Positions 1 through 64,000 of a stretch of 64,000 bases of DNA are shown one piece after another. The notes beneath the pieces were generated by a model, which saw only the letters and a list, made by a program, of their open reading frames with translations, was not told the origin of the DNA and searched no databases. The stretch comes from Catellatospora sp. KI3 (GTDB lineage Bacteria > Actinomycetota > Actinomycetes > Mycobacteriales > Micromonosporaceae): contig NZ_JASAMB010000017.1 of NCBI RefSeq assembly GCF_029948125.1, forward strand, positions 124,001 to 188,000. Reading direction: 5' to 3'. The translations under genes and the position numbers were made by a program. Each line of letters begins with the position of its first letter. Positions within the stretch are counted from its first letter, which is position 1.

Positions 1-120
1 CACCGCGCCGAGCCGCTGGCTGAGCGCCTCGGAGAACAGGCCGCCGCCCCGGTTCACGGCGTAGAAGTCGGCGGCGGAGGGGCGCCGCACCGGCGCCGCG
101 TGCAGCTCAGTCGATGACAT
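1..120 (-). CDS. Candidate CDP-alcohol phosphatidyltransferase, N-terminus only
   Basis: Only the first 40 residues lie inside the window; the rest is to the left of base 1. The ATG at 118-120 (minus strand) overlaps the last 14 bases of the preceding gene, so the two are likely translationally coupled. The visible protein starts MSSTELHAAPVRRPSAADFY and continues with a VNRGGG segment. The diagnostic CDP-alcohol phosphotransferase motif is not in the visible part. The call therefore rests on context: it is the third gene of a cluster with a glycerol-1-phosphate-dehydrogenase-like enzyme and a cytidylyltransferase-like enzyme, a set that in actinobacteria is commonly completed by a CDP-alcohol phosphatidyltransferase. 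That an ORF exists is well supported; the function is inferred. Confidence 0.5.
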   Translation of the reverse strand, partial: MSSTELHAAPVRRPSAADFYAVNRGGGLFSEALSQRLGAV

Positions 121-1177
121 CGGCGTAGTCTCCCACCCGCGCGCGGATCTGGTCGTAGTCCAGGTTCAGGTGCTCCAGGATGGTGTACCGGTCGGGCCGG
201 GTGCGCGGGGCGTACGCCACCGCGCGGGCGAAGTCGTCGTCGCTCAGGCCCAGGTCGGCGGGGCGGCGGGGCAGGTTGTGCCGTTTCAGGCACGCGTTGA
301 CCTCGTCGAACCGGGCCTGCTGCGCCGGGTCGGCCGCCGCCCGCAGGAACGTGCAGAACAGGGCGCCGAGGCCACACTGCTCGCCGTGCCCGCCGGTGCC
401 GGGGTACAGGATGTCCAGCGCGTGCGAGATCTCGTGGCAGCCGCCGCTGGCGGGGCGGGACGTGCCGGCTATCGCCATGGCCAGGCCGCTGGTGATCAGG
501 GACTCGGCCAGCACGGTCACGAAGCCGTCGTCGGTGACGTCGCCGGGGTGGCGCAGCACCGCCTCAGCGCCGGCCCGGGCCATCGCCACGGCCAGCCCGT
601 CCACCGGCTCGCCGGTCACCTCGTGCGAGAGCTGCCAGTCGGCGATGGCGTTGATGGTGCTCAGGGTCTCGCCGACGCCCGCGCGGGTCTGCCGGTCCGG
701 CCCCTGCTCGACGAAGTCGAGGTCGACCACGACCGCCAGCGGGATGTGCACGCCGTAGGAGCCCCGGCCGCCGTCGTGGTCGAGGGTGGCGATGGGGGAG
801 GCGATGCCGTCGTTGGCCAGGCTGGTCGCCACGGTCACCATCGGGATGCCGTACCGGGAGGCGGCGTACTTCGTCGTGTCGATGGTCTTGCCGCCGCCGA
901 TGCCGACGACGGCGTCCAGATTGCGTCCGCGCAGCTTCTCGCCGAGCGCCAGCGCCGACTCGACCGTCCCGCCCTCGACGTGCAGCACCAGCGCACGGCC
1001 GAGGGTGGGGGCGATCAGTTCGGCGATGCGCTCGCCCTGACCCGGGCCGACCACCACCGCGACGTCGCCACCGGCCGAGATGCGCCGGTCGACCAGCAGC
1101 GGTCCCAGCGCGGCGACAGCCCCGCGGCGTACGTCGATGCTCAGCGGGGTCTGCACCGATCGGGTCAGTAGCGGCAT
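107..1177 (-). CDS. Iron-containing alcohol dehydrogenase / sn-glycerol-1-phosphate dehydrogenase family protein
   Basis: 356 residues from ATG 1177, overlapping the end of the upstream nucleotidyltransferase gene by 13 bases. The Rossmann part has a GIGGGKTID glycine motif at residues 92-100 and an ANDG segment at 121-124. Asp180 (AIADW), His248 (CHEISH) and His264 (GHGEQ) fit the metal ligands of the glycerol-1-phosphate / AraM dehydrogenase family, which reduces dihydroxyacetone phosphate with NAD(P)H. The protein is cytosolic, with no signal or membrane segment. In the cluster it would supply a polyol phosphate that the next gene activates and the downstream transferase attaches to lipid. 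The family is clear, but related dehydrogenases act on other substrates, so the substrate is not certain. Confidence 0.82.
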   Translation of the reverse strand: MPLLTRSVQTPLSIDVRRGAVAALGPLLVDRRISAGGDVAVVVGPGQGERIAELIAPTLGRALVLHVEGGTVESALALGEKLRGRNLDAVVGIGGGKTIDTTKYAASRYGIPMVTVATSLANDGIASPIATLDHDGGRGSYGVHIPLAVVVDLDFVEQGPDRQTRAGVGETLSTINAIADWQLSHEVTGEPVDGLAVAMARAGAEAVLRHPGDVTDDGFVTVLAESLITSGLAMAIAGTSRPASGGCHEISHALDILYPGTGGHGEQCGLGALFCTFLRAAADPAQQARFDEVNACLKRHNLPRRPADLGLSDDDFARAVAYAPRTRPDRYTILEHLNLDYDQIRARVGDYADVID

Positions 1178-1914
1178 GCGATCTCCCGGGCGCGGGCCAG
1201 GTCGTCGTGGTTGTCGACCTCGACCCACTCCACCTTGCCGATCGAGGCGCCCCGCACGGTGCCGCCACGCTCGGCCAGCTCCTGGTAGCCGTCCTCGTAG
1301 TAGAGGTTGGGGTCGCGCTCCCAGGTGGCGCGCAGCGCGTCGGCCAGCGCGTCGGCGGCCTCGGGCCGGATCAGGGTGGCCCCGATGTACTCCCCGTGCG
1401 CGGTGGCCGGGTCCATCAGCTTGGTGATCCGGGCGAGGCGGCCGTCCGTACCGAAGATGACCTTCATCTCCTCGTCGGCCAGCTTCTTCACGTCGTCGAT
1501 CGCCAGCACGATGCCCGCGTCGGCGTAGGCGGCGTCGGCCGCCGCGGCCTGCAGGGTGCGCTCGATCGACACCGGGTGCACGGTGTCGCCGTTGACCAGC
1601 AGCACGCCCCGGGCGAAGTGCTCGCGCGCCAGCCACAGCGAGTACGCGTTGTTCCACTCCTCGGCCTTGTCGTTGTGCACGAGGGTGATGGTGACGCCGT
1701 ACTTCTCCTGCAGGGCGGCCTGGCGGACCTCGACGGCCTCGGCCCGGTAGCCGACCACGATCACTACCTCGGTGAACCCGGCCTCCGCCAGGTTGGCCAG
1801 GGCGATGTCGAGGATCGTGATGTCCCCGTCCACCGGCACCAGGGCCTTGGGCAGCGTGTCGGTGTACGGCCGCAGTCGCCGTCCAGCGCCGGCGGCCAGC
1901 ACCATGCCGATCAT
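1165..1914 (-). CDS. Nucleotidyltransferase (phosphocholine / inositol-phosphate cytidylyltransferase-like)
   Basis: 249 residues. The start is ATG 1914 because AAGGAG lies just upstream and the protein then opens with MIGMVLAAGAGRRLRPYT, the nucleotide-binding signature G-x-G-x-R-L of sugar-nucleotidyltransferases; an in-frame start further upstream would add about 35 non-conserved residues. NGDT near residue 115 supplies the metal-binding Asp, and EWVEVDNHDDL near the C-terminus is typical of LicC-like cytidylyltransferases. The enzyme would transfer CMP (or another NMP) from NTP to a phosphorylated alcohol. It is the first gene of a three-gene unit whose members overlap. Fold assignment is strong; nucleotide and acceptor are inferred from the neighbours. 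Confidence 0.82.
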   Translation of the reverse strand: MIGMVLAAGAGRRLRPYTDTLPKALVPVDGDITILDIALANLAEAGFTEVVIVVGYRAEAVEVRQAALQEKYGVTITLVHNDKAEEWNNAYSLWLAREHFARGVLLVNGDTVHPVSIERTLQAAAADAAYADAGIVLAIDDVKKLADEEMKVIFGTDGRLARITKLMDPATAHGEYIGATLIRPEAADALADALRATWERDPNLYYEDGYQELAERGGTVRGASIGKVEWVEVDNHDDLARAREIACRY

Positions 1915-2101
1915 GGTCACTCCTTCGCAAGGGGTTAAGTCGCTGGTGAAGGCTACTGCACCGGTCGACTGGGCGATGGTGCGGACGTGGCCGGATGCAC
2001 ACGCCCGAAGCCATGACAAGTCTTGCGAACTGCCCGAACCAGCCCCAAGATGTCCGTACGGTGCGTTTCAATGAGGTTGCGTTCCGAAGGGGTGGTTGCA
2101 G

Positions 2102-2512
2102 ATGACCCATGCCATGCAGGTGCGAGAGGCGATGAGCAAGCCGGTGCTGCTGGTCGGACCGCAGCACACGCTGCGGCAGGCGGCCCAGCTCATGTCGATG
2201 CGCCGCGTCGGCTCGGCGATCGTGATAGACCCCGATGGCGAGGGGCTCGGGATAATGACCGAGCGGGACATCCTCAACGCCATCGGCTCCGGGCTCGACC
2301 CGGACGTGGAGCAGTGCGCGGGCCACATCACCTGGGACGTGGTGTACGCGTCCCCCGACTGGAGCCTCGAAGAGGCCGCCATGGCGATGACCCGGGGCGG
2401 GTTCCGCCACCTGGCCGTCCTGGAGGGCGACGAGATCCTCGGCATCATCTCCGTACGGGACCTGATGCGCGTCTGGGCGCTCCGCCGCGCGGAGGCCACC
2501 GCCAACGTCTGA
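2102..2512 (+). CDS. CBS-domain protein (tandem CBS pair)
   Basis: 136 residues from ATG 2102; GGGG at 2089-2092 is at a usual ribosome-binding distance, whereas an in-frame TTG at 2096 is too close. Two CBS repeats fill the protein: residues about 6-65 (VREAMSKPVLLVG to IMTERDILNAIG) and about 72-132 (ITWDVVYASPDWSLEEA to GIISVRDLMRVWA). Stand-alone CBS pairs bind adenine nucleotides and regulate partner proteins; no partner domain is fused here. It is divergent from the head-group module at its left and sits about 80 bases before an aminotransferase gene on the same strand. No ligand can be read from the sequence. Confidence 0.85.
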   Translation: MTHAMQVREAMSKPVLLVGPQHTLRQAAQLMSMRRVGSAIVIDPDGEGLGIMTERDILNAIGSGLDPDVEQCAGHITWDVVYASPDWSLEEAAMAMTRGGFRHLAVLEGDEILGIISVRDLMRVWALRRAEATANV

Positions 2513-2593
2513 GCAGCGAGTTCCCCCGCCCACACGCCCACCGGCAGGTGGGTGGGGGTGTCTCGCATTTCGGGCCGATTACGCTTGGTGGCC

Positions 2594-3706
2594 ATGACCG
2601 CCGAGCAGCTCATCTCGTTCGCCCGGGGCGCCCCGAGCCTGGACATCGTGGATGTCGAGGGCCTCAGCGCCGCCGCTGTCCGCGCCTTCGCCGCCGACCC
2701 GGCCGGCCTCACCGCGTACGGCAACTCCTACGGTTACGCACCGCTGCGTAAGTGGGTCGCCGACAAGCACGGTGTCGCCGTCGACCAGGTCCTCATCACC
2801 AACGGCTCGCTGCAGGCCGACGCCTTCCTGTTCAACCAGCTGGTCAAGCCGGGCGATCACGTGGTGGTCGAGAAGCCGACCTACGACCGGACGCTGCTCA
2901 ACCTGCGCTCGCTGGGCGCCCACGTGCACCAGGTGACGGTGCGCCCCGACGGCATCGACACGGCCGAGCTGCGCGCGCTGCTGGAGTCCGGGGTGCGCCC
3001 GACGCTGGCGCACATCATCCCGAACTACCAGAACCCGGCGGGCGTGACCCTGTCGGTGGAGAAGCGCCGGGAGCTGCTCGAACTGGCCACCGAGTACGGC
3101 TTCACGATCTTCGAGGACGACCCGTACGTCGACATCCGCTTCCGCGGCGAGGCGCTGCCCTCGATGCTGTCGGAGACGAAGCTCGCCGGTGGCGGGGCCG
3201 CTGACGTGGTCGTGCACGCGAGCTCGTTCACCAAGACGGTCTGCCCCGGCGTGCGGGTGGGCTACCTGATCGGCTCGAAGCAGATCATCGACGACATCGC
3301 CCGCAACGCCACCAACCTCTACATCTCGGCGGGCCAGGTCGCGCAGGGCATCGTGTACGAGTTCTGCCGCTCGGGCGACATCGACCGCTCGGTGGCCACG
3401 GTCAGCGCGGCGCTGGCCGAGCGGGCCTCGGTGCTGGCCGAGTCGCTGCGCAAGCACATCCCGGGCGTGGAGTTCACCGAGCCCGACGGCGGCTACTTCC
3501 TCTGGATCGAGCTGCCCTCGGACGTGCACGTGGACAGGCTGCTGCCCGCGGCGGCCGAGCGCGGCGTCGCGGTGGTGAAGGGCTCCGACTTCCTCCTGGA
3601 GGGCGGCACCAGCGCTCTGCGGCTGGCGTTCAGCGCGGTCACGGTCGACCAGATCGACGAGGGCGTGCGGCGGCTGGCCGACGCCGTCGAGGCCGTACGC
3701 GGCTGA
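2594..3706 (+). CDS. PLP-dependent aminotransferase, class I/II (2-aminoadipate / MocR-core type)
   Basis: 370 residues from ATG 2594. An in-frame GTG about 40 bases upstream would add an unconserved extension. The fold-type I pattern is complete: SYGYAPLRKWV substrate-side motif, NGSLQADAFL cofactor loop, NYQNPAG with the conserved Asn, EDDPYVDIRF with the cofactor Asp, SSFTKTVCPGVRVGY with the Schiff-base Lys, and the carboxylate-binding Arg in the final ALRLAFS segment. It lacks the N-terminal GntR domain of true MocR regulators, so it is a free enzyme. The family includes 2-aminoadipate and aromatic or branched-chain aminotransferases; the exact substrate is not readable. A strong terminator follows 10 bases after the stop. 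Confidence 0.87.
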   Translation: MTAEQLISFARGAPSLDIVDVEGLSAAAVRAFAADPAGLTAYGNSYGYAPLRKWVADKHGVAVDQVLITNGSLQADAFLFNQLVKPGDHVVVEKPTYDRTLLNLRSLGAHVHQVTVRPDGIDTAELRALLESGVRPTLAHIIPNYQNPAGVTLSVEKRRELLELATEYGFTIFEDDPYVDIRFRGEALPSMLSETKLAGGGAADVVVHASSFTKTVCPGVRVGYLIGSKQIIDDIARNATNLYISAGQVAQGIVYEFCRSGDIDRSVATVSAALAERASVLAESLRKHIPGVEFTEPDGGYFLWIELPSDVHVDRLLPAAAERGVAVVKGSDFLLEGGTSALRLAFSAVTVDQIDEGVRRLADAVEAVRG

Positions 3707-3715
3707 CGAGTTCAA

Positions 3716-3755
3716 ACAGCCCGGCACCCGGTCGTACCCGGGGCCGGGCTGTTTT
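3716..3755 (+). terminator. Rho-independent terminator after the aminotransferase gene
   Basis: The arms AACAGCCCGGC (3715-3725) and GCCGGGCTGTT (3743-3753) pair perfectly around a GC-rich loop and are followed by TTTT. Confidence 0.85.
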
Positions 3756-4143
3756 CGTACCCATAGGTCGGTTCGCATATCCGACTGGAGTTCTGTCGTA
3801 TTTCTGACATTGGCTGAGCCGTCGCGCAGGGTTCCCTCGCGCGCGTTCCGTGGCTCAGAATTCGACCGGCGCGTCGACTGCGTGCCGACAGCTTTGCCCC
3901 GCCCCCGATGAAAGAGGAACGGACACCCACCCCCCACCCCGGGTGCCGTTCCGGCGCCGGGTGGACCCGCCGCACATTCCCCCCGAACGCGGCGACACGT
4001 CCACCCGGCGCCATCGTCGTCTCCGGACCTCCGCGAGGACGCGACGCGTACCCGCACGGGCGTGTCGGCGGCCCGATGCCCCTGGCGCGTAGCCTGTCGT
4101 CGGAGTCGCCGCCGCAGCGGCGGCCGTGCGAAGGGGGCGAGCT
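3756..4143. other. Intergenic region before corA
   Basis: About 390 bases without a credible gene. The first 130 bases are AT-richer and contain ATTTCTGACATT, compatible with promoter DNA. A TGAGCC near 3816 and a GGCTCA near 3850 could close a long stem. No known riboswitch pattern was recognised. Confidence 0.4.
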
Positions 4144-5304
4144 GTGGTCGACGACATCCGGGACGAACCTGGCCGGCGAGCCTCCAACGGCGACCGGCTG
4201 ACCCGCGCGTTCAGCGCCCCGGCCCGCGCCGTGAGCAGGCTGGTCTCCGGCATCGGCCTCGGCGCCGACGAGGCGTCGGCGATCCCGGCGCAGGCCGGTG
4301 CGCGCCGGGACGCCATCGTCGACTGCGCCATCTACGACAACCAGGGGCGGCGGCTGCCGTCCGGCGGGGACTACCGCGAGGCGCTGACGCAGGCCAAGCG
4401 CACGCCGGGGGCGTTCGTGTGGCTGGGGCTGCACGCACCCGACGCGGACCAGATGGCGGGCATCGCCGAGGCGTACGACCTGCACGAGCTCGCGGTCGAG
4501 GACGTGGTCAGCGCCGGGCAGCGGCCCAAGCTGGAGCAGTTCGGCGACGTGCACTTCCTCGTGCTGCGCACCGCCCGCTACGTGGAGCACCAGGAGCTGA
4601 CCGAGAACTCCGAGGTCGTCGAGACCGGTCAGATCATGCTGTTCATCGGGCCGGACTTCGTCATCTCGGTGCGCCACGGCAACGCCTGCCGGCTCAAGCC
4701 CGTGCGCGAGCACCTGGAGAGCCGCCCGGAGCTGCTGCGCCAGGGCCCGTGGGCAGTGGCGTACGGCGTGCTCGACCACGTCGTCGACCTGTACGTGCTG
4801 GCCGCCGACGGCATCGGCAACGACGTGGACGTGCTCGAGGAGGCCGTGTTCTCGCGCGACTCCAGCGGCCGGATGCAGCGCATCTACCAGCTCAAGCGGG
4901 AGCTGGTGGAGTTCAAGCGCGCCGCGCTGCCGCTGCAGCGCCCGCTGCAGGCGATGCTGTCGGACACCCCGGAGATCACCAAGGAGCTGCGCAAGTACTT
5001 CCGGGACGTGCAGGACCACCTGGCCCGCGTGGTCGAGCAGGTGGGCTCGTACGACGACCTGCTGATCTCGATCATGCAGGCGCGGCTGGCCCAGGTGTCC
5101 GTCGACCAGAACAACGACATGCGCAAGATCGCCGCGTACGCCGGTATGGCCGCCGCGTGGACCGCCATCACCGGCGTCTACGGCATGAACTTCGAGTTCA
5201 TGCCAGAGCTGCACATGCGCTACGGCTACCCGATCACCATGGCGTTCGCCCTGGCCGTCTCGTACGGCATCTACCGCTCGTTCCGGCGCTCCGGCTGGCT
5301 GTGA
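4144..5304 (+). CDS. corA: CorA family magnesium/cobalt transporter
   Basis: 386 residues. GTG 4144 is chosen because AGGGGG at 4132-4137 is spaced 7 bases before it; a GTG at 4126 is also in frame but has no such site. The long N-terminal cytoplasmic part has the CorA alpha/beta funnel (VWLGLHAPDADQMAGIAEAY, LHELAVEDVVSAGQRPKLEQ), then a charged helix, and ends with two membrane helices. The first begins IAAYAGMAAAWTAITGVYGMNF, with the diagnostic GMNF loop followed by the acidic EFMPEL segment. The C-terminus FRRSGWL follows the basic-end rule of CorA. The protein forms a pentameric Mg2+ channel in the inner membrane. An intrinsic hairpin immediately follows the stop. Confidence 0.93.
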   Translation: MVDDIRDEPGRRASNGDRLTRAFSAPARAVSRLVSGIGLGADEASAIPAQAGARRDAIVDCAIYDNQGRRLPSGGDYREALTQAKRTPGAFVWLGLHAPDADQMAGIAEAYDLHELAVEDVVSAGQRPKLEQFGDVHFLVLRTARYVEHQELTENSEVVETGQIMLFIGPDFVISVRHGNACRLKPVREHLESRPELLRQGPWAVAYGVLDHVVDLYVLAADGIGNDVDVLEEAVFSRDSSGRMQRIYQLKRELVEFKRAALPLQRPLQAMLSDTPEITKELRKYFRDVQDHLARVVEQVGSYDDLLISIMQARLAQVSVDQNNDMRKIAAYAGMAAAWTAITGVYGMNFEFMPELHMRYGYPITMAFALAVSYGIYRSFRRSGWL

Positions 5305-5307
5305 CCG

Positions 5308-5339
5308 GGTGAGGGGGCGCGGCCCGCGCACCCCTCACC
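5308..5339. terminator. Bidirectional terminator between convergent genes
   Basis: GGTGAGGGG pairs with CCCCTCACC around a self-complementary GC-rich core. It lies between corA (plus) and the next minus-strand gene, so it can serve both. Confidence 0.65.
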
Positions 5340-5348
5340 GCGCGAGCC

Positions 5349-6020
5349 CTACATCCGGCTGTTCTTCGAGCCCGACGAGGAGTACTTCGCGACGAAGCTG
5401 TCGGTCGCGTCGCTGGCCGACTCGGCCATGTCGTCGACCTTCGACTTCATGCCGCTGCGGCTGTCCTTGAGCGACGACGACGCCGAGTGCAGCTTGTCGG
5501 CGGTCTTGTCCATCGCCTTGCTGGCGTGGTGGGTCGCCTTGTCGATGGCCGAGTCGGCCTTGCCGGAGATCTTGTCCACCGCCGAGCGGCCCTCGCCCCG
5601 CACCGACTCCAGCGCCTGGCTCGGGTCGTACTCCGACCACTGCTGCTGCTTGCGCCGCTTCACGACCAGCGCGCCCACCGCACCCGCGGCGATGCCCGCC
5701 GCGAGCAGGCCGACGAGCATCTTGGTGTTCCTGTGCGACACCTGCGCCTCCTTCTTCCGCGCCTTGGCCTTCACCTTCTTCGCGGTGGCGGTGGCGTTCG
5801 CCGCGCCCTCCCGGTACGCCGCGATCAGCGGCGCCAGGGTGGACATCGTCGAGTCGATCCCGCCGGAAGTGGCGCGGCGCATCATTCCGGTGGTCGGGCC
5901 CATCTTGGTGCCGACACCGCCGGCGGCGTGCGTCGCCGCCTGCAGGAAATGGTCCCAGCTCTGGCCCATTTCTTCCCGCATGAGCTGCCCGCGCGTCTTG
6001 TGCGCTTTGAAACCGAGCAT
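5349..6020 (-). CDS. Membrane-anchored protein with amphipathic C-terminal repeats, function unknown
   Basis: 223 residues from ATG 6020, preceded by a GGGG purine run. The first 60 residues are rich in Gly and Met (AHAAGGVGTKMGPTTGMMRR). A basic stretch KKVKAKARKKEAQ precedes a single membrane helix, residues about 110-130 (MLVGLLAAGIAAGAVGALVV), followed by VKRRK. The last 85 residues form a heptad-like, Lys/Asp/Ser-rich amphipathic region with repeating units (VDKISGKADSAIDKA, MDKTADKLHSASS, MKSKVDDMAESASD), resembling YtxH-type and LEA-like proteins. This suggests a cytoplasmic tail that lies on a surface or coils. It stands alone, convergent with corA and divergent from the cyclophilin gene. 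No enzyme motif is visible. Confidence 0.7.
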   Translation of the reverse strand: MLGFKAHKTRGQLMREEMGQSWDHFLQAATHAAGGVGTKMGPTTGMMRRATSGGIDSTMSTLAPLIAAYREGAANATATAKKVKAKARKKEAQVSHRNTKMLVGLLAAGIAAGAVGALVVKRRKQQQWSEYDPSQALESVRGEGRSAVDKISGKADSAIDKATHHASKAMDKTADKLHSASSSLKDSRSGMKSKVDDMAESASDATDSFVAKYSSSGSKNSRM

Positions 6021-6246
6021 GATCCCCCGCCTTCCTGCCGCCCGCCCCCGCGCGCGGCAGACATTGGCCGACGGGCGCCCCCGCGCCCGCGCCGTGGTGC
6101 ACAAGGCGCGCGATCGCAGTTGCGAAGGCGCGCCCCGCTCATGTCCCCGAGTGCCATCCTGCCTCGCCGGACGCCTCCGCACCACCGGAACGGGCACATG
6201 GGAGAATCTGTCGGTAACTGACCGCCGATATTTCGGGAGATGAGAC

Positions 6247-6762
<516 letters not shown>

Positions 6763-6772
6763 TCTCGTCCGC

Positions 6773-7702
6773 ATGACGTCTCCCGCACCCCAGAGCGGTC
6801 AAGCCGCCGTACCAGTCTGCTACCGCCACCGGGGGCGGGAGACGCATCTCAGCTGCACCCGCTGCGGCCGCCCGATCTGCCCCGACTGCATGATCCCGGC
6901 CTCGGTCGGGCACCAGTGCCCCGACTGCGTCGCCGAGGGGCGGCGCACCCAGCGCCCGGCCCTGACCCACTTCGGCGGGTCGCAGATCGGCATGCACGGG
7001 TACGTAACCAAGGCGCTGATCGGCCTCAACGTCGGCGTGTTCGTGATCCTCGCCGCCCTCTACGGGATGGGCACGCTGACCCGCGGCTCGACCCCCGTGC
7101 ACGAGTGGGGGGCGGCGCTCGGGCTCACCGTCACCAAAGCCCAGGGCGGCTACTACGAGGGCGCGCTGCCGCAGTTCGGCGAGGTGCTGACCGGCATCCA
7201 CGACGGCGGCTACTACCGCCTGCTGACGGCGATGTTCCTGCACTACGGCGTGATCCACCTGGCGCTGAACATGTGGGCGCTGTGGGTGCTCGGCCGCTCG
7301 CTGGAGGCGGCCCTGGGCCCGGTCCGCTTCGGCGCGCTGTACCTGATCTGCGGCTTCGGTGGCAACGTGGCCTGCGCCCTGCTGAGCCCGTACGCGTTCT
7401 CCGCCGGTGCCTCCACCGCCATCTACGGCCTGTTCGCGGCGTACTTCTTCGTGCTGCGGCGACTGGGCCGCGACGCGATGTCGGTGCTGCCCATCATCGC
7501 GATCAACGTGGTGCTGTCGTTCTCGATCCCCGGCATCTCCTGGCAGGGCCACCTCGGCGGCCTGGTCACCGGCGCCGTCTGCGGGCTGGGCCTGGCCTAC
7601 GCACCGCGCGAGAACCGCAACTTCGTCCAGGCGGTGGTGCTCGCCGGGGTGTTCGCGGTGCTGGTGGCGCTGGCGGTGTTCGTACCACCGATCGCGCAGT
7701 AA
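6773..7702 (+). CDS. Rhomboid family intramembrane serine protease with N-terminal zinc-finger
   Basis: 309 residues from ATG 6773. Residues about 15-55 hold a B-box-like metal site: CYRHRGRETHLSCTRCGRPI followed by CPDCM and HQCPDC. Then follow about six membrane helices. The catalytic Ser is Ser214 in GASTAIYGLF and the His partner is His260 in WQGHLGGL; HYGVIHLALNMWAL is the conserved helix-2 HxxxN region, so the protease core is complete. Rhomboids cut single-pass membrane proteins within the bilayer. The zinc-finger head is common in actinobacterial rhomboids and may select partners, but its role is not established. It sits directly downstream of the cyclophilin gene. Confidence 0.93.
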   Translation: MTSPAPQSGQAAVPVCYRHRGRETHLSCTRCGRPICPDCMIPASVGHQCPDCVAEGRRTQRPALTHFGGSQIGMHGYVTKALIGLNVGVFVILAALYGMGTLTRGSTPVHEWGAALGLTVTKAQGGYYEGALPQFGEVLTGIHDGGYYRLLTAMFLHYGVIHLALNMWALWVLGRSLEAALGPVRFGALYLICGFGGNVACALLSPYAFSAGASTAIYGLFAAYFFVLRRLGRDAMSVLPIIAINVVLSFSIPGISWQGHLGGLVTGAVCGLGLAYAPRENRNFVQAVVLAGVFAVLVALAVFVPPIAQ

Positions 7703-7789
7703 TGCCGCACAACGTGTGCGATCGGTGTCAATAGGGCCTCCCATGAGTGACTCGCGTGACGCTTGTCACGCGGCATCGTTGGTCCTTAC

Positions 7790-8284
7790 ATGGACGTCTT
7801 CTCGCGTACGTTCCTCCCCGCCACCGGCGAGGCCGGCATCCCCATGGCCACGGTCAGCCGGCACATGCCGATCTTCCGCCGCTGCATCGAGGCGGGCGAC
7901 GCCACCGTGCTCGTCGCCCGCGCGCTGCGCCCCGAGCGGCCGCTGGGCCGCGAATACCTGCTGCTGCTGACGTACCGCCGCCTGGTCATCACCCAGGAGA
8001 GCCGCATCCTGCGGCGCCTCCGGCTGCACCTCAACACCGACCTGCGGCACCTGGCGAACGTCACCTGGCACCCGGACCCGCGCCTGTCGGCCATCGAGTT
8101 CGCGGCCACGGCCGTCGACGGCATCCGCGAGCGGTTCTGGATCCACGCGGGCCACCCCAAGCAGGTATGGCACCTCGACGCCCTGTTCAGCCACGTCTTC
8201 AAGCCGAAGCTGATCGCCCAGCGCGCCGCCTCCCCGGACGCCACCCCCTACCGCTCCTTCGCCGACCACCTCGTCGGCGCCTGA
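7790..8284 (+). CDS. Conserved-looking protein of unknown function, 164 residues
   Basis: ATG 7790 gives MDVFSRTFLPATGEAGIP; an in-frame TTG at 7763 has no ribosome-binding site. The protein is soluble, Arg- and His-rich (CIEAGDATVLVARALRPERP, LLLLTYRRLVITQESRILRR, ATAVDGIRERFWIHAG), with alternating hydrophobic strands and no signal or membrane segment. The pattern LLTYRRLVITQ followed by WHPDPRLSAIEF recalls PH-like small beta-barrel proteins that carry a 'what is its activity in this lineage' type of assay-free annotation, but I do not recognise the family. Codon use matches neighbours. It is flanked by 60-400 base gaps and is probably transcribed alone. Confidence 0.7.
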   Translation: MDVFSRTFLPATGEAGIPMATVSRHMPIFRRCIEAGDATVLVARALRPERPLGREYLLLLTYRRLVITQESRILRRLRLHLNTDLRHLANVTWHPDPRLSAIEFAATAVDGIRERFWIHAGHPKQVWHLDALFSHVFKPKLIAQRAASPDATPYRSFADHLVGA

Positions 8285-8702
8285 CGGACCGGCGACGCCT
8301 CAGCGCGCGGCAGGTCCGCCGTCCGGGGCGCTCGCGGCCGGCAGGTCCGCCGTTCACCGCGTTCGCGGTCGGCAAGATCGGCGTCCGAGGTCGGAGGGTG
8401 CGGTCCTCGGCCGCTTTTCGACCGCGCGCTGCGATCAACCGGGGTGGCCCCCGGCCGTGGCCGGAGCGGGCGCCAGGCCATTTCGAACGGTGATCGTGGG
8501 TTGCGGTCGAGACGCGGGTTCGACGTAGGTGTTCTGACCGCAGACGGTGATCACCCGCCCCGCGCCTTCGCTGCGCTCCGTGCCCCGCGCTCCGTGCTCC
8601 GTGCTCCGCGCAGCGCAGAGCCGGACCGGGGGTGGCCGGAACGGGCGCGTAGCTTGACCGAGGCCTTACCTGGTTCGTACACGGGTCGGACATGATGGCG
8701 GC
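8285..8702. other. Intergenic region before the two-component genes
   Basis: About 420 bases without a credible gene. It begins with three imperfect direct repeats (separate entry). A run of CTCCGTG and similar units is at 8575-8625. TTGACC at 8654-8659 with TACACG about 18 bases further on could be the promoter of the response-regulator gene; this pairing is weak. Confidence 0.4.
8304..8384. repeat. Three imperfect direct repeats, about 30-base period
   Basis: Units begin CGCGCGGCAGGTCCGCCGT (8304), CGCGGCCGGCAGGTCCGCC (8333) and CGCGGTCGGCAAGATCGGCG (about 8364). They lie directly downstream of the 164-residue gene. The third unit has diverged. Confidence 0.5.
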
Positions 8703-9383
8703 GTGACTGAGAAAGGTCTGGTCCTCGTCGTCGAGGACGAGCGGCCGATCGCCGACCTGATCCGGCTCTACCTGCAGCGCGACGGCTACGGCGTGCAGGT
8801 GGAGGAGGACGGCGCGGCGGGGCTGGCGGCGGCGCGTCGGCTGCGGCCGGTCGCGTGCGTGCTCGACATCGCGCTGCCCGGTCTGGACGGCACCGAGATC
8901 TGCCGCAGGCTGCGGGCCGAGGACAGCTGGGTCCCGATCATCTTCCTCACCGCCCGCGACGACGAGGTCGACCGCATCGTCGGCCTGGAGTTGGGCGCCG
9001 ACGACTACCTGACCAAGCCGTTCAGCCCGCGCGAGCTGGTGGCCCGGCTCAAGGCGGTGCTGCGCCGCTCCGGCGGCGGGCCCGAGCCCGACCGCAGCCG
9101 TACCGTCGGGGCGGTGCGGCTCGACCCGGCCCGGCGCGAGGTGACCGTCGACGGCCGGTCGGTCCACCTGACCAGCACCGAGTTCGACCTGCTGGCCCAT
9201 CTGATGAGCCGGCCGGGGCGGGTCTACACCCGCGACGAGCTGCTCAGCACCGTGTGGGGGTACGCCGCGCACGGCGGCACCCGCACCGTCGACGTGCACG
9301 TCGCGCAGGTCCGCGCCAAGCTGGGCGAGTCCGCGGGCATCCTGCGTACGGTCCGGGGCGTGGGGTACACCGCCGATGCCTGA
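8703..9383 (+). CDS. OmpR/PhoB-type response regulator
   Basis: 226 residues from GTG 8703. The receiver domain (about 5-120) has the acidic pair Glu11-Asp12, the phospho-acceptor Asp55 (CVLDIALPGLDG), the switch Thr in IIFLTARDDEVDR and the Lys in DYLTKPFSPREL. The C-terminal winged-helix domain (about 135-225) has HLTSTEFDLLAHLMSRPG and ends with the VDVHVAQVRAKLGE and TVRGVGYTAD segments of the OmpR family. It binds DNA after phosphorylation by the kinase encoded next; the two genes overlap by 8 bases. The target genes and the stimulus cannot be read from the sequence. Confidence 0.95.
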   Translation: MTEKGLVLVVEDERPIADLIRLYLQRDGYGVQVEEDGAAGLAAARRLRPVACVLDIALPGLDGTEICRRLRAEDSWVPIIFLTARDDEVDRIVGLELGADDYLTKPFSPRELVARLKAVLRRSGGGPEPDRSRTVGAVRLDPARREVTVDGRSVHLTSTEFDLLAHLMSRPGRVYTRDELLSTVWGYAAHGGTRTVDVHVAQVRAKLGESAGILRTVRGVGYTADA

Positions 9384-10794
9384 CCGCCGCGCCGACCTGA
9401 CCGTGCCGATCCGGGTGCTGGCCGCCCCGCCGAAGCCGGTCCAGAGCACCACCACGCTGACCACCCGCGCGGTCGCCGCCGGGCTGCTCGTCGCCCTGAT
9501 CTCCGTCCTGGTCACGGCCCTGGTGGCCGTGCCGCTGGCCGCCAAGGCCGCCGAGCGGGCCGCGCGGGAGGGCCTGGCGGCCCAGACCGACGTGGTGGCG
9601 CTGATCCTGAAGAACCGCCGTACCGCCGCGTCCGACGAGAAGCTGATGCAGCAGCTGCGCAAGCTCGACGGCGACACGACCGGCTTCCTGATCACCGGCG
9701 GGCGACCCGATCGCGACGGCCTGCCCGACCGGGTGGTGCGGCAGATCGCCGCGGGGCAGCCGGTGAGCGAGCGGCTGGCGCTGGTCGACGGCGGCCTGGC
9801 GGTGATCGAGGGCCGGCCGCTGGGCGGCGGGGACGGCGTCGTGCTGGCCCGCCCGGCCGGGACTGGCCTGGCCCGGCAGGTGCTGCGCAACCTGTGGCTG
9901 CCGCTGCTGGCGGGCCTCGGGGCGGGCGTGCTCGCGGGCGTACTGCTGGGGCGGCGGCTGGCCCGCCCGATCCGCAACGCGGCCACCGCCGCGGCCCGGC
10001 TCAGCGCCGGCGACCGCGCCGTCCGGCTCCAGACCGAACCGCCGCTGGAGGTGGAGCACCTCGCGCAGTCGATCAACGAGCTGGCCGAGGCGCTGGCCAC
10101 CAGCGAGGGCCGCCAGCGCGAGTTCCTGCTCTCCATCTCGCACGAACTGCGCACCCCGCTGACCACCATCCGCGGGTACGCCGAGGCGCTGGCCGACGGT
10201 GTCGTCGACGCCACGGCCGCGCCGGGCATCGGGCAGACCATGCTCGCCGAGGCCGAACGGCTGGACCGGCTCGTCGCCGACCTGCTGTCGCTGGCCCGCC
10301 TCGACGCCGCCGACTTCCCCATCGAGCCGACCGACGTGGAGCTGGGGTCGCTGGTCCGCTCGGCCGAGCGCGCGTTCGCCCCCCGGGTGGCCGCCGCGGG
10401 CGTGCTGCTGGACGCCGATGTGCCGCCGCACGAGGTGTGGACGCGCACCGATCCGGTCCGGCTGCGCCAGATCATCGACGGCCTGGTCGAGAACGCGCTG
10501 CGGGTGGTACCCCAGGATCGCCCGATCGTGCTCGCGGTGCGCGAGGAGGCCGGGCACGCGGCGGTCGAGGTCCGCGACGGGGGTCCAGGGCTCAGCGACG
10601 ACGACCTGGCGGTGGCGTTCCAGCGCGGTGCGCTCTTCCAGCGCTACCAGGGGGTACGGCAGACCGGCACCGGCCTGGGCCTGGCGCTGGTGGCCGGGCT
10701 CGCCCGGCGGCTGGGCGGCACGGTCGAGGCGGGGCACGCCGCCGAGGGCGGGGCCAGGTTCACGGTCCGACTTCCCCGCAGCGTGGTTCGGTAG
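9376..10794 (+). CDS. Sensor histidine kinase (HAMP, HisKA, HATPase)
   Basis: 472 residues from ATG 9376, inside the end of the regulator gene. Two membrane helices (about 35-57 and 172-195) enclose an extracytoplasmic sensor region of about 115 residues without recognisable motif. A HAMP linker (RRLARPIRNAATAAARLSAG) follows, then HisKA with phospho-acceptor His256 in SISHELRTPLTTIRGY, the N box (LVENALRVVP), the G1 box (VRDGGPGLSDDD) and a G2 box (GTGLGLALVAGLARRLGG). The N box has Glu-Asn but lacks the second Asn seen in many kinases. It signals to the OmpR-type regulator upstream in the same operon. Confidence 0.95.
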   Translation: MPDRRADLTVPIRVLAAPPKPVQSTTTLTTRAVAAGLLVALISVLVTALVAVPLAAKAAERAAREGLAAQTDVVALILKNRRTAASDEKLMQQLRKLDGDTTGFLITGGRPDRDGLPDRVVRQIAAGQPVSERLALVDGGLAVIEGRPLGGGDGVVLARPAGTGLARQVLRNLWLPLLAGLGAGVLAGVLLGRRLARPIRNAATAAARLSAGDRAVRLQTEPPLEVEHLAQSINELAEALATSEGRQREFLLSISHELRTPLTTIRGYAEALADGVVDATAAPGIGQTMLAEAERLDRLVADLLSLARLDAADFPIEPTDVELGSLVRSAERAFAPRVAAAGVLLDADVPPHEVWTRTDPVRLRQIIDGLVENALRVVPQDRPIVLAVREEAGHAAVEVRDGGPGLSDDDLAVAFQRGALFQRYQGVRQTGTGLGLALVAGLARRLGGTVEAGHAAEGGARFTVRLPRSVVR

Positions 10795-10891
10795 GCGTAT
10801 CGAACCACGCTGACCTCGCCCGATGTGCGTCGCCGCAGCCGAAAGGCTAGACTCGGCGCGTTCCAGCCACAGTACGCAGCGGAGAGCCCTC

Positions 10892-11590
10892 GTGAAGCTA
10901 TCCATCCTCATGCCGGTCTACAACGAAGAGGCCCGGCTTGGTGAGGCGCTCAAGCAGGCGCTGGCGGTCGACTACCCGTGCGAGACGGAGCTGGTCGTCG
11001 TCAACGACGGCAGCAAGGACGCCACCGCCGAGATCCTCGACGGCTGGGACGACTCGCGGCTGCGTGCGATCCACCACGCGAAGAACGCGGGCAAGGGCGC
11101 CGCGATCCGCACCGCGGTCGAGTCGGCGACGGGTGACTACATGGTCATCCTCGACGCCGACCTGGAGTACGACCCCAAGGACATCCCGAAGCTGCTCGGC
11201 CCGGTCCTCGACGGCCGCGCCAAGGTGGTCTACGGCAACCGCACCTTCGGCGGCCACGCCGCGTTCTCGTTCTGGTACGTGATGGGCAACAAGGGTGTGA
11301 CCCTGTTCGCCAACGTGCTGTTCAACTCGTACATCGGCGACCTGGAGACCTGCTTCAAGCTCATGCCGCTGGAGCTGTACCGGTCGCTGAACATCAAGTC
11401 CAAGGGCTTCGGCATGGAGGCCGAGGCCACGGGCAAGCTGCTCCGCCGCAAGATCCGGCCGTACGAGGTGCCGATCAGCTACAACGCGCGGACCCGCGAA
11501 GAGGGCAAGAAGATCACCGCGATGGACGGCGTCGAGGCGCTGCTCATCCTCATGCGTGAGCGCATCCGCCCCATCCCGAAGCAGCGCTGA
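10892..11590 (+). CDS. Family 2 glycosyltransferase, polyprenol-phosphate-mannose-synthase-like
   Basis: 232 residues from GTG 10892, with GGAGAG at 10881-10886. The GT-A core shows SILMPVYNEEARLGEAL, VVVNDGSKDATAEIL, HHAKNAGKGAAIRTAVESA, the metal-binding D-x-D as ILDADLEYDPKDI, and YGNRTFGG. The length fits soluble dolichyl/polyprenyl-phosphate sugar synthases that lack C-terminal membrane helices. Such enzymes transfer mannose or glucose from a nucleotide sugar to polyprenyl phosphate at the membrane. The gene is separated from the kinase gene by about 95 bases and converges on the next gene with only 2 bases between stops. Sugar and acceptor are not determined. Confidence 0.88.
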   Translation: MKLSILMPVYNEEARLGEALKQALAVDYPCETELVVVNDGSKDATAEILDGWDDSRLRAIHHAKNAGKGAAIRTAVESATGDYMVILDADLEYDPKDIPKLLGPVLDGRAKVVYGNRTFGGHAAFSFWYVMGNKGVTLFANVLFNSYIGDLETCFKLMPLELYRSLNIKSKGFGMEAEATGKLLRRKIRPYEVPISYNARTREEGKKITAMDGVEALLILMRERIRPIPKQR

Positions 11591-11592
11591 CC

Positions 11593-12528
11593 TCAACCGA
11601 CCTTCAGCAGCACCTTTCCGACGTGCTCGCTGGCCGCCACGAGCCGGTGTGCCGTGGCGGCCTCGGCCAGCGGCAGCACCCGGTCGACCACCGGCCGGAT
11701 CGCACCCGACTCGAGCAGCGGCCACACGTCCCGGCGTACGCCCGCGACGATCTCGGCCTTCTCCGCCGCCGGACGTGACCGCAGCGCCGTCGCGGCCACC
11801 GTGGCCCGCTTGGCCAGCAGCGCACCCAGGTCCAGCTCCGCGCGGGTGCCGCCCTGCAGTCCGATCACGACCAGCCGACCGCCCCGGGCCAGCGCCTGCA
11901 CGTTGCGGCCCAGGTACGACGCGCCCATGATGTCCAGCACCACGTCGGCGTCCACCCCGGTGAAGTCGTCCGTCGTGTAGTCGAGGCACTCGTCGGCGCC
12001 CAGCTCCCGCAGCCGGTCGTGCTTCGCCGCGCGGGCCGTGGCCACCACCCTGGCCCCCAGCGCCTTGGCGTACTGCACCGCGAACGTGCCCACCCCGCTG
12101 CCGCCGCCGTGGATCAGCACCGTCTCGCCGGAGCGCAGGCCCGCGACCTGGGTCAGGTTCGACCAGACCGTGCACGCCACCTCCGGCAGCCCCGCCGCCG
12201 TCACCACGTCGACCCCGGCCGGGACCGGCAGCACCTGCGCCTCGGGGACGGCCACGAGCTCGGCGTACCCGCCGCCGCTGAGCAGGGCGCACACCTCCGC
12301 GTCCGGCTGCCACGATCCGGCGCCGCGCAGCACCGTGCCCGAGCACTCCAGGCCCGGCCAGGCGGGCGCGTCCTTGGGCGGCGGGTAGTAGCCTCCGACC
12401 TGCAGCAGGTCGGCCCGGTTGACGGCGGTGGCGGCCACCCGCACCAGCACCTCGTCCTCGCCCGGAGCCGGGTCCGGCACCTCGGCGGGGACCAGCTCGC
12501 CCTTGGCCGGATTCGTCATCGCACGCAC
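11593..12528 (-). CDS. NAD(P)H quinone oxidoreductase-like zinc-type alcohol dehydrogenase (PIG3 group)
   Basis: 311 residues from GTG 12528; GGAAG is spaced 8 bases upstream and the protein then starts VRAMTNPAKGELVPAEVP, which aligns with the usual MRA start of the family (ATG 12519 is the alternative). The GroES-like half has VRVAATAVNRADLLQVGGYYPPP and GLECSGTVL; the nucleotide-binding half has VLIHGGGSGVGTFAVQYAKALGARV. The catalytic and structural zinc cysteines of true alcohol dehydrogenases are missing, as in the zeta-crystallin/PIG3 branch, so NADPH-dependent reduction of quinones or enals is likely. Cytosolic, single gene. Confidence 0.9.
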   Translation of the reverse strand: MRAMTNPAKGELVPAEVPDPAPGEDEVLVRVAATAVNRADLLQVGGYYPPPKDAPAWPGLECSGTVLRGAGSWQPDAEVCALLSGGGYAELVAVPEAQVLPVPAGVDVVTAAGLPEVACTVWSNLTQVAGLRSGETVLIHGGGSGVGTFAVQYAKALGARVVATARAAKHDRLRELGADECLDYTTDDFTGVDADVVLDIMGASYLGRNVQALARGGRLVVIGLQGGTRAELDLGALLAKRATVAATALRSRPAAEKAEIVAGVRRDVWPLLESGAIRPVVDRVLPLAEAATAHRLVAASEHVGKVLLKVG

Positions 12529-12594
12529 CCGATCATCTTCCGCCCTCACCCGCCCACCGCGCCGCCGCGTGGGACACGCGCCGCGGGTTGCCAG

Positions 12595-12652
12595 CAGTTT
12601 CGGGGAAAGTGCTGGAATCTTGGCCACGATTCGCGCAGTTTCCCCGAAACTG
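12595..12652. repeat. Palindromic intergenic repeat, copy 1 (partial arms)
   Basis: Left arm CAGTTTCGGGGAAAGTGCTG (12595-12614) and right arm CAGTTTCCCCGAAACTG (12636-12652) flank a spacer containing GAATCTTGGCCACGATTC. The outer TGCA ends of other copies are lost. It lies between the divergent oxidoreductase gene and tRNA-Ser(UGA). Confidence 0.8.
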
Positions 12653-12730
12653 TCGGCCGCCACACCTGGCGGGGTATCTGCGTGTACGTCAGGGTGCGGC
12701 TCTGGCACACTGGTCGCTGGCAATCTGCCA

Positions 12731-12817
12731 GGAGGGTTCGCCTAGTGGCCGATGGCGGCGGTCTTGAAAACCGCTAAGGCAGCGATGTCTTCGTGGGTTC
12801 GAATCCCACACCCTCCG
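12731..12817 (+). tRNA. tRNA-Ser (anticodon TGA)
   Basis: The acceptor stem GGAGGGT pairs with ACCCTCC (12810-12816). The anticodon TGA is at 12765-12767 in loop CTTGAAA; there is a long class II variable arm, and the T loop reads GGTTCGAATCC. CCA is not encoded. An intrinsic terminator follows 20 bases later. Confidence 0.95.
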
Positions 12818-12837
12818 CCGACAGGCAGTGACGATGC

Positions 12838-12876
12838 GGCAGGGCCTGCCCGAGCGGATCTCGGGCAGGCCCTGCC
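12838..12876 (+). terminator. Terminator after tRNA-Ser(TGA)
   Basis: GGCAGGGCCTGCCCGAG and CTCGGGCAGGCCCTGCC form a perfect 17-pair stem with a 5-base loop. No clear T run follows, which is common in this GC range. Confidence 0.75.
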
Positions 12877-13032
12877 TCGTCCAACGGCGAGACTCGCGTC
12901 GGGGGCGGGTGCGAGCATCGCCGGCTGCTTCTTCCAGCCGGTCCTGCTCGCCGGTCCCGGCTACGGCGACACGCCCGCCCAGGCGGTAGCACGCCTGGCA
13001 GCCGGAGGACTACCAGGCTACTGAGCGGTCCA

Positions 13033-14139
13033 TCAAGTAGTGCGGCGCCGCCGCAGCACCAGTACCGTGCCGACCGCCGCCGCCGCGAGCCCGGCGGCCG
13101 CCCAGACCGGCACCGGCACCCCGGCCGGGTCCTCCGGTTCGCTGAACGCGACGTCCGACGGGCTGGTGGCCGGAGTCCGCGCCTCGGACGGCGTCGACGC
13201 GTCGGCCGAGGCCGCGGGGTCCGACGGCTGCGCCGTGCCGACGGGCGCCGCGGGCGATGCTCCGCCGGTCGGGCTGGTGCTGCCGGTGGTGCCCGTGCCG
13301 GTGCCGCCGGTGGACCCGGTGCCGCCGGTCGAGGCGACGGGCAGCTTCAGGCTGCGGGAGTTGTTGCTCGGGTCGGGGTCGGTGCTGGTGCCGCTGATGC
13401 TCAGGCCGAGGTTGAGGCGGAGCTCGGTGGCCGCGCCGTGCAGGTTCAGGATCCAGGTCTTGAAGTCTCCGGCCGCCAGGGTGCGCTTGCAGGTCAGCGT
13501 CCCGCCGCTGCGGTCGCAGGCCCACTCGGTCGCGAGCACCTTGGTCGAGCCGAGACCGGTGAACGTGACGGTCGCGTTGGTGGCCTCCGGTCCGGCGTTG
13601 ACGAAGCTGACCCGGTAGTACGACCGGATGCCGCCGTCGTACTGCACGGACGGGTTCTCCACCCGGAACGCGGTCACCTGGAGATCGGCGACCAGCGGGT
13701 TGCCGCCGGGAGACACCCAGATGACCGCATTGGAGCGCCGCTCGACGCCGTCGATGGTCTGGTAGAGGTACAGCGAATGGACCTCTTCCTGGTTGCCGGT
13801 GAGGGAGGGGTAGCGGTAGTGCACCACCACCGCGGTATCCGCCTGGGTCGCGTCACCGCAGGTCCAGGTGTGGTCGGTCTCCGTCTCGGCGCAGTTGCGG
13901 GTGCCGCCGCCGGGCAGGTCCAGGTGGATGGAGCCGATCAGCCTGCCGAGCGTGTCCGGCACCACGATCGAGACGTCGGTGCCCGGCTGGCTCATGGGCA
14001 GCCGCTGGGTGGTGTCGATAGCGGGCGCCGGGTTGATCCGGAAGTCGGGGTACCTGTCGGCGGCCTGCGCGGGGGTCGTGGCGAGCGCGGTGGTGAGCAG
14101 CGCGACCGCGAACAGGGCGGCGCTGGGTCTGCGTGGCAT
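13033..14139 (-). CDS. Secreted surface protein with C-terminal membrane anchor (DUF11-like)
   Basis: 368 residues from ATG 14139, with GAGG just upstream. A Sec signal (MPRRPSAALFAVALLTTALA, then TTPAQAA) is followed by two beta-rich modules. The second, about residues 150-270, has YYRVSFVNAGPEATNATVTF and the pair TCKRTLAAGDFKTWIL, a DUF11/CARDB-like pattern shared with the protein at 43690-44691. A low-complexity linker of Gly/Thr/Ser then Pro/Ser/Asp (about 275-335) leads to a membrane helix VPVWAAAGLAAAAVGTVLVL and the basic tail RRRRTT. This makes a wall-spanning, membrane-anchored surface protein. Four such proteins with the same build occur in the window. No enzyme motif is visible. 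Confidence 0.8.
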   Translation of the reverse strand: MPRRPSAALFAVALLTTALATTPAQAADRYPDFRINPAPAIDTTQRLPMSQPGTDVSIVVPDTLGRLIGSIHLDLPGGGTRNCAETETDHTWTCGDATQADTAVVVHYRYPSLTGNQEEVHSLYLYQTIDGVERRSNAVIWVSPGGNPLVADLQVTAFRVENPSVQYDGGIRSYYRVSFVNAGPEATNATVTFTGLGSTKVLATEWACDRSGGTLTCKRTLAAGDFKTWILNLHGAATELRLNLGLSISGTSTDPDPSNNSRSLKLPVASTGGTGSTGGTGTGTTGSTSPTGGASPAAPVGTAQPSDPAASADASTPSEARTPATSPSDVAFSEPEDPAGVPVPVWAAAGLAAAAVGTVLVLRRRRTT

Positions 14140-14227
14140 GGAGGTCCTCGGCGGCAGTTGGATCTTCAGCGATCCAGGCTCGCACGGTGGTGATGCTGTG
14201 CGTATCGGCCGATCCGCTCGCGCTCGG

Positions 14228-15022
14228 TCAGCGCAGGCAGCAGCCGCCGCAGACCTTGGGCTGCGGCAGGGTGAACGCGAGGCAGCAGGTGCGCCGCTGC
14301 ACGGCGGGCTCGCCGGTGGGGCTGGGGACGAGGTCGACCAGGTCGTCGAGGCCGAGCGCGCTGAGGACCGTACCGGCTGCTTCGGTGGTGGAGCCGGGCA
14401 CGTCCGGTCCGCCGCGGACCAGCGCGTACGCGATGCCGGAGGCGACCGAGCCGAGCAGGGTGCGCCGCCCGACCTTCACGTGTTCGCGGATGCGCTCGGA
14501 CACCGGGTCGAGGTGGTGGTCGAGCAGGCTGGTGCGCAGCGTCTTGAGCAGCAGCGACTCGTCACCGACGACGGTCACGCCCGGGTGCGGCGCGTGTGCC
14601 AGCGGGTCGTCGGGCAGCACGGCCAGCTGCACGCCGCGCAGGCCGACCTGCACCAGGGCCTCGCCTGGCTCGCCGCTGAAGCGCACCAGCACGTTGTCGG
14701 CGGAGACCAGCGGCACGCGCCGGGCCACGGCCCAGCTGAGCACGGCGGGCATGGCGACCCAGTAGCTGTAGGACTTCCACGAAAGAGTGGCAGCGGCGTG
14801 CGGTGCGGCGCCCCAGCGGCGGTGCGCGGTGGCGAACAGCGCGGGCAGGCCGGCTCCGCCGGTGAGCGCGCTGGCAGGCGTCCAACCAGGCATGCCGCCG
14901 ACGGTGAGCGGATCGGGCAGTCCGTGGACCGCTTCGTCACCGAGACGGTTGCGGATGGCGCGGAGCGTGACGGTCAGTGGCCGTAGGGCGTCGGTAAGGT
15001 CATACGGCGTGAGCGTGCGCAC
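14228..15022 (-). CDS. FhuF-like ferric-siderophore reductase, (2Fe-2S)-binding
   Basis: 264 residues from GTG 15022, which has GAGGAAC 5 bases upstream; a GTG at 15049 would add nine residues but has no ribosome-binding site. The C-terminal RRTCCLAFTLPQPKVCGGCC contains the Cys-Cys-x10-Cys-x2-Cys pattern that holds the 2Fe-2S cluster in FhuF reductases. The upstream part (VPLVSADNVLVRFS, LLDHHLDPVSERIREHVKVG, LGSVASGIAYAL) matches the FhuF/IucA-IucC C-terminal-like fold. It would reduce ferric siderophore in the cytoplasm to release iron. An iron-regulator box stands 40-70 bases upstream of the start, so iron repression is likely. No siderophore transporter is adjacent. Confidence 0.85.
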   Translation of the reverse strand: MRTLTPYDLTDALRPLTVTLRAIRNRLGDEAVHGLPDPLTVGGMPGWTPASALTGGAGLPALFATAHRRWGAAPHAAATLSWKSYSYWVAMPAVLSWAVARRVPLVSADNVLVRFSGEPGEALVQVGLRGVQLAVLPDDPLAHAPHPGVTVVGDESLLLKTLRTSLLDHHLDPVSERIREHVKVGRRTLLGSVASGIAYALVRGGPDVPGSTTEAAGTVLSALGLDDLVDLVPSPTGEPAVQRRTCCLAFTLPQPKVCGGCCLR

Positions 15023-15088
15023 CCGTTCCTCACCGGCCCCTTCCTGCACTTAGTCACGGTCACTGATAACCCGGCAACTGTACCCTGC

Positions 15089-15107
15089 TAAGGCTAGGCT
15101 AACCAGA
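15089..15107 (-). promoter_or_regulatory. IdeR/DmdR-type iron box upstream of the FhuF-like gene
   Basis: The 19-base site TAAGGCTAGGCTAACCAGA matches the known IdeR consensus (TTAGGTTAGGCTAACCTAA) at 15 positions, with an intact TAGGCTAACC core. It lies in the promoter region of the minus-strand gene. Confidence 0.7.
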
Positions 15108-15289
15108 CCCATGCCAGTTTACGTCATTTCATTTACGGTGTGTGACGTCTGGCATAGTTCGGTCGGCTGACAGGCCGACTGGCCGCTTGGCGAGCTGTCA
15201 AGGCTTTTGTCGCGTAATCAGCACTTCTCGTTAGTTGATCCTCAGGCCGCGAAGAATGAGGATTCACGACGGACCGAGGAGGGGGCGAG

Positions 15290-16291
15290 GTGTGGCATGA
15301 CCGAGCGCACCGTGGTCGGGTCATGAGCGTTTCGCCGGTGGAGCGTGCCGTGGAGGCCTTCGCGACCGAGCTGAGCCGGTGGCGCATCGACCGGGGCATG
15401 ACCAAGAAGCAGCTCGCCAGCCGAATGGGCTTCGATCCCTCGTACATCAGCCACATCGAGGGCCGAAGACACAGGCCCACCGAGGACTTCGCGCGCCGGG
15501 CCGAGGCGGTGCTCAACGCCGGCGGCGCGATCTGGCGCCGCTTCCAGGAGTACGAGGAGGCCCGGCAGGCCCGCGGCCCGTCCACGCTGCTCACCCGGGA
15601 GCCGACCGTCCCCACCCAGTGGCTGCCCCCGGGCACCGGCCTGGTGGTGGAGCTGGAGGAGGCGCAGCTCACCTACGACGAGGGCGCGTACCAGGTCGTC
15701 GTTCGCCGGGCCCTCTACAACGCGGGCAACGAGCCGGTCACCCGCTACCTGATCCGGGTGGCCGTCGACCGGTACCCGGGCCAGCCGCAGCGCTCCAACG
15801 CCCACCACCGCACCCACCCGCTCTCCCTCGACGAGCTGGGCCTGGTCGCCTTCTGCGGCGACCCGGGCGTGGCCGAGCCGATGGTGTGGCGGGCCAAGCA
15901 GGACCGGGACGCGTTCAAGGAGATCTGGCTGCTGTTCGAGAACGCCGACGGCCGCTTCCCGCTCTACCCGGGCGAGCGGACCACGGTGGAGTACCGCTAC
16001 CGCGTGGACGAGCTCAAGTGGGGCAGCTGGTTCGAGCGGGCGGTCCGGCTGCCCACCCGGCGGCTGGTGGTGCAGATGCGCTTCCCGACCGGGCTCGACC
16101 CGCAGGTGTGGGGGGTGGAGACGTCGATGGCCGCCGAGGAGGCGCCGTTGCGCACCCCGATCGTGCGGGAGCAGGAGGGGGACCGGGCGGTGTTCACCTG
16201 GCGCACCGAGGACCCGTCCCTGAACGCGCGTTTCCAGTTGCAGTGGCGCTTCCGGGCGGTCGCCTCGGCGCCACCGGCCCTGGTGCCCTGA
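15290..16291 (+). CDS. XRE-family helix-turn-helix protein with C-terminal beta-rich domain
   Basis: 333 residues from GTG 15290, which has GAGGAGGGGG directly upstream; ATG 15323 is in frame but lacks such a site. Residues about 17-85 are a Cro/C1-type HTH (FATELSRWRIDRGMTKKQLA, RMGFDPSYISHIEGRRHRPT). The remaining 230 residues are soluble and strand-rich (LEEAQLTYDEGAYQVVVRRA, ERTTVEYRYRVDELKWGSWF, WGVETSMAAEEAPLRTPIV), perhaps a ligand- or partner-binding part, and show no enzyme motif. Similar HTH proteins are numerous in actinomycetes and some pair with a small DUF397-type partner; none is adjacent here. Its targets are unknown. Confidence 0.85.
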   Translation: MWHDRAHRGRVMSVSPVERAVEAFATELSRWRIDRGMTKKQLASRMGFDPSYISHIEGRRHRPTEDFARRAEAVLNAGGAIWRRFQEYEEARQARGPSTLLTREPTVPTQWLPPGTGLVVELEEAQLTYDEGAYQVVVRRALYNAGNEPVTRYLIRVAVDRYPGQPQRSNAHHRTHPLSLDELGLVAFCGDPGVAEPMVWRAKQDRDAFKEIWLLFENADGRFPLYPGERTTVEYRYRVDELKWGSWFERAVRLPTRRLVVQMRFPTGLDPQVWGVETSMAAEEAPLRTPIVREQEGDRAVFTWRTEDPSLNARFQLQWRFRAVASAPPALVP

Positions 16292-16327
16292 GCCGGCACG
16301 GCGCCGCGGCCGCAGCGGCCGCGGCGC

Positions 16328-17440
16328 TCAGACGTCGCTGAACGCGTCGTACCGTACCCGGGTCTGCGGCACCTGCAGCTGCGTCAGCGTCCGCAGCGTG
16401 CCGCGGACCATGTTCGGCGAGCCGCAGACGAAGAAGTCGTGCTCCAGCCACGGCCCGAACCGCGACAGCGCGTCGGAGACGCTGCCCTCCTCGCCGCCCC
16501 AGCCGGGATCGTCGCTGCACACCGGCACCAGCGACAGCCACGGGTACGCCGCCGCGAGCTGCCGCAGCGACTCCAGGTCGTACAGGTCGTCGCGGTCGCG
16601 GGCGCCGAAGAAGACGTGCACCCAGCGGGTGCGGTTGAACGTGGTCAGCTCCTCCAGCAGCGCCTTGATCGGCGACAGGCCGGTGCCGCCCGCGACGAAG
16701 ACGATGTCGCGGGTGGACCGGCGGTCCAGCACCATCGTGCCCATCGGCGAGGCCAGCCGAAGGATGTCGCCGACCCTGGTACGGCGCACCAGCGCCCCCG
16801 ACACCCAGCCCGCGCCCAGCGCCCGCACGTGGAAGTCCATCGTCCCGTCGGTGCGCGGCGCGTTGGCCACCGAGTACGTCCGCCACACCCGGGGGTGGTG
16901 CTGCGGGCACTCCACCGACAGGTACTGCCCGGCGCGGTACTCCAGCTGCTGCAGCGGCCGCACCGAGAACACGGCGATGTCGCGGCTGCGCCGCTCGTGC
17001 GCCACCACCTCGGCGTGCCACCAGGCCGGGTTGCTGTCGGCGGCGGCCCCGGCCAGCATCTTGCGGGCGATCACGTCGTACGCGTCGCGCCAGGCCTGCT
17101 CGTACTCGTAGGTCCACCCGTCGCGGGCGAAGGTGCGCAGCGACTCCAGCAGGGCGGCGCCGATCACCTCGTACTGCTCCGCCTGCACCTGGAACTTGCG
17201 GTGGTCGCGGCCCAGCGAGCGCAGGTACTCGTCGAAGCGGTCCGGGTCGTCGACGGTCTGCACCGCGCTCACGATGGCGCCGAGCAGCCGCGCCCGCTGC
17301 ACGTCCATCGTCACCGGGAACATCTCCCGGATGTTCGGGTGATTGAGGAAGATCCGAGCGTAGAAGTAGCCGGCCAGTTTGTCCTGCTGCTCCTCGACGA
17401 GAGTCCAGCTCTCTTTCAACAGCCGCTGAAGGTCGCTCAC
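16328..17440 (-). CDS. Flavohaemoglobin-type globin with FAD/NAD oxidoreductase domain
   Basis: 370 residues from GTG 17440. Residues about 1-135 are a globin: Tyr in LAGYFYARIFLNHPNIREMF (helix B/C), and the proximal His in LGRDHRKFQVQAEQYEVIG. An FAD-binding barrel follows, with RVWRTYSVANAPRTDG (R-x-Y-S motif), then the NAD domain with IVFVAGGTGLSPIKALLEEL and a terminal FFVCGSPNMVRGTL. This is the architecture of nitric-oxide dioxygenase (Hmp), which converts NO and oxygen to nitrate with NAD(P)H. It is slightly shorter than enterobacterial Hmp (about 396). It converges with the HTH gene and is divergent from the CPBP gene; no NsrR-type site was recognised. Confidence 0.92.
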   Translation of the reverse strand: MSDLQRLLKESWTLVEEQQDKLAGYFYARIFLNHPNIREMFPVTMDVQRARLLGAIVSAVQTVDDPDRFDEYLRSLGRDHRKFQVQAEQYEVIGAALLESLRTFARDGWTYEYEQAWRDAYDVIARKMLAGAAADSNPAWWHAEVVAHERRSRDIAVFSVRPLQQLEYRAGQYLSVECPQHHPRVWRTYSVANAPRTDGTMDFHVRALGAGWVSGALVRRTRVGDILRLASPMGTMVLDRRSTRDIVFVAGGTGLSPIKALLEELTTFNRTRWVHVFFGARDRDDLYDLESLRQLAAAYPWLSLVPVCSDDPGWGGEEGSVSDALSRFGPWLEHDFFVCGSPNMVRGTLRTLTQLQVPQTRVRYDAFSDV

Positions 17441-17502
17441 GTTCGAACGATGTCAACTCGGCGCGTTCGGCCATCGCACAGACTGTGCGACCCTGTTGTG
17501 TC

Positions 17503-18300
17503 ATGGCTGCTGAAGAGCTCGACTGGACAAGCCCCCGTCCCACCCGCACCATGCTGGGCCACGAGGTGCTGCTGCTGCTCGGCGTCTCGCTCGGCTACTC
17601 CGCCATACGATCCGTGCTCTCGCTCATCGACAAACTTACCGTCAACGTTCCGCTGAACCAGCAGGCGGCCGAGCTGAACACGGCCGTGACGCCGGACCGG
17701 CCCTGGCTGGATCTGACCATCCAGCTGACCCGGATAGCGTTCGGCGTGGTGCCCGCCCTGTTCGCGATCCACCTGCTCAACCGGGGGCCCGGCCTGGGCG
17801 GCAGGCTCGGCGCGCCGGAGATCCTCGGGTACGCCCGCCGCCGGCCCGGTTTCGACCTGGGCGGCGGTGCCCTGCTCGCCGCGGCGATCGGCATCCCGGG
17901 ACTCGGGCTCTACCTGGCGGCCAAGGCGCTCGGGTTCAACGCCACCGTGGTCGCGTCCGGGCTCGGCGAGGTGTGGTGGGCCGTGCCGGTGCTGGTCCTG
18001 GCCGCGGTGCAGAACGCCGTGCTGGAGGAGGTGGTCGTGGTCGGCTACCTGCTGACCCGCCTGCGCCAGCTCGGCTGGAGCACCTGGACGGCGATCGCCA
18101 CCAGCGCGGTGCTGCGCGGGTCGTACCACCTCTACCAGGGGTTCGGGGCGTTCGTCGGGAACGCGATCATGGGCGTGGTGTTCGCGCTGGTGTATCTGCG
18201 GTGGCGCCGGATCGGCCCGCTGATCGTCGCGCACACGCTGCTCGACATCGTGTCCTTCGTCGGGTACGCCCTGCTGGCCGACCATTTGAAGTGGCTGTAG
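17503..18300 (+). CDS. CPBP family intramembrane metalloprotease
   Basis: 265 residues from ATG 17503. About seven membrane helices. The Abi/CAAX signature is present in order: motif 1 AVLEEVVVVGYLLTRLRQLG with the Glu-Glu pair, motif 2 SAVLRGSYHLYQGFGAFVGN with the His, and motif 3 LIVAHTLLDIVSFVGY with the last His and Asp. The usual Arg after the Glu-Glu pair is replaced by Gly-Tyr, a common variant. Bacterial members process or cleave membrane peptides; specific substrates are not predictable. It is divergent from the flavohaemoglobin gene with 62 bases between starts. Confidence 0.9.
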   Translation: MAAEELDWTSPRPTRTMLGHEVLLLLGVSLGYSAIRSVLSLIDKLTVNVPLNQQAAELNTAVTPDRPWLDLTIQLTRIAFGVVPALFAIHLLNRGPGLGGRLGAPEILGYARRRPGFDLGGGALLAAAIGIPGLGLYLAAKALGFNATVVASGLGEVWWAVPVLVLAAVQNAVLEEVVVVGYLLTRLRQLGWSTWTAIATSAVLRGSYHLYQGFGAFVGNAIMGVVFALVYLRWRRIGPLIVAHTLLDIVSFVGYALLADHLKWL

Positions 18301-18311
18301 CCCGGATACGC

Positions 18312-18346
18312 GGAACGGGGCGGTGCCTGTCGCACCGCCCCGCTCC
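18312..18346. terminator. Bidirectional terminator between convergent genes
   Basis: GGAACGGGGCGGTGC and GCACCGCCCCGCTCC pair with one mismatch around a short loop, between the CPBP gene (plus) and the repeat protein (minus). Confidence 0.75.
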
Positions 18347-18358
18347 ACTGTCAGCCCG

Positions 18359-20686
18359 TCAGCTGTACGGGTAGACGATGACCTTCTCGCCGGTGGTCGG
18401 GATGGACACCGACTTGGCGGTGCTGAAACTCGTCCCGCCGTACCAGCCCTGGCTGGGTTCGCCGCCCTCCAGGTGCAGCCGGACCGTACCGCCGCCCATG
18501 ACGCGGTACACGGCCTGGCCGCCCGCCTGCGGCACCCAGACCCGCCCGACCAGGTCGCCGTTGCTGGTGTAGGCCGCGGCGAAGAGGCCGGCGGGCGATC
18601 CGGTGGCGGTCACCTTCAGCACCGTGCCGAGCTGCAGCTGCTGGTCGAAGGCGGTGGTCTGCCCGGCCGTCACCGGCACCAGCGTGGCGCTCTGCCGCTT
18701 GTACGCCGCCCCGCTCCACTGCCAGGCGTGCGTGCTGGTGACGAAGTCCAGCGGCCACGAGTACGGCCCCAGGAAGTCGATCGTGTACCGGCCCTGGGCG
18801 TCGATGTCCACGCTGCCCCGGCTGACGTCGCCGACGATGGGCGCGGAGACCGCGACGTGCCCGCTGGTCACCGGATTGCCGTCGGCGCCGGTGACGGTAC
18901 CGGTGACGGTGCCCTTGCGGTCCAGGTAGATCTTGTGGATGTACTTCGCCTGGCCCGCAGTCACGGTCACGTCCCGGGCCTGGGCCTGGTCACCGGTTCC
19001 GCCGGTCAGGCCGACCCACTGCGCGCCGTAGGGCGAGCCCTCGCCGGGCAGCACGAAGATCTGGTACGTGCCGGCCGTGACGGTGTTCAGCGTGACCAGC
19101 CCGTCCGGGCCGCTCTCGGCCCCGCAGCCCTCGGACAGGTGGAACTTGACCCGGGTCTGGGTGGACATGCACACGCCCGCCACCGGCGCCCCGGTCGCCG
19201 CGTCGACGACCTTCGCCTGGATCGAGGCGTACGGCACCAGGCTGACCTCGAAATCGGTCTGTCCGGGCAGCACGTTCACCGGTCCGGCGTTCTCCTGCGT
19301 CAGGTAGCCCTCGGCGTAGAGGTTCAGCCGCCAGTAGCCGACCGGCAGGTCGGACAGCACGGCGGCGCCGTTCTGCTCGTCGGCTGAGAAAGCACCGGCC
19401 TGGACCGAGAAGCCCGGGACCGGCGCGCCGGTGACCGAGTCCTTCGCGGTCACCCGGATGCTGCCGGTGGCCAGCTTGGTGTCGTTCACGACCAGGTTCT
19501 GGCCCGCCACGACCGTGACCGGGTCCGCGTCGGCGGCCGCGGTCCTGCCGTACGCGTACTGGCTGACCGTGTGTGCCCAGTCGTAGAAGTACACCGTGTA
19601 CTCGCCGGCCAGCATGGGGTTGGTCTCCCAGTAGCCGTCGGTGTCGGAGTCGGCCTCGTACTGGCCGCCGTAGGCGTCGGTGAACTGCGCGTAGACGTTC
19701 GCGATGCCGTTGCCGGCCGAGTCGGTGAACCGGCCGCTCGCCGTGCCCGTGGGCAGCAGCGTCTCGTTAACGGTGATCACATCGGTGCCGGTGATGGTGA
19801 AGACCTGGCCCTGCGACTCCACCCGCTTGCCGGGCACGAACTGGTTGATCTCGTTGCCCTCCGCGCCGAACGGGATGACCACCCGGTAGGCGCCCGGGAA
19901 CGAGTCGATCCGGTAGCGGCCGTCCTCGTCGGTGTAGGCGAACCCGCGGTTCCAGCTGCCGTCCGCCGGGCTGAGCTGCACCACCTGGTTCGCCGCGGGA
20001 GTGCCGTCGGCGCGCACGAGGCGGCCCGCGATCGCGCCCTGGCCCAGCCGCGTCTCGTTCACGGTGGTGGTCTGGCCCGCCGTCACCTGGTATCGCTGCG
20101 CCAGGGCGGGATCGACCTGGCCCGGGGCGTACTGCTGCTGTTCGCGGGTCCAGAAGGAGACCCGGTACTCGCCCGCGAAGGCTTCCAGGCTGAACTCGCC
20201 GTCGGCGTCGGTGGTGAGGCTGTAGACGTAGTGGTTATAGGTCAGCGGCTCCACCGAGACCTGCTGATTCGGCAGAGGGTCGCCGGCCGCGTCGGTGAAC
20301 CGCCCGGCCAGGGTGCCCGCCGGCAGCAGTGCCTCGTCCACGGTGACGGTGCCGCCCGCGGTCACCGTGTACGTGGTCGCGCTGTCGTAGTCGGCGGTCT
20401 GGTGGGCGTACTGCTCGGGGTGGCCCGCTCCGCTGAAGCTCACCCGGTAGTCCATGCCCGCGGGCAGGTCGGTGATCGTGTAGCGGCCGTCCGGGCCGGT
20501 CAGGGCCGAGCCCCAGCCCCAGCCCTGGGCGTTGACCAGGATGCCGGATACAGGCTGGCCGTCCGCGGTGACCTGGCCCTTGATCGTGCCGGTGTCGTCG
20601 GCGTGTGCCGGAGTCGTCGCGCCGACGGCGGCGACGGTGACGGCGAGCAGCGTCGTGGCGACCCGGCGCAGAGTGTGGCTGCGCAT
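18359..20686 (-). CDS. Large secreted carboxypeptidase-regulatory-repeat protein (tandem paralogue A)
   Basis: 775 residues from ATG 20686, with GAAGGA upstream. A Sec signal (MRSHTLRRVATTLLAVTVAA, cut after TTPAHA) is followed by about eight tandem CarboxypepD_reg / CNA-B-like beta-sandwich repeats. Each has a G-x-V-x(n)-G-x-P core followed by T-D-A-D-G-x-Y/F and a V-T-A-G-Q-T-T-T-V-N-E turn. The C-terminus ends STAKSVSIPTTGEKVIVYPY with no sorting signal or membrane anchor. The build suggests a structural or adhesive extracellular protein. It is a close paralogue of the next gene on the same strand, 194 bases upstream of it, with a hairpin between. Confidence 0.85.
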   Translation of the reverse strand: MRSHTLRRVATTLLAVTVAAVGATTPAHADDTGTIKGQVTADGQPVSGILVNAQGWGWGSALTGPDGRYTITDLPAGMDYRVSFSGAGHPEQYAHQTADYDSATTYTVTAGGTVTVDEALLPAGTLAGRFTDAAGDPLPNQQVSVEPLTYNHYVYSLTTDADGEFSLEAFAGEYRVSFWTREQQQYAPGQVDPALAQRYQVTAGQTTTVNETRLGQGAIAGRLVRADGTPAANQVVQLSPADGSWNRGFAYTDEDGRYRIDSFPGAYRVVIPFGAEGNEINQFVPGKRVESQGQVFTITGTDVITVNETLLPTGTASGRFTDSAGNGIANVYAQFTDAYGGQYEADSDTDGYWETNPMLAGEYTVYFYDWAHTVSQYAYGRTAAADADPVTVVAGQNLVVNDTKLATGSIRVTAKDSVTGAPVPGFSVQAGAFSADEQNGAAVLSDLPVGYWRLNLYAEGYLTQENAGPVNVLPGQTDFEVSLVPYASIQAKVVDAATGAPVAGVCMSTQTRVKFHLSEGCGAESGPDGLVTLNTVTAGTYQIFVLPGEGSPYGAQWVGLTGGTGDQAQARDVTVTAGQAKYIHKIYLDRKGTVTGTVTGADGNPVTSGHVAVSAPIVGDVSRGSVDIDAQGRYTIDFLGPYSWPLDFVTSTHAWQWSGAAYKRQSATLVPVTAGQTTAFDQQLQLGTVLKVTATGSPAGLFAAAYTSNGDLVGRVWVPQAGGQAVYRVMGGGTVRLHLEGGEPSQGWYGGTSFSTAKSVSIPTTGEKVIVYPYS

Positions 20687-20823
20687 GCGTCCTTCGGTTG
20701 TGAGAGGTGGACAAGCACGCACAGAGGTCTGATGTTCAGTTCGAGAAGACCCCCGTGGTCGCGGACACCATAGCGGTCCGGGGCGACCCGGCGCGGCCCC
20801 GTTTCGGCCCCCTGGCACGGAAA

Positions 20824-20852
20824 CGGGGGCGGTGCGTGGCGCACCGCCCCCG
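20824..20852 (-). terminator. Terminator between the tandem paralogues
   Basis: CGGGGGCGGTGC pairs perfectly with GCACCGCCCCCG around GTGGC, just downstream of paralogue B on the minus strand. It is very similar to the hairpin at 18312-18346 behind paralogue A. Confidence 0.75.
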
Positions 20853-20880
20853 AATCACCCGGTCAGCTGGATCAGCCGGA

Positions 20881-23199
20881 TCAGCTGTACGGGTAGACCA
20901 CGACCTTCTCACCCGTGGTCGGGATCGACACCGGCTTGGCGGTGGTGAAGTCCGTGCCGCCGTACCAGCCCTGGTCGGACCAGCCGTTCTCGTAGTGCAG
21001 CCGGACCTGGCCGCCGCCCAGCACCCGGAACGACACCTGGGCACCGGACTGCGGCTCTGCCGTGAACCCGACCAGGTCGCCGTTGCTGCTGGTGTAGGCC
21101 GCGACGACGCCGCCGCCCGGAGATCCGGTGACGGTCACCTTCAGCAGGGTGCCCAGCTGCAGCTGCTGGTCGAACGTGGCGCTCTGCCCGGCCGTGACCG
21201 GGATCAGCGTCGCGCTCTGCCGCCGGTACGCCGCGCCGCTCCACTGCCAGGCGTGCGTGGTGGTCCGGAAGAACAGCGGCCACGAGTACGGACCCAGGAA
21301 GTCCAGCGTGTACCGCCCCTGGGCGTCGATGTTGGCGCCGCCCTGGCTGCTCTCCCACGTGACCGGGGCGACCACGGAGACCTTTCCACTGGTCACCGGG
21401 TTGCCGTCGGCGCCGGTGACGGTGCCGGTGACGGTGCCCTTGGGATCCATGTAGATCTTGTGGATGTCCTTGGCCTGGCCGGGGGTGACGGTGACGTCCC
21501 GGGCCTGGGCCTGGTCACCGGTGCCGCCGCTGAGACCGACCCACTGCGCACCGTAGGCCGAGCCGGACTCGGGCAGCGCGAAGATCTGGTAGGTGCCGGC
21601 CGAGACGTAGTCCAGCACGACCTCGCCGTCGGCGCCGCTCTGGGCCGGGCAGCCGAGCAGCCGGAACTGGGTGCGCGTCTGCGTGAACAGGCAGACGCCC
21701 GCCACCGGCGCGCCCGTCGCGGCATCCACCACCTTCGCCCGGATCGACGCGAACGGCACCAGCGTTACCTCGAGCGTCGCCTGCTGCCCGGCGGTGATCG
21801 TCACCGGACCGGCCTTGAGCACCTCATACCCGTCGGCGTGGACGCTCGGATACCAGGTGCCGACGGGCAGGTCGGGCAGCACGGCGGCGCCGTTCTCCGC
21901 GTCGGCGGAGGCGCTGCCGGCCCACACCGCGAAATCGGTGACGGGTGCGCCGGTGACCGAGTCGCGGGCGGTGACCCGCAGGCCGGAGGTCGACAGTCGG
22001 GTGTCGTCGACGACGAGGTTCTGCCCGGCCACCACGGTGAAGCGGGTTGCGTCCGCAAAGTCGACCTTGCCGTACGCGTACTGGTCGACGGACTCCCGGT
22101 CCCAGAAGCGGACGACGAACTGGCCCGGCAGCACTGTGCCGATCTGCCAGGTGCCGTCGGCGCGCGTGCGGGTCGAGTAGTAGCTGCCGTTGACGTCGTC
22201 GAGCGTCACGCCGATGCCGGCCAGGCCGTTGCCTGCGGCGTCGGTGAACCGCCCGCTGGCCGAACCCGTGGCCAGCATCGTCGCGTTCACCGTGGTCGTG
22301 CTGCCCGCGGCCACCGCGAACACCTGCGCCTCGGATTCCAGCATCGTGCCAGGCACGTACTGGTTGAGCTCGAACGCGCTGGTGATCTCAATGGCGATCT
22401 TGTAGCTGCCGGGCAGGGCGTCGATCCGGTACTGCCCGTCGGCGTCGGTGTAACCGAAGGCGCCCGGCCCCCCGCTCGTGGAGAGCAGGTTCACGGCGGC
22501 ATCCGGGTACGGCGTGCCGTCCGCCTGGACGACGCGGCCCGCGACCGCGCTCTGCAGCATCGCGGTGGCGTTGACGGTGACCGTCTGATCGATTCCCACC
22601 GGGTAGACCTGCGCCTGCGACCAGCTGGTCGTCGCGGGGGCCCACTGCCGCTGGGTGCCGAGCTGGAAAGCGACCTTGAAGTTGCCGGTCGGAACGGCGA
22701 TGGAGTAGTAGCCGTCGGCGTCCGTGGTGCCGCTGTACGCCCAGGCTTCAGGATCCGACCAGGCGGAGACGCTGATGCCGGCCAGACCGCTGCCCGCCGC
22801 GTCGGTGAACCGCCCCGCGACGGTGCCCGTGTCGATGAGGGTGTCGTTCACCGTGGTGGTGCTGCCCGCGGTCACGCTGAACGAGGTCTCGTTCTCGGGG
22901 ATGGCGCTGTGGTACGCGTACTGGACCGGCCCTCCCTGCGGGGTGAAGGAGACCGAGTAGCCGTCGCCCGCGGGCAGGCCGCTGATCTCGTAGCGACCGT
23001 CCGAGCCGGTCTGGGCCGAACCGAAGCCCGGGCCGACGATGTGCACGTTGGCGTTGGCGACGGGTTGGCCGTCATCGGTGAGCTGTCCGGAGATCGTGCC
23101 GGTGCCGGGATCGGCGTGCGCCGGCGTGACCAGTCCCATGGCGGCGACGGTCACGGCGAGCAGCGTCATCCCGGCGCGGCGCAGGTAGTTTGCGCGCAT
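20881..23199 (-). CDS. Large secreted carboxypeptidase-regulatory-repeat protein (tandem paralogue B)
   Basis: 772 residues from ATG 23199; the same GAAGGACGC ribosome-binding context as paralogue A. Signal MRANYLRRAGMTLLAVTVAA is cut after PAHA. The same series of CarboxypepD_reg-like repeats follows, with SGRFTDAAGNGLAGIGVTL and VAGRFTDAAGSGLAGISVSA as typical units. The last 300 residues match paralogue A closely (GGTGDQAQARDVTVT, KGTVTGTVTGADGNPVTSG, ending TTGEKVVVYPYS). The two genes share upstream DNA as well, so one copy arose by tandem duplication including its promoter. Extracellular; no catalytic motif. Confidence 0.85.
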   Translation of the reverse strand: MRANYLRRAGMTLLAVTVAAMGLVTPAHADPGTGTISGQLTDDGQPVANANVHIVGPGFGSAQTGSDGRYEISGLPAGDGYSVSFTPQGGPVQYAYHSAIPENETSFSVTAGSTTTVNDTLIDTGTVAGRFTDAAGSGLAGISVSAWSDPEAWAYSGTTDADGYYSIAVPTGNFKVAFQLGTQRQWAPATTSWSQAQVYPVGIDQTVTVNATAMLQSAVAGRVVQADGTPYPDAAVNLLSTSGGPGAFGYTDADGQYRIDALPGSYKIAIEITSAFELNQYVPGTMLESEAQVFAVAAGSTTTVNATMLATGSASGRFTDAAGNGLAGIGVTLDDVNGSYYSTRTRADGTWQIGTVLPGQFVVRFWDRESVDQYAYGKVDFADATRFTVVAGQNLVVDDTRLSTSGLRVTARDSVTGAPVTDFAVWAGSASADAENGAAVLPDLPVGTWYPSVHADGYEVLKAGPVTITAGQQATLEVTLVPFASIRAKVVDAATGAPVAGVCLFTQTRTQFRLLGCPAQSGADGEVVLDYVSAGTYQIFALPESGSAYGAQWVGLSGGTGDQAQARDVTVTPGQAKDIHKIYMDPKGTVTGTVTGADGNPVTSGKVSVVAPVTWESSQGGANIDAQGRYTLDFLGPYSWPLFFRTTTHAWQWSGAAYRRQSATLIPVTAGQSATFDQQLQLGTLLKVTVTGSPGGGVVAAYTSSNGDLVGFTAEPQSGAQVSFRVLGGGQVRLHYENGWSDQGWYGGTDFTTAKPVSIPTTGEKVVVYPYS

Positions 23200-23553
23200 G
23201 CGTCCTTCTGGGGTGAGAGGGGATGCGGAGCACACACGGGAGTTCGACCCCCGTGATCGCAGACACCGTAACGGCGCGGTACGACCTCGCGCTGACCCGT
23301 TTCCCCGCGACCCGGATCCGTACCAGGGGGAAAGATCGCAGTGGGCATGATCACATCAAGCGGTGCGGGGTCGTGTCGGCACCGGGCGGATCTGGGCGTA
23401 CACGCCCCGCCGCGGAAGCGGCACGGAGGGTCGGGTACGCACCGGCGGACATCCACCGGCGCGCGACACGATTAGTCGCTTTGCTCAACCCGGTGGGCGC
23501 ACGGTATCCTCGTGCGTCGGTGGTCGAACAGGGAGACCTGTGAGTCCACCACT
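23200..23553. other. Intergenic region upstream of paralogue B and tRNA-Ser(GCT)
   Basis: About 350 bases without a gene. The first 110 bases repeat the upstream DNA of paralogue A (GACCCCCGTG and ACACC segments at 20750-20770 and 23246-23268) and should hold the minus-strand promoter. The right part precedes the tRNA; no clear promoter boxes were recognised. Confidence 0.45.
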
Positions 23554-23644
23554 GGAGGCTTCGCCTAGTTCGGTCTATGGCGCCGCACTGCTAATGCGGT
23601 TGGGGTCTTAAAGCCCCTCCCGGGTTCGAATCCCGGAGCCTCCG
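23554..23644 (+). tRNA. tRNA-Ser (anticodon GCT)
   Basis: Acceptor GGAGGCT pairs with AGCCTCC (23637-23643). Anticodon GCT is at 23590-23592 in loop CTGCTAA. There is a long variable arm and T loop GGGTTCGAATCCC. CCA is not encoded. Confidence 0.95.
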
Positions 23645-23700
23645 CGCGGGACCACGTTCGCGGTCGGAAATCCGGCCGTGTATGCTGATCCAGCAAGCAA

Positions 23701-23776
23701 GCGCCCGTAGCTCAACGGATAGAGCATCTGACTACGGATCAGAAGGTTAGGGGTTCGAGTCCCTTCGGGCGCACCA
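23701..23776 (+). tRNA. tRNA-Arg (anticodon ACG)
   Basis: Acceptor GCGCCCG pairs with CGGGCGC. Anticodon ACG is at 23734-23736 in loop CTACGGA. The T loop is GGTTCGAGTCC and CCA is encoded at 23774-23776. It lies 56 bases after tRNA-Ser(GCT), probably in one transcript. Confidence 0.95.
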
Positions 23777-23782
23777 GCAGGC

Positions 23783-23819
23783 CAAGGGCCGGTTTCCACT
23801 CAGTGGAGACCGGCCCTTG
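23783..23819 (+). terminator. Terminator after the tRNA pair
   Basis: CAAGGGCCGG and CCGGCCCTTG form the base of a hairpin extended by TCCAC/GTGGA, 7 bases after the tRNA-Arg end. Confidence 0.8.
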
Positions 23820-23924
23820 ATCGTTGGCACCCGGTCGACCCGTCTCGCCCCGTTCCGCCAGGCCAGGCCACCACGTCTCGTTCCCGCGCCGGTCGCGCCA
23901 TGGTCGCGCCGCGCCGCCCCCTTT

Positions 23925-23991
23925 CATAAACGCTGGCCTATCCAGTCGAAGATGATCTTCGCGAATTCCATGTCATAGGCCAGCGTTTATG
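23925..23991. repeat. 67-base palindromic element with 17-base perfect arms
   Basis: CATAAACGCTGGCCTAT (23925-23941) and ATAGGCCAGCGTTTATG (23975-23991) are exact inverse complements. The spacer contains a second palindrome, CGAAGATGATCTTCG. It is unrelated to the four-copy repeat family and AT-richer than its surroundings. Only one copy is in the window. Confidence 0.75.
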
Positions 23992-24493
23992 GAAGGCGGC
24001 GGGTGGTCGGCGTCTCTGGTCACTTTCGTGGCTGGTGGCGTGCCGGGAAGCGCGGATGCCGACCGGAAACGACGTTCTTCCGGTGCTAGGCCTCGCTTGA
24101 TCGCTGGTTTGGGTCGTTTCAAGCCGCTGAACTGCATCTCGCGACCTCAAGCGGCGATCACGGAGGCTCTGACCTAGCCGTTCGCCGCCGTCCAGTGGGT
24201 CAGGTGCCGCACGGGGCGAAAAGCGGGCGGGCACGTAGGCCGGTCGTCTGCGAGAAGGCCCAGCTTGTGGCCGTCGTAGCGCTGCACCTGCCGCAGGGAG
24301 GACCAGGTGGTCGAGCTCGGGTGGCCGACTCTTCGCCCCTTGCCCGACCGCTCCGGTGGTTCGCGGTGCGGTGCGCTGCGGAGGTGGTGCGAACTGGACC
24401 GGTTGCGGCCGCCGCCCGCCTGTTCGGCCGATTTCTGGCCGGTCGAGGGTTTGGAATGCTTCGAACGCCAACTTTCTCGATCATGGGGGTTCC
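23992..24493. other. Intergenic region before the subtilase gene
   Basis: About 500 bases without a gene I can support. On the minus strand 24177-24310 reads SSLRQVQRYDGHKLGLLADD and on to HLTHWTAANG before a stop, which looks protein-like and could be the remnant C-terminus of a lost gene; its upstream part has no start or coding bias. Confidence 0.35.
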
Positions 24494-27400
24494 GTGCTGC
24501 TCCGCCGACCGGCGGTCGCGGCGTGCGCGTTGGCTGTCCTGAGTTCGCTGACCATTCCGGTTTCAGCCTCAGCCGCGCCATCCGACGACCACATCAAGAC
24601 CAGCGTCAAAATGAACCGTCCCGAGCGCTCCCACAATGCCAAGGGGCGCGACTACAACCCGGACACCCTGCTGGTGCGGTTCAAGCCCGATGCCGCGGCC
24701 GCCGCCAAGGACAAGGCGTTGTCCGCGCGCGGTATGCGCTCCGCGGGCGCCGTGGCCGGGACCGGCTACGTCCGGGTGAGCGCCAAGGGCGCCGCCGCCA
24801 AGCTGCTCCGCGAACTGCAGGCCGACCCGGCCGTCGCGAGCGTCTCGCTGGACTACCGCCGCAAGATGGCCGTCGTCCCGAATGATTCCTGGTATGCCAC
24901 TGACCAGGGCTACCTGAACACGATCCGGCTTCCTCAGGCGTGGGACCGCACCAAGGGTTCCACCAGCCAGGTGATCGCCGTGCTCGACACCGGCGTCAAC
25001 GGCACGCACCAGGACCTCACCGGTCGGGTGCTGGCCGGCTACGACGCGATCGCGAACACGCCGATCGCCGCCGGCACCAACTCCGACGACAACGGCCACG
25101 GCTCCGAGGTCGCCGGTATCGCGGCAGCAAACACCGGCAACGGGATCGGCGTGGCCGGTGCCGCGTGGACCGCCCAGATCCTGCCGGTCAAGGTGCTGGA
25201 CTCCGAGGGCTACGGCTACGACTCCGACATCGCCGAGGGCGTCATCTGGGCCGCCGACCACGGTGCCAAGGTCATCAACATGTCGCTGGGCGGCGTGGAC
25301 GACGACCCGGTCCTGCACGACGCCGTCACGTACGCCACCGACAAGGGCGCGGTCGTCGTCGTGGCGGCCGGCAACGACGGGAACTTCACGCCGCAGTACC
25401 CGGCGGCCTACCCGGAGGTGCTCGCGGTCGGCGCGACCGACGCCGCCGGCAAGCTGACCGATTTCAGCAGCCTGGGTGACTGGGTGGACGTCGCGGCCCC
25501 CGGGTTCGACATGATCTCGACCGGAAACGACGGCAACTACTGGTACGGCATGGCGGGCACGTCGTTCGCGGCGCCGCTCGTCTCGGGCGTGGCGGCGCTG
25601 GTCCGGACGGTCAACCCGTCGATGACGCCGGCGCAGGTCATCGCCAAGATCAAGACGACTGCCCGCGACGCCGGTCCGCACGGCCTCGACCCCTACTACG
25701 GCAACGGCATCGTGGACGCCTTCTACGCCGTCGGCGGGACCGCGACCACGGACTTCGCGCAGGCCGCCCTGGGCACGAACGAGTCCAACGACGTGCCCGC
25801 GCGGGCCACCGCGTTCGCCAGTTCGGTCACCGGCACCATCGCGGTCGAGGGCGACGTCGACTGGTACCGCTGGGAGAACACCGACCGCAAGCCGGTCCAG
25901 TTCCGCCTGGCACCGCCCGCCTACAACGGGAGCATCGGGCAGAACATGGACGCGGTGCTGACCGTGTACGACCAGAACCTGCAGCGGATCGGGCAGGCCG
26001 ACAGCGCCGACGCGACGGCCACGGAGCAGCTGGACATCACGCTCCCGGCCGGGACGTACTACGTGGCCGTGCGCAACTACAACGGTGCTGTGGACAGCCG
26101 CCCGTACACCCTCTCGGTGACCCCCGGCCTGCAGGCGATGTTCCAGCCGTACCAGACCATCACCACCGGATCGGTCCCGGAGAACGTCGTCATCGGCGAC
26201 GTGACAGGTGACGGCCGCAACGACATCGTGCTCGTCATGGGTTACCTGAACGACCCTGCCAACGATTACAAGCTGGTCGTCTACCCCCAGGGGGCCTACG
26301 GCCGGCTCATGGCTCCCGTCAAGTACACGACGCAGATCCAGTACAACGACCAGGCCGGAATCGCCCTGCTCGACGCGGACGGCGACACACGACTCGACGT
26401 CGCCATCGCCACCTCGCGCGGCGTGCAGATCTTCCGGCAGTCCGCGGCGGGCGCGCTGACCGACGCCGGTCTGATCCCGAACACCCTCGGCGCGCAGTTG
26501 ATCGCGGCGGCCGACATGGACGCCGACGGCGACACCGATCTGGTGGTCAGCAGCGCCACGGTCACCGCGGTCGGCACCAAGCTGCTGACCCGAGAGGCGA
26601 ACGGCTCCTTCACGCCCTCGACCGTGTCCGCGGACTTCATCGACGAGGTGGAGCTCGGCGACGTCGACGGCGATGCCCGCCCCGACGTGGTCGGCTTCAA
26701 CAGCGGCCGGGACGGCTCGGCCTCAGTGGTGCGGGTCTACCACGCCAGCAGCGGCTGGAACCGGACCGAGCACGGCGTCGCGCAGGTCTCCACCAGCGTC
26801 AGCGGCATCGAGGTCGCGGACGTGTCCGGTGACGGCCGTGCGGACGTGGTGGCCACCACCGGTGCCGGGCGGCTCGCCGTCTTCCGGCAGAACACCTCGG
26901 GCGGCCTCGACGCGCCCGTGTTCTACCTGACTTACAACAGCCCCAAGCCGGTCGAGGCCGGCGACCTGAACGGCGACTCGCGCGCCGACGTCGTCCTCGG
27001 GCACGACGGGTGGATGGAAGTGAGCGCGTTCACGCAGGAGGCCAACGGCACGCTCGCCGCGGCGGGCGATTTCAGCCTTCCGTACGCGGCGTACACCGTT
27101 CAGGGCGTCGCGGTCGGCGATGTCAACCGCGACGGTGCGCTGGATGTAGCCGTCGCCAACGGCGGGTCGGGCCTCGTGGTGATGCGCGGCGGCAACCCCG
27201 CGACGCCGATTCCGGTCGGCGAGCCGGCCTTCGTACGGTCGGTCACGCCGTCGGACTTCGGCACCGGCGTGGGCCGGGCCCTCGCGCCGTCGGTGGTGTT
27301 CGCCCGTCCCGTGGACGCGGCCTCGGTGACCGCGTCGACGGTCCGGCTGGTCGACGGCAGGACCGGCGCGAACGTGGCGGGCACGGTGTTCTGGGACGCC

Positions 27401-28402
27401 GCGACCCGGACCGCGAAGGTGACCCCTGCGGCCGTCCTGTCCGCGACCGCTCCATACCGGATCGTGGTGAACGGGGTACGCGACCAGGACGGGGTCACGC
27501 AGACCGAGCAGTTCTCGACCACGTTCCGCACCGGCGAGTCGGAGCTGAGCGGGCTGGCCGACTTCCGGGCGACCGGGGCCTCCGCCACGTCGATCAAGCT
27601 GTCCTGGACGCTGCCTGATCTCGCCAACGTGGACCAGGTGGTCGTGCGGATGGCGACGGGCAACACCGCGCCGGCCTCGCCCACCGCGGGCACGTCGGCG
27701 TACGCGGGCACCGCTGCCAGTGCCACGGTGACCGTCACCGCAGCCACCACGTACAGCTTCCAGGCGTGGGTGCGGGACCGGTCGGGCAAGTACAGCGCCG
27801 GCGTGACCGCCCGGATCGTTCCGACGAAGCTGACGGTGTCGAGCAATTCCACGGCGCTGACCTACGGCGGCACGGTGTCGGTCACCGGGCGGCTGACCCG
27901 CGCCGACCTGAACGCGGCGATCGTCAACTCGCCGGTCCAGCTGCTGGGCCGGGCGAAGGGCACGACCGCCTGGGTGGCGCTGGGCACGGTGTACACCAGC
28001 ACCACCGGCGACCTGGCCTTCAGCCACAAGCCGACCGCCGGCATGGACTACCAGTGGATCTACCGCGATTCGACGGTGTACGGCTACTCGAGCAGCCCGC
28101 TGCGCACGGTCACCGTGCGTACGGCGGTGACGGTGAAGCTGTCGAAGACGTCCTTCGCACTGGGCGGCTCGTTCACCGTCACCGGCACCGTCGCGCCGAG
28201 CCACTACGGCAAGACGATCTACCTGCAGCAGCTGGTCAGTGGGGTGTGGAAGAACGTGAAGACCACGACGATCTACTCGGCGGGGTACACGTTCACGGTC
28301 AAGCCGACGGCGCGGGGCACGTTCAGCTACCGCGTCTACATGCCGGCTGACACCGATCACGCGGCCACCTACACCGGGTCGTACCCGGTGAAGGTGACCT
28401 GA
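24494..28402 (+). CDS. Secreted subtilisin-family (S8) protease with FG-GAP repeats and Ig-like domains
   Basis: 1302 residues from GTG 24494, preceded by GGGGG; this start puts a Sec signal first (VLLRRPAVAACALAVLSSLT, cut near SASA). An inhibitor-type propeptide runs to about residue 130. The S8 domain (about 140-420) has Asp165 (AVLDTGVNGTHQDL), His202 (NGHGSEVAGIAAAN), the oxyanion Asn in VAAGNDGN and Ser357 (GTSFAAPLVSGVAAL). A PPC-like beta domain is followed by at least six FG-GAP/VCBS units (VIGDVTGDGRNDIVLV, VADVSGDGRADVVATT and others) forming a propeller. Then come a Big_5-like Ig domain (SVTPSDFGTGVGRAL), a fibronectin III-like unit and two C-terminal Ig-like units. There is no membrane anchor. 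It is far longer than typical subtilisins (about 380). Confidence 0.92.
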   Translation: MLLRRPAVAACALAVLSSLTIPVSASAAPSDDHIKTSVKMNRPERSHNAKGRDYNPDTLLVRFKPDAAAAAKDKALSARGMRSAGAVAGTGYVRVSAKGAAAKLLRELQADPAVASVSLDYRRKMAVVPNDSWYATDQGYLNTIRLPQAWDRTKGSTSQVIAVLDTGVNGTHQDLTGRVLAGYDAIANTPIAAGTNSDDNGHGSEVAGIAAANTGNGIGVAGAAWTAQILPVKVLDSEGYGYDSDIAEGVIWAADHGAKVINMSLGGVDDDPVLHDAVTYATDKGAVVVVAAGNDGNFTPQYPAAYPEVLAVGATDAAGKLTDFSSLGDWVDVAAPGFDMISTGNDGNYWYGMAGTSFAAPLVSGVAALVRTVNPSMTPAQVIAKIKTTARDAGPHGLDPYYGNGIVDAFYAVGGTATTDFAQAALGTNESNDVPARATAFASSVTGTIAVEGDVDWYRWENTDRKPVQFRLAPPAYNGSIGQNMDAVLTVYDQNLQRIGQADSADATATEQLDITLPAGTYYVAVRNYNGAVDSRPYTLSVTPGLQAMFQPYQTITTGSVPENVVIGDVTGDGRNDIVLVMGYLNDPANDYKLVVYPQGAYGRLMAPVKYTTQIQYNDQAGIALLDADGDTRLDVAIATSRGVQIFRQSAAGALTDAGLIPNTLGAQLIAAADMDADGDTDLVVSSATVTAVGTKLLTREANGSFTPSTVSADFIDEVELGDVDGDARPDVVGFNSGRDGSASVVRVYHASSGWNRTEHGVAQVSTSVSGIEVADVSGDGRADVVATTGAGRLAVFRQNTSGGLDAPVFYLTYNSPKPVEAGDLNGDSRADVVLGHDGWMEVSAFTQEANGTLAAAGDFSLPYAAYTVQGVAVGDVNRDGALDVAVANGGSGLVVMRGGNPATPIPVGEPAFVRSVTPSDFGTGVGRALAPSVVFARPVDAASVTASTVRLVDGRTGANVAGTVFWDAATRTAKVTPAAVLSATAPYRIVVNGVRDQDGVTQTEQFSTTFRTGESELSGLADFRATGASATSIKLSWTLPDLANVDQVVVRMATGNTAPASPTAGTSAYAGTAASATVTVTAATTYSFQAWVRDRSGKYSAGVTARIVPTKLTVSSNSTALTYGGTVSVTGRLTRADLNAAIVNSPVQLLGRAKGTTAWVALGTVYTSTTGDLAFSHKPTAGMDYQWIYRDSTVYGYSSSPLRTVTVRTAVTVKLSKTSFALGGSFTVTGTVAPSHYGKTIYLQQLVSGVWKNVKTTTIYSAGYTFTVKPTARGTFSYRVYMPADTDHAATYTGSYPVKVT

Positions 28403-28404
28403 TT

Positions 28405-28458
28405 CCAGACGGACAGAGGGCCCCTGCCGTTCGCGGCAGGGGCCCTCTGTCCGTCTGG
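28405..28458 (+). terminator. Strong terminator after the subtilase gene
   Basis: Two 24-base arms, beginning CCAGACGGACAGAGGG and ending CCCTCTGTCCGTCTGG, pair perfectly around a 6-base loop (GTTCGC). It starts 3 bases after the stop. Confidence 0.85.
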
Positions 28459-28560
28459 GGTGCGCATCAGCGGTGACTGCGCCCCGTGTCGTGCCGGCTC
28501 GATGGGCACACAAAAGCGCCCGTCCGCGCGAGCGCGGCACGGGTGCTCGGTCACCGCAGG

Positions 28561-28788
28561 TCAGTCGTCCTTGCGGTTGGGGTCCTTGACGAAGACTCCG
28601 TCTCCCTGGCGCCCCTCGATCAGGTTCTCCGCCTTGAGCACCAGCATGGCGCCGCGCACGGAGCCGTAGCTGATCTGGTACTCCTCGCGAAGCTGGCTGA
28701 TGGACGGCAGCTTGTCTCCGGGCTTCAGCTCTCCCGAGCGAATCCTCTCGCGGATGGCGTTCGCCAGCCGCTCGTACTTGGCGGTCAT
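28561..28788 (-). CDS. Short GntR-type winged-helix regulator (DNA-binding domain only)
   Basis: 75 residues from ATG 28788, which has GGGAG spaced 8 bases upstream; ATG 28803 would add MGDDR. The whole protein is the GntR winged helix: YERLANAIRERIRSGELKPG, DKLPSISQLREEYQISYGSV and RGAMLVLKAENLIEGRQGDG, then FVKD. No effector-binding domain follows, so it probably acts as a constitutive or partner-dependent repressor. Such minimal GntR proteins are common in actinomycetes, often beside mobile or developmental genes. Two palindromes in the upstream gap (28863-28880) are candidate operators for self-control. Confidence 0.85.
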   Translation of the reverse strand: MTAKYERLANAIRERIRSGELKPGDKLPSISQLREEYQISYGSVRGAMLVLKAENLIEGRQGDGVFVKDPNRKDD

Positions 28789-28862
28789 ACGGTCATCTCC
28801 CATGGCTCGCCCCAGTAGTAGATCACCGTCACTTGTCCCGAATCAACTTCTTCCTTAGAACG

Positions 28863-28880
28863 GTCTAGACATAGTCGACT
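28863..28880. promoter_or_regulatory. Candidate operator: two adjacent 8-base palindromes
   Basis: GTCTAGAC (28863-28870) and AGTCGACT (28873-28880) are each perfect palindromes, separated by 2 bases, about 75 bases upstream of the short GntR gene in AT-richer DNA. Binding by that regulator is inferred. Confidence 0.45.
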
Positions 28881-29357
28881 AGGCCGTTTAGGGTGATGAT
28901 GGTCTCAGGCCCGTGGCTCGCACCCCATGGTCCCTGAGACCGAGGGTGTGCCGACTGCAGCCAGTGAGGCGTAGGCGGTACGCCGGGCGCGGCGGGCGCT
29001 CCTGTGTGCCGCCGCTCGCCGCGCCCTCCAGGGGATGGCACCCCTGGCCGTTCAGCTGATCACGGCCCTGTCGTTACCAAACCGTTATCCTGCGGTGAAC
29101 TTCGACCGTCTGTGATGAGCGTCATCGGCGACTCGGACATCTTCGGGCCAAGGCCTCGAGTGCCGTGACGCAGCGTGAGGATTCTTGATCTCGCATGCCA
29201 CCACGTGTTACCGGTGGGTAGCTAGCCACTTGTGGTCCGCGTCATAAGCCGGAAACATCTTGCCCACCCCCGGGCGCGGTCCGTTGCGCGCGCCCCGGTG
29301 CAGACCCACCCCGCCGGCGAGGCGCCGCGGGGCAAATCCCAACGCGAGGAGGTCCCC
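28881..29357. other. Intergenic region upstream of the DUF6230 gene
   Basis: About 480 bases with no supported gene. AT-richer patches at 28890-28920 and 29060-29110 (TTACCAAACCGTTATCC) are compatible with promoters. CACGTG at 29202-29207 and a CCACTTGTGG segment at 29227-29236 are short palindromes. Nothing else is recognised. Confidence 0.35.
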
Positions 29358-29981
29358 GTGAAGGACTCGCAAGGCAATCTGGTACTGGGCCGTACCAAAT
29401 GGCGGCGTTTCGCCGCTGTCGTGGTGCCGGCCACCATCGCCGTCTCGGGCCTCATGGCCGGTGTGGCGCAGGGCGCGGTTCCGGTCACGTTCCACATCTC
29501 CGGCCAGACCGCCAAGATCTCGGCCGACCACCTGAGCGCGGACGGCTTCAGCCAGTACGGCGGCGTGCTGGTGGAGAAGAACGGCACCCCGCACGCGGTC
29601 GCCATGTCGGCGATCAAGGACGCGAAGCTGACCAACCTCTGCCAGTCGGTCACCACCCCGCTGCCCTTCGGCACGTTCACGCTGTTCATCCGCGCCGGCC
29701 GCTCGGCCGGGGCCCCGGTGACCGCGCACAACCTGCTGATCGGCATGGACAGCCTGGCCGGTGACGCCGAGTTCACGAACATCAACATCGGCGCCGACGC
29801 GTCCGAGCTGACCGCGGGCGGCCCGGCCGCCGGCACCGCCGGCATGTTCGGCCAGGAGGCCGACAAGGCGGAGATCGACAACGTCAAGCAGGTCGCCCGC
29901 AGCACCCAGGCCGGCACGTTCAACCTGACCGGTCTGTCGCTGACGGTCGAGGCCAACTCGACCGGCTGCTTCCCCGGCTGA
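29358..29981 (+). CDS. DUF6230 family exported protein
   Basis: 207 residues from GTG 29358, with GAGGAGG at 29346-29352. An N-terminal RTKWRRFAAVVVPATIAVSG segment is a signal or signal-anchor with an arginine-rich start, followed by a 150-residue beta-rich domain (VPVTFHISGQTAKISADHLS, DAEFTNINIGADASELTAGG). Two Cys (LTNLCQSV and the terminal TGCFPG) could form a disulfide. In Streptomyces and relatives this family is encoded directly before a DUF6114 protein, exactly as here (stop to start 73 bases). The pair is conserved but has no settled function; older labels such as 'cholesterol esterase' are not supported by any motif I can see. Confidence 0.8.
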   Translation: MKDSQGNLVLGRTKWRRFAAVVVPATIAVSGLMAGVAQGAVPVTFHISGQTAKISADHLSADGFSQYGGVLVEKNGTPHAVAMSAIKDAKLTNLCQSVTTPLPFGTFTLFIRAGRSAGAPVTAHNLLIGMDSLAGDAEFTNINIGADASELTAGGPAAGTAGMFGQEADKAEIDNVKQVARSTQAGTFNLTGLSLTVEANSTGCFPG

Positions 29982-30054
29982 CCACTGCCGAGCCGTTCTG
30001 GCCGGGGGCGTGGCATCATGGCCCACCCCCGGCCATCATCCCTTGGAGGCAACC

Positions 30055-31431
30055 GTGAACCCGTGGCAAGGGTTTAACGCCTGGCGGCGCAGCCGGCCGT
30101 ACTGGGGCGGCAAGTTCCTCATCCTGGCCGGCATCGAGATCATCGCCAGCACGAAGATGACCCTGGACGGCGCCACCATCAGTGTCGGAGTCACCGGTCT
30201 GCAGGCCCTGCTGATCCCGTTCATCCTCGTGATCGCAGGACTGCTCGCCTGGTTCTCCCCGGCGCAGCGGATGTTCTACGGCCTGATCGGCGTGTTCGTC
30301 GCGATCTACTCGCTGATCGCGATCAACCTGGGCGGCTGGTTCGTCGGCACCATCCTCGGCATCGTCGGCGGCGGCCTCGTCTTCGCCTGGAATCCCGCGT
30401 CGGACAAGGGCGACCGGGCCGAGCGCGGCGACGAGCCCGACTCCACCGACGGCGGTGACTCCACCGACGTGGACGACCTGCTCGACGGCCCGATGACCGA
30501 CACCCTGCCGCCGGCGGTCAACCCGCTGCGCGACGGCGTGCCGACCCAGCGGCAGCCGTACGAGCAGGAGGCTCCGGACAGCGAGCGCCGCAGTGGACCG
30601 CGCCACGCGGCGATGGGCATCGTCGTGGCGACCCTGGCCGCGTCGATGCTGGCCGTGGTCGCGGCACAGCAGCCGGCCCGCGCCGCCGAGTGCGGCACGG
30701 TCGCGGCAGCCGACGGCCCGGTCCGTACCGCGGTGGGCGGCCTGCTCACCACGGTCGGGCAGCTGCTGGGGGCGGCGGCCAGCCCGTCGCCCTCGGCGAG
30801 CCCCACCCCCTGCCCGACCGAATCCCCCGAACCGTCGCCGTCGCCCTCGGCCGAGGACCCGAAGCCGTCGGCGTCCGCGTCGCCGAAGCCGTCCGCGTCG
30901 CCGGAGCCCACCGCTTCGCCGACGGCCAAGCCGTCTCCGGACGACTCGGAGCCCGCGCCCACCTCGCCGTCGCCCTCGCCGTCCCCGACGGCCAAGCGGC
31001 TGCAGGCGGCCAAGGGCCAGCCGCTCGTGGCGGAGCGGGCCTCGCTGCTGACCGGCAGCCGCGTCACCATGTACAACCTGGTGTTCGACGGGATCGTGCA
31101 GCTGCCCACCCGGTCGGGCACGGTCGAGGTCCTGCAGTTCTCCATGAGCCAGTCCGACACCGCGGACTTCAAGCTCCACGTGTACGGCAAGAACGGCGCC
31201 GACCAGGAGCTGACCACCCCGAAGCTGACGGTGAAGGGCGACACCGTGAAGTTCTACACGAGCAGGTTCCGCGGGAACCTGCTCGGCCTCATCCCGGTCG
31301 ACTACAGCCCGACGTCGCTGCCGCCGAACATCCCGCTCCCGCTGGTGTTCTTCACCGACCCGGTGATCGACCTGGTCTTCGTCGACTCGCCGGTGCTGAC
31401 CGCACCCGACCTCAAGGTCACCACGCTGTAG
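30055..31431 (+). CDS. DUF6114 family membrane protein with Pro/Ser-rich linker
   Basis: 458 residues from GTG 30055, with TTGGAGG at 30043-30049. The N-terminus (FNAWRRSRPYWGGKFLILAG) leads into four membrane helices up to about residue 118 (GTILGIVGGGLVFAW). An acidic cytoplasmic stretch follows, then a further helix at about 180-202 (MGIVVATLAASMLAVVAAQQ), an extracytoplasmic Pro/Ser/Thr/Lys repeat (about 235-320, SASPKPSASPEPTASP) and a C-terminal beta-rich domain of about 130 residues (VTMYNLVFDGIVQL, DFKLHVYGKNGADQEL). The first part is the DUF6114 core; the tail resembles the secreted DUF6230 type, suggesting the two products contact each other outside the membrane. Confidence 0.8.
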   Translation: MNPWQGFNAWRRSRPYWGGKFLILAGIEIIASTKMTLDGATISVGVTGLQALLIPFILVIAGLLAWFSPAQRMFYGLIGVFVAIYSLIAINLGGWFVGTILGIVGGGLVFAWNPASDKGDRAERGDEPDSTDGGDSTDVDDLLDGPMTDTLPPAVNPLRDGVPTQRQPYEQEAPDSERRSGPRHAAMGIVVATLAASMLAVVAAQQPARAAECGTVAAADGPVRTAVGGLLTTVGQLLGAAASPSPSASPTPCPTESPEPSPSPSAEDPKPSASASPKPSASPEPTASPTAKPSPDDSEPAPTSPSPSPSPTAKRLQAAKGQPLVAERASLLTGSRVTMYNLVFDGIVQLPTRSGTVEVLQFSMSQSDTADFKLHVYGKNGADQELTTPKLTVKGDTVKFYTSRFRGNLLGLIPVDYSPTSLPPNIPLPLVFFTDPVIDLVFVDSPVLTAPDLKVTTL

Positions 31432-31446
31432 CCGCAGGGCGGGTCC

Positions 31447-31480
31447 GAGGGCGCTCTCTCCGTACGGAGGGGGCGCCCTC
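31447..31480. terminator. Terminator between convergent DUF6114 and deoD genes
   Basis: GAGGGCGC and GCGCCCTC arms enclose a second small stem (CTCCGTACGGAG). Confidence 0.65.
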
Positions 31481-31492
31481 TGCCGTTGCGGC

Positions 31493-32200
31493 TCAGGCGA
31501 TGGCGGTGTCCAGGGCGATCTCGACCATCTGGGAGAAGGTCTGCTCCCGCTCCTGGGCGGTCGTGGCCTCGCCCCGCTTGATGTGGTCGCTGACCGTGAG
31601 GATGGTCAGCGCGCGGGCGTCGTAGCGGGCCGCGATCGTGTACAGCGCCGCCGACTCCATCTCGACCGCCAGCACGCCGTAGTCGGCCAGCGTGTCGTAC
31701 AGGTCGGGCCGGTCGGTGTAGAAGGCGTCGGCGGCCAGGATCGGACCGACCCGCATTGTGATGCCGCGCCGCTCGGCCACCTCGACCGCGGTGCGCAGCA
31801 GGCCGAAGTCGGCCACCGGGGCGTAGTCGATCAGCCCGTCGAAGCGCATCCGGTTCATGTTCGAGTCGGTGCTGGACCCGATGGCGGCCACCACGTCCCG
31901 CAGGTTCAGCGACTCGGCCAGGGCCCCGCACGACCCCACCCGGATCAGCGTCTTCACGCCGTAGTCGTTGATCAGTTCGTGGGCGTAGATGGAGGCCGAG
32001 GGCATGCCCATGCCGGAGCCCTGCACCGACACCCGCACCCCCTGGTACGTGCCGGTGAAGCCGAACATGTTGCGCACCGTCGAGTAGCAGTTCGCGTTCT
32101 CGAGGTAGTTGTCCGCGATCCATTTGGCCCGCAGCGGGTCGCCGGGCATGAGGACCCGCTCCGCGATCTCACCGGGCTTGGCGCCGATATGCGTACTCAT
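31493..32200 (-). CDS. deoD: Purine nucleoside phosphorylase, DeoD type
   Basis: 235 residues from ATG 32200. It shows the hexameric DeoD pattern: His4 in [26 protein letters not shown] with the phosphate-binding Gly-Asp, a second Arg in [59 protein letters not shown] with the base/ribose Glu-Met-Glu, and [13 protein letters not shown] with catalytic Asp. The enzyme splits purine (deoxy)nucleosides with phosphate for salvage. Length and motifs are normal. It is transcribed alone, with tRNA-Ser(CGA) upstream on the same strand. Confidence 0.95.
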
Positions 32201-32222
32201 GGGCTGATCTTCCCATGCAGCA

Positions 32223-32265
32223 GAAAACGCCCGCCGGTTCCTCGGTGGAAACCAACGGGCGTTCT
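32223..32265 (-). terminator. Terminator after tRNA-Ser(CGA)
   Basis: Read on the minus strand, GAGAACGCCCG pairs with CGGGCGTTTTC, just downstream of the tRNA; the stem ends in a T run. Confidence 0.8.
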
Positions 32266-32270
32266 CGTGG

Positions 32271-32357
32271 CGGTGGCGGCGGGATTTGAACCCGCGGAGG
32301 GGTTACCCCCTCACACGCTTTCGAGGCGTGCTCCTTAGGCCACTCGGACACACCACC
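32271..32357 (-). tRNA. tRNA-Ser (anticodon CGA)
   Basis: Acceptor GGTGGTG pairs with CGCCACC with one G-T pair. The anticodon CGA corresponds to plus-strand 32321-32323 in loop CTCGAAA. It has a long variable arm and T loop GGGTTCAAATCCC. CCA is not encoded. Confidence 0.95.
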
Positions 32358-32379
32358 GCCGCAGACAATACACGATGTC

Positions 32380-32922
32380 TCAGCAGGCGCCGAAACCGGT
32401 GTTGAACAGCTGCCGCAGCGAGTCGCCGTAGCCCGCGATCGCCTTCTGCACCGTGGTGCCGTCGTGCAGGAACAGGTAGCCGCGGTCGCCCTGGACGACC
32501 AGCAGGCCGTCGAACTGGTAGCTGCCGGCGGGGGCGGTCAGCCGCTGCGCCTGCGGGTACGCGCCGCGCACCTCGGCGACGGTGCTGCCGGTGTGCACGC
32601 CCTCGGGCGTACGCAGCGGGCTGTCGAACCAGACCAGCGCCAGCCGGTCGTCCGGGCCGAACACCAGGCTGCCCTCGGGCATGCCGGTCGCCTGGGAGCT
32701 GCAGCCCGCGCGGGACTTGTCCAGCCGCGAGTCCAGGTCGCCGCGGGTGGCGCCGAAGCGCATGCCGCGCACGCCCTGGAGGTCGACGATGTCGGGGCCC
32801 TGGGCCACGGAGGCGACGACGCTGCCGCGCTCGGGGGTGGTGTGCGTCGCGTTGGTGGCCTGGGCGGCGCAGGCGGCCCCGCCCAGCATCATGACGGTCG
32901 CGAGAGCGAAGGATCCGCGCAT
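32380..32922 (-). CDS. Secreted protein of unknown function, 180 residues
   Basis: ATG 32922 is chosen: AAGGGG is 8 bases upstream and the protein then begins with a signal peptide, MRGSFALATVMMLGGAACAA. The Ala-Ala-Cys could act as a lipobox of relaxed type; otherwise cleavage after CAAQA is likely. The mature part holds GVRGMRFGATRGDLDSRLDK, GCSSQATGMPEGSLVFGPDD and TPEGVHTGSTVAEVRGAYPQ, a pattern seen in small exported proteins with paired repeats of a G-(M/S)-x-F-G-A-T / G-S-T-V-A-E-V type. The terminal FGAC and the inner GCSS could form a disulfide. No enzymatic residues are recognised. Confidence 0.75.
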   Translation of the reverse strand: MRGSFALATVMMLGGAACAAQATNATHTTPERGSVVASVAQGPDIVDLQGVRGMRFGATRGDLDSRLDKSRAGCSSQATGMPEGSLVFGPDDRLALVWFDSPLRTPEGVHTGSTVAEVRGAYPQAQRLTAPAGSYQFDGLLVVQGDRGYLFLHDGTTVQKAIAGYGDSLRQLFNTGFGAC

Positions 32923-33257
32923 GGCTGTCCCCTTACCAGAAACTACGGCCTGTGAGGTGACTCTCACCGGGGGTGAGGTCGTGTCGGCAATCCTACGACT
33001 ACCTTGCGTGACCGCAACCTCACCGTGAGGTTTTCTCGGAGGTGACTCGCTCATGTTTATCCAGTTTACGGAGGTTTTATGCCGCCGAAACCGCCCGAAA
33101 CGCCACCATTCAAGGAGGAAAACTCCCCTCGAAAAATCTTGAGAAGAGGTCGGAGGCTGCAGTTTCGCGGAAACTGTGCGAAGGGTGTCCACGATTCGTG
33201 CACTTTCCCCGAAACTGCACGCGTCCCCGTGGCCGCGCCGAGGGTGGCGGGGACGCG
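32923..33257. other. Intergenic region with promoter DNA and a palindromic repeat
   Basis: About 335 bases without a gene. The left half is AT-richer (33050-33150) and should carry the promoter of the secreted-protein gene. The right part contains palindromic repeat copy 2. Confidence 0.4.
33158..33219. repeat. Palindromic intergenic repeat, copy 2
   Basis: TGCAGTTTCGCGGAAACTG on the left and CACTTTCCCCGAAACTGCA on the right. The left arm has diverged internally and formed its own small palindrome; the outer nine bases still pair. The spacer keeps GTCCACGATTC. Confidence 0.8.
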
Positions 33258-33434
33258 TCAGGGGCCGGTGGTGACCTGGCCGGGGTCGGGGCGGCAGCCG
33301 CAGGTGATCCAGAGGGCGCGGGTGGTGGTGCCGGTGGGGGTGCTGATGAGGCGGTGCTCCACCCGCTTGCCGGCGCCGTAGCAGTCCAGGCAGACGAAGG
33401 GCGGCGGCGCCGTGTCGCGCTCCTGCTCGCTCAT
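33258..33434 (-). CDS. Small Cys-rich protein, unknown
   Basis: 58 residues from ATG 33434 (GTG 33443 is also in frame): MSEQERDTAPPPFVCLDCYG, then AGKRVEHRLIST, and a C-terminal TCGCRPDPGQ. The Cys-x2-Cys and Cys-x-Cys pairs, separated by about 28 residues, resemble a small zinc ribbon. Upstream GGGCGG is a weak ribosome-binding site. Codon use is normal for the genome. The gene lies between the palindromic repeat and tRNA-Ser(GGA). It could be a true small regulator-type protein or a chance frame; I favour real because of the paired cysteines. Confidence 0.45.
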   Translation of the reverse strand: MSEQERDTAPPPFVCLDCYGAGKRVEHRLISTPTGTTTRALWITCGCRPDPGQVTTGP

Positions 33435-33466
33435 GCCGCCCACGCTAGGCGCACCCCGCAGACGAG

Positions 33467-33496
33467 TCGAGCCCCGGTCCGCGGACCGGGGCTCGA
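33467..33496 (-). terminator. Terminator after tRNA-Ser(GGA)
   Basis: A perfect 30-base palindrome, arms TCGAGCCCCGGTCCG and CGGACCGGGGCTCGA, 6 bases downstream of the tRNA on the minus strand. Confidence 0.75.
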
Positions 33497-33501
33497 GCTG
33501 G

Positions 33502-33586
33502 CGGAGGATACGAGATTCGAACTCGTGAGGGTTTTATCCCAACACGCTTTCCAAGCGTGCGCCCTAGGCCTCTAGGCGAATCCTCC
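33502..33586 (-). tRNA. tRNA-Ser (anticodon GGA)
   Basis: Acceptor GGAGGAT pairs with ATCCTCC. The anticodon GGA corresponds to plus-strand 33550-33552 in loop TTGGAAA. There is a long variable arm, and T loop GAGTTCGAATCTC. CCA is not encoded. Confidence 0.95.
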
Positions 33587-33647
33587 GTGGAAGAGAATAC
33601 ATACCGGGGTCGTGCCACGCACGACCGACCCAGCGGGTAGCATGACA

Positions 33648-33734
33648 GAGCCCCCGTGCGGCGGCACCCTGTGAACCTCCCCAGGGCCGGAAGGCAGCAA
33701 GGATAAGCAGGCAATACCGGGTGCACGGGGGCCC
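33648..33734 (+). ncRNA. ffs: Signal recognition particle RNA, small bacterial type
   Basis: Terminal arms GCCCCCGTGC (33650-33659) and GCACGGGGGC (33723-33732) pair perfectly. Between them lies the SRP domain IV signature, CCAGGGCCGGAAGGCAGCAA followed by GGATAAGCAGG, with the GGAA tetraloop and the symmetric/asymmetric loop bases that bind Ffh. The length (about 85) is that of the 4.5S form without an Alu domain. The ends are approximate. Confidence 0.93.
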
Positions 33735-33825
33735 TTTCACGTCCGGGCCCGGTCGTGGCCGGCCTGTCGGCGGTGCGGTCTAGGCTGTCGGAGTCGGCAT
33801 TGGCGGCGATCCAGAGGAGCACAGC

Positions 33826-34152
33826 ATGCGCCCGGGTGGTGGACGGCAGCAGCCCAACATGAAGCAGCTGATGGGCCTGCAGCGGCAGCTTCAGCAGGCG
33901 CAGGCGGCGCTGGCCGAGGCCGAGGTCACCGGCACCGCGGGTGGCGGCCTGGTCACCGTGACGGCCAGCGGCACCGGCGAGTTCCGCCGGGTCTCGATCG
34001 ACCCGAAGGCCGTCGACCCCGAGGACGTCGAGACTCTCGAGGACCTGGTGCTCGCGGCGATCACGAACGCCGCCGACGAGGTCCGCAAGATCACTGAGCA
34101 GAAGATGGGTCCGCTCTCCGCCGGTCTCGGCGGCATGGGCCTCCCCTTCTAG
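33826..34152 (+). CDS. YbaB/EbfC family nucleoid-associated protein
   Basis: 108 residues from ATG 33826. It begins MRPGGGRQQPNMKQLMGLQRQ and has the YbaB core: a long N-terminal helix (QQAQAALAEAEVTGTAGGGL), VTVTASGTGEFRRVSIDPKA and a C-terminal helix (LVLAAITNAADEVRKITEQK), with a Gly-rich end. Homologues bind DNA as dimers. The gene is 13 bases upstream of recR, the usual ybaB-recR pair; dnaX, which often precedes them, is 7 kb away here and on the other strand. Confidence 0.93.
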   Translation: MRPGGGRQQPNMKQLMGLQRQLQQAQAALAEAEVTGTAGGGLVTVTASGTGEFRRVSIDPKAVDPEDVETLEDLVLAAITNAADEVRKITEQKMGPLSAGLGGMGLPF

Positions 34153-34164
34153 GCCCGGCCCGCC

Positions 34165-34758
34165 GTGTACGAGGGTGCGATCCAGGATCTGATCGACGAG
34201 CTCGGCCGCCTGCCCGGCGTGGGCCCCAAGAGCGCCCAGCGCATCGCCTTCCACGTGCTGGCGGCGGACCAGACCGACATCAAGCGGCTGGCCGCGGCGC
34301 TGACCCGGGTCAAGGAGCAGGTGCGCTTCTGCGTGCAGTGCTACAACGTGGCCGAGGAGGACTCGTGCCGCATCTGCCGTGACCCGCGGCGCCGCGAGGA
34401 CGCGATCTGCGTCGTCGAGGAGCCCAAGGACGTGGTGGCGATCGAGCGGACCAACGAGTTCCGCGGCCGCTACCACGTGCTCGGCGGGGCGATCAATCCG
34501 CTGGAGGGCGTCGGCCCCGACAACCTGCGCATCCGCGAGCTGATGGCCCGGCTGAGCAGCGGAAAGGTCACCGAGCTGATCCTGGCCACGGACCCGAACA
34601 CCGAGGGTGAGGCCACCGCCACCTACCTGGCGCTGATGGTGAAGCCGATGGGCATCACGGTCAGCCGCCTGGCCAGCGGCCTGCCCGTCGGCGGTGACCT
34701 GGAGTACGCCGACGAGATCACGCTCGGTCGCGCCTTCGAGGGTCGCCGCACCCTCTGA
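34165..34758 (+). CDS. recR: Recombination protein RecR
   Basis: 197 residues from GTG 34165. It has the helix-hairpin-helix [20 protein letters not shown], the zinc finger [20 protein letters not shown] (Cys-x2-Cys ... Cys-x2-Cys), a TOPRIM domain starting [20 protein letters not shown] with [19 protein letters not shown] and [20 protein letters not shown], and the Walker-B-like end [20 protein letters not shown]. RecR works with RecF and RecO in loading RecA on gapped DNA. Length and motifs are standard; it forms an operon with ybaB. Confidence 0.96.
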
Positions 34759-35125
34759 TTCACGTCCTATCACGCCCCGCAGATATTCAAGCAGCACGAT
34801 GTTCCTATGGCATCCACCTGCTGTTTTCTGCGTCACCGGCGTCCGGTTTTTATAACGCCACCATCACGGTAGAGCCTGAACTTGGTTACAGGCACGGCCC
34901 GAGCTTGACGCGGTAACACTCGCGAAGAATGCTCTGATCACGCGGTGGCGTGCACCACACGGCACCGCTGTCGCCTGTCATCCGATCGCCCCCCACGGCG
35001 GATGGGGTCGGGCGGCGCGAGTCACGCTAGGTAACAACCGAGCGGATGTCGCGCGGCAGCCGGCCACCCTCCAGGCGCAACCGGTGTGACGTGACCGGCC
35101 TCCGCAGGGAGGGGCGCTCCGTCTC
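34759..35125. other. Intergenic region upstream of the peptide ABC operon
   Basis: About 370 bases without a gene. AT-rich patches with GGTTTTTATAACG (34848-34860) and TTGACG (34905-34910) are compatible with a promoter; neither forms a convincing complete one. A short CCGG-CGT-CCGG followed by five T could end the recR transcript. Confidence 0.4.
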
Positions 35126-36130
35126 ATGGCCACGCCAGTCGACACCTCTGTCTCAGAGGTGCGCACCGATGCCGCGCCCGCCAAGGCGATCGAAGGCCGA
35201 TCACTGGGCCGCATCGCCTGGTCCCGTCTCAAGCGGGACAAGGTCGCCATGACCGGCGGCGTGGTGGTCCTGCTGCTGATCGTGATGGCGATCTTCGCGC
35301 CGTTCATCGTCAAGCTGCTGGGGCATCCGCCGAACGAGTTCCACCAGGACACCGCACTGCTCGACCCGTCGCTGGGCAACCTGCCCCGGGGCGACTTCCT
35401 GTTCTTCACCAACAGCGGCATCAGCGGGGACTTCCTGTTCGGTCTGGAACCGCTCAACGGCCGCGACCTGTTCAGCCGGGTCGTCTACGGCGCGCAGATC
35501 TCGCTGCTGATCGCCTTCCTGGCGACCGTGCTGTCGGTGCTCATCGGGGCGACGCTGGGCGTCATCGCGGGCTTCTTCGGCGGCTGGGTGGACACCCTGA
35601 TCAGCCGGGCGATGGACCTGTTCCTGGCGTTCCCGCTGCTGGTGTTCGCGATGGCGATCGTCGGCGTGCTGCCCGACACCGCGTTCGGGCTCTCCGGCAA
35701 CGGCCTGCGCATCGCGATGCTGATCTTCGTGATCGGCTTCTTCAACTGGCCCTACGTCGCGCGCATCGTGCGCGGCCAGGCCCTGTCGCTGCGGGAGCGC
35801 GAGTTCATCGACGCCGCGCGCAGCCTGGGCGCCCGCGGGCCGTACATCGTGTTCCGGGAGATGCTGCCGAACCTGATCGCGCCGATCCTGATCTACACGA
35901 CGTTGACCATCCCCACGAACGTGCTGTTCGAAGCGGGCCTGTCGTTCCTCGGCGTCGGCATCCAGGCGCCGACCGCCAGCTGGGGCGGCATGCTCGGCAA
36001 GGCCACCGAGTACTACAACGTGCCGCACTTCATGTTCTTCCCCGGCATGGCGATCTTCGTGACCGTGCTGGCCTTCAACCTCTTCGGCGACGGCCTGCGC
36101 GACGCCCTCGATCCCAAGGGCCGGCGCTGA
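35126..36130 (+). CDS. Dipeptide/oligopeptide ABC transporter permease, DppC/OppC type
   Basis: 334 residues from ATG 35126. The first helix (MTGGVVVLLLIVMAIFAPFI) follows the N-terminal RLKRDKVA of OppC-type permeases. After an external segment (RGDFLFFTNSGISGDFLFGL, then NGRDLFSRVVYGAQISL) come the BPD_transp_1 helices, including the EAA loop around EREFIDAARSLGARGPYIVF, which docks on the ATPases. The end is FGDGLRDALDPKGRR, as in DppC. It is the first gene of a five-gene operon; the insert between helix 1 and the permease core is longer than usual. Confidence 0.92.
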   Translation: MATPVDTSVSEVRTDAAPAKAIEGRSLGRIAWSRLKRDKVAMTGGVVVLLLIVMAIFAPFIVKLLGHPPNEFHQDTALLDPSLGNLPRGDFLFFTNSGISGDFLFGLEPLNGRDLFSRVVYGAQISLLIAFLATVLSVLIGATLGVIAGFFGGWVDTLISRAMDLFLAFPLLVFAMAIVGVLPDTAFGLSGNGLRIAMLIFVIGFFNWPYVARIVRGQALSLREREFIDAARSLGARGPYIVFREMLPNLIAPILIYTTLTIPTNVLFEAGLSFLGVGIQAPTASWGGMLGKATEYYNVPHFMFFPGMAIFVTVLAFNLFGDGLRDALDPKGRR

Positions 36131-36206
36131 ACCCGCCCGGCACGACCCAACGGACCACCACTGCACCGGTTCGAGACGCGAACCGTTCCACCAGGGAGGA
36201 ATGTAA

Positions 36207-37964
36207 GTGAAGAAGAAGGGAAGGGTGCTCGCGGCTTCAGTCGCCGCGTTCGCACTCGCGCTGGGGGCGGCAGCCTGCAGCGGCAAGACGGACGAACCCA
36301 GCACTCCGGCGGCGAAGGACGCGTACAACGCCGCGCTCACCGCGGTCTTCAACCCGTCCGACAAGAAGGGCGGCACGATCAAGCTCGCCCACTCGTCCGA
36401 CTGGGACTCGACCGACCCGGGCGACACCTACTACGGCTACTCGTGGAACTTCCTGCGTCTCTACGGCCGTTCGCTGGTCATGTTCAAGCCGGGCCCCGGC
36501 TCGGAGAGCAGCCAGCTGGTGCCGGACCTCGCCGAGAAGCTGGGCGAGCCCAGCGACGGTGGCAAGACCTGGACCTACAAGCTGCGCGCCGGCCTGAAGT
36601 ACGAGGACGGCACCGCGATCACGTCCAAGGACGTGAAGTACGCGGTCCTGCGTTCGCTGGACAAGGACGTCTTCGTCAACGGCCCGACCTACTTCAACGA
36701 CTTCCTGGCGCTCGAGGACGGGTACAAGGGCCCGTACAAGAGCAAGGGTGTCGACACCAAGGCCATCGAGACCCCCGATGAGCTGACGATCGTCTTCCAC
36801 CTGAAGACGGCGTTCGGTGGCTTCGACTACTTCGCGATGCTGCCCTCGACCGTTCCGGTCCCCGAGGCCAAGGACGACGGCGCGAAGTACAAGACCCACG
36901 TGGTCTCGTCCGGCCCGTACATGTTCGACACGTACGAGGCGGAGAAGAGCTTCTCCCTCAAGCGCAACCCGAACTGGGACGCGGCGACCGACCCGAACCG
37001 CAAGGCGCTGCCGGACCGCTACGAGGTCCAGCTGGGCGTCGCGGCGACCGACATCGACAACCAGCTCATCTCCGGTGACCTGCAGATCGACGTCGCCGGC
37101 ACCGGTGTGCAGTCGGCCACCCTGGGCAAGATCCAGGGCGACCAGGAGCTGAAGGCCCGCGCGGACAACCCCTCGATCGCGCGCCTGTGGTACACCTCGA
37201 TCAACCCGAAGGTGGCGCCGCTGGACAACATCGAGTGCCGCAAGGCCATCATGTACGCCGCGGACCGCACCGGTTACCAGGCCGCCTACAACGGTGAGGA
37301 GGCCGGTGGCGCCATCGCGACCAGCCTCATGCCGCCGCAGGTGCCGGGCGCGATCAAGGACGTCGTGTGGCCGGCGGGTGCCGACAACAAGGGTGACCTG
37401 GACAAGGCCAAGGCCGCGCTGACCGCTTGCGGCAAGGCGGACGGCTTCGAGGTCAACATGGCCTACCGCTCGGACCGCCCGAAGGAGCAGGCGACCGCCG
37501 AGTCGCTGCAGCAGTCCCTGGGCCGCGTCGGCATCAAGCTGACCCTGAAGGGCTACCCGGCCAGCGACTACTTCGCGCTGTACGCCGGCAAGCCGGGCTT
37601 CCGCAACGGTGAGGCCAAGCTGGGCATGGCCACCAACGGCTGGGGTGCGGACTGGAACGACGGCTTCGGCTTCCTGTCGCAGATCGTCGACAGCCGCGTC
37701 ATCCGTGACTCGGGCGGCTCGTCCAACATCTCGGTCTACATCCCCGAGGTCGACCAGATGATCGACAACGCGCTGCTGGAGACCGACGTCAAGAAGCGCG
37801 ACGCGCTCTGGGGCCAGGTCGACAAGCGCGTCATGGACGAGGCCGTGATCCTGCCGGGTGTGTGGGCCAAGGCTCTCACCATCCGTGGCAAGGGTCTGAC
37901 CAACGTCTTCGTCAACGAGGCGTTCGGCATGTACGACTACCTCGCCCTCGGCGCGGCGCAGTAA
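36207..37964 (+). CDS. Peptide ABC transporter substrate-binding lipoprotein (SBP family 5)
   Basis: 585 residues from GTG 36207, with GGGAGGA upstream. A signal (VKKKGRVLAASVAAFALALG) ends at a lipobox with Cys24 (GAAACSGK). The SBP_bac_5 pattern follows: NFLRLYGRSLVMF near residue 75, LVPDLAEKLGEPSDGGKTWT, YKLRAGLKYEDGTAITSKDV, VVSSGPYMFDTYEAEKSF and KAIMYAADRTGYQAAYN. The lipoprotein would sit on the outer face of the membrane and feed peptides to the two permeases. It lies between the two permease genes, an uncommon order. A long external loop at about 250-300 may reflect substrate specificity, which cannot be predicted. Confidence 0.93.
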   Translation: MKKKGRVLAASVAAFALALGAAACSGKTDEPSTPAAKDAYNAALTAVFNPSDKKGGTIKLAHSSDWDSTDPGDTYYGYSWNFLRLYGRSLVMFKPGPGSESSQLVPDLAEKLGEPSDGGKTWTYKLRAGLKYEDGTAITSKDVKYAVLRSLDKDVFVNGPTYFNDFLALEDGYKGPYKSKGVDTKAIETPDELTIVFHLKTAFGGFDYFAMLPSTVPVPEAKDDGAKYKTHVVSSGPYMFDTYEAEKSFSLKRNPNWDAATDPNRKALPDRYEVQLGVAATDIDNQLISGDLQIDVAGTGVQSATLGKIQGDQELKARADNPSIARLWYTSINPKVAPLDNIECRKAIMYAADRTGYQAAYNGEEAGGAIATSLMPPQVPGAIKDVVWPAGADNKGDLDKAKAALTACGKADGFEVNMAYRSDRPKEQATAESLQQSLGRVGIKLTLKGYPASDYFALYAGKPGFRNGEAKLGMATNGWGADWNDGFGFLSQIVDSRVIRDSGGSSNISVYIPEVDQMIDNALLETDVKKRDALWGQVDKRVMDEAVILPGVWAKALTIRGKGLTNVFVNEAFGMYDYLALGAAQ

Positions 37965-38060
37965 TCGCACCGGGCATCTGGACGGCAACAACCAAAGGTA
38001 GGTGAAGGCGTAGGGTGGCCGACCGGGCTCCGGTCCGGTCGGCCACCCGGGCCGACAATC

Positions 38061-39080
38061 GTGGTCAACTACATCATTCGGCGCCTGTTCGGCGGCGCGA
38101 TCATGCTCTTCGCGGTCAGCATCGCGACCTTCCTGATCTTCTTCGGGCTGCCCCGGCTGGCCGGCGCCACCCCGGAGAGTTTCGCGGCGCGCTACGTCGG
38201 CCCCCGGGCCACCGCCGAGGTGCAGGCGCAGGCGGCGGAGAAGCTCGGCCTCAACGACCCGCTGTACGAGCAGTACGGCCGCTGGGTGAAGGCGATCTTC
38301 GTCGGCGCTGACTACGACTACGGCCCGGCTGTCGAGCACTGCCCCGCACCCTGCTTCGGCTACTCCTTCATCACCAAGCGCCCGGTCTTCGACGACCTGC
38401 TTGACCGGCTGCCGGTGACGGCGTCACTGGCCCTGGGCGCGGCGGTCATCTGGCTGCTGGCGGGTGTCGCCACCGGCGTCCTGTCGGCGCTGCGACGAGG
38501 CAGCCTCTTCGACCGGTTCGCGATGGGTACCGCGCTGGCCGGCGTCTCGCTGCCCATCTTCTTCACCGGCACGCTGGCACTGTCGATCTTCAGCTACGGC
38601 AGACCGTTCGACTGGACCGCCCGCGGCAGCAGTTACACCCCGATAACCGAAGACCCGGGCATGTGGGCGTACAACCTGATCCTGCCGTGGATCACGCTGG
38701 CGTTCCTCTATGCCGCCGCCTACGCCCGCAACACGCGGGCGGGCATGCTCGAGACGATGGGCGAGGATTACATCCGCACCGCCCGCGCCAAGGGCCTGCG
38801 CGAGCGTACGGTCGTGGTCAAGCACGGCCTGCGCGGCGCACTGACCCCCATCATCACCATCTTCGGCCTGGACCTTGGCCTGCTGCTCGGCGGTGCGGTG
38901 CTCACCGAGACCACCTTCTCGCTGCAGGGCATCGGCAAGTTCACCATCGAAGCGATCAACAAGGGCGACTTCCCGCGCATCATGGGCGTGACCATGCTCG
39001 CCGCCTTCTTCATCGTGATCGCGAACCTGGTCGTCGATCTGCTCTACGCGGTGGTCGACCCGCGGGTGAGGCTGTCATGA
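38061..39080 (+). CDS. Dipeptide/oligopeptide ABC transporter permease, DppB/OppB type
   Basis: 339 residues from GTG 38061. The first helix ([20 protein letters not shown]) is typical of DppB, followed by an external stretch with [20 protein letters not shown], then the membrane core with the EAA loop ([20 protein letters not shown]) and the end [13 protein letters not shown]. It pairs with the DppC-type permease at 35126. Its stop overlaps the start of the first ATPase gene (ATGA), so the two are translationally coupled. Between the binding-protein gene and this start there are about 95 bases without a terminator. Confidence 0.93.
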
Positions 39081-40147
39081 ACACTGTGATCTCTCCTCGT
39101 CCCTCGGCGGAGGCGACGTCCTTCCTGGAACTGCGGGATCTGAAGATTCACTTCCCGACCGACGACGGCGTGGTCAAGTCCGTCGACGGGCTGAGCTTCT
39201 CGCTGGAGCGCGGCAAGACGCTGGGCATCGTCGGCGAGTCCGGCTCGGGCAAGTCCGTGTCGAGCCTGGGCATCCTCGGCATCTACCACCAGCAGAACGC
39301 GAAGATCTCCGGCGAGATCTGGCTCGACGGCCAGGAGCTGGTCAGTTCGTCGCGCGAGCAGGTGCGCCAGCTGCGCGGCAAGCGGATGGCGATGATCTTC
39401 CAGGACCCGCTGTCGGCGATGCACCCGTACTACACCGTGGGCGCCCAGATCGTCGAGGCGTACCGGGTGCACAACAACGTCTCCAAGAAGGTCGCCCGCA
39501 AGCACGCGATCGACATGCTCGGCCGGGTCGGCATCCCGCAGCCCGACCGGCGCGTGGACGACCACCCGCACCAGTTCTCCGGCGGCATGCGCCAGCGCGC
39601 GATGATCGCCATGGCGCTGTCGTGCGACCCCGAGCTGCTGATCGCCGACGAGCCCACCACGGCGCTCGACGTGACGGTGCAGGCGCAGATCCTGGACCTG
39701 ATGCGCGACCTGCAGCGGGAGTTCAACTCCGCGCTGATCATCATCACGCACGACCTGGGCGTCACCGCCGAACTGGCCGACGACGTCCTGGTCATGTACG
39801 GCGGCAAGTGCATCGAGTACGGCAGTGCCGAGGACATCTTCGAGCGGCCGGAGCACCCGTACACCTGGGGTCTGCTCGGCTCGATGCCGCGGCTGGACCG
39901 GCCGGTCACCGACCGGCTGCTGCCTATCAAGGGCACCCCGCCGTCTCTGATCAACGTGCCCTCGGGCTGCGCCTTCCACCCCCGCTGCGCCTTCGCCGAC
40001 CGCACCGGCGGCGCGAGCCGGCGCGACGTGCCGGAGTTGCTGTCGCTGGACAGCGGCAAGCACCGCGTGCGGTGCCACCTGACCGCGCCCGAGCGCCGTC
40101 AGATCTGGCAGAACGAGATCAAGCCGAACCTGGAGGGCGTGGCATGA
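39077..40147 (+). CDS. Peptide ABC transporter ATP-binding protein, DppD/OppD type
   Basis: 356 residues from ATG 39077, overlapping the permease stop by four bases. Motifs: Walker [10 protein letters not shown] near residue 53, Q-loop [12 protein letters not shown], signature [18 protein letters not shown], Walker [21 protein letters not shown]-loop [15 protein letters not shown], and the C-terminal oligopeptide/dipeptide extension [20 protein letters not shown] with Cys residues that bind an iron-sulfur cluster in OppD. It energises the importer with the next gene's product. Start and stop overlap both neighbours. Confidence 0.95.
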
Positions 40148-41169
40148 GCGCGCCGATGCACAACGACGCCCTGCTCTCGGTCAGCGGCCTGCAGAAGCAC
40201 TTTCCGATCACCAAGGGCCTGCTCAAGCGCAAGGTCGGTGCGGTGCAGGCGGTCGACGGGCTGGACTTCGACGTCAGGCCGGGCGAGACCCTCGGCCTGG
40301 TCGGCGAGTCCGGCTGCGGCAAGACGACGACCGGGCGCCTGCTGACCCGGCTCATCGAGCCGACCGGCGGCAGCATCCGGTTCGAGGGCCGCGACATCAC
40401 GCACCTGTCCCAGGGCAAGCTGCGCCCGCTGCGGCGGGACCTGCAGATGATCTTCCAGGACCCGTACTCGTCGCTCAACCCGCGGCACACGGTCGGTGCC
40501 ATCGTCGGAGCGCCGTTCTACATCCAGGGCGTGAAGACCCCGCAGGGCACCAAGAAGGCCGTGCAGGAGCTGCTGGAGCTGGTGGGCCTCAGCCCGGAGC
40601 ACTACAACCGCTACCCGCACGAGTTCTCCGGCGGCCAGCGCCAGCGCATCGGCATCGCCCGTACGCTGGCCCTGAAGCCGAAGATGATCATCGCGGACGA
40701 GCCGGTGTCGGCCCTGGACGTGTCCATCCAGGCGCAGGTCGTCAACCTGCTGGAGGACCTGCAGGAGGAGCTCGGCCTGACCTACGTCGTGATCGCGCAC
40801 GACCTGTCGGTGGTGCGCCACATCTCCGACCGGGTCGCGGTCATGTACCTCGGGAAGATCGTCGAGATCGCCGACCGGGACTCGTTGTACTCGCACCCGC
40901 GGCACCCGTACACCGCGGCGCTGCTGTCGGCGGTGCCGGTGCCGGATCCGAAGCGGCGCGCGGGCGACCAGCGGGAGCGCATCCTGCTCACCGGTGACGT
41001 GCCCAGCCCGATCAACCCGCCCTCGGGCTGCCGGTTCCGCACCCGCTGCTGGAAGGCCCAGGAGATCTGCGCGACCACGCCGCCGCCGCTGGTGCGGCAC
41101 GCGGCCACCGACACCGAGGGCCACCTGGCCGCCTGCCACTTCCCGATGGCCGACGGCGAGCAGCGCTGA
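40144..41169 (+). CDS. Peptide ABC transporter ATP-binding protein, DppF/OppF type
   Basis: 341 residues from ATG 40144, overlapping the previous gene (ATGA). It opens [20 protein letters not shown], the OppF/DppF start, then Walker [15 protein letters not shown]-loop [14 protein letters not shown], signature [18 protein letters not shown], Walker [20 protein letters not shown]-loop [14 protein letters not shown] and the OppF tail [19 protein letters not shown]. Last gene of the operon; a strong terminator follows 17 bases after the stop. Confidence 0.95.
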
Positions 41170-41185
41170 CCCGTACCCCCTGGTG

Positions 41186-41219
41186 AAGCCCGCACGGAGC
41201 CCGGCTCCGTGCGGGCTTT
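41186..41219 (+). terminator. Terminator of the peptide ABC operon
   Basis: AAGCCCGCACGGAG and CTCCGTGCGGGCTT pair perfectly around CCCGG and end in TTT. Confidence 0.9.
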
Positions 41220-41276
41220 GCACGTGGGGGCGAACTCGCCGCGCCTGCCTCACCCTCGCTCGCGGCTTCATGATCC

Positions 41277-41340
41277 GTGCAGTTTCGGGGAAAGTGCGCG
41301 AATCTTGGACCCGATTCCTGCACTTTCCCCGAAACTGCAC
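41277..41340. repeat. Palindromic intergenic repeat, copy 3 (perfect arms)
   Basis: The 21-base arms (41277-41297 and 41320-41340) are perfect inverse complements; the left begins GTGCAGTTTCGGGG and ends AAAGTGC. The 22-base spacer carries GAATCTTGGACCCGATTC, itself a small inverted repeat. It lies between the convergent dppF-type and dnaX genes. Confidence 0.9.
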
Positions 41341-41343
41341 GCA

Positions 41344-41381
41344 CGACCCACCCCGCGCGATGCCGCGCGTCAGGTGGGTCG
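41344..41381 (-). terminator. Terminator after dnaX
   Basis: CGACCCACC and GGTGGGTCG form the stem base, with an inner CGCGCG/CGCGCG pairing, just downstream of dnaX on the minus strand. Confidence 0.7.
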
Positions 41382-41386
41382 GGGTG

Positions 41387-43537
41387 TCAGTCGATCTTTT
41401 CGAGGTTGAAGCTTCTGCGAAGGGAGTCGACGGCGGCCTGCTCGGTGGTCTGCCGGGCGGTGGCGGGGTCGACGACCTCGTCGGTGGGTTCGTCGCCGGG
41501 GTCGAAGCCCTCGTAGGCGCGTACGCCGCCGGGTGGCGGGCCGTCGAACTCGGGGTCGTAGGGCGGCTCGTCCAGGGGCGGTCCGTCGTCGGCGGCCGTC
41601 GTCCGTCGGCCGGCCCCGGCTGAGGCCGGTGTCCGGCTCGCGGCGGGCGCTTGAGCGGCCCGGCCGCCGGTGGGGGCGTCGCGGCGGGGTGCGGGGTGCG
41701 CGGTGCGGCTCGCGGCCGGTGCGGCGGGTGCGGCCGGGGTGGCGGCGGGCTGGGCGGTGCCGCCGACCGGCGCGGTGGCGGGCCAGTCGTCGCCGGTCGC
41801 CGGGGCGGGTGCGGTACGCGGCGGTGCGGTGCGCGTAGGGGCGGCGGCCGCCGGAGCGCCGACGGTGCGGCCGACCGCGGCGCCGCGCGAGTCCCCGCCG
41901 ACCTCGCAGCGCAGCTGCCACGAGCCGCCGAGGACCTGGTGCACCGCCTCCAGCAGCGGACCGGGGTCGTTCTCCACCCCGCTCGCGTGGATCTTGTGCT
42001 TGAACAGCAGCACCAGCGCGTTGCCGTCGATGTCGCGCACCACCGCCTCGCGGGCGAAGGCGGCCGCCTTCTTGCTGCTGCGGCCGACCGTACGCACGAT
42101 CTCCTCCCAGGAGCGGCGTACGTCGGCCGCGCTGCCCGCGCCACCGGCCGGGGGCTGAGCGGCGGGCGCGGCACTGACCGGGACCGCGCTGACCGGGGCT
42201 GGGGCGGCCGGGACCGCGCTCACCGGCGCCGCGACCGGGGCCGCGGCGGCCGGGGCCGCGACGGGTGCGGCGGGCTGGGCCGGCGGGGTGGGCTGGGCGG
42301 GTGCGGCCTCGCGGGTCGCCGCCGGGCGCGGCGCGGCCGGGGTGGGCTCCGGACGGGCGTACTCCGCGGCCCGGGGGGCCACGGCGCCGGACTCCAGCCG
42401 CTCCAGGCGCTGGAGCAGGGCCGCGGCCGAGTCGTCGACGGCGGGCAGCAGCATCCGCGCGGCGATCAGCTCCAGCAGCAGCCGGGGCGAGGTCGCGCCG
42501 CGCATCTCGACCAGCCCGTTCGCCACGATGTCGGCGCAGCGCGACAGCGTCGCGGGGCCGAACTGCTCGGCCTGGGTGCGCATCCGGGTCAGCTGCTCGT
42601 CGGGCACGTCCACCAGGCCGCTGGTGCCCGCCTCCGGCACCTGGCGCAGGATGATCAGGTCGCGCAGACGCTCCAGCAGGTCACCGGCGAAGCGGCGCGA
42701 GTCGTGCCCGGCCTCGGCGACCCGGTCGATGGTGGCGAACGCGGCGGCGCCGTCCCCGGCCACCACGGCGTCGATCATCTCGTCGATGAGGGTGGCGTCG
42801 GTGACGCCCAGCAGGGACACCGCGCGGGCGTACGTCACGCCCTCCGGCCCGGAACCGGCGATGAGCTGGTCGAGCACGGACAGCGTGTCTCGGGCGGAAC
42901 CGCCGCCCGCCCGCACGACCAGCGGCAGCACCTGCGGCTCGACTGTGACGCCCTCCGACGCGCACAGCTGCTCCAGGTACGGCCGCAGCACGCTCGGCGC
43001 CATGAGCCGGAACGGGTAGTGGTGGGTCCGGGACCGGATGGTGCCGAGCACCTTCTCCGGCTCGGTGGTGGCGAAGATGAACTTGACGTAGTCCGGGGGC
43101 TCCTCGACGAGCTTGAGCAGCGCGTTGAAGCCGGCCGACGAGACCATGTGCGCCTCGTCGATGATGTAGATCTTGTAGCGGCTCACCGCGGGCGCGAAGA
43201 ACGCGCGTTCGCGCAGCTCGCGGGCGTCGTCCACGCCGCCGTGGCTGGCCGCGTCGATCTCGATGACGTCGATCGAGCCGGGGCCGTCGGGTGCCAGGGC
43301 GCGGCACGAGTCGCACTCGCCGCACGGCTCCGGGGTCGGGCCCTTGGCGCAGTTCAGCGACCGGGCCAGGATGCGCGCGCTGGAGGTCTTGCCGCAGCCG
43401 CGCGGCCCGGAGAACAGGTACGCGTGGTTGAGCCGCCCGCTCCTGAGCGCCTGGATCAGCGGCTCGGTGACGTGGTCCTGCCCGATCACCTCGGCGAAGG
43501 TGCGGGGGCGGTACTTGCGGTACAGCGCCAGCGCCAC
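41387..43537 (-). CDS. dnaX: DNA polymerase III subunit gamma/tau
   Basis: 716 residues from GTG 43537; GGAGG lies 5 bases upstream and the protein starts VALALYRKYRPRTFAEVIGQ, the standard DnaX start. Residues 1-360 are the clamp-loader AAA+ module: Walker A at 44-51 (GPRGCGKT), zinc site CAKGPTPEPCGECDSC, IIDEAHMVSSAGFNALLKLV, KFIFATTEPEKVLGTIRSRT and sensor 2 segment GSARDTLSVLDQL. Domain III is followed by a long Pro/Ala-rich linker (about 410-520) and a tau-like C-terminal domain (RRSWEEIVRTVGRSSKKAAAF). The whole clamp-loader and tau contact regions appear present. No frameshift-type slippery run was recognised. ybaB and recR, its usual neighbours, lie 7 kb away. Confidence 0.95.
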   Translation of the reverse strand: MALALYRKYRPRTFAEVIGQDHVTEPLIQALRSGRLNHAYLFSGPRGCGKTSSARILARSLNCAKGPTPEPCGECDSCRALAPDGPGSIDVIEIDAASHGGVDDARELRERAFFAPAVSRYKIYIIDEAHMVSSAGFNALLKLVEEPPDYVKFIFATTEPEKVLGTIRSRTHHYPFRLMAPSVLRPYLEQLCASEGVTVEPQVLPLVVRAGGGSARDTLSVLDQLIAGSGPEGVTYARAVSLLGVTDATLIDEMIDAVVAGDGAAAFATIDRVAEAGHDSRRFAGDLLERLRDLIILRQVPEAGTSGLVDVPDEQLTRMRTQAEQFGPATLSRCADIVANGLVEMRGATSPRLLLELIAARMLLPAVDDSAAALLQRLERLESGAVAPRAAEYARPEPTPAAPRPAATREAAPAQPTPPAQPAAPVAAPAAAAPVAAPVSAVPAAPAPVSAVPVSAAPAAQPPAGGAGSAADVRRSWEEIVRTVGRSSKKAAAFAREAVVRDIDGNALVLLFKHKIHASGVENDPGPLLEAVHQVLGGSWQLRCEVGGDSRGAAVGRTVGAPAAAAPTRTAPPRTAPAPATGDDWPATAPVGGTAQPAATPAAPAAPAASRTAHPAPRRDAPTGGRAAQAPAASRTPASAGAGRRTTAADDGPPLDEPPYDPEFDGPPPGGVRAYEGFDPGDEPTDEVVDPATARQTTEQAAVDSLRRSFNLEKID

Positions 43538-43689
43538 GGGTCCTCCATGTCCTCGCCCGCTTCGGGGCCATCCTGGCACGTCAGGTTTCATCCGAACGTC
43601 GCACGCCACCGTACCCCGCGGGGCTGACCGTCAGCTCGCGCAGTCACTACGATCCCGCAGGCAACACTCTCGGGGAGGAAGGCACCACC

Positions 43690-44691
43690 ATGCGACTGCG
43701 GACGATCGGCGCGCTCCTGGGCGCCCTGCTGCTGGGGGCGCTCGCCCCGGCCGCGGCGAGCGGCGCGGGCGCGCTCACCCTCTCCGCCGTGCGCGGCACG
43801 GTGGAGCTCAACGAGTACGAGGTGGCGGTGGTCGGCGTGGCCGCCGACAACCACACCGGCGCCGAGATCAAGGACGCCACCGTGGTGGTGGACGCCTCGC
43901 AGGCGGCGTCCAGCGTCATCGTCATGCACATGCTCCAGGACTGCGCCCGGTCCGGGCAGGTGTTCACCTGCCGGACCAGCGTCGCGGCCGGGGACTTCGC
44001 CCAGTTCCAGCTCGTGCTGCAGGCGCGGGCCGGCGCGGCCCGGGGGCCCGCGGGTTACGTGACCGTCCGGTCCCAGGGCGCGGCGGCCGTCAAGGTCGAC
44101 CTCCAGGTGGTACGGCCGCAGCTGGCCGACATCCGGACCACCTCCGACCGGGAGGTGGGCTCGGTCGGTCAGACCGTGCCGGTCACCATCGTCGTGCACA
44201 ACGCGGGTCCGGACCCGTCCTACCGCCCCACGGTCTTCGTCTACGAGGCCGACGGGCTGGACTTCCGCGGCTTCGCGGCCTGCCCGGGCGAGCTGGCCGA
44301 GGGCGGCTGCATGCTGCCCACCCTGGCGGCGGGCCAGTCGCTGGGCGTCGTCGCCAACATCAAGATCACCGCCAAGGACCCGAGCGGCACGTACGGGGTG
44401 CGCACCTCGACCGCCGACCCGAACACGGCCAACGCGGGCCTGCTGGACGTCTGCGTGCGCGGCGGATACTGCACCAACGGCCGCCGCTACGGCGTGCAGG
44501 CCGCTCCGGGCGCCGGTGCCGCCCCGGCGGCCTCGGAGCACGCCGTGGCCGCGCCGGACCTCGCGCCGGCGGCCGCACGGGGCCTGATCGGGGGCCTGCC
44601 CGCGATGCTGGCGTTCGGGCTGGTGCTCGTGGTGGTCGCGGTCGCGTCGGTGCAGCTGGCGCGCAGCTCGCGGCCGGGCCGGGACGGCTGA
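43690..44691 (+). CDS. Secreted surface protein, C-terminally anchored (DUF11-like)
   Basis: 333 residues from ATG 43690, with GGAGGAAGG upstream. The signal is MRLRTIGALLGALLLGALAP, cut near AAASGA. Two Ig-like beta modules follow: ALTLSAVRGTVELNEYEVAV with FTCRTSVAAGDFAQFQLVLQ, and VGQTVPVTIVVHNAGPDPSY (a typical DUF11 start). A C-terminal helix (AMLAFGLVLVVVAVASVQLA) and the basic RSSRPGRDG tail anchor it in the membrane. The pattern T-C-x5-A-G-D-F also occurs in the protein at 13033-14139, so they are paralogues. No function can be assigned. Confidence 0.8.
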   Translation: MRLRTIGALLGALLLGALAPAAASGAGALTLSAVRGTVELNEYEVAVVGVAADNHTGAEIKDATVVVDASQAASSVIVMHMLQDCARSGQVFTCRTSVAAGDFAQFQLVLQARAGAARGPAGYVTVRSQGAAAVKVDLQVVRPQLADIRTTSDREVGSVGQTVPVTIVVHNAGPDPSYRPTVFVYEADGLDFRGFAACPGELAEGGCMLPTLAAGQSLGVVANIKITAKDPSGTYGVRTSTADPNTANAGLLDVCVRGGYCTNGRRYGVQAAPGAGAAPAASEHAVAAPDLAPAAARGLIGGLPAMLAFGLVLVVVAVASVQLARSSRPGRDG

Positions 44692-44763
44692 CGGGGCAAC
44701 GGTTCGGTATCACCTCCGCTACTGGAGGTAGCGAACTCCATCGACGGCCGTTAGGGTCGCGTC

Positions 44764-46437
44764 ATGCGTACGCCCCGGCGCCGGGTCTGGTCGATCTTCC
44801 TCGTGCTCGCGACGCTGCTCGCGAGCGCGAGCTGCACCGACGACGACGACAGCAACCCGCTGCCCCCGCCGGGGGTGGCCGGGCTGCCCACCTTCAGCAC
44901 CAAGGACACGCTGGTGTTCGGGGTGGGGCAGGCGCAGTCGCTCGACCCGGCGCTGGCGCCCGACGCCGAGTCGCTGCGGGTGGCGCGGCAGGTGCTGGAG
45001 ACGCTGGTGCAGATCCAGCCGGGCACGGCCCGGGTCATGCCCGGTCTGGCCGAGAGCTTCACCGCCGACGTCACCGGCACCGTGTGGACGTTCCAGCTCA
45101 AGCGGGGCGTGAAGTTCCACGACGGCACCGACTTCGACGCCGCCGCGGTCTGCGCCAACTTCGACCGGTGGTTCCACTTCACCGGCCTGCTGCAGAACGC
45201 CGACGTCTCGGCGTACTGGCAGCTGGTGTTCGGGGGGTTCGCCAAGAACGGGTCGAGCCGCCTGCCCGCGAGCCTGTTCAAGTCGTGCGCGGCGACCGAC
45301 GCCAGCACGGCGGTGCTGACGTTGACGAAGGCGAGCAGCAGGTTCCCGGCCGCGCTGGCCGTGCCCGCGTTCGCGATCTCCAGCCCCACCGCGCTGGAGA
45401 AGTTCCACGCGAACGACCTCAAGGGCCCGACCGGCTTCCCGGAGTACGCCGCGAAGCCGGTCGGCACCGGCCCGTACCGGCTGATCTCGTGGGACAGGAA
45501 GGCGCGCCGGATCACGATGGAGGCCTTCGACGGCTACCACGGGACGAAGGCGAAGATCAAGAACCTCGTCTTCCAGGCGATCGAGGCCAACCAGCGCAAG
45601 CAGGCGCTGCTCGACGGCAAGGTGCAGGGCTACGACCTGGTCAACCCGGCCGACCTGAAGGAGCTGGGGGAGAAGGGCTACAAGCTGCTGCCCCGGCCGC
45701 CGTACAACGTGCTCTACCTCGGCATCAACCAGGCGGGCAACCCGGCGCTGGCCAAGCCGGAGGTGCGCCAGGCGCTCGCGTACGCGGTGAACCGGCAGCG
45801 GATCGTGGACGAGGTCTTCCCGCCCGGCGCGAAGGTGGCGCTGAACTTCCAGCCCGACAGCGCCGCCGGGTTCAACCCCGACGTCAACGACTACAAGGTG
45901 AACCCGCAGCAGGCGAAGGTGCTGCTGGAGCGGGCGGGCTACCCGAACGGGCTGACCCTGCGGCTGCACTATCCGACCAACATCTACCGCGACTACCTGC
46001 CGGACCCGAAGAAGATCGTTGCGATGATCACCGAGGACCTGAAGGCGGTCGGCATCACGGTGCAGCCGGTGGCGCTGCCGTGGAACCCGTCCTACCTCAA
46101 CGCGGTGACCAAGGGCAGCTCGCACGACCTGCACCTGTTCGGCTGGGAGGGCGACCTCGGCGACGCGTACACGTTCCTGGGGAGCCTGTTCGACAAGCGG
46201 TCGGCGGAGTTCGGGTTCACCGACGCGGACCTGTTCGGGGCGCTGAAGGAGGCCGACGGGGCGAGCTGGCTGCGCCGGCCCGACCTGTACCGCGTGCTCA
46301 ACGCCAGCCTGATGCAGAAGCTGCCCGCGGTGCCGCTGGCACACGGCCCGACCACCATGGTCACCGTGCAGGACCTGGTCGGCATCGTGCCCAGCCCGCT
46401 GACCGACGAGCACTACGCGGAGGCGCTGTTCCTGTGA
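44764..46437 (+). CDS. Orphan peptide-type substrate-binding lipoprotein (SBP family 5)
   Basis: 557 residues from ATG 44764. The signal (MRTPRRRVWSIFLVLATLLA) ends at Cys24 (SASCTDDDD), a lipobox followed by acidic residues. SBP_bac_5 features: LDPALAPDAESLRVARQVLE, WTFQLKRGVKFHDGTDFDAA, VGTGPYRLISWDRKARRI, NPALAKPEVRQALAYAVNRQ and RAGYPNGLTLRLHYPTNIYR. No permease or ATPase gene is next to it, so it may share the importer encoded at 35-41 kb or another. Neighbours on both sides are DUF11-like surface proteins on the same strand. Confidence 0.9.
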   Translation: MRTPRRRVWSIFLVLATLLASASCTDDDDSNPLPPPGVAGLPTFSTKDTLVFGVGQAQSLDPALAPDAESLRVARQVLETLVQIQPGTARVMPGLAESFTADVTGTVWTFQLKRGVKFHDGTDFDAAAVCANFDRWFHFTGLLQNADVSAYWQLVFGGFAKNGSSRLPASLFKSCAATDASTAVLTLTKASSRFPAALAVPAFAISSPTALEKFHANDLKGPTGFPEYAAKPVGTGPYRLISWDRKARRITMEAFDGYHGTKAKIKNLVFQAIEANQRKQALLDGKVQGYDLVNPADLKELGEKGYKLLPRPPYNVLYLGINQAGNPALAKPEVRQALAYAVNRQRIVDEVFPPGAKVALNFQPDSAAGFNPDVNDYKVNPQQAKVLLERAGYPNGLTLRLHYPTNIYRDYLPDPKKIVAMITEDLKAVGITVQPVALPWNPSYLNAVTKGSSHDLHLFGWEGDLGDAYTFLGSLFDKRSAEFGFTDADLFGALKEADGASWLRRPDLYRVLNASLMQKLPAVPLAHGPTTMVTVQDLVGIVPSPLTDEHYAEALFL

Positions 46438-46577
46438 GGCGCCGCCGCCGAGGTGCGCGTTCAGTTTGTTGCGAGGCTGTGCCAGTGCGCCGCGTCCGCG
46501 TGTCACGCTAAACGGACTTTTGCGGACATAAGGTAGCCTCCCGACTTGCCACGTTACGTGCTCGTTGGGGGTCCGCG

Positions 46578-47687
46578 ATGCTCCGCGCACTGAGTCCAGT
46601 CCTGTTGGGAACCGCGTTCGTGCTGGCCGGTGCCGGTGCGCTGCCGGCGGCGGCAGCAGCGGACAGCAGCCTGGCGGTGACCGTCCCCGACAAGGCCCTG
46701 GCCAACGAGATGGGCGGCACCGAGCTGCTGGTGAAGCTCGACAACCGGGGTGAGCAGGACCTGAGCCGGGTCACCCTCAAGGTGCGCCTGGGCGGTGCGC
46801 TGTCCGGCCGGGTCGAGCTCGCCGCTGCCGACTGGTGCACCAAGGAGAAGACCTCGGCCACCTGCTCGGTCGACCGGATCACCCCCGGCAGCGGCATCAC
46901 CGCCCGGATCTCGCTGCGGGCCCGCAAGGACGCCCCGCTCGGGGCGGCGGGCAACGTCACCGTCACCGCGCACGCCGCGACGGGCACCGCGCCCACCGCC
47001 ACCGTGCCGATCGAGGTCACCTCGCCGCCGTACACGGACATCTCCGCGTCGGCCGCCAGCGCGCCGACCTACCTGCGGGTCGGTGAGACCGGCGCGTTCA
47101 CGGTCACCTACCGCAACTCCGGCCCCGTGCCCGGCGTGCTGCGCATCGGCAAGCCCGGCGGGACCGGCTTCACCGATCCGGCGTGGACGGACTGCCCGCT
47201 GGAGGACGGCGACGGCTGCCTGATCGAGGCGCTGGCGCCCGGGGCCACCCGCAAGGTCACCTTCACCGAGAAGCTGAGCAGCGCGCACCCGGGCGAGCCG
47301 CACGTGGCGATGACCGTCGACGGCGCGTACGACCGGCTGGTAACCGACAACTACGCCAGCTTCCCCGTCTGCGTGCACGAGACCGGCGACTGCACCCGGC
47401 ACGTGCCCGGCCACCACCCGTCCGCGTCCCCGTCGGCCGCGCACCACCCGTCGGCCAAGCCGAGCCCGGTCGACGCGCCCGCCGGCGACACGACCGCGGC
47501 GCAGCGCGACCCGCTCCTGCCGGCGGAGCCCGAGCAGGTCGCCGTCGCACCCGCGCACGCGTCGTACGACGAGGCCGAGGAGGTGCTGGGCATCGGGGTG
47601 TACGCGGTGATCGGTCTGCTGATCCTGGCCGCCTCCGGCATGCTCGCCTGGCACCACCGGCACCACCGGCGCCGCCGGCACCGCTGA
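46578..47687 (+). CDS. Secreted surface protein, C-terminally anchored
   Basis: 369 residues from ATG 46578. Signal MLRALSPVLLGTAFVLAGAG, cut after ALPAAAAA. Two beta modules (LANEMGGTELLVKLDNRGEQ, YLRVGETGAFTVTYRNSGPV) each carry paired Cys (WCTKEKTSATCS; DCPLEDGDGCL). A His/Pro/Ser linker (HVPGHHPSASPSAAHHPSAK) is followed by an anchor helix (VYAVIGLLILAASGMLAWHH) and the unusual His/Arg tail RHHRRRRHR. Same build as the proteins at 13033, 43690 and 60371. A strong bidirectional terminator follows. The His-rich parts could bind metal; this is speculative. Confidence 0.8.
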   Translation: MLRALSPVLLGTAFVLAGAGALPAAAAADSSLAVTVPDKALANEMGGTELLVKLDNRGEQDLSRVTLKVRLGGALSGRVELAAADWCTKEKTSATCSVDRITPGSGITARISLRARKDAPLGAAGNVTVTAHAATGTAPTATVPIEVTSPPYTDISASAASAPTYLRVGETGAFTVTYRNSGPVPGVLRIGKPGGTGFTDPAWTDCPLEDGDGCLIEALAPGATRKVTFTEKLSSAHPGEPHVAMTVDGAYDRLVTDNYASFPVCVHETGDCTRHVPGHHPSASPSAAHHPSAKPSPVDAPAGDTTAAQRDPLLPAEPEQVAVAPAHASYDEAEEVLGIGVYAVIGLLILAASGMLAWHHRHHRRRRHR

Positions 47688-47694
47688 TCCGCGA

Positions 47695-47739
47695 CATGGC
47701 CAAGGGCCGCCCGGGTGATCCGGGCGGCCCTTGGCCATG
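47695..47739. terminator. Strong bidirectional terminator
   Basis: CATGGCCAAGGGCCGCCCG and CGGGCGGCCCTTGGCCATG are exact 19-base complements around GGTGATC, between convergent genes. Confidence 0.9.
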
Positions 47740-47742
47740 CTG

Positions 47743-47988
47743 TCAGCCTTCGGGGCGGTTCAGGATGCCGACCGCCTGCGCGTGCAGCGCGGCCATCGGA
47801 TCGGTGACCGGCACGGTCGCCCCGGTCACCGTGTACCACTCGCCCGCGCCCAGGTACTGCACCTTGAGCCGGGCCAGCCCGTCGGCGCCCAGCTCGCTGG
47901 CGAGGGTCAGCTCGCCGGTGACCACACCCACCTCATCGGTCATGACTCCGCCAGGACCGGCGACGATGTTCGTGGTCAGGGTGCTCAT
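47743..47988 (-). CDS. Small protein of unknown function coupled to the HNH gene
   Basis: 81 residues from ATG 47988, which overlaps the stop of the HNH gene in the ATGA fashion. Sequence: MSTLTTNIVAGPGGVMTDEV, then GVVTGELTLASELGADGL and VQYLGAGEWYTVTGATVPV, ending ALHAQAVGILNRPEG. It is soluble and strand-rich, without signal or membrane segment. The tight coupling suggests that it acts with, or protects against, the nuclease-like lipoprotein, but nothing in the sequence proves that. The family is not recognised. Confidence 0.7.
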   Translation of the reverse strand: MSTLTTNIVAGPGGVMTDEVGVVTGELTLASELGADGLARLKVQYLGAGEWYTVTGATVPVTDPMAALHAQAVGILNRPEG

Positions 47989-48662
47989 ACGCAAGACTCC
48001 AGCATGTCCGTCAGGGCGGCCTTCTCGGCCGAGGTCACGGTGAGCTTCCAGTACGTCTTCACCGTGATCCAATCAACGGCGTAGGTGCACCAGAAGTCGC
48101 GCGACGGCGGCTTCCACGTCGACGGGTCCTGGTCGCCCTTGGACCGGTTGCTGCTGGCCGAGACCGCGAACAGCTGCGGCCGGGTCAGGTCGTTGGCGAA
48201 CTCCGAGCGCTTGTCGTCGGTCCACGAGTCGGCCCCGGACCGCCACGCCGCCGCGAGCGGCACCATGTGGTCGATGTCGACCTTCAGCGGGTCGGTGGTG
48301 TCGGCGCCGTCGTAGACGCTGTGCCAGCTGCCGCCGGTGACGTTGCAGCCGTCCAGCTTGATGTTCTTGCCGTCGCGGGCCAGCACGGTGTCGCGGACGT
48401 CGCAGTTGCTGCCCGCCTTCTTCCAGTGCGGGAAGCGGTCGCGGCTGTAGCCGGTCATCGGCCGCGCCTCGGCGACCTTGAGGCCCTTCAGCGACGCCGC
48501 CGCGGCGGTGCCGTCACCCGCGGCCACGGGCGGCCGCGCGCCGTTGCTGGCCTTGCCACCGGGGGAGCCCGTGCCCGCTTCGGGGTCGCAGGCGCCGGCG
48601 AACAGGGTGGCGGTCAAGAGTAGGGAGATACCGGTCCATCTGAGAGGTTTGGGGGAACGCAC
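47985..48662 (-). CDS. HNH nuclease-family lipoprotein (DUF1524 / GmrSD C-terminal type)
   Basis: 225 residues from GTG 48662. The signal (RWTGISLLLTATLFAGACDP) ends in GAC, a relaxed lipobox. After a linker rich in Gly/Ala, the domain shows KVDIDHMVPLAAAWRSGADS with the catalytic His (D-H) and the SNRSKGDQDPSTWKPP segment of DUF1524 nucleases, and Cys pairs (SNCDVRDTV, DGCNVTGG, FWCTYAVD) suited to an extracytoplasmic protein. It may degrade DNA outside the cell. The start of this gene is adjacent to, and divergent from, an MFS gene; the next gene overlaps its stop. Confidence 0.87.
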   Translation of the reverse strand: MRSPKPLRWTGISLLLTATLFAGACDPEAGTGSPGGKASNGARPPVAAGDGTAAAASLKGLKVAEARPMTGYSRDRFPHWKKAGSNCDVRDTVLARDGKNIKLDGCNVTGGSWHSVYDGADTTDPLKVDIDHMVPLAAAWRSGADSWTDDKRSEFANDLTRPQLFAVSASSNRSKGDQDPSTWKPPSRDFWCTYAVDWITVKTYWKLTVTSAEKAALTDMLESCV

Positions 48663-48761
48663 GTGCTAACCCTACGGGTGTTCCGTGCTGTCGCAACTAC
48701 TCGGACGACGTCTGCGCAGGTGTCCGGTTTCGGCGTGCGCCCGGCGCGGCGGCGAACGAGA

Positions 48762-50234
48762 ATGGGCCGAGTGGATGCCGGACTGACGCTGCGCAGCCGC
48801 GCGGGCAAGGGAACGCTGGCCGCGGCGGTGCTCGCCTCCGGGATGGCGTTCCTCGACTCGACCGTGGTCAACGTGGCTCTGCCATCGCTCGGCCGCGACC
48901 TCGGCGCGACACTGGCGCAGCTGCAGTGGGTGGTCAGCGGCTACACGCTGACGCTGGCCGCCTTCGTGCTGCTGGGCGGGGCGCTGGGCGACCACTGGGG
49001 GCGCCGCCGGATGTTCGTCGTCGGCGTCGTCTGGTTCACCCTGGCCTCCGTGGCCTGCGGCTTCGCCCCGGACGTCGAGCTGCTGATCGCGGCGCGGATC
49101 CTGCAGGGGGTCGGGGCCGCCCTGCTCACCCCGGGCTCGCTGGCGCTGCTGCAGGCGTCGTTCGCCGAGCAGGACCGGGCGCGCGCGATCGGAGCCTGGT
49201 CCGGGCTGGCCGGGGTCACCACCGCGCTCGGGCCGTTCGTCGGCGGCGTGCTCATCGACCAGGCGTCCTGGCGCTGGATCTTCCTGATCAACGTGCCGCT
49301 CGCGGCGGCGGCGGTGCTGCTCGCACACCGGTATGTGCCGGAGAGCCGGTCGCCCGAGACCGACCACCACTTCGACCTCGCCGGGGGCCTGCTCGGTGCG
49401 GTCGCCCTGGCCGGGCTCACCTACGCCCTGATCGCCTGGCCGGAGCAGGGGTTCGCCTCGGCGGCCGTGCTCGGCGGACTGGTCGTCGCGGTGGTCGGCG
49501 CGGTGTCGTTCCTGCTGCGCGAGCGGCAGCGCGGACCGCGGGCGATGCTGCCGCTCACGCTGTTCGACTCGCGCGCCTTCTCGGTGCTGAACCTCTACAC
49601 CCTGCTGGTGTACGGCGCGTTCGGCGGCTTCCTGTTCCTGCTGGTCATCTTCCTGCAGAACGTCGTCGGGTACACGGCGCTGCAGGCCGGCCTGTCCACC
49701 CTGCCGATGACGCTGCTCATGTTCGCCCTGTCCGAGCGCTCCGGTGCCCTGGCCACGAAGATCGGGCCGAAACTGCAGCTCACGGCTGGCCCTCTCTGCT
49801 GCGCGCTCGGCGTGCTGCTGCTGCGCGGGGTCGGTCCGGGCACCGACTACTGGACCGGGATACTGCCCGGGGTGCTCGCGTTCGGCGCCGGGCTGACCCT
49901 GTTCGTGGCCCCGCTGACCGCCGCGGTGCTGGCCGCCGTCGCGGTCCGGCACGCCGGGGTGGCCAGCGGCGTCAACAACGCGGCCGCGCGGGCCGGGTCG
50001 CTGCTGGCCGTGGCGGTGCTGCCGCTGCTGGTCGGGCTCACCGGCGACCAGTACGAGCAGGCCGCGCCGCTGACCGCCGGGTACCGGCAGGCGGCGCTGT
50101 GGGCGGCCGGGGTGCTGGTCGCCGCGTCGGCGCTGGCGCTGTTCATCTGCCCGCACGTGCCGCTGGACCGCGCGGAGGTGCGCAGACAGAAGGAGGAGCA
50201 CCTGCCCGAGTACGGCAGGTGCCCCTCCTCGTGA
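48762..50234 (+). CDS. MFS drug exporter, DHA2 (EmrB/QacA) type, 14 helices
   Basis: 490 residues from ATG 48762 (GTG 48771 nearby is possible). It starts VLASGMAFLDSTVVNVALPS with the D-S/T-V-V-N-V-A-L-P motif of DHA2, then WVVSGYTLTLAAFVLLGGAL and GDHWGRRRMFVVGVVWF (motif A), GVGAALLTPGSLALLQASF and the motif C region GPFVGGVLIDQASWRWIFLI. About 14 membrane helices are visible. Members export drugs or metabolites with protons. It is divergent from the HNH lipoprotein gene, and its 3' end carries a hairpin shared with leuA. Confidence 0.92.
   Translation: MGRVDAGLTLRSRAGKGTLAAAVLASGMAFLDSTVVNVALPSLGRDLGATLAQLQWVVSGYTLTLAAFVLLGGALGDHWGRRRMFVVGVVWFTLASVACGFAPDVELLIAARILQGVGAALLTPGSLALLQASFAEQDRARAIGAWSGLAGVTTALGPFVGGVLIDQASWRWIFLINVPLAAAAVLLAHRYVPESRSPETDHHFDLAGGLLGAVALAGLTYALIAWPEQGFASAAVLGGLVVAVVGAVSFLLRERQRGPRAMLPLTLFDSRAFSVLNLYTLLVYGAFGGFLFLLVIFLQNVVGYTALQAGLSTLPMTLLMFALSERSGALATKIGPKLQLTAGPLCCALGVLLLRGVGPGTDYWTGILPGVLAFGAGLTLFVAPLTAAVLAAVAVRHAGVASGVNNAAARAGSLLAVAVLPLLVGLTGDQYEQAAPLTAGYRQAALWAAGVLVAASALALFICPHVPLDRAEVRRQKEEHLPEYGRCPSS
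50193..50230. terminator. Bidirectional terminator inside the MFS 3' end
   Basis: GAGGAGCACCTGCC and GGCAGGTGCCCCTCCTC pair around CGAGTAC with a small bulge. It overlaps the last codons of the MFS gene and ends 8 bases before the leuA stop. Confidence 0.7.
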
Positions 50235-50237
50235 TCG

Positions 50238-51956
<1,719 letters not shown>

Positions 51957-51989
51957 TTAAAGTCATGCGGGTCGCGCGATCCGAGGCGG

Positions 51990-52184
51990 TTGTGTGGGCA
52001 AGCACACGGCGGTACGGATCGATTTCGTTGACCTGGCAACAGGATTGCCGGGGCCCGGGAGCTGTACGGGAAACCGGCAAACGGGCACGCGCCGCTACTC
52101 CGCGACGAGGTGCCGGTGTGGCTGCGCAGTGGGCAGCGGCTAGGCCTCGTCGCGGCAGCGAAGCAGGAGGCTCACGTACCGCAT
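51990..52184 (-). promoter_or_regulatory. leuA leader with mutually exclusive RNA stems
   Basis: On the minus strand the leader-peptide end CCGCGACGAGG (52145-52155) can pair with CCTCGTCGCGG (52100-52110). Further on, TTGCCGG...CCGGCAA (52080 to 52046) forms a GC-rich hairpin. Its 5' arm, covering plus-strand CCGGCA 52074-52079, can instead pair with a second TGCCGG at 52111-52116, inside the loop of the first stem. These alternatives are the pattern of ribosome-mediated attenuation. Which stem acts as terminator or sequesters leuA translation is inferred. Confidence 0.6.
52140..52184 (-). CDS. leuA leader peptide
   Basis: A 14-residue frame, MRYVSLLLRCRDEA, with three consecutive leucine codons (CTC CTG CTT), begins at ATG 52184 and stops 199 bases upstream of leuA. 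There is no Shine-Dalgarno sequence, but TAAAGT lies 11 bases before the ATG, so the transcript may be nearly leaderless. Leu runs in short leader peptides upstream of leuA are known in actinobacteria. Low leucine would stall the ribosome on the CTC CTG CTT codons and switch the following RNA stems. Confidence 0.65.
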   Translation of the reverse strand: MRYVSLLLRCRDEA

Positions 52185-52198
52185 GACAGTCGTCGACT

Positions 52199-53449
52199 TT
52201 ACGCCGCCGTGGCCGTTGCGGGAGCCGTTGCCCGAAGACTGGGACGCGAGCCCGCCGCACGTACCACTACCGGCCCGACGACCAGCCCGCCGACCGCGAA
52301 CATCGCCGCGATCGCCAGCCAGCCCCAGCCACCGGTGCTCACCGCGAGCGCGATCAGTCCCGCCGGGGCGATCATCGCCTGCGCCGAGGTGCCCATCCGG
52401 AACGCCCCGAGGTAGGCCCCCCGCTGGTCCGGCGGCGGCAGCTCGGCCATCACCGTCCACGCCCCCGCCGAGTACAGCAGCTCGGACAGGGTCAGCAGCA
52501 CCGTTGCCGCCAGCAGCACCGCCATCGTCGGCCATCCGGCCGTGCCGCCCGCGACCAGGTAGATCGGGCAGCCCAGGGCGGCGGTCAGCGCACCCAGGCG
52601 CAGCGAGCGGACCGCCCCGGTCAGGGTGTGCGTGCCGCGGGTCAGCGCCACCTGCAGCGTCGTCGCCATCAGCGTGTTGGTGACCGTCAGCACGCCCAGC
52701 CACCAGCGCGGCGCGTCGGTCCGGTGCAGCAGCCACAGCGGCGCCACCTCCATCGCGACCGTGATGTAGGAGGCCAGCACCGCGCACACGGCGGTGACGG
52801 CCAGGTAGGGCCGGTCGCGGAAGACCTCTCGCGCCCTGGTGCGCGCCGCGTGCTGCTTCTCGTGGCGTACGAGCGCGGGCAGTTTCGCGATGAAGTAGGA
52901 GTTGGCCAGCAGCACCACGCCGTTGACCAGCACCATGCCGTAGTAGGCGGGGCGGATGTCCAGCGCCAGCGCCAGCGCCGCCAGCCCGGCCCCGAGCGAC
53001 CAGCCGACGTTGAGCCAGGAGCGGGAGAACGCCTGGGTGCGCACCCGCTCCTCCGGCGCCAGCGCCTCGATCAGGTACACGCTGCGTCCCGCCTGCGCCA
53101 CCGTCGCGGCGAGCTCCACCGCCACGATCACCGCGATGAACGCGCCGAAGCCCCGCACCAGCGGCCAGCAGCCGAACAGCAGCGCCTGCACGGCCGTGGC
53201 GCGGCTCCACAGCGTCAGCGGACCCATCCGGTCGGCCAGGGCGCTCAGCGGCACGGCGAGCAGCAGTGCGGCCGCCGCCGCGGCGGACAGGCCCAGGCCG
53301 ATCTCGTGCGGCCGCAGGCCGACGACCCTGGTGAAGAAGACGGCGCTGCCGGTCAGGAACGTGCCGTAGCCGATTCCGGCCAGCAGGTTCTGCGCGGACA
53401 GCCGCCGGGCTATCCCGGCAGGCGGGATCAGGTTATCGCGTACCCCCAT
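52199..53449 (-). CDS. MFS transporter, 12 helices
   Basis: 416 residues from ATG 53449, which has GGTGGG about 9 bases upstream; ATG 53458 would add three residues. Twelve membrane helices are visible, with AVPLSALADRMGPLTLWSRA as the loop 2-3 motif A region and SRSWLNVGWSLGAGLAALAL in the middle. The half-way loop holds LVRHEKQHAARTRAREVFRD. The type resembles MFS efflux proteins of the MdtH/YfmO kind; substrate unknown. Its stop is 15 bases upstream of the leuA leader peptide, so either the leuA promoter lies inside its 3' end or both are co-transcribed. Confidence 0.88.
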   Translation of the reverse strand: MGVRDNLIPPAGIARRLSAQNLLAGIGYGTFLTGSAVFFTRVVGLRPHEIGLGLSAAAAAALLLAVPLSALADRMGPLTLWSRATAVQALLFGCWPLVRGFGAFIAVIVAVELAATVAQAGRSVYLIEALAPEERVRTQAFSRSWLNVGWSLGAGLAALALALDIRPAYYGMVLVNGVVLLANSYFIAKLPALVRHEKQHAARTRAREVFRDRPYLAVTAVCAVLASYITVAMEVAPLWLLHRTDAPRWWLGVLTVTNTLMATTLQVALTRGTHTLTGAVRSLRLGALTAALGCPIYLVAGGTAGWPTMAVLLAATVLLTLSELLYSAGAWTVMAELPPPDQRGAYLGAFRMGTSAQAMIAPAGLIALAVSTGGWGWLAIAAMFAVGGLVVGPVVVRAAGSRPSLRATAPATATAA

Positions 53450-53517
53450 GCCGGACATCCCACCGGATGAAAGCCGCTCACGCTGCCCCGTGCCCGCTGA
53501 CCTGTCAGGTCAGGATC

Positions 53518-54069
53518 TCAACCGAGTTTGGACACCATGCGGTGCCCCGCGACCTCATAAGTGCCGCCGCGCAGGACGTGCATGGTGATCATGCCGTCGA
53601 CCTGGTCCGCATCGGCGTCGCCGCGCACGATCCAGTAGTGCTCGACGCCGAGCGCCGCATAGACGCCGAACTTGTTCACGGCGTCGTTCTCCTCGCTCCG
53701 GTCCGAGACGGCCTCGACGACGACGTGGATGACACCCGCGTCGTGGGTCGTGTCACGAGGGCGGGGCCGATGGCCGGCGACGAAGACGACCCCGTCGGCG
53801 ACGAAGTTGTTGCGGCCGCTGCCTCCGCGTACGAAGCCGCTGTCCGCGACGTACTGCTCCCCGGCGACCTCGTGCCCGTTGCGGCGCCAGTGCTCCAGGA
53901 TCATCAGGATGATCTGCCAGTGCCAGATGGTGACCGGCATGTGGACGAGCTCCAGCCTTCCGTCGTGCAGTTCCCACGCCCAGCCCCGATTGGGGGTGGG
54001 CAGGTTCTCGAACGTCGCGCGCGTGATCACGCCGTCGCTGGGCAGATCGATAGTCACAGTCACGATCAT
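53518..54069 (-). CDS. Uma2 family endonuclease-like protein
   Basis: 183 residues from ATG 54069 (GTG 54072 and GTG 54063 are possible), with GGGAGG just upstream. The Uma2/DUF820 restriction-like fold shows WELHDGRLELVHMPVTIWHW, GEQYVADSGFVRGGSGRNNF, VADGVVFVAGHRPRPRDT (P-D replaced by A-D), VHVVVEAVSDRSEENDAVNK with the core Glu and Lys-like pattern, and YAALGVEHYWIVRGDADADQ. Many such proteins are found in cyanobacteria and actinomycetes in large numbers; nuclease activity is known only by fold. Single gene. Confidence 0.87.
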   Translation of the reverse strand: MIVTVTIDLPSDGVITRATFENLPTPNRGWAWELHDGRLELVHMPVTIWHWQIILMILEHWRRNGHEVAGEQYVADSGFVRGGSGRNNFVADGVVFVAGHRPRPRDTTHDAGVIHVVVEAVSDRSEENDAVNKFGVYAALGVEHYWIVRGDADADQVDGMITMHVLRGGTYEVAGHRMVSKLG

Positions 54070-54166
54070 CACCCTCCCGGTGCGACGCGTACGGGAAAAC
54101 AGCCTACCGGCGCGAGCGGGGTGATAGATACCGCCGATTCGCGCCAGTGGACATGGCGTCGATGGG

Positions 54167-54964
54167 TCAGGCCTTCGGGGACGCCTTCGGAGTCGGACTC
54201 GGGGTGCCTGATGGCGAGACCGAGGGGCTGGGGGAGGGTGGGGCGTTGATGGGCAGGGGCTGGCCGGGGACGATCGGGCCGGGCATCTGGACGGTCTGCG
54301 GCCCCGGCGCGGGCGGGCCGGACAGCATCAGGGTGCCGAAGCCGACCCGGGCGGCGGTCAGCGTGCCGTCGGCCTCGAAGCAGTAGATGCCCGCGTCCAT
54401 GGGCAGCTTGAGGCTGGCCGCCGAGGACTCCACCGAGTAGCAGCGGCCCGCCGCGCCGGGCAGCGTGTCCACCTCGGCCACGGCCAGCGCCGCGCGGCGG
54501 TCGGTCAGCACGCCCAGCCAGTCGGTGACCAGGTGCTCCAGCTTCACGTCGGCCTTGGTCGGCAGCGGGCCGGGCAGCCGTACGCAGCCGGCGAAGGGGT
54601 GGTTGCCCGCGGGCAGGGCGCACTGGTGCAGCGCCCCGGCGGTCCACACCAGCGCGATGTCGACCTGGCCGCTGTACGCGCCGCCGGGCAGGTCGATGCG
54701 CCAGGTGCGGTCGACGGCCCGGGTGATGGTCACCCGGCGCACCGGCCGCTTCGGCGAGGTGAAGGTGTACGTCGCGACCTGCTTGAGGTCCTTGGCGGCC
54801 GCGGCCCGGCCGGCGAGCTGGGCACGGGGCTCGGTCGCCTCCACGGGCCCGGCGACGGTCGTCGCGGTGGCGCTCGGTGTCGCCTGGGGGACGGTGTCTC
54901 CGCAGGCCGACAGGGCCATGCTCGCGACGATCAAGGCAAGAGGGGTGAGGGTAGCCCGACGCAC
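54167..54964 (-). CDS. Lipoprotein of unknown function, 265 residues
   Basis: GTG 54964 gives a proper lipoprotein signal: VRRATLTPLALIVASMALSA then Cys (lipobox LSAC). No strong ribosome-binding site is seen. The mature part has a Thr/Ala-rich stretch, then a beta-rich domain: YTFTSPKRPVRRVTITRAVD, RTWRIDLPGGAYSGQVDIAL, QCALPAGNHPFAGCVRLPGP, VDTLPGAAGRCYSVESSAAS and GIYCFEADGTLTAARVGFGT. Four Cys suggest two disulfides. The tail is Pro/Ser-rich (SPSPSVSPSGTPSPTPKASP). The fold resembles LppX/LprG-like lipoproteins only vaguely. No enzyme residues are recognised. Confidence 0.78.
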   Translation of the reverse strand: MRRATLTPLALIVASMALSACGDTVPQATPSATATTVAGPVEATEPRAQLAGRAAAAKDLKQVATYTFTSPKRPVRRVTITRAVDRTWRIDLPGGAYSGQVDIALVWTAGALHQCALPAGNHPFAGCVRLPGPLPTKADVKLEHLVTDWLGVLTDRRAALAVAEVDTLPGAAGRCYSVESSAASLKLPMDAGIYCFEADGTLTAARVGFGTLMLSGPPAPGPQTVQMPGPIVPGQPLPINAPPSPSPSVSPSGTPSPTPKASPKA

Positions 54965-55217
54965 GCGCCCATTGTCGTCTGCCGACTCCACTGTGCGGCG
55001 GACCGCGGTCGGTGTGGCGGGTGTCACAGGCCAGATTTCTTCCGGTCGCGGCACGGCTGCGGCGGACTTCCGGCGGGCGCGCGAGGCGGTGCGGCAGAGG
55101 ATCTGGTACGGCACCGGCACCGGCGCCCGACTGCTGGGATCGAGCCGCAGGTGCCCGGTGCGGCCACGGTTAAGCTGAGACGTCCCTAAGCCCTGACGTG
55201 GAGAGGAGCCCGGCACC

Positions 55218-56483
55218 GTGGCCCTCGTGGTGCAGAAGTACGGCGGTTCGTCGGTCGCCAACGCCGAGCGGATCAAGCGCGTCGCCGAGCGCATCGTGGC
55301 GACCCGCAAGGCCGGCAACGACGTGTGCGTGGTCGTCTCGGCGATGGGCGACACGACGGACGAGCTGATCGACCTGGCTCACCAGGTCAGCCCGCTGCCG
55401 CCCGGTCGCGAGTTCGACATGCTGCTCACCGCGGGTGAGCGCATCTCGATGGCGCTGCTGGCGATGGCGATCCACAACCTGGGCTACGAGGCCCGGTCGT
55501 ACACGGGGTCGCAGGCGGGCGTGATCACCACGTCGACGCACGGCAAGGCGCGCATCATCGACGTGACCCCGGGCCGCCTGCGCGGCGCGCTCGACGAGGG
55601 CGCGATCGTGATCGTGGCGGGCTTCCAGGGCGTGTCCCAGGACACCAAGGACATCACCACGCTCGGCCGGGGCGGCTCGGACACCACCGCGGTGGCGCTG
55701 GCGGCCGCGCTCAAGGCCGACGTGTGCGAGATCTACACCGACGTGGACGGCGTCTACAGCGCCGACCCGCGGATCGTGCCCAACGCCCGCAAGGTCGAGC
55801 AGATCACGTACGAGGAGATGCTCGAACTCGCGGCCAGCGGTGCCAAGATCCTGCACCTGCGCAGCGTGGAGTACGCGCGCCGGTTCGGCCTGAACATCCA
55901 CGTCCGTTCTTCGTACTCGACCAAGACCGGAACCCTCGTCACCGGATCAATGGAGGACCTTTCCGTGGAGCAAGCACTCATCACCGGTGTGGCGCACGAC
56001 CGCAGCGAAGCCAAGATCACGATCGTCTCCGTGCCGGACGAGCCGGGCGAGGCGGCCAACATCTTCCGCGCGCTGGCCGACGCTGAGATCAACATCGACA
56101 TGATCGTGCAGAACGTCTCCACCGAGGCCTCCGGCCGCACCGACATCTCGTTCACGCTGCCCAAGGTCGACGGCCCCACCGCGATGGCCGCGCTGCAGAA
56201 GGTCCAGGAGCGGGTCGGCTTCAAGGGCCTGCTGTACGACGACCACATCGGCAAGATCTCGCTGGTCGGCGCCGGTATGCGCTCCAACCCCGGCGTGACC
56301 GCCACCTTCTGCGAGGCGCTGGCCCGCGCCGGCGTGAACATCGAGATCATCTCCACCTCGGAGATCCGCATCTCGGTCGTCTGCCGCGACACCGACCTCG
56401 ACGAGGCCGTCCGCGCCGTGCACGACGCGTTCGAGCTCGGCGGGTCCGAGGAGGCCGTGGTCTACGCCGGTACCGGCAGGTGA
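55218..56483 (+). CDS. lysC: Aspartate kinase, alpha and beta subunits
   Basis: 421 residues from GTG 55218, with GAGAGGAG upstream. The kinase domain opens [20 protein letters not shown] and has [37 protein letters not shown] and [20 protein letters not shown]. Two ACT domains follow (about 265-335 and 345-415), including [20 protein letters not shown] and [20 protein letters not shown], which bind lysine/threonine. The length and layout match the actinobacterial alpha2-beta2 enzyme, whose beta subunit starts inside the same frame. asd overlaps its stop, forming the lysC-asd operon for lysine, threonine, methionine and diaminopimelate. Confidence 0.96.
55952..55967 (+). promoter_or_regulatory. 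Internal ribosome-binding site and start for aspartokinase beta subunit
   Basis: GGAGGA (55952-55957) is spaced 7 bases before GTG 55965, in the lysC frame. The product would begin [20 protein letters not shown] and have 172 residues, containing both ACT domains. This is the size of the known beta subunit in Corynebacterium. Confidence 0.75.
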
Positions 56484-57559
56484 CGGCGGTGCCCACCCCC
56501 GGCAGGCTGCCCACCCTCGCCGTCGTCGGCGCCACCGGCGCCGTCGGCACGGTGATGCTCGACATCCTCAGCCACCGCCGCAACGTGTGGGGCGAGATCC
56601 GCCTCATCGCCTCGGCCCGCTCCGCCGGTCGGCGGCTCATGGTCCGCGGCGAGGAGGTCGAGGTCGTCGCGCTCCGCGAGGAGGCCTTCGACGGCGTCGA
56701 CGTGGCCATGTTCGACGTGCCCGACGAGGTCTCCGCCATCTGGGCGCCGGTCGCGGTGGCGCGCGGCGCGGTCGCGGTCGACAACTCCGGCGCGTTTCGG
56801 ATGGACCCGGACGTGCCCCTGGTCGTGCCCGAGATCAACCCGGAGCAGACGCGCAACCGGCCCAAGGGCATCATCGCCAACGCCAACTGCACGACGCTGG
56901 CGATGATCGTGGCCATCGCGCCCCTGCACAACGCGTACGGGCTCAAGGAGCTCGTGCTCGCGTCGTACCAGGCGGTCTCCGGCGCCGGCCAGTCCGGCGT
57001 CGACGCGCTGCACGACCAGCTCACCAAGGTGGCCGGGGACCGGCTGCTGGGTTCGCGCACCGGCAACGTCCGCCACGCCATCGGCGACGACCTGGGCCCG
57101 TTCGCGGCACCGGTCGCGCTCAACGTGGTGCCGTTCGCCGGTTCGCTCAAGGACGGCGGCTGGTCCAGCGAAGAGTTGAAGATGCGCAACGAGTCCCGCA
57201 AGATCCTCGGGCTGCCCGGCCTGAAGGTCAGCGCGACCTGCGTACGCGTCCCCGTGGTGACCGGCCACTCGGTCGCCGTGCACGCGGTGTTCGGCTCCGA
57301 GGTCGACGCGGCCGACGCGCGCGGGGTGCTGGACAGCGCCCCCGGCGTGATCGTGGTCGACGACCCGGGCGCGGGCGAGTTCCCGATGCCCATCGACGCC
57401 GTCGGCACCGACCCGTCCTGGGTCGGCCGCATCCGCCGGGCCGTCGACGACCCGCGCGCGCTGGACTTCTTCGTGACCGGCGACAACCTCCGCAAGGGCG
57501 CCGCCCTGAACACCGCCCAGATCGCCGAACTCCTCGCGAGCGAGCTCACCGGGCGCTAG
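56480..57559 (+). CDS. asd: Aspartate-semialdehyde dehydrogenase
   Basis: 359 residues from GTG 56480, overlapping the lysC stop by four bases (GTG 56489 is an alternative). The NADP-binding motif [17 protein letters not shown] is at about 14-30. The catalytic Cys137 is in [29 protein letters not shown] and the base His in [16 protein letters not shown] follow. It converts aspartyl phosphate to aspartate semialdehyde directly after LysC. The variant with the Asn-Cys-Thr motif is the gram-positive type. Palindromic repeat copy 4 lies 9 bases after its stop. Confidence 0.96.
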
Positions 57560-57567
57560 GTGGTTGC

Positions 57568-57631
57568 GTGCAGTTTCGGGGAAAGTGCTGGAATCTTGAC
57601 CCGGATTCCTGCAGTTTCCCCGAAACTGCAC
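57568..57631. repeat. Palindromic intergenic repeat, copy 4
   Basis: Left arm GTGCAGTTTCGGGGAAAGTG with C at 57588, right arm GCAGTTTCCCCGAAACTGCA with C at 57631; the arms pair except one position. The spacer keeps GGAATCTTGACCCGGATTCC. It lies between the convergent asd and GGDEF genes. Confidence 0.9.
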
Positions 57632-57650
57632 GCTTTCGACGGCGCGTAAG

Positions 57651-59153
57651 TCAGTCCGCGAGTTGGGCGCCGTTGCGGCCGGCTCGTTTGACCTTGTAGA
57701 GGGCCTGGTCGGCGCGGTACAGCGCCGCCTCAGGGCTCTCCTGCTCGCGCTGCACGGCCACGCCGACGCTGATCGTGCGGCTGGTGGCGCGCGCGGCGGT
57801 CAGCAGCCGCTCCGCGATCAGCATCGCCTCGGCCGCGCTCGGCACGTCGATCACGGCCACGAACTCGTCGCCGCCGACCCGGAACAGCTCGTCGCCCAGC
57901 CGCAGCGCCTGCTGCAACGCCACGGCCATCTGCACCAGCACCCGGTCCCCGGCGGCGTGGCCGAGCGTGTCGTTGACCGTCTTGAACTCGTCGATGTCGA
58001 TCGCCAGCAGGGCGGTCTGGCCCGGCGTCGCCGCGGCCAGCCGGGCGCCGAACGGGCCGCCGTGGCGCAGGCCGGTCAGCGGGTCGGAGTTGGCCTGCCG
58101 GTGCAGCCGCCGCAGCGTGCTGAGCTTCTCCAGGCAGCTGGTGGCCTGCGCCGCCAGCAGCTCCAGCAGGTTGACCATGGCGCTGTCGGGCACTATCGCC
58201 GTCTCGTCCAGCACCACCAGGGCGCCGGTCGACGAGGTGACCGTCGGGGTGCTGGCGCCCAGCGGTACCGCGATCATCGTGCGGACCCCGGCCCCGGTCA
58301 GCGCCTCGAACCCGCGCGCGTCCAGCACCGCCGGATCGCCCAGCGTGTACGACGCGCCGTACCGGCACGCCTCGTCGAGCAGGGCGGACAGCCGCTCGGG
58401 TTCGATCTGGGCCAGCCGGGCGACCAGCGGCCGGTCCCGCGGCTCGGGTGAGCTGGCCGCGATGACCACGCTCATGGACCGCTCGGCCTCGTCCGGCTCG
58501 GCGTCGGCGAGCTCGGGCAGCAGGTCGGGTGCGGGTCGCAGCAGGACGGCGGCGGCCAGCCCGGTCACCTCGCGGGCCGCGCGGCAGGCCCGCAGCAGCA
58601 CCTCGCCGTCGGTCTCGGCGCTGGTCAGCGCGAGCGAGTGGCGCAGCAGCTGCTCGCTGCGGGTCTCGGGCGGCGGTCCGCCGAGTTCGCTGAGCCGGGC
58701 GCCGAGCAGGCGGCCGGACTGGATGATGATCTCTTCCCAGCCGTCCAGCGAGTGCGCCTCGTCCCACTCGGCGTTGAGCACGCCGACCGGGTGGCCGGTG
58801 CGGTCGATGATCGGCGCGCAGATCTCCGCGGTGATGGGCGGCCCGAGCCGGATGTAGTCGGGGTCGTTGGCGACGTCCAGGATCGTGACGGCCTTGCCGC
58901 TGGCGTACACCCGGCCGACCACGCCCCGGCCCAGCGGGACCGCGGAGAACACCTGCCAGGCGCCGCTGGCCGAGACGCAGCGGAGCTGGTCTTTCACGTG
59001 CAGCAGCGCCTCGATGAGTGCCGGGGTGTGCCGGCTGAGCACCGACACGGTGGCACCGCACGCCTCGACCGCACTGCGTGAGGCCCGCAGTGCTGCGGCG
59101 ACATCATCAATGATGCGATTAAGGGGCACGAGGTGGGGTTCCGCTTGATCCAC
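57651..59153 (-). CDS. GAF-GAF-GGDEF protein, probable diguanylate cyclase
   Basis: 500 residues from GTG 59153; TTG 59183 or GTG 59129 are also possible and none has a strong ribosome-binding site, so the start is uncertain. Two GAF-like domains: residues about 35-150 (FSAVPLGRGVVGRVYASGKA, ITAEICAPIIDRTGHPVGVL) and about 165-320 (RTMIAVPLGASTPTVTSSTG). The GGDEF domain (about 345-500) has HRQANSDPLTGLRHGGPFGA, LAIDIDEFKTVNDTLGHAAG and the intact signature FRVGGDEFVAVI. It should make cyclic di-GMP in response to a ligand of the GAF domains. No membrane helix; no EAL partner nearby. Confidence 0.88.
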   Translation of the reverse strand: MDQAEPHLVPLNRIIDDVAAALRASRSAVEACGATVSVLSRHTPALIEALLHVKDQLRCVSASGAWQVFSAVPLGRGVVGRVYASGKAVTILDVANDPDYIRLGPPITAEICAPIIDRTGHPVGVLNAEWDEAHSLDGWEEIIIQSGRLLGARLSELGGPPPETRSEQLLRHSLALTSAETDGEVLLRACRAAREVTGLAAAVLLRPAPDLLPELADAEPDEAERSMSVVIAASSPEPRDRPLVARLAQIEPERLSALLDEACRYGASYTLGDPAVLDARGFEALTGAGVRTMIAVPLGASTPTVTSSTGALVVLDETAIVPDSAMVNLLELLAAQATSCLEKLSTLRRLHRQANSDPLTGLRHGGPFGARLAAATPGQTALLAIDIDEFKTVNDTLGHAAGDRVLVQMAVALQQALRLGDELFRVGGDEFVAVIDVPSAAEAMLIAERLLTAARATSRTISVGVAVQREQESPEAALYRADQALYKVKRAGRNGAQLAD

Positions 59154-59377
59154 TATCCGGGGTAAGGGGCTTACGGCCGCCAAGCTTACTCACGGTGCGC
59201 GAAAAATCGTCGCTTCTGCGAGTGGGCCACGTGGTACGAGCGGCTGGAAGCTGGGAACCTGTTGGCCACCGACGCGGTACGCGATCAGGCTGGCGAGCGA
59301 CGGTACGCCGCCGCCCTCCCGGATGCTGGGAAGGTGAGTTTCGGCACGTCGTCCCACGGCGGGCCCGGGGTGGCACG

Positions 59378-60067
59378 TCAGTCACCGACCGCGGCGGGGG
59401 CGCCGTGCTCGGGTCCGAAGTCCCGCACCGCCGACTCCAGGCCGAGGTTCCGGCCGCCCGGCGCGTACGGACCGGCGGCGCTCGCCCAGGCCGCCAGCTC
59501 GGTCAGCGACCGCCGGCACGTCCAGGTCCTGCCGTCGGCGATCAGGGCGGTGTTCCACCACACCGCCTGCCGCCCGATCAGCTCCCCGAACAGCGGCACG
59601 TCCAGGGCGTGCGTACGCCGGGCCGCCTCGGCGCGTTCGAAGAAGCGCACGAGCAGGTCGGCGTCGATGCGGGGCGACCCGATGCCGTCCGCGTAGACGG
59701 AGGCCCGGGGGTCGCTGCGCAGCTGCTCGCGGGTGACCCGGCGGACCCGCTCGGGGTCGCCCTCCTTGCGCTGCTCGGCGTCGAGCCTGGTCAGGTGGGT
59801 GACGAGCCGCTGCCGGGCCTGCCAAAGGTCGCCGGTCGACAGCTCCTGGTGCAGCGCGAGCGCGCGGTCGACGCGGCGGTCCCGGTTGTCCCGGAGCAGG
59901 GTCGCCGCGGCCAGCCCGAGCGCCGCGACCACGCCGACGGCCTGCACTCCATCGGTCATCGCGCCGTAGGCGTCGCGATCCAGCAGCAGCGCCAGGACGG
60001 TCCAGGCGATAACGGCCGCCAGGACGACGGTGAGGGTGACCCATTTGGCGCGGCGAGTGGCGAACAT
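59378..60067 (-). CDS. Two-helix membrane protein of unknown function
   Basis: 229 residues from ATG 60067. Two N-terminal membrane helices (VTLTVVLAAVIAWTVLALLL and MTDGVQAVGVVAALGLAAAT) are joined by a short loop. A 165-residue cytoplasmic part follows, rich in Arg/Asp/Glu (DNRDRRVDRALALHQELSTG, RLDAEQRKEGDPERVRRVTR, RIDADLLVRFFERAEAARRT, IGRQAVWWNTALIADGRTW). The pattern resembles actinobacterial proteins labelled DUF4760, but I cannot confirm that. The gene stands alone; 300 bases upstream are empty. Confidence 0.72.
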   Translation of the reverse strand: MFATRRAKWVTLTVVLAAVIAWTVLALLLDRDAYGAMTDGVQAVGVVAALGLAAATLLRDNRDRRVDRALALHQELSTGDLWQARQRLVTHLTRLDAEQRKEGDPERVRRVTREQLRSDPRASVYADGIGSPRIDADLLVRFFERAEAARRTHALDVPLFGELIGRQAVWWNTALIADGRTWTCRRSLTELAAWASAAGPYAPGGRNLGLESAVRDFGPEHGAPAAVGD

Positions 60068-60370
60068 CGCCCCATGATGGCAACCGTCCGCAACTGGCCG
60101 ATTCCGTCAGGTAACCGACCGTGTCGGAGGGGGTGAAGGGGGGTGGAGTATCGGAATCCGGTCGGGTCCCGAGCACGCCGGGGACGCTCACCCACCCCCC
60201 GTAGCCGCGCTTTCCCATCAGGGTCGCTGAGTCCGGCTCACTCGTGGGTGTGAAACTAACCCGCGCCTACGACACTGACCCCGGACGTCGCCGGCGGGAC
60301 ACCGGGCAGGGCCCTTTCCCGCCGAGGCTAACCTCTGGTTGCTTCGACATCGGACTCTCCGGAGGTGCCA
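60068..60370. other. Intergenic region between divergent genes
   Basis: About 300 bases without a gene. It should hold two divergent promoters; no consensus boxes are convincing. GGGGGTG/CACCCCCC pairs (60130-60200) could form a stem. Confidence 0.35.
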
Positions 60371-61282
60371 GTGGCCGGCTACCGCAGACTCACCTACAGC
60401 TGCCTCGCGTTCGCCACCTTCGCAGTCTCGGCGGCTGTCGGCGCGACACCGGCGTCGGCCACCGAACCGTCGCCTTCGCCCTCACCGTCCCCGAGCAGCG
60501 TCGCCGTCCCGGCGAGTCCGCCGGCGGCATCACCCACTCCGGCCCGCTGCCCCGGAAAGCTCACCGTGACGGAATCCGCCAGCAGCGCTCCGATCGCCGG
60601 GGTCCCGGAGCAGGCGACGATCTCCGGCACAACCCTCACCAACAGTGGAAACGTCGCGCTGACCGACGTCTCGATCGCGTTCCAGCTGATCGTCATTCCG
60701 TATGACCGCCTGGCGATGCCCCGCGAGGTCTCGCCGATCACGCCCAGCCTGTCCTGGAGCATCGACGGCGGGGCATGGCACCCGGTGCACCTGCAGTGGC
60801 ACTGGGAACCGCAGCCCCCACCGTCGCTGTCGTGGTGGCTCACCGATGAAGAGCGGTTGCCGGCGCTGGCTCCGCACACCCGGCACTCTGTCCGCCTGCG
60901 GATGTCCTTTCGCCAGGGGACCAGGCCGGGCTGGTACGACGCGGACGTGTACTTCGGCGCCACGTGCACGCCGTCGGTGAGCGACCAGGTGAGCTTCTCC
61001 TACGACCCGGCGGTGCGGCAGGACGAACTGCGCCGGTACGCGACGCGTACCCAGGCGCCTGCCTCGCCCCGGGGGTCGCTGCCGCCCTCTCCGCCGCCGT
61101 CCGGGTCCCCCGAACCGCCCCTCGGCCTGGACCGGGCGGAGTCCCCGGAGACACGCCTGGCCGCAGCCCCGGCCGAGGACCGGTCGCGCGGTCCGTGGCT
61201 CGCCGGGGCGGCCGCGGCGATGATGCTGCTCGCGGGTTTCGTCGCGGCGAAGGCGGTACGCGCCCGGCGGCTGCTGCCATGA
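60371..61282 (+). CDS. Secreted surface protein, C-terminally anchored
   Basis: 303 residues from GTG 60371 (GGAGG at 60359-60363 is 7 bases upstream; GTG 60365 is too close). Signal VAGYRRLTYSCLAFATFAVS, cut near TPASA. A Pro/Ser/Ala linker (SPSPSPSPSSVAVPASPPA) is followed by a Cys-containing beta domain (RCPGKLTVTESASSAPIAGV, ALTDVSIAFQLIVIPYDRLA) and another linker rich in Pro. The anchor is GPWLAGAAAAMMLLAGFVAA with KAVRARRLLP behind. Same build as the proteins at 13033, 43690 and 46578. It converges with the sigma-factor gene with 4 bases between stops. Confidence 0.75.
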   Translation: MAGYRRLTYSCLAFATFAVSAAVGATPASATEPSPSPSPSPSSVAVPASPPAASPTPARCPGKLTVTESASSAPIAGVPEQATISGTTLTNSGNVALTDVSIAFQLIVIPYDRLAMPREVSPITPSLSWSIDGGAWHPVHLQWHWEPQPPPSLSWWLTDEERLPALAPHTRHSVRLRMSFRQGTRPGWYDADVYFGATCTPSVSDQVSFSYDPAVRQDELRRYATRTQAPASPRGSLPPSPPPSGSPEPPLGLDRAESPETRLAAAPAEDRSRGPWLAGAAAAMMLLAGFVAAKAVRARRLLP

Positions 61283-61286
61283 CCGG

Positions 61287-62498
61287 TCAGCAGACCGGGT
61301 CCGCCCACGACATGTCGAGTACGCGCAGGCCCCGAGACGCCCAGTAGTAGTCGAAGCTGTCCTCGCGGCCGGAGCTCACCAGGTCGGGGATCGGGTTCGG
61401 GATGGAGGCCGGCAGGCTCGCAGACCCGGCGAGGGTCACCTGAAGCCGGGCGTAGCACTCGCCCGCGGGTCTGCCAGGGGTGGCCACACGCACCGCCGAC
61501 TGGGAGGTCAGCGTCCCGGACGTGGTGGCGTGGCGGGTCAGCTTCGCCGCGGTGGCGGTCGCCCCGACGTAGGTGGCTCGGGTGACCCGCATCCGCATCG
61601 ACGGGCAGGCCGCCTGGAGCTGCGCCGACTTGGCATAGGTGTCCGGCGCCGGGCTCACCAGCAGCATCGTCGCCGCCATGGTGTCGTACGGGCAGGTGGA
61701 GGTGCTGCGGGCGGGGTTCGTGGGCGCGGAGGGTGCCTGAGTGCTCGGCTGGGCGCTCGGCGTGGCGGTGGGGGAGGGCGACGGGGAGGCGGGTGAAGGA
61801 GAGACCCCGGGCGACGGATTGGTGGGTGCCACCCCGGCGCTGATGGGGACCAGCGCACCTGCGGCGAGCGCCAGGGCGCCCACCAGCAGGGCCGTCGCGC
61901 GGGTCGCGTAACGCCGGGTGACGGTGGCGCGCACCGCGGCCACTCCCGGCGGCCGGGTTCGCGCCTGCGCGGCGGACCGCGCCGCCTCCGCGTCGGCACC
62001 GAGGCTCGCGGCGAGCGCGCCGCGACCGCGGTGGAGCCACGCCTTGACCGTGCCCTCCGGCGCCTCCATGAAGGCGGCCACGTCGGTGACGGGCATGTCG
62101 GCGAGGTAGTGCAGCACGATCGCCTGACGCTGGTCCGGGGGCAGCTCTGCCAGGGCTCGAGCCAGGTCGATATCACCGCCGGTGGGCTCGGGCACGTCCG
62201 CCGGCGCCAGGTCGCGCTGCCACAGCCGGACCAGCCGGGTACGCCGCCAGCGGCTGACCGCGAGGTTCCAGGCCACCCGGCGTACCCAGGCTTGCGGATC
62301 GTCATAGCGAGAGATCGTCGACCATCTGCCGAAAGCCCGGCAGAACGCCTCCTGTACGAGGTCCTGCGCCTCGGCGTGACTACCGACGAACGCGTGCAAT
62401 TGGGATGTCAGCGGGCCGAATGCCGCGGAGTAGAACTCCGCGAAATCGAGCTGGCCCTGCACCTGATCTCCCTGGACGAAGGTGGTCGAGTATGGCAT
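61287..62498 (-). CDS. ECF sigma factor (SigE-type) fused to membrane helix and extracellular domain
   Basis: 403 residues from ATG 62498. Sigma region 2 is at about 18-88 (FYSAAFGPLTSQLHAFVGSH, EAQDLVQEAFCRAFGRWSTI, DPQAWVRRVAWNLAVSRWRR) and region 4 at about 108-166 (LAELPPDQRQAIVLHYLADM, VAAFMEAPEGTVKAWLHRGR), both complete as in SigE-family factors of about 170 residues. Instead of ending there, the frame continues with a membrane helix (about 200-222), a Pro/Ser/Thr linker (225-265) and a 135-residue external domain with Cys269, 298, 348 and 403. A tethered sigma factor is unusual; release by proteolysis is an inference. No stop or frameshift separates the parts. Confidence 0.88.
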   Translation of the reverse strand: MPYSTTFVQGDQVQGQLDFAEFYSAAFGPLTSQLHAFVGSHAEAQDLVQEAFCRAFGRWSTISRYDDPQAWVRRVAWNLAVSRWRRTRLVRLWQRDLAPADVPEPTGGDIDLARALAELPPDQRQAIVLHYLADMPVTDVAAFMEAPEGTVKAWLHRGRGALAASLGADAEAARSAAQARTRPPGVAAVRATVTRRYATRATALLVGALALAAGALVPISAGVAPTNPSPGVSPSPASPSPSPTATPSAQPSTQAPSAPTNPARSTSTCPYDTMAATMLLVSPAPDTYAKSAQLQAACPSMRMRVTRATYVGATATAAKLTRHATTSGTLTSQSAVRVATPGRPAGECYARLQVTLAGSASLPASIPNPIPDLVSSGREDSFDYYWASRGLRVLDMSWADPVC

Positions 62499-62503
62499 TA
62501 ACA

Positions 62504-62529
62504 GGCGCGGGGGCTTTCGCCCCCGCGCC
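62504..62529. terminator. GC-rich hairpin before the sigma-factor gene
   Basis: GGCGCGGGGGC and GCCCCCGCGCC pair perfectly around TTTC. It could end transcription from the remnant gene on the minus strand; it lies only 6 bases upstream of the sigma-factor start, so it may also affect that gene's translation. Confidence 0.55.
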
Positions 62530-62535
62530 CCCCCG

Positions 62536-62803
62536 TTATGCCAGAGCCTGCGGAGCCGATGCCGTGAGCCGAGCGGCGCCCGTCGCGGACCGCTCGGAGA
62601 CGACATACGCGGTGACCACCCCAGCGGGCGCCACCGTCCGCAGGTCAGGCACGCCGTCGCCGGTGAAGTCGGTCGCCACCGGCGAGACGTCTGCGTTGAT
62701 CCGCCGGTCGGGCGAGATCAGGTACTGCGTGTACGACACCGGACGCCAGCCGCAGGGTGGCCAGGCGCCAGACGCTCCAGCCGGTGCTGCCCATCCCGTT
62801 CAC
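62536..62803 (-). pseudogene. Remnant of an FG-GAP/VCBS repeat protein
   Basis: The frame ends in VSYTQYLISPDRRINADVSP, then VATDFTGDGVPDLRTVAPAG and VVTAYVVSERSATG before the stop at 62536. DFTGDGVPDL is one typical FG-GAP calcium-binding unit. The frame is open back to a stop at 62804 but has no signal peptide and no proper start (GTG 62739 would give 67 residues). It looks like the C-terminal stump of a longer secreted repeat protein. A short complete gene cannot be excluded. Confidence 0.35.
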
Positions 62804-62950
62804 TGTCATCCCCTTCCGCAGCGGGGGCCGACCGGCTGAGATGAACGGCCTTCGCGCTGCTGTCGGCCTTCACACGCCGACAGCGGGGAAAGGTTGCGAG
62901 AAATGGAGTGACTCAGATCACGATGCGGACGGCGATTGCCCCGAAAAGCG

Positions 62951-62988
62951 TCAAGGGCGGGTCTCCCGTAAGGAAGACCCGCCCTTGA
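62951..62988 (-). terminator. Terminator that would follow tRNA-Pro
   Basis: TCAAGGGCGGGTCT and AGACCCGCCCTTGA are perfect complements around CCCGTAAGGA. It is read on the minus strand, followed by GACGCTTTTCG, and lies 13 bases beyond the tRNA-Pro 3' fragment. Confidence 0.8.
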
Positions 62989-63001
62989 ACTGCACTTACT
63001 T

Positions 63002-63045
63002 TGGTCGGGGTAGCCGGATTTGAACCGACGGCCTCTTCGTCCCGA
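63002..63045 (-). other. Attachment site: 3' fragment of tRNA-Pro(CGG)
   Basis: On the minus strand these 44 bases read TCGGGACGAAGAGGCCGTCG and on through T loop GGTTCAAATCC to TACCCCGACCA, the 3' half of an actinobacterial tRNA-Pro(CGG), from the anticodon to the encoded CCA. The 5' half is missing; the sequence beyond 63047 is unrelated. Integrases of actinomycete elements use such tRNA 3' ends as att cores and leave a fragment at the far end of the element. Confidence 0.75.
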
Positions 63046-63657
63046 ATAACGTCCGAGGCGGCGCAGGTGCTGGTGCTAGTCAGTATCCTGCTGGTCAGGG
63101 CGTTGGGTGCTGTTGGCTGACGAGCGTGTAAATCACTGCCAAGAGCAAGATCGTCTCCCGGATCTCTCCCAGCGGACTGCCGCATGGTTTGATCTACATG
63201 CGACGCGACGGCGGTTTGACTGTTGGCCAGCGTAGGGTTGGGGCCGAAGATTCAGGCCCTGCTGTTTCGGACACGTCAGACGCGATCCGTGACCTTGCTA
63301 AGTCCAAATGATCGCGGACAGCTCGCTGCCACGGGTATTGAACAACTGCAACGAGCGTGAGGCCGGGAATCACGCTTAGTGATAGTCAAATCACTGATGG
63401 TTACATGCAATGGCTTGCATTCAAGTTACCCATCTGAGTTTGAGCTAGGTAGCGTTAGCGAACTGGTAGGGTGCTGCCATCGCGACAGAGCGATGTGGAG
63501 TATCACGACTTGGCGATACGTTACATCGTGCCCCAGCGATTCTTGATCCATTACATAACCTACTCTCATCACATCCCCCGTAGTTGGCGCTGCGTGGGAG
63601 ATCGGATGGCAGTAGGGCACGAAGGTCGACGGCTCAAACCCAGCAAAAGGAGTTCAG
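63046..63657. other. AT-richer DNA inside the presumed integrated element, no clear gene
   Basis: About 610 bases with much lower GC than the rest of the window (AT runs such as CATTACATAACC, TGATAGTCAAATC). A 70-residue plus frame at 63471-63683 has no ribosome-binding site and is not supported. Two palindromes are listed separately. Confidence 0.5.
63378..63420. promoter_or_regulatory. Two operator-like palindromes near the element end
   Basis: AGTGAT-AGTCAA-ATCACT (63378-63395) and ATGCAA-TGGC-TTGCAT (63405-63420) are perfect 6-base inverted repeats, 9 bases apart. Repressor, excisionase or integrase arm-site binding is possible; no protein in the window is known to bind them. Confidence 0.45.
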
Positions 63658-64000
63658 GTGACGTGCAAGAAGCGGTGCGCTGACAACCACCCTAACCACA
63701 GAAGCCACACCTCGGAAGACAAGAAGGCGGCTGGCACCAGCGGACTTCCTCACACCGGGAAGGCGCGGGGGGCGTACCGGCTGGACATCCCCCAGCAGAA
63801 ACAGGGGCCGCACAACGGCTCTGCCAAGCGGATGATCTCCGGAGGTCCGGCAGCCAAGCGCCGAGCGCAGCCCTGCCGGCGGTGCGGAGCGCGTCGCAAG
63901 ACGATCATTCCGATCTGGCTGCGTCGGTGGCTGACCAAGCACCAGAAGATGATCAAGCTTGTGACCCCGTTTGTCGTGCTCGTGGGGGCCATCCTGCGGA
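63658..64000 (+). CDS. Hypothetical basic protein of the integrated element, 3' end outside window
   Basis: GTG 63658 has AAAAGGAG at 63645-63652, the best ribosome-binding site in this part. The frame is open to the window edge, 114 codons: MTCKKRCADNHPNHRSHTSE, then a Lys/Arg/His-rich region, QPCRRCGARRKTIIPIWLRR and a hydrophobic helix MIKLVTPFVVLVGAIL. Cys pairs near the start (Cys3, Cys7) and CRRC later could bind metal. Codon use is less GC-biased than that of the chromosome. The family is not recognised. Confidence 0.5.
   Translation, partial: MTCKKRCADNHPNHRSHTSEDKKAAGTSGLPHTGKARGAYRLDIPQQKQGPHNGSAKRMISGGPAAKRRAQPCRRCGARRKTIIPIWLRRWLTKHQKMIKLVTPFVVLVGAILR

Follow-up and report, generated by a model that had tools for sequence, protein, structure and literature searches.

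A tRNA-Pro(CGG) fragment in Catellatospora sp. KI3 as the probable end of an integrated AICE with a LacI-bearing integrase

pSAM2 is an actinomycete integrative and conjugative element (AICE) located at a tRNA-Pro gene. According to the available part of PMC3218068 it replicates by RepSA, whereas the element considered here encodes a Prim-Pol protein and a 525-aa protein without a Pfam match. In the accessible text of PMC3364876, pACPL of Actinoplanes sp. SE50/110 is likewise an AICE of the same family in a proline tRNA gene, but it is 13.6 kb long, carries repSA rather than prim-pol, and has a 21-nt arm repeat unlike the TCTCCC-N5-TCTCCC described below. SLP1-type and other Prim-Pol AICEs resemble the present element in having Prim-Pol followed by a replication gene, an FtsK-type Tra protein and a tyrosine integrase at a tRNA gene; they differ in that the sections available from PMC3218068 mention no LacI-bearing integrase, the term LacI appearing there once, as a gene colour in the legend of a Frankia figure. 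Since AICEs in tRNA-Pro genes are already known, the element belongs to a known kind. The broader interest lies in the LacI-type headpiece found within the catalytic domain of its recombinase, which is kept across the 80 relatives examined (the best 80 of 218).

Two complete AICE-like elements from Micromonosporaceae genomes (G086 and G118) also occupy tRNA-Pro(CGG) and, like the present one, have 45/45 core copies at both ends. They share with it an integrase with a LacI segment (68-69% identical), the replication protein (87-89%), xis, prim-pol and the arm positions. However, these elements measure 14.3 and 14.8 kb, and have no match to the GntR, TraB and defence cargo genes of the present element.

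The locus belongs to Catellatospora sp. KI3 (G000), whose genome is an 8.2-Mb draft in 96 contigs. The window, meaning the whole 64,000-nt stretch analysed, is C9:124001-188000; genes further along contig C9 are given in the coordinates of locus L005, where adding 59999 yields the window position. Near its right-hand edge stands a fragment of tRNA-Pro(CGG) that we read, with a probability of about 95%, as the attachment site at one end of a ~20.1-kb integrated AICE. A sequence-only reading of the window had already taken the fragment for the end of an integrated element, and the comparisons reported here support that interpretation. A tRNA fragment in raw sequence thus correctly predicted a whole mobile element lying beyond both the window and the contig.

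The broken tRNA-Pro copy and its surroundings

The fragment (63002..63046, minus strand) is the 3′ half of a tRNA-Pro(CGG). Its 45 nt run from the CCA, which appears as TGG at 63002-63004, down to the anticodon loop with the anticodon included, and form the predicted att core at the junction of chromosome and element. ARAGORN called no whole tRNA at 63002-63046, in contrast to its tRNA-Pro(cgg) call on contig C16. Sequence comparison showed that the window and the intact tRNA-Pro locus of C16 are identical over exactly 57 nt (62990..63046, minus strand), a stretch that ends in the anticodon loop. The fragment originally described as 44 bases with CCA is therefore real, but it is 45 nt long and the exact match extends over 57. 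A blast comparison of the fragment with C16 gave 93% identity over query positions 44-147 (E 2.5e-35, far above chance). The genome holds one other copy with the fragment's core, at C16:4003-4105, forming part of the intact tRNA-Pro(CGG); the remaining near-copies are a 34-nt match to a tRNA-Pro(TGG) on C48 and a self-match of the hairpin.

That hairpin (62951..62988, minus strand; -37.9 kcal/mol, z -7.95) was equalled in stability by 0 of 200 shuffles. As the initial description had it, this would be the tRNA-Pro gene's native intrinsic terminator, which stayed behind on the side of the chromosome. A similar, element-borne hairpin adjoins the intact tRNA on C16, and the terminators at the two ends of the element are 93% alike. 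The opposite side had rightly been called AT-rich and gene-poor. Here, the putative attP arm region (63047..63657) is mostly non-coding with no gene called, GC content falls to 0.559 (63048-63650) against 0.706 for the whole window, and among open reading frames of at least 80 aa the presumed first gene of the element begins only at 63658. This gene (63658..64000, plus strand; L005:3659-4021) encodes 120 aa without a Pfam match and runs beyond the window to C9:188020. Elsewhere in the window, four tRNA-Ser genes (TGA, GCT, CGA and GGA) lie within 21 kb (12731-33586), together with one tRNA-Arg(ACG).

The intact tRNA-Pro end and the genes between

The sequence-only reading had predicted an intact minus-strand tRNA-Pro(CGG) with the same core to the right of the window, beside integrase and excisionase genes and with the element in between. 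No such intact tRNA was found on the fragment's own contig, C9, whose sequence stops 14.5 kb beyond the right edge of the window. ARAGORN located one on a different contig (C16:4061-4137, minus strand) that shares the core, with genes for an integrase and for an excisionase-like HTH protein directly beside it. The predicted orientation was borne out, and in relatives the two flanks are neighbours around one intact tRNA-Pro.

On the 3′ side of the intact tRNA lie, after the element-borne hairpin, the gene of a 519-aa tyrosine integrase (C16:2402-3961), which ends beside the tRNA, an HTH_17 gene (C16:2021-2374; HTH_17 1.5e-6) that is probably xis-like in function, and the gene of the 525-aa putative replication protein (C16:169-1746). 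An AICE-type xis-int module is therefore present next to the attachment site. At the start of C16, 56 residues are homologous to the C-terminal end of the Prim-Pol protein of G086 and G118. To the right of the tRNA the contig is ordinary chromosome, encoding a 304-aa metallophosphoesterase-like protein, a YqeY-like protein and a penicillin-binding-like protein (names read from the translations).

Just after the 525-aa gene, C16 (C16:1752-1984, L006) and likewise contig C46, described below, carry 8-bp iterons of the sequence GCGGAGAT, which occur on both strands and in tandem triplets and form an array framed by a 33-nt perfect inverted repeat. We consider this array a candidate replication origin. 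In 13 of 16 distinct loci the 525-aa replication gene is followed by tandem 8-bp runs, whose unit varies (AGATGCGG, AGATGCCG, AACTCCGC, AACTCGGC).

On C9, the 120-aa gene is followed by further genes of the element. Genes for an HTH protein and a SecB-like protein (L005:4794-5423 and 5423-5884; SecB 26.6 bits, cut-off 26) are arranged as in toxin-antitoxin-chaperone systems, with no toxin gene recognised at this pair (L005:4794-5884), and are followed by a gene whose 313-aa product matches SRA weakly (L005:6495-7436; E 0.00096, below the curated cut-off). The overlapping genes for RosmerT (the RmrT toxin; L005:7597-8223; PADLOC 4.4e-55) and RosmerA (RmrA, an ImmA/HTH antitoxin; L005:8186-9349; PADLOC 3.4e-147) would constitute a toxin-antitoxin defence pair of the RosmerTA type, which the available part of PMC10440598 describes as a known defence system. 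The element carries defence-like genes into the chromosome of a non-pathogenic soil actinomycete. Minus-strand genes for a HAD hydrolase (L005:9661-10404) and a GntR regulator (L005:10356-11249; GntR 7.3e-19) come next, and several small or membrane-type genes without Pfam matches separate the GntR gene from the transfer genes. These are two adjacent genes that match consecutive parts of a plasmid TraB (L005:15106-15831 and 15853-17190; TraB profile 3e-8 and 3.2e-28). The match to the TraB profile NF041214, at 98.6 bits, is below its curated cut-off of 800; the FtsK/SpoIIIE-type Tra feature of AICEs is nevertheless seen in L005:15853-17190 as a PF01580 match of 25.2 bits (cut-off 24; E 1.3e-5). 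At its very end, C9 encodes the N-terminal 52 residues of a Prim-Pol protein (L005:18377-18532; PF09250 48.6 bits, 1.6e-12), so that the replication module typical of AICEs is represented by a prim-pol gene broken by the contig end and whole in G086.

No exact overlap of 10-199 nt exists between the ends of C9 and C16. The missing middle of prim-pol was estimated from the separation of the matched parts in G086 and G118 as ~546 nt (0.55 kb), which gives an element of ~15,530 + 546 + 4,105 nt with both cores, or ~20.1 kb with one. According to the model, the integrase would bind TCTCCC-N5-TCTCCC arm repeats that flank the core of the circular element and align this core with the tRNA-Pro 3′ half in the chromosome, where strand exchange presumably takes place. 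The element would contribute both a new CCA-bearing 3′ half and a terminator of its own, so that the tRNA gene stays whole at the integrase end; the displaced native 3′ half and terminator would remain at the opposite end, as seen in the window. Excisionase would reverse integration. Copying of the circle would fall to the prim-pol and replication proteins, and transfer of double-stranded DNA into a new hypha to the FtsK-like TraB. The element would be self-transmissible, excising as a circle and passing on by conjugation.

Arm repeats, the site in the genus and the pairing of contigs

A predicted arm-type integrase site, TCTCCC-N5-TCTCCC, lies at 63154..63170 (plus strand) and is the sole match in the window, where 0.03 would be expected. 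G000, G003, G086 and G118 have direct TCTCC repeats 11 nt apart on the integrase side of the core; in G000, G086 and G118 such repeats stand on the far side too. The far-side boxes, counted from the core start, stand at 153/164 in G000 and at 154/165 in both G086 and G118. Among the best 80 of 218 integrase relatives, a looser form of the motif was found at most 220 nt after the integrase gene in 23 of the 31 with a tRNA within 400 nt, against 5 of the 49 without one and 33 of 4,000 windows drawn at random from these loci; it is missing in 8 of the 26 tRNA-Pro(CGG) neighbours of that set, which, like the number of relatives without a nearby tRNA, speaks against the proposed reading. Because the arm site matches, the window end belongs with this integrase type, an assignment for which the missing middle is not needed.

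The site was compared in 10 relatives of the genus Catellatospora (11 genomes including G000). DNA like the right flank on C16 is found in 10/10, and the site is apparently empty in seven (G001, G002, G004, G006, G007, G008 and G009), with one intact tRNA-Pro between the flanks and, after it, a homologue of the C16 right flank that is 85-94% identical. None of 22 element proteins matched the seven empty loci. Matches to the left flank generally cover 56.0-59.2 kb of the window, reaching 60.3 kb in G009 and 62.55 kb in G008. Measured from where the best window match ends, the core is 1.5 kb away in G001, 1.2 in G002, 1.1 in G004, 1.0 in G006, 1.5 in G007 and 1.7 in both G008 and G009; the distance is 4.1 kb in G010 and 10.0 kb in G005. 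A complication is that most relatives lack, at this site, the window DNA from ~59.2 to 62.95 kb; only G008 has a match, which reaches 62551 at 73%. This stretch is variable chromosome or a trace of older events.

The LacI-type integrase occurs in 2/11 genus genomes, G000 and G003. The G003 assembly breaks at the core, one contig ending within it beside the integrase gene (82% identical) and another starting just after. This element was rejected as a template, since its similarity is confined to int (82%), xis (52%) and two left-side genes and does not include the transfer and replication genes. Additional core copies were found in G005 (C17, L054), 6.9 kb from its tRNA, in G007 (L055), as a degenerate 42-nt copy, and in G001, on the 4.4-kb contig C82 (L058) alongside the apparently empty chromosomal site; G010 has 4.1 kb of extra DNA at the site. 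The tRNA-Pro site is a hotspot in the genus. The arm motif is absent at the core copies of G001 (C82) and G005, as expected if other integrases made them. As a separate observation, CCA is not encoded in the intact tRNA-Pro(CGG) of G001, G004, G005, G007, G008 and G010, in which CGG, GGG or CTG replaces TGG; it is encoded in that of G000, G002, G006 and G009, and in three exact core copies on element ends.

The search for the missing middle of prim-pol with the contig ends revealed a second AICE in G000, consisting of C41 (L197) and C46 (L185) and located at tRNA-Arg(CCT). Its replication and transfer genes are nearly the same as those of the tRNA-Pro element and it is broken at the same place, prim-pol. 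The start of C46 resembles C16 (94% over 2.0 kb; 525-aa protein 98%) and the end of C41 resembles C9 (87% over 2.6 kb). Sharing of this module, 87-94% identical around prim-pol, explains why the contigs break inside the gene. The C46 integrase (C46:2384-3883) differs from that of C16, has no LacI match and adjoins an intact tRNA-Arg(CCT), while C41 matches the 3′ half of tRNA-Arg(CCT) exactly over 44 nt.

No single contig spans the element. The same likenesses would allow C9 to continue into C46 instead, halves of two AICEs having been mispaired, and assembly alone does not decide the matter. However, C9 holds a half of tRNA-Pro and C16 the intact tRNA-Pro, just as, for tRNA-Arg(CCT), 44 identical bases are on C41 and the intact gene is on C46. 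Barring recombination in prim-pol, only the pairing of C9 with C16 and of C41 with C46 gives matching cores, and we regard a mispairing as most improbable. What joins C9 to C16 is thus not one continuous sequence but the shared core, the empty site, the agreement of the arm sites and the fact that the second element pairs independently.

A different kind of doubt concerns the origin of the fragment itself. In a draft of so many contigs, the 3′ half might be an assembly duplicate of the intact tRNA, or arise by chance, but it lies 14.5 kb inside its contig and the sequences on both sides of the shared stretch differ, making an artefact practically negligible. The fragment could instead be the relic of an older or different element, with a tandem array between C9 and C16 and the C16 integrase coming from another member. 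The available part of PMC9513070 documents AICEs accreting at a single tRNA gene, which would fit the hotspot, the extra core copies in G005, G007 and G001, and the likeness of the two terminators, as repeated turnover might leave. Nevertheless, the arm repeat by the fragment is spaced and placed as in the two complete elements with the same integrase type and target, whereas the copies in G001 and G005 lack it, and the C9 and C16 ends both fall in prim-pol, so that one AICE suffices. Accretion therefore seems quite improbable, and the fragment is best read as one end of a single integrated AICE.

A LacI-type segment within the integrase

Pfam places a LacI match (PF00356, 7.2e-16) at residues 314-356 of the integrase, inside the catalytic domain of the tyrosine recombinase. 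There is no uninterrupted Phage_integrase domain above the Pfam cut-off, PF00589 reaching 19 bits against 27.1. Among the 218 relatives confirmed in the genome collection, the best 80 were analysed. The LacI segment is kept in 80/80 of these, the lowest identity being 60% over 48 residues, and the block 321-340 with the recognition helix has a mean identity of 80% against 67% for the whole protein. Residues R222, K259, H432, R435, H458 and Y467, which we take to be the R-K-H-R-H-Y catalytic set of tyrosine recombinases, are likewise kept in 80/80. All 25 relatives scanned match both Pfam LacI and, at E <= 0.01, PF00589. The tRNA near the integrase gene in the best 80 of 218 is Pro(CGG) in 26, Val(GAC) in three, Val(TAC) in one and Pro(GGG) in one, with none within 400 bp in 49, a spread that raised the idea of a target-site switch. 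Matches at 1e-60 or better occur in 33/300 genomes of the family sample, and none at E <= 1e-20 in 50,697 phage records.

A model of the homologous integrase of C. coxensis (pLDDT 69.6, pTM 0.49) was compared by Foldseek. Its best matching folds are the Tn1549 (E 4.9e-7) and lambda (1.1e-6) integrases, at modest scores (TM 0.30 and 0.25 by query length), from which the present protein differs in having the LacI headpiece as an insert. A further match is to the PurR/LacI headpiece, to which the model aligns at E 0.017 with 49% identity over 47 columns.

We expect that the LacI headpiece acts as a further DNA-binding contact. Tentatively, and with the odds somewhat against it, these proteins may constitute a large overlooked actinobacterial subfamily in which the usual arm-binding and core-binding domains are supplemented by a third DNA-binding module, a working LacI headpiece within the catalytic domain that would recognise a separate operator, in the attachment region or the xis-int promoter, placing repressor and recombinase in one protein. 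If so, such an integrase would couple expression with integration and excision. Alternatively, the segment would be a structural leftover without DNA binding in an ordinary AICE integrase. No binding site could be named, and the model is of low confidence where the headpiece leads into the catalytic C-terminus (residues 352-359 and 363-427 with pLDDT <50), but the retention of the segment in every one of the best 80 of 218, the raised identity of block 321-340 and the LacI match in all 25 relatives scanned argue against a leftover, which we consider rather unlikely.

A literature search that left out most subscription journals found no published description of a LacI-bearing integrase. The G000 integrase is absent from a genome-wide PF00589 scan at 0.001; the same scan, with that miss, gave no match in the window, where the fragment had been called the only sign of recent transfer. 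Two matching plasmid records annotate the integrase gene as a LacI-family regulator. Because the profile misses the G000 integrase and these plasmid genes are annotated in this way, surveys relying on PF00589 may undercount such elements.
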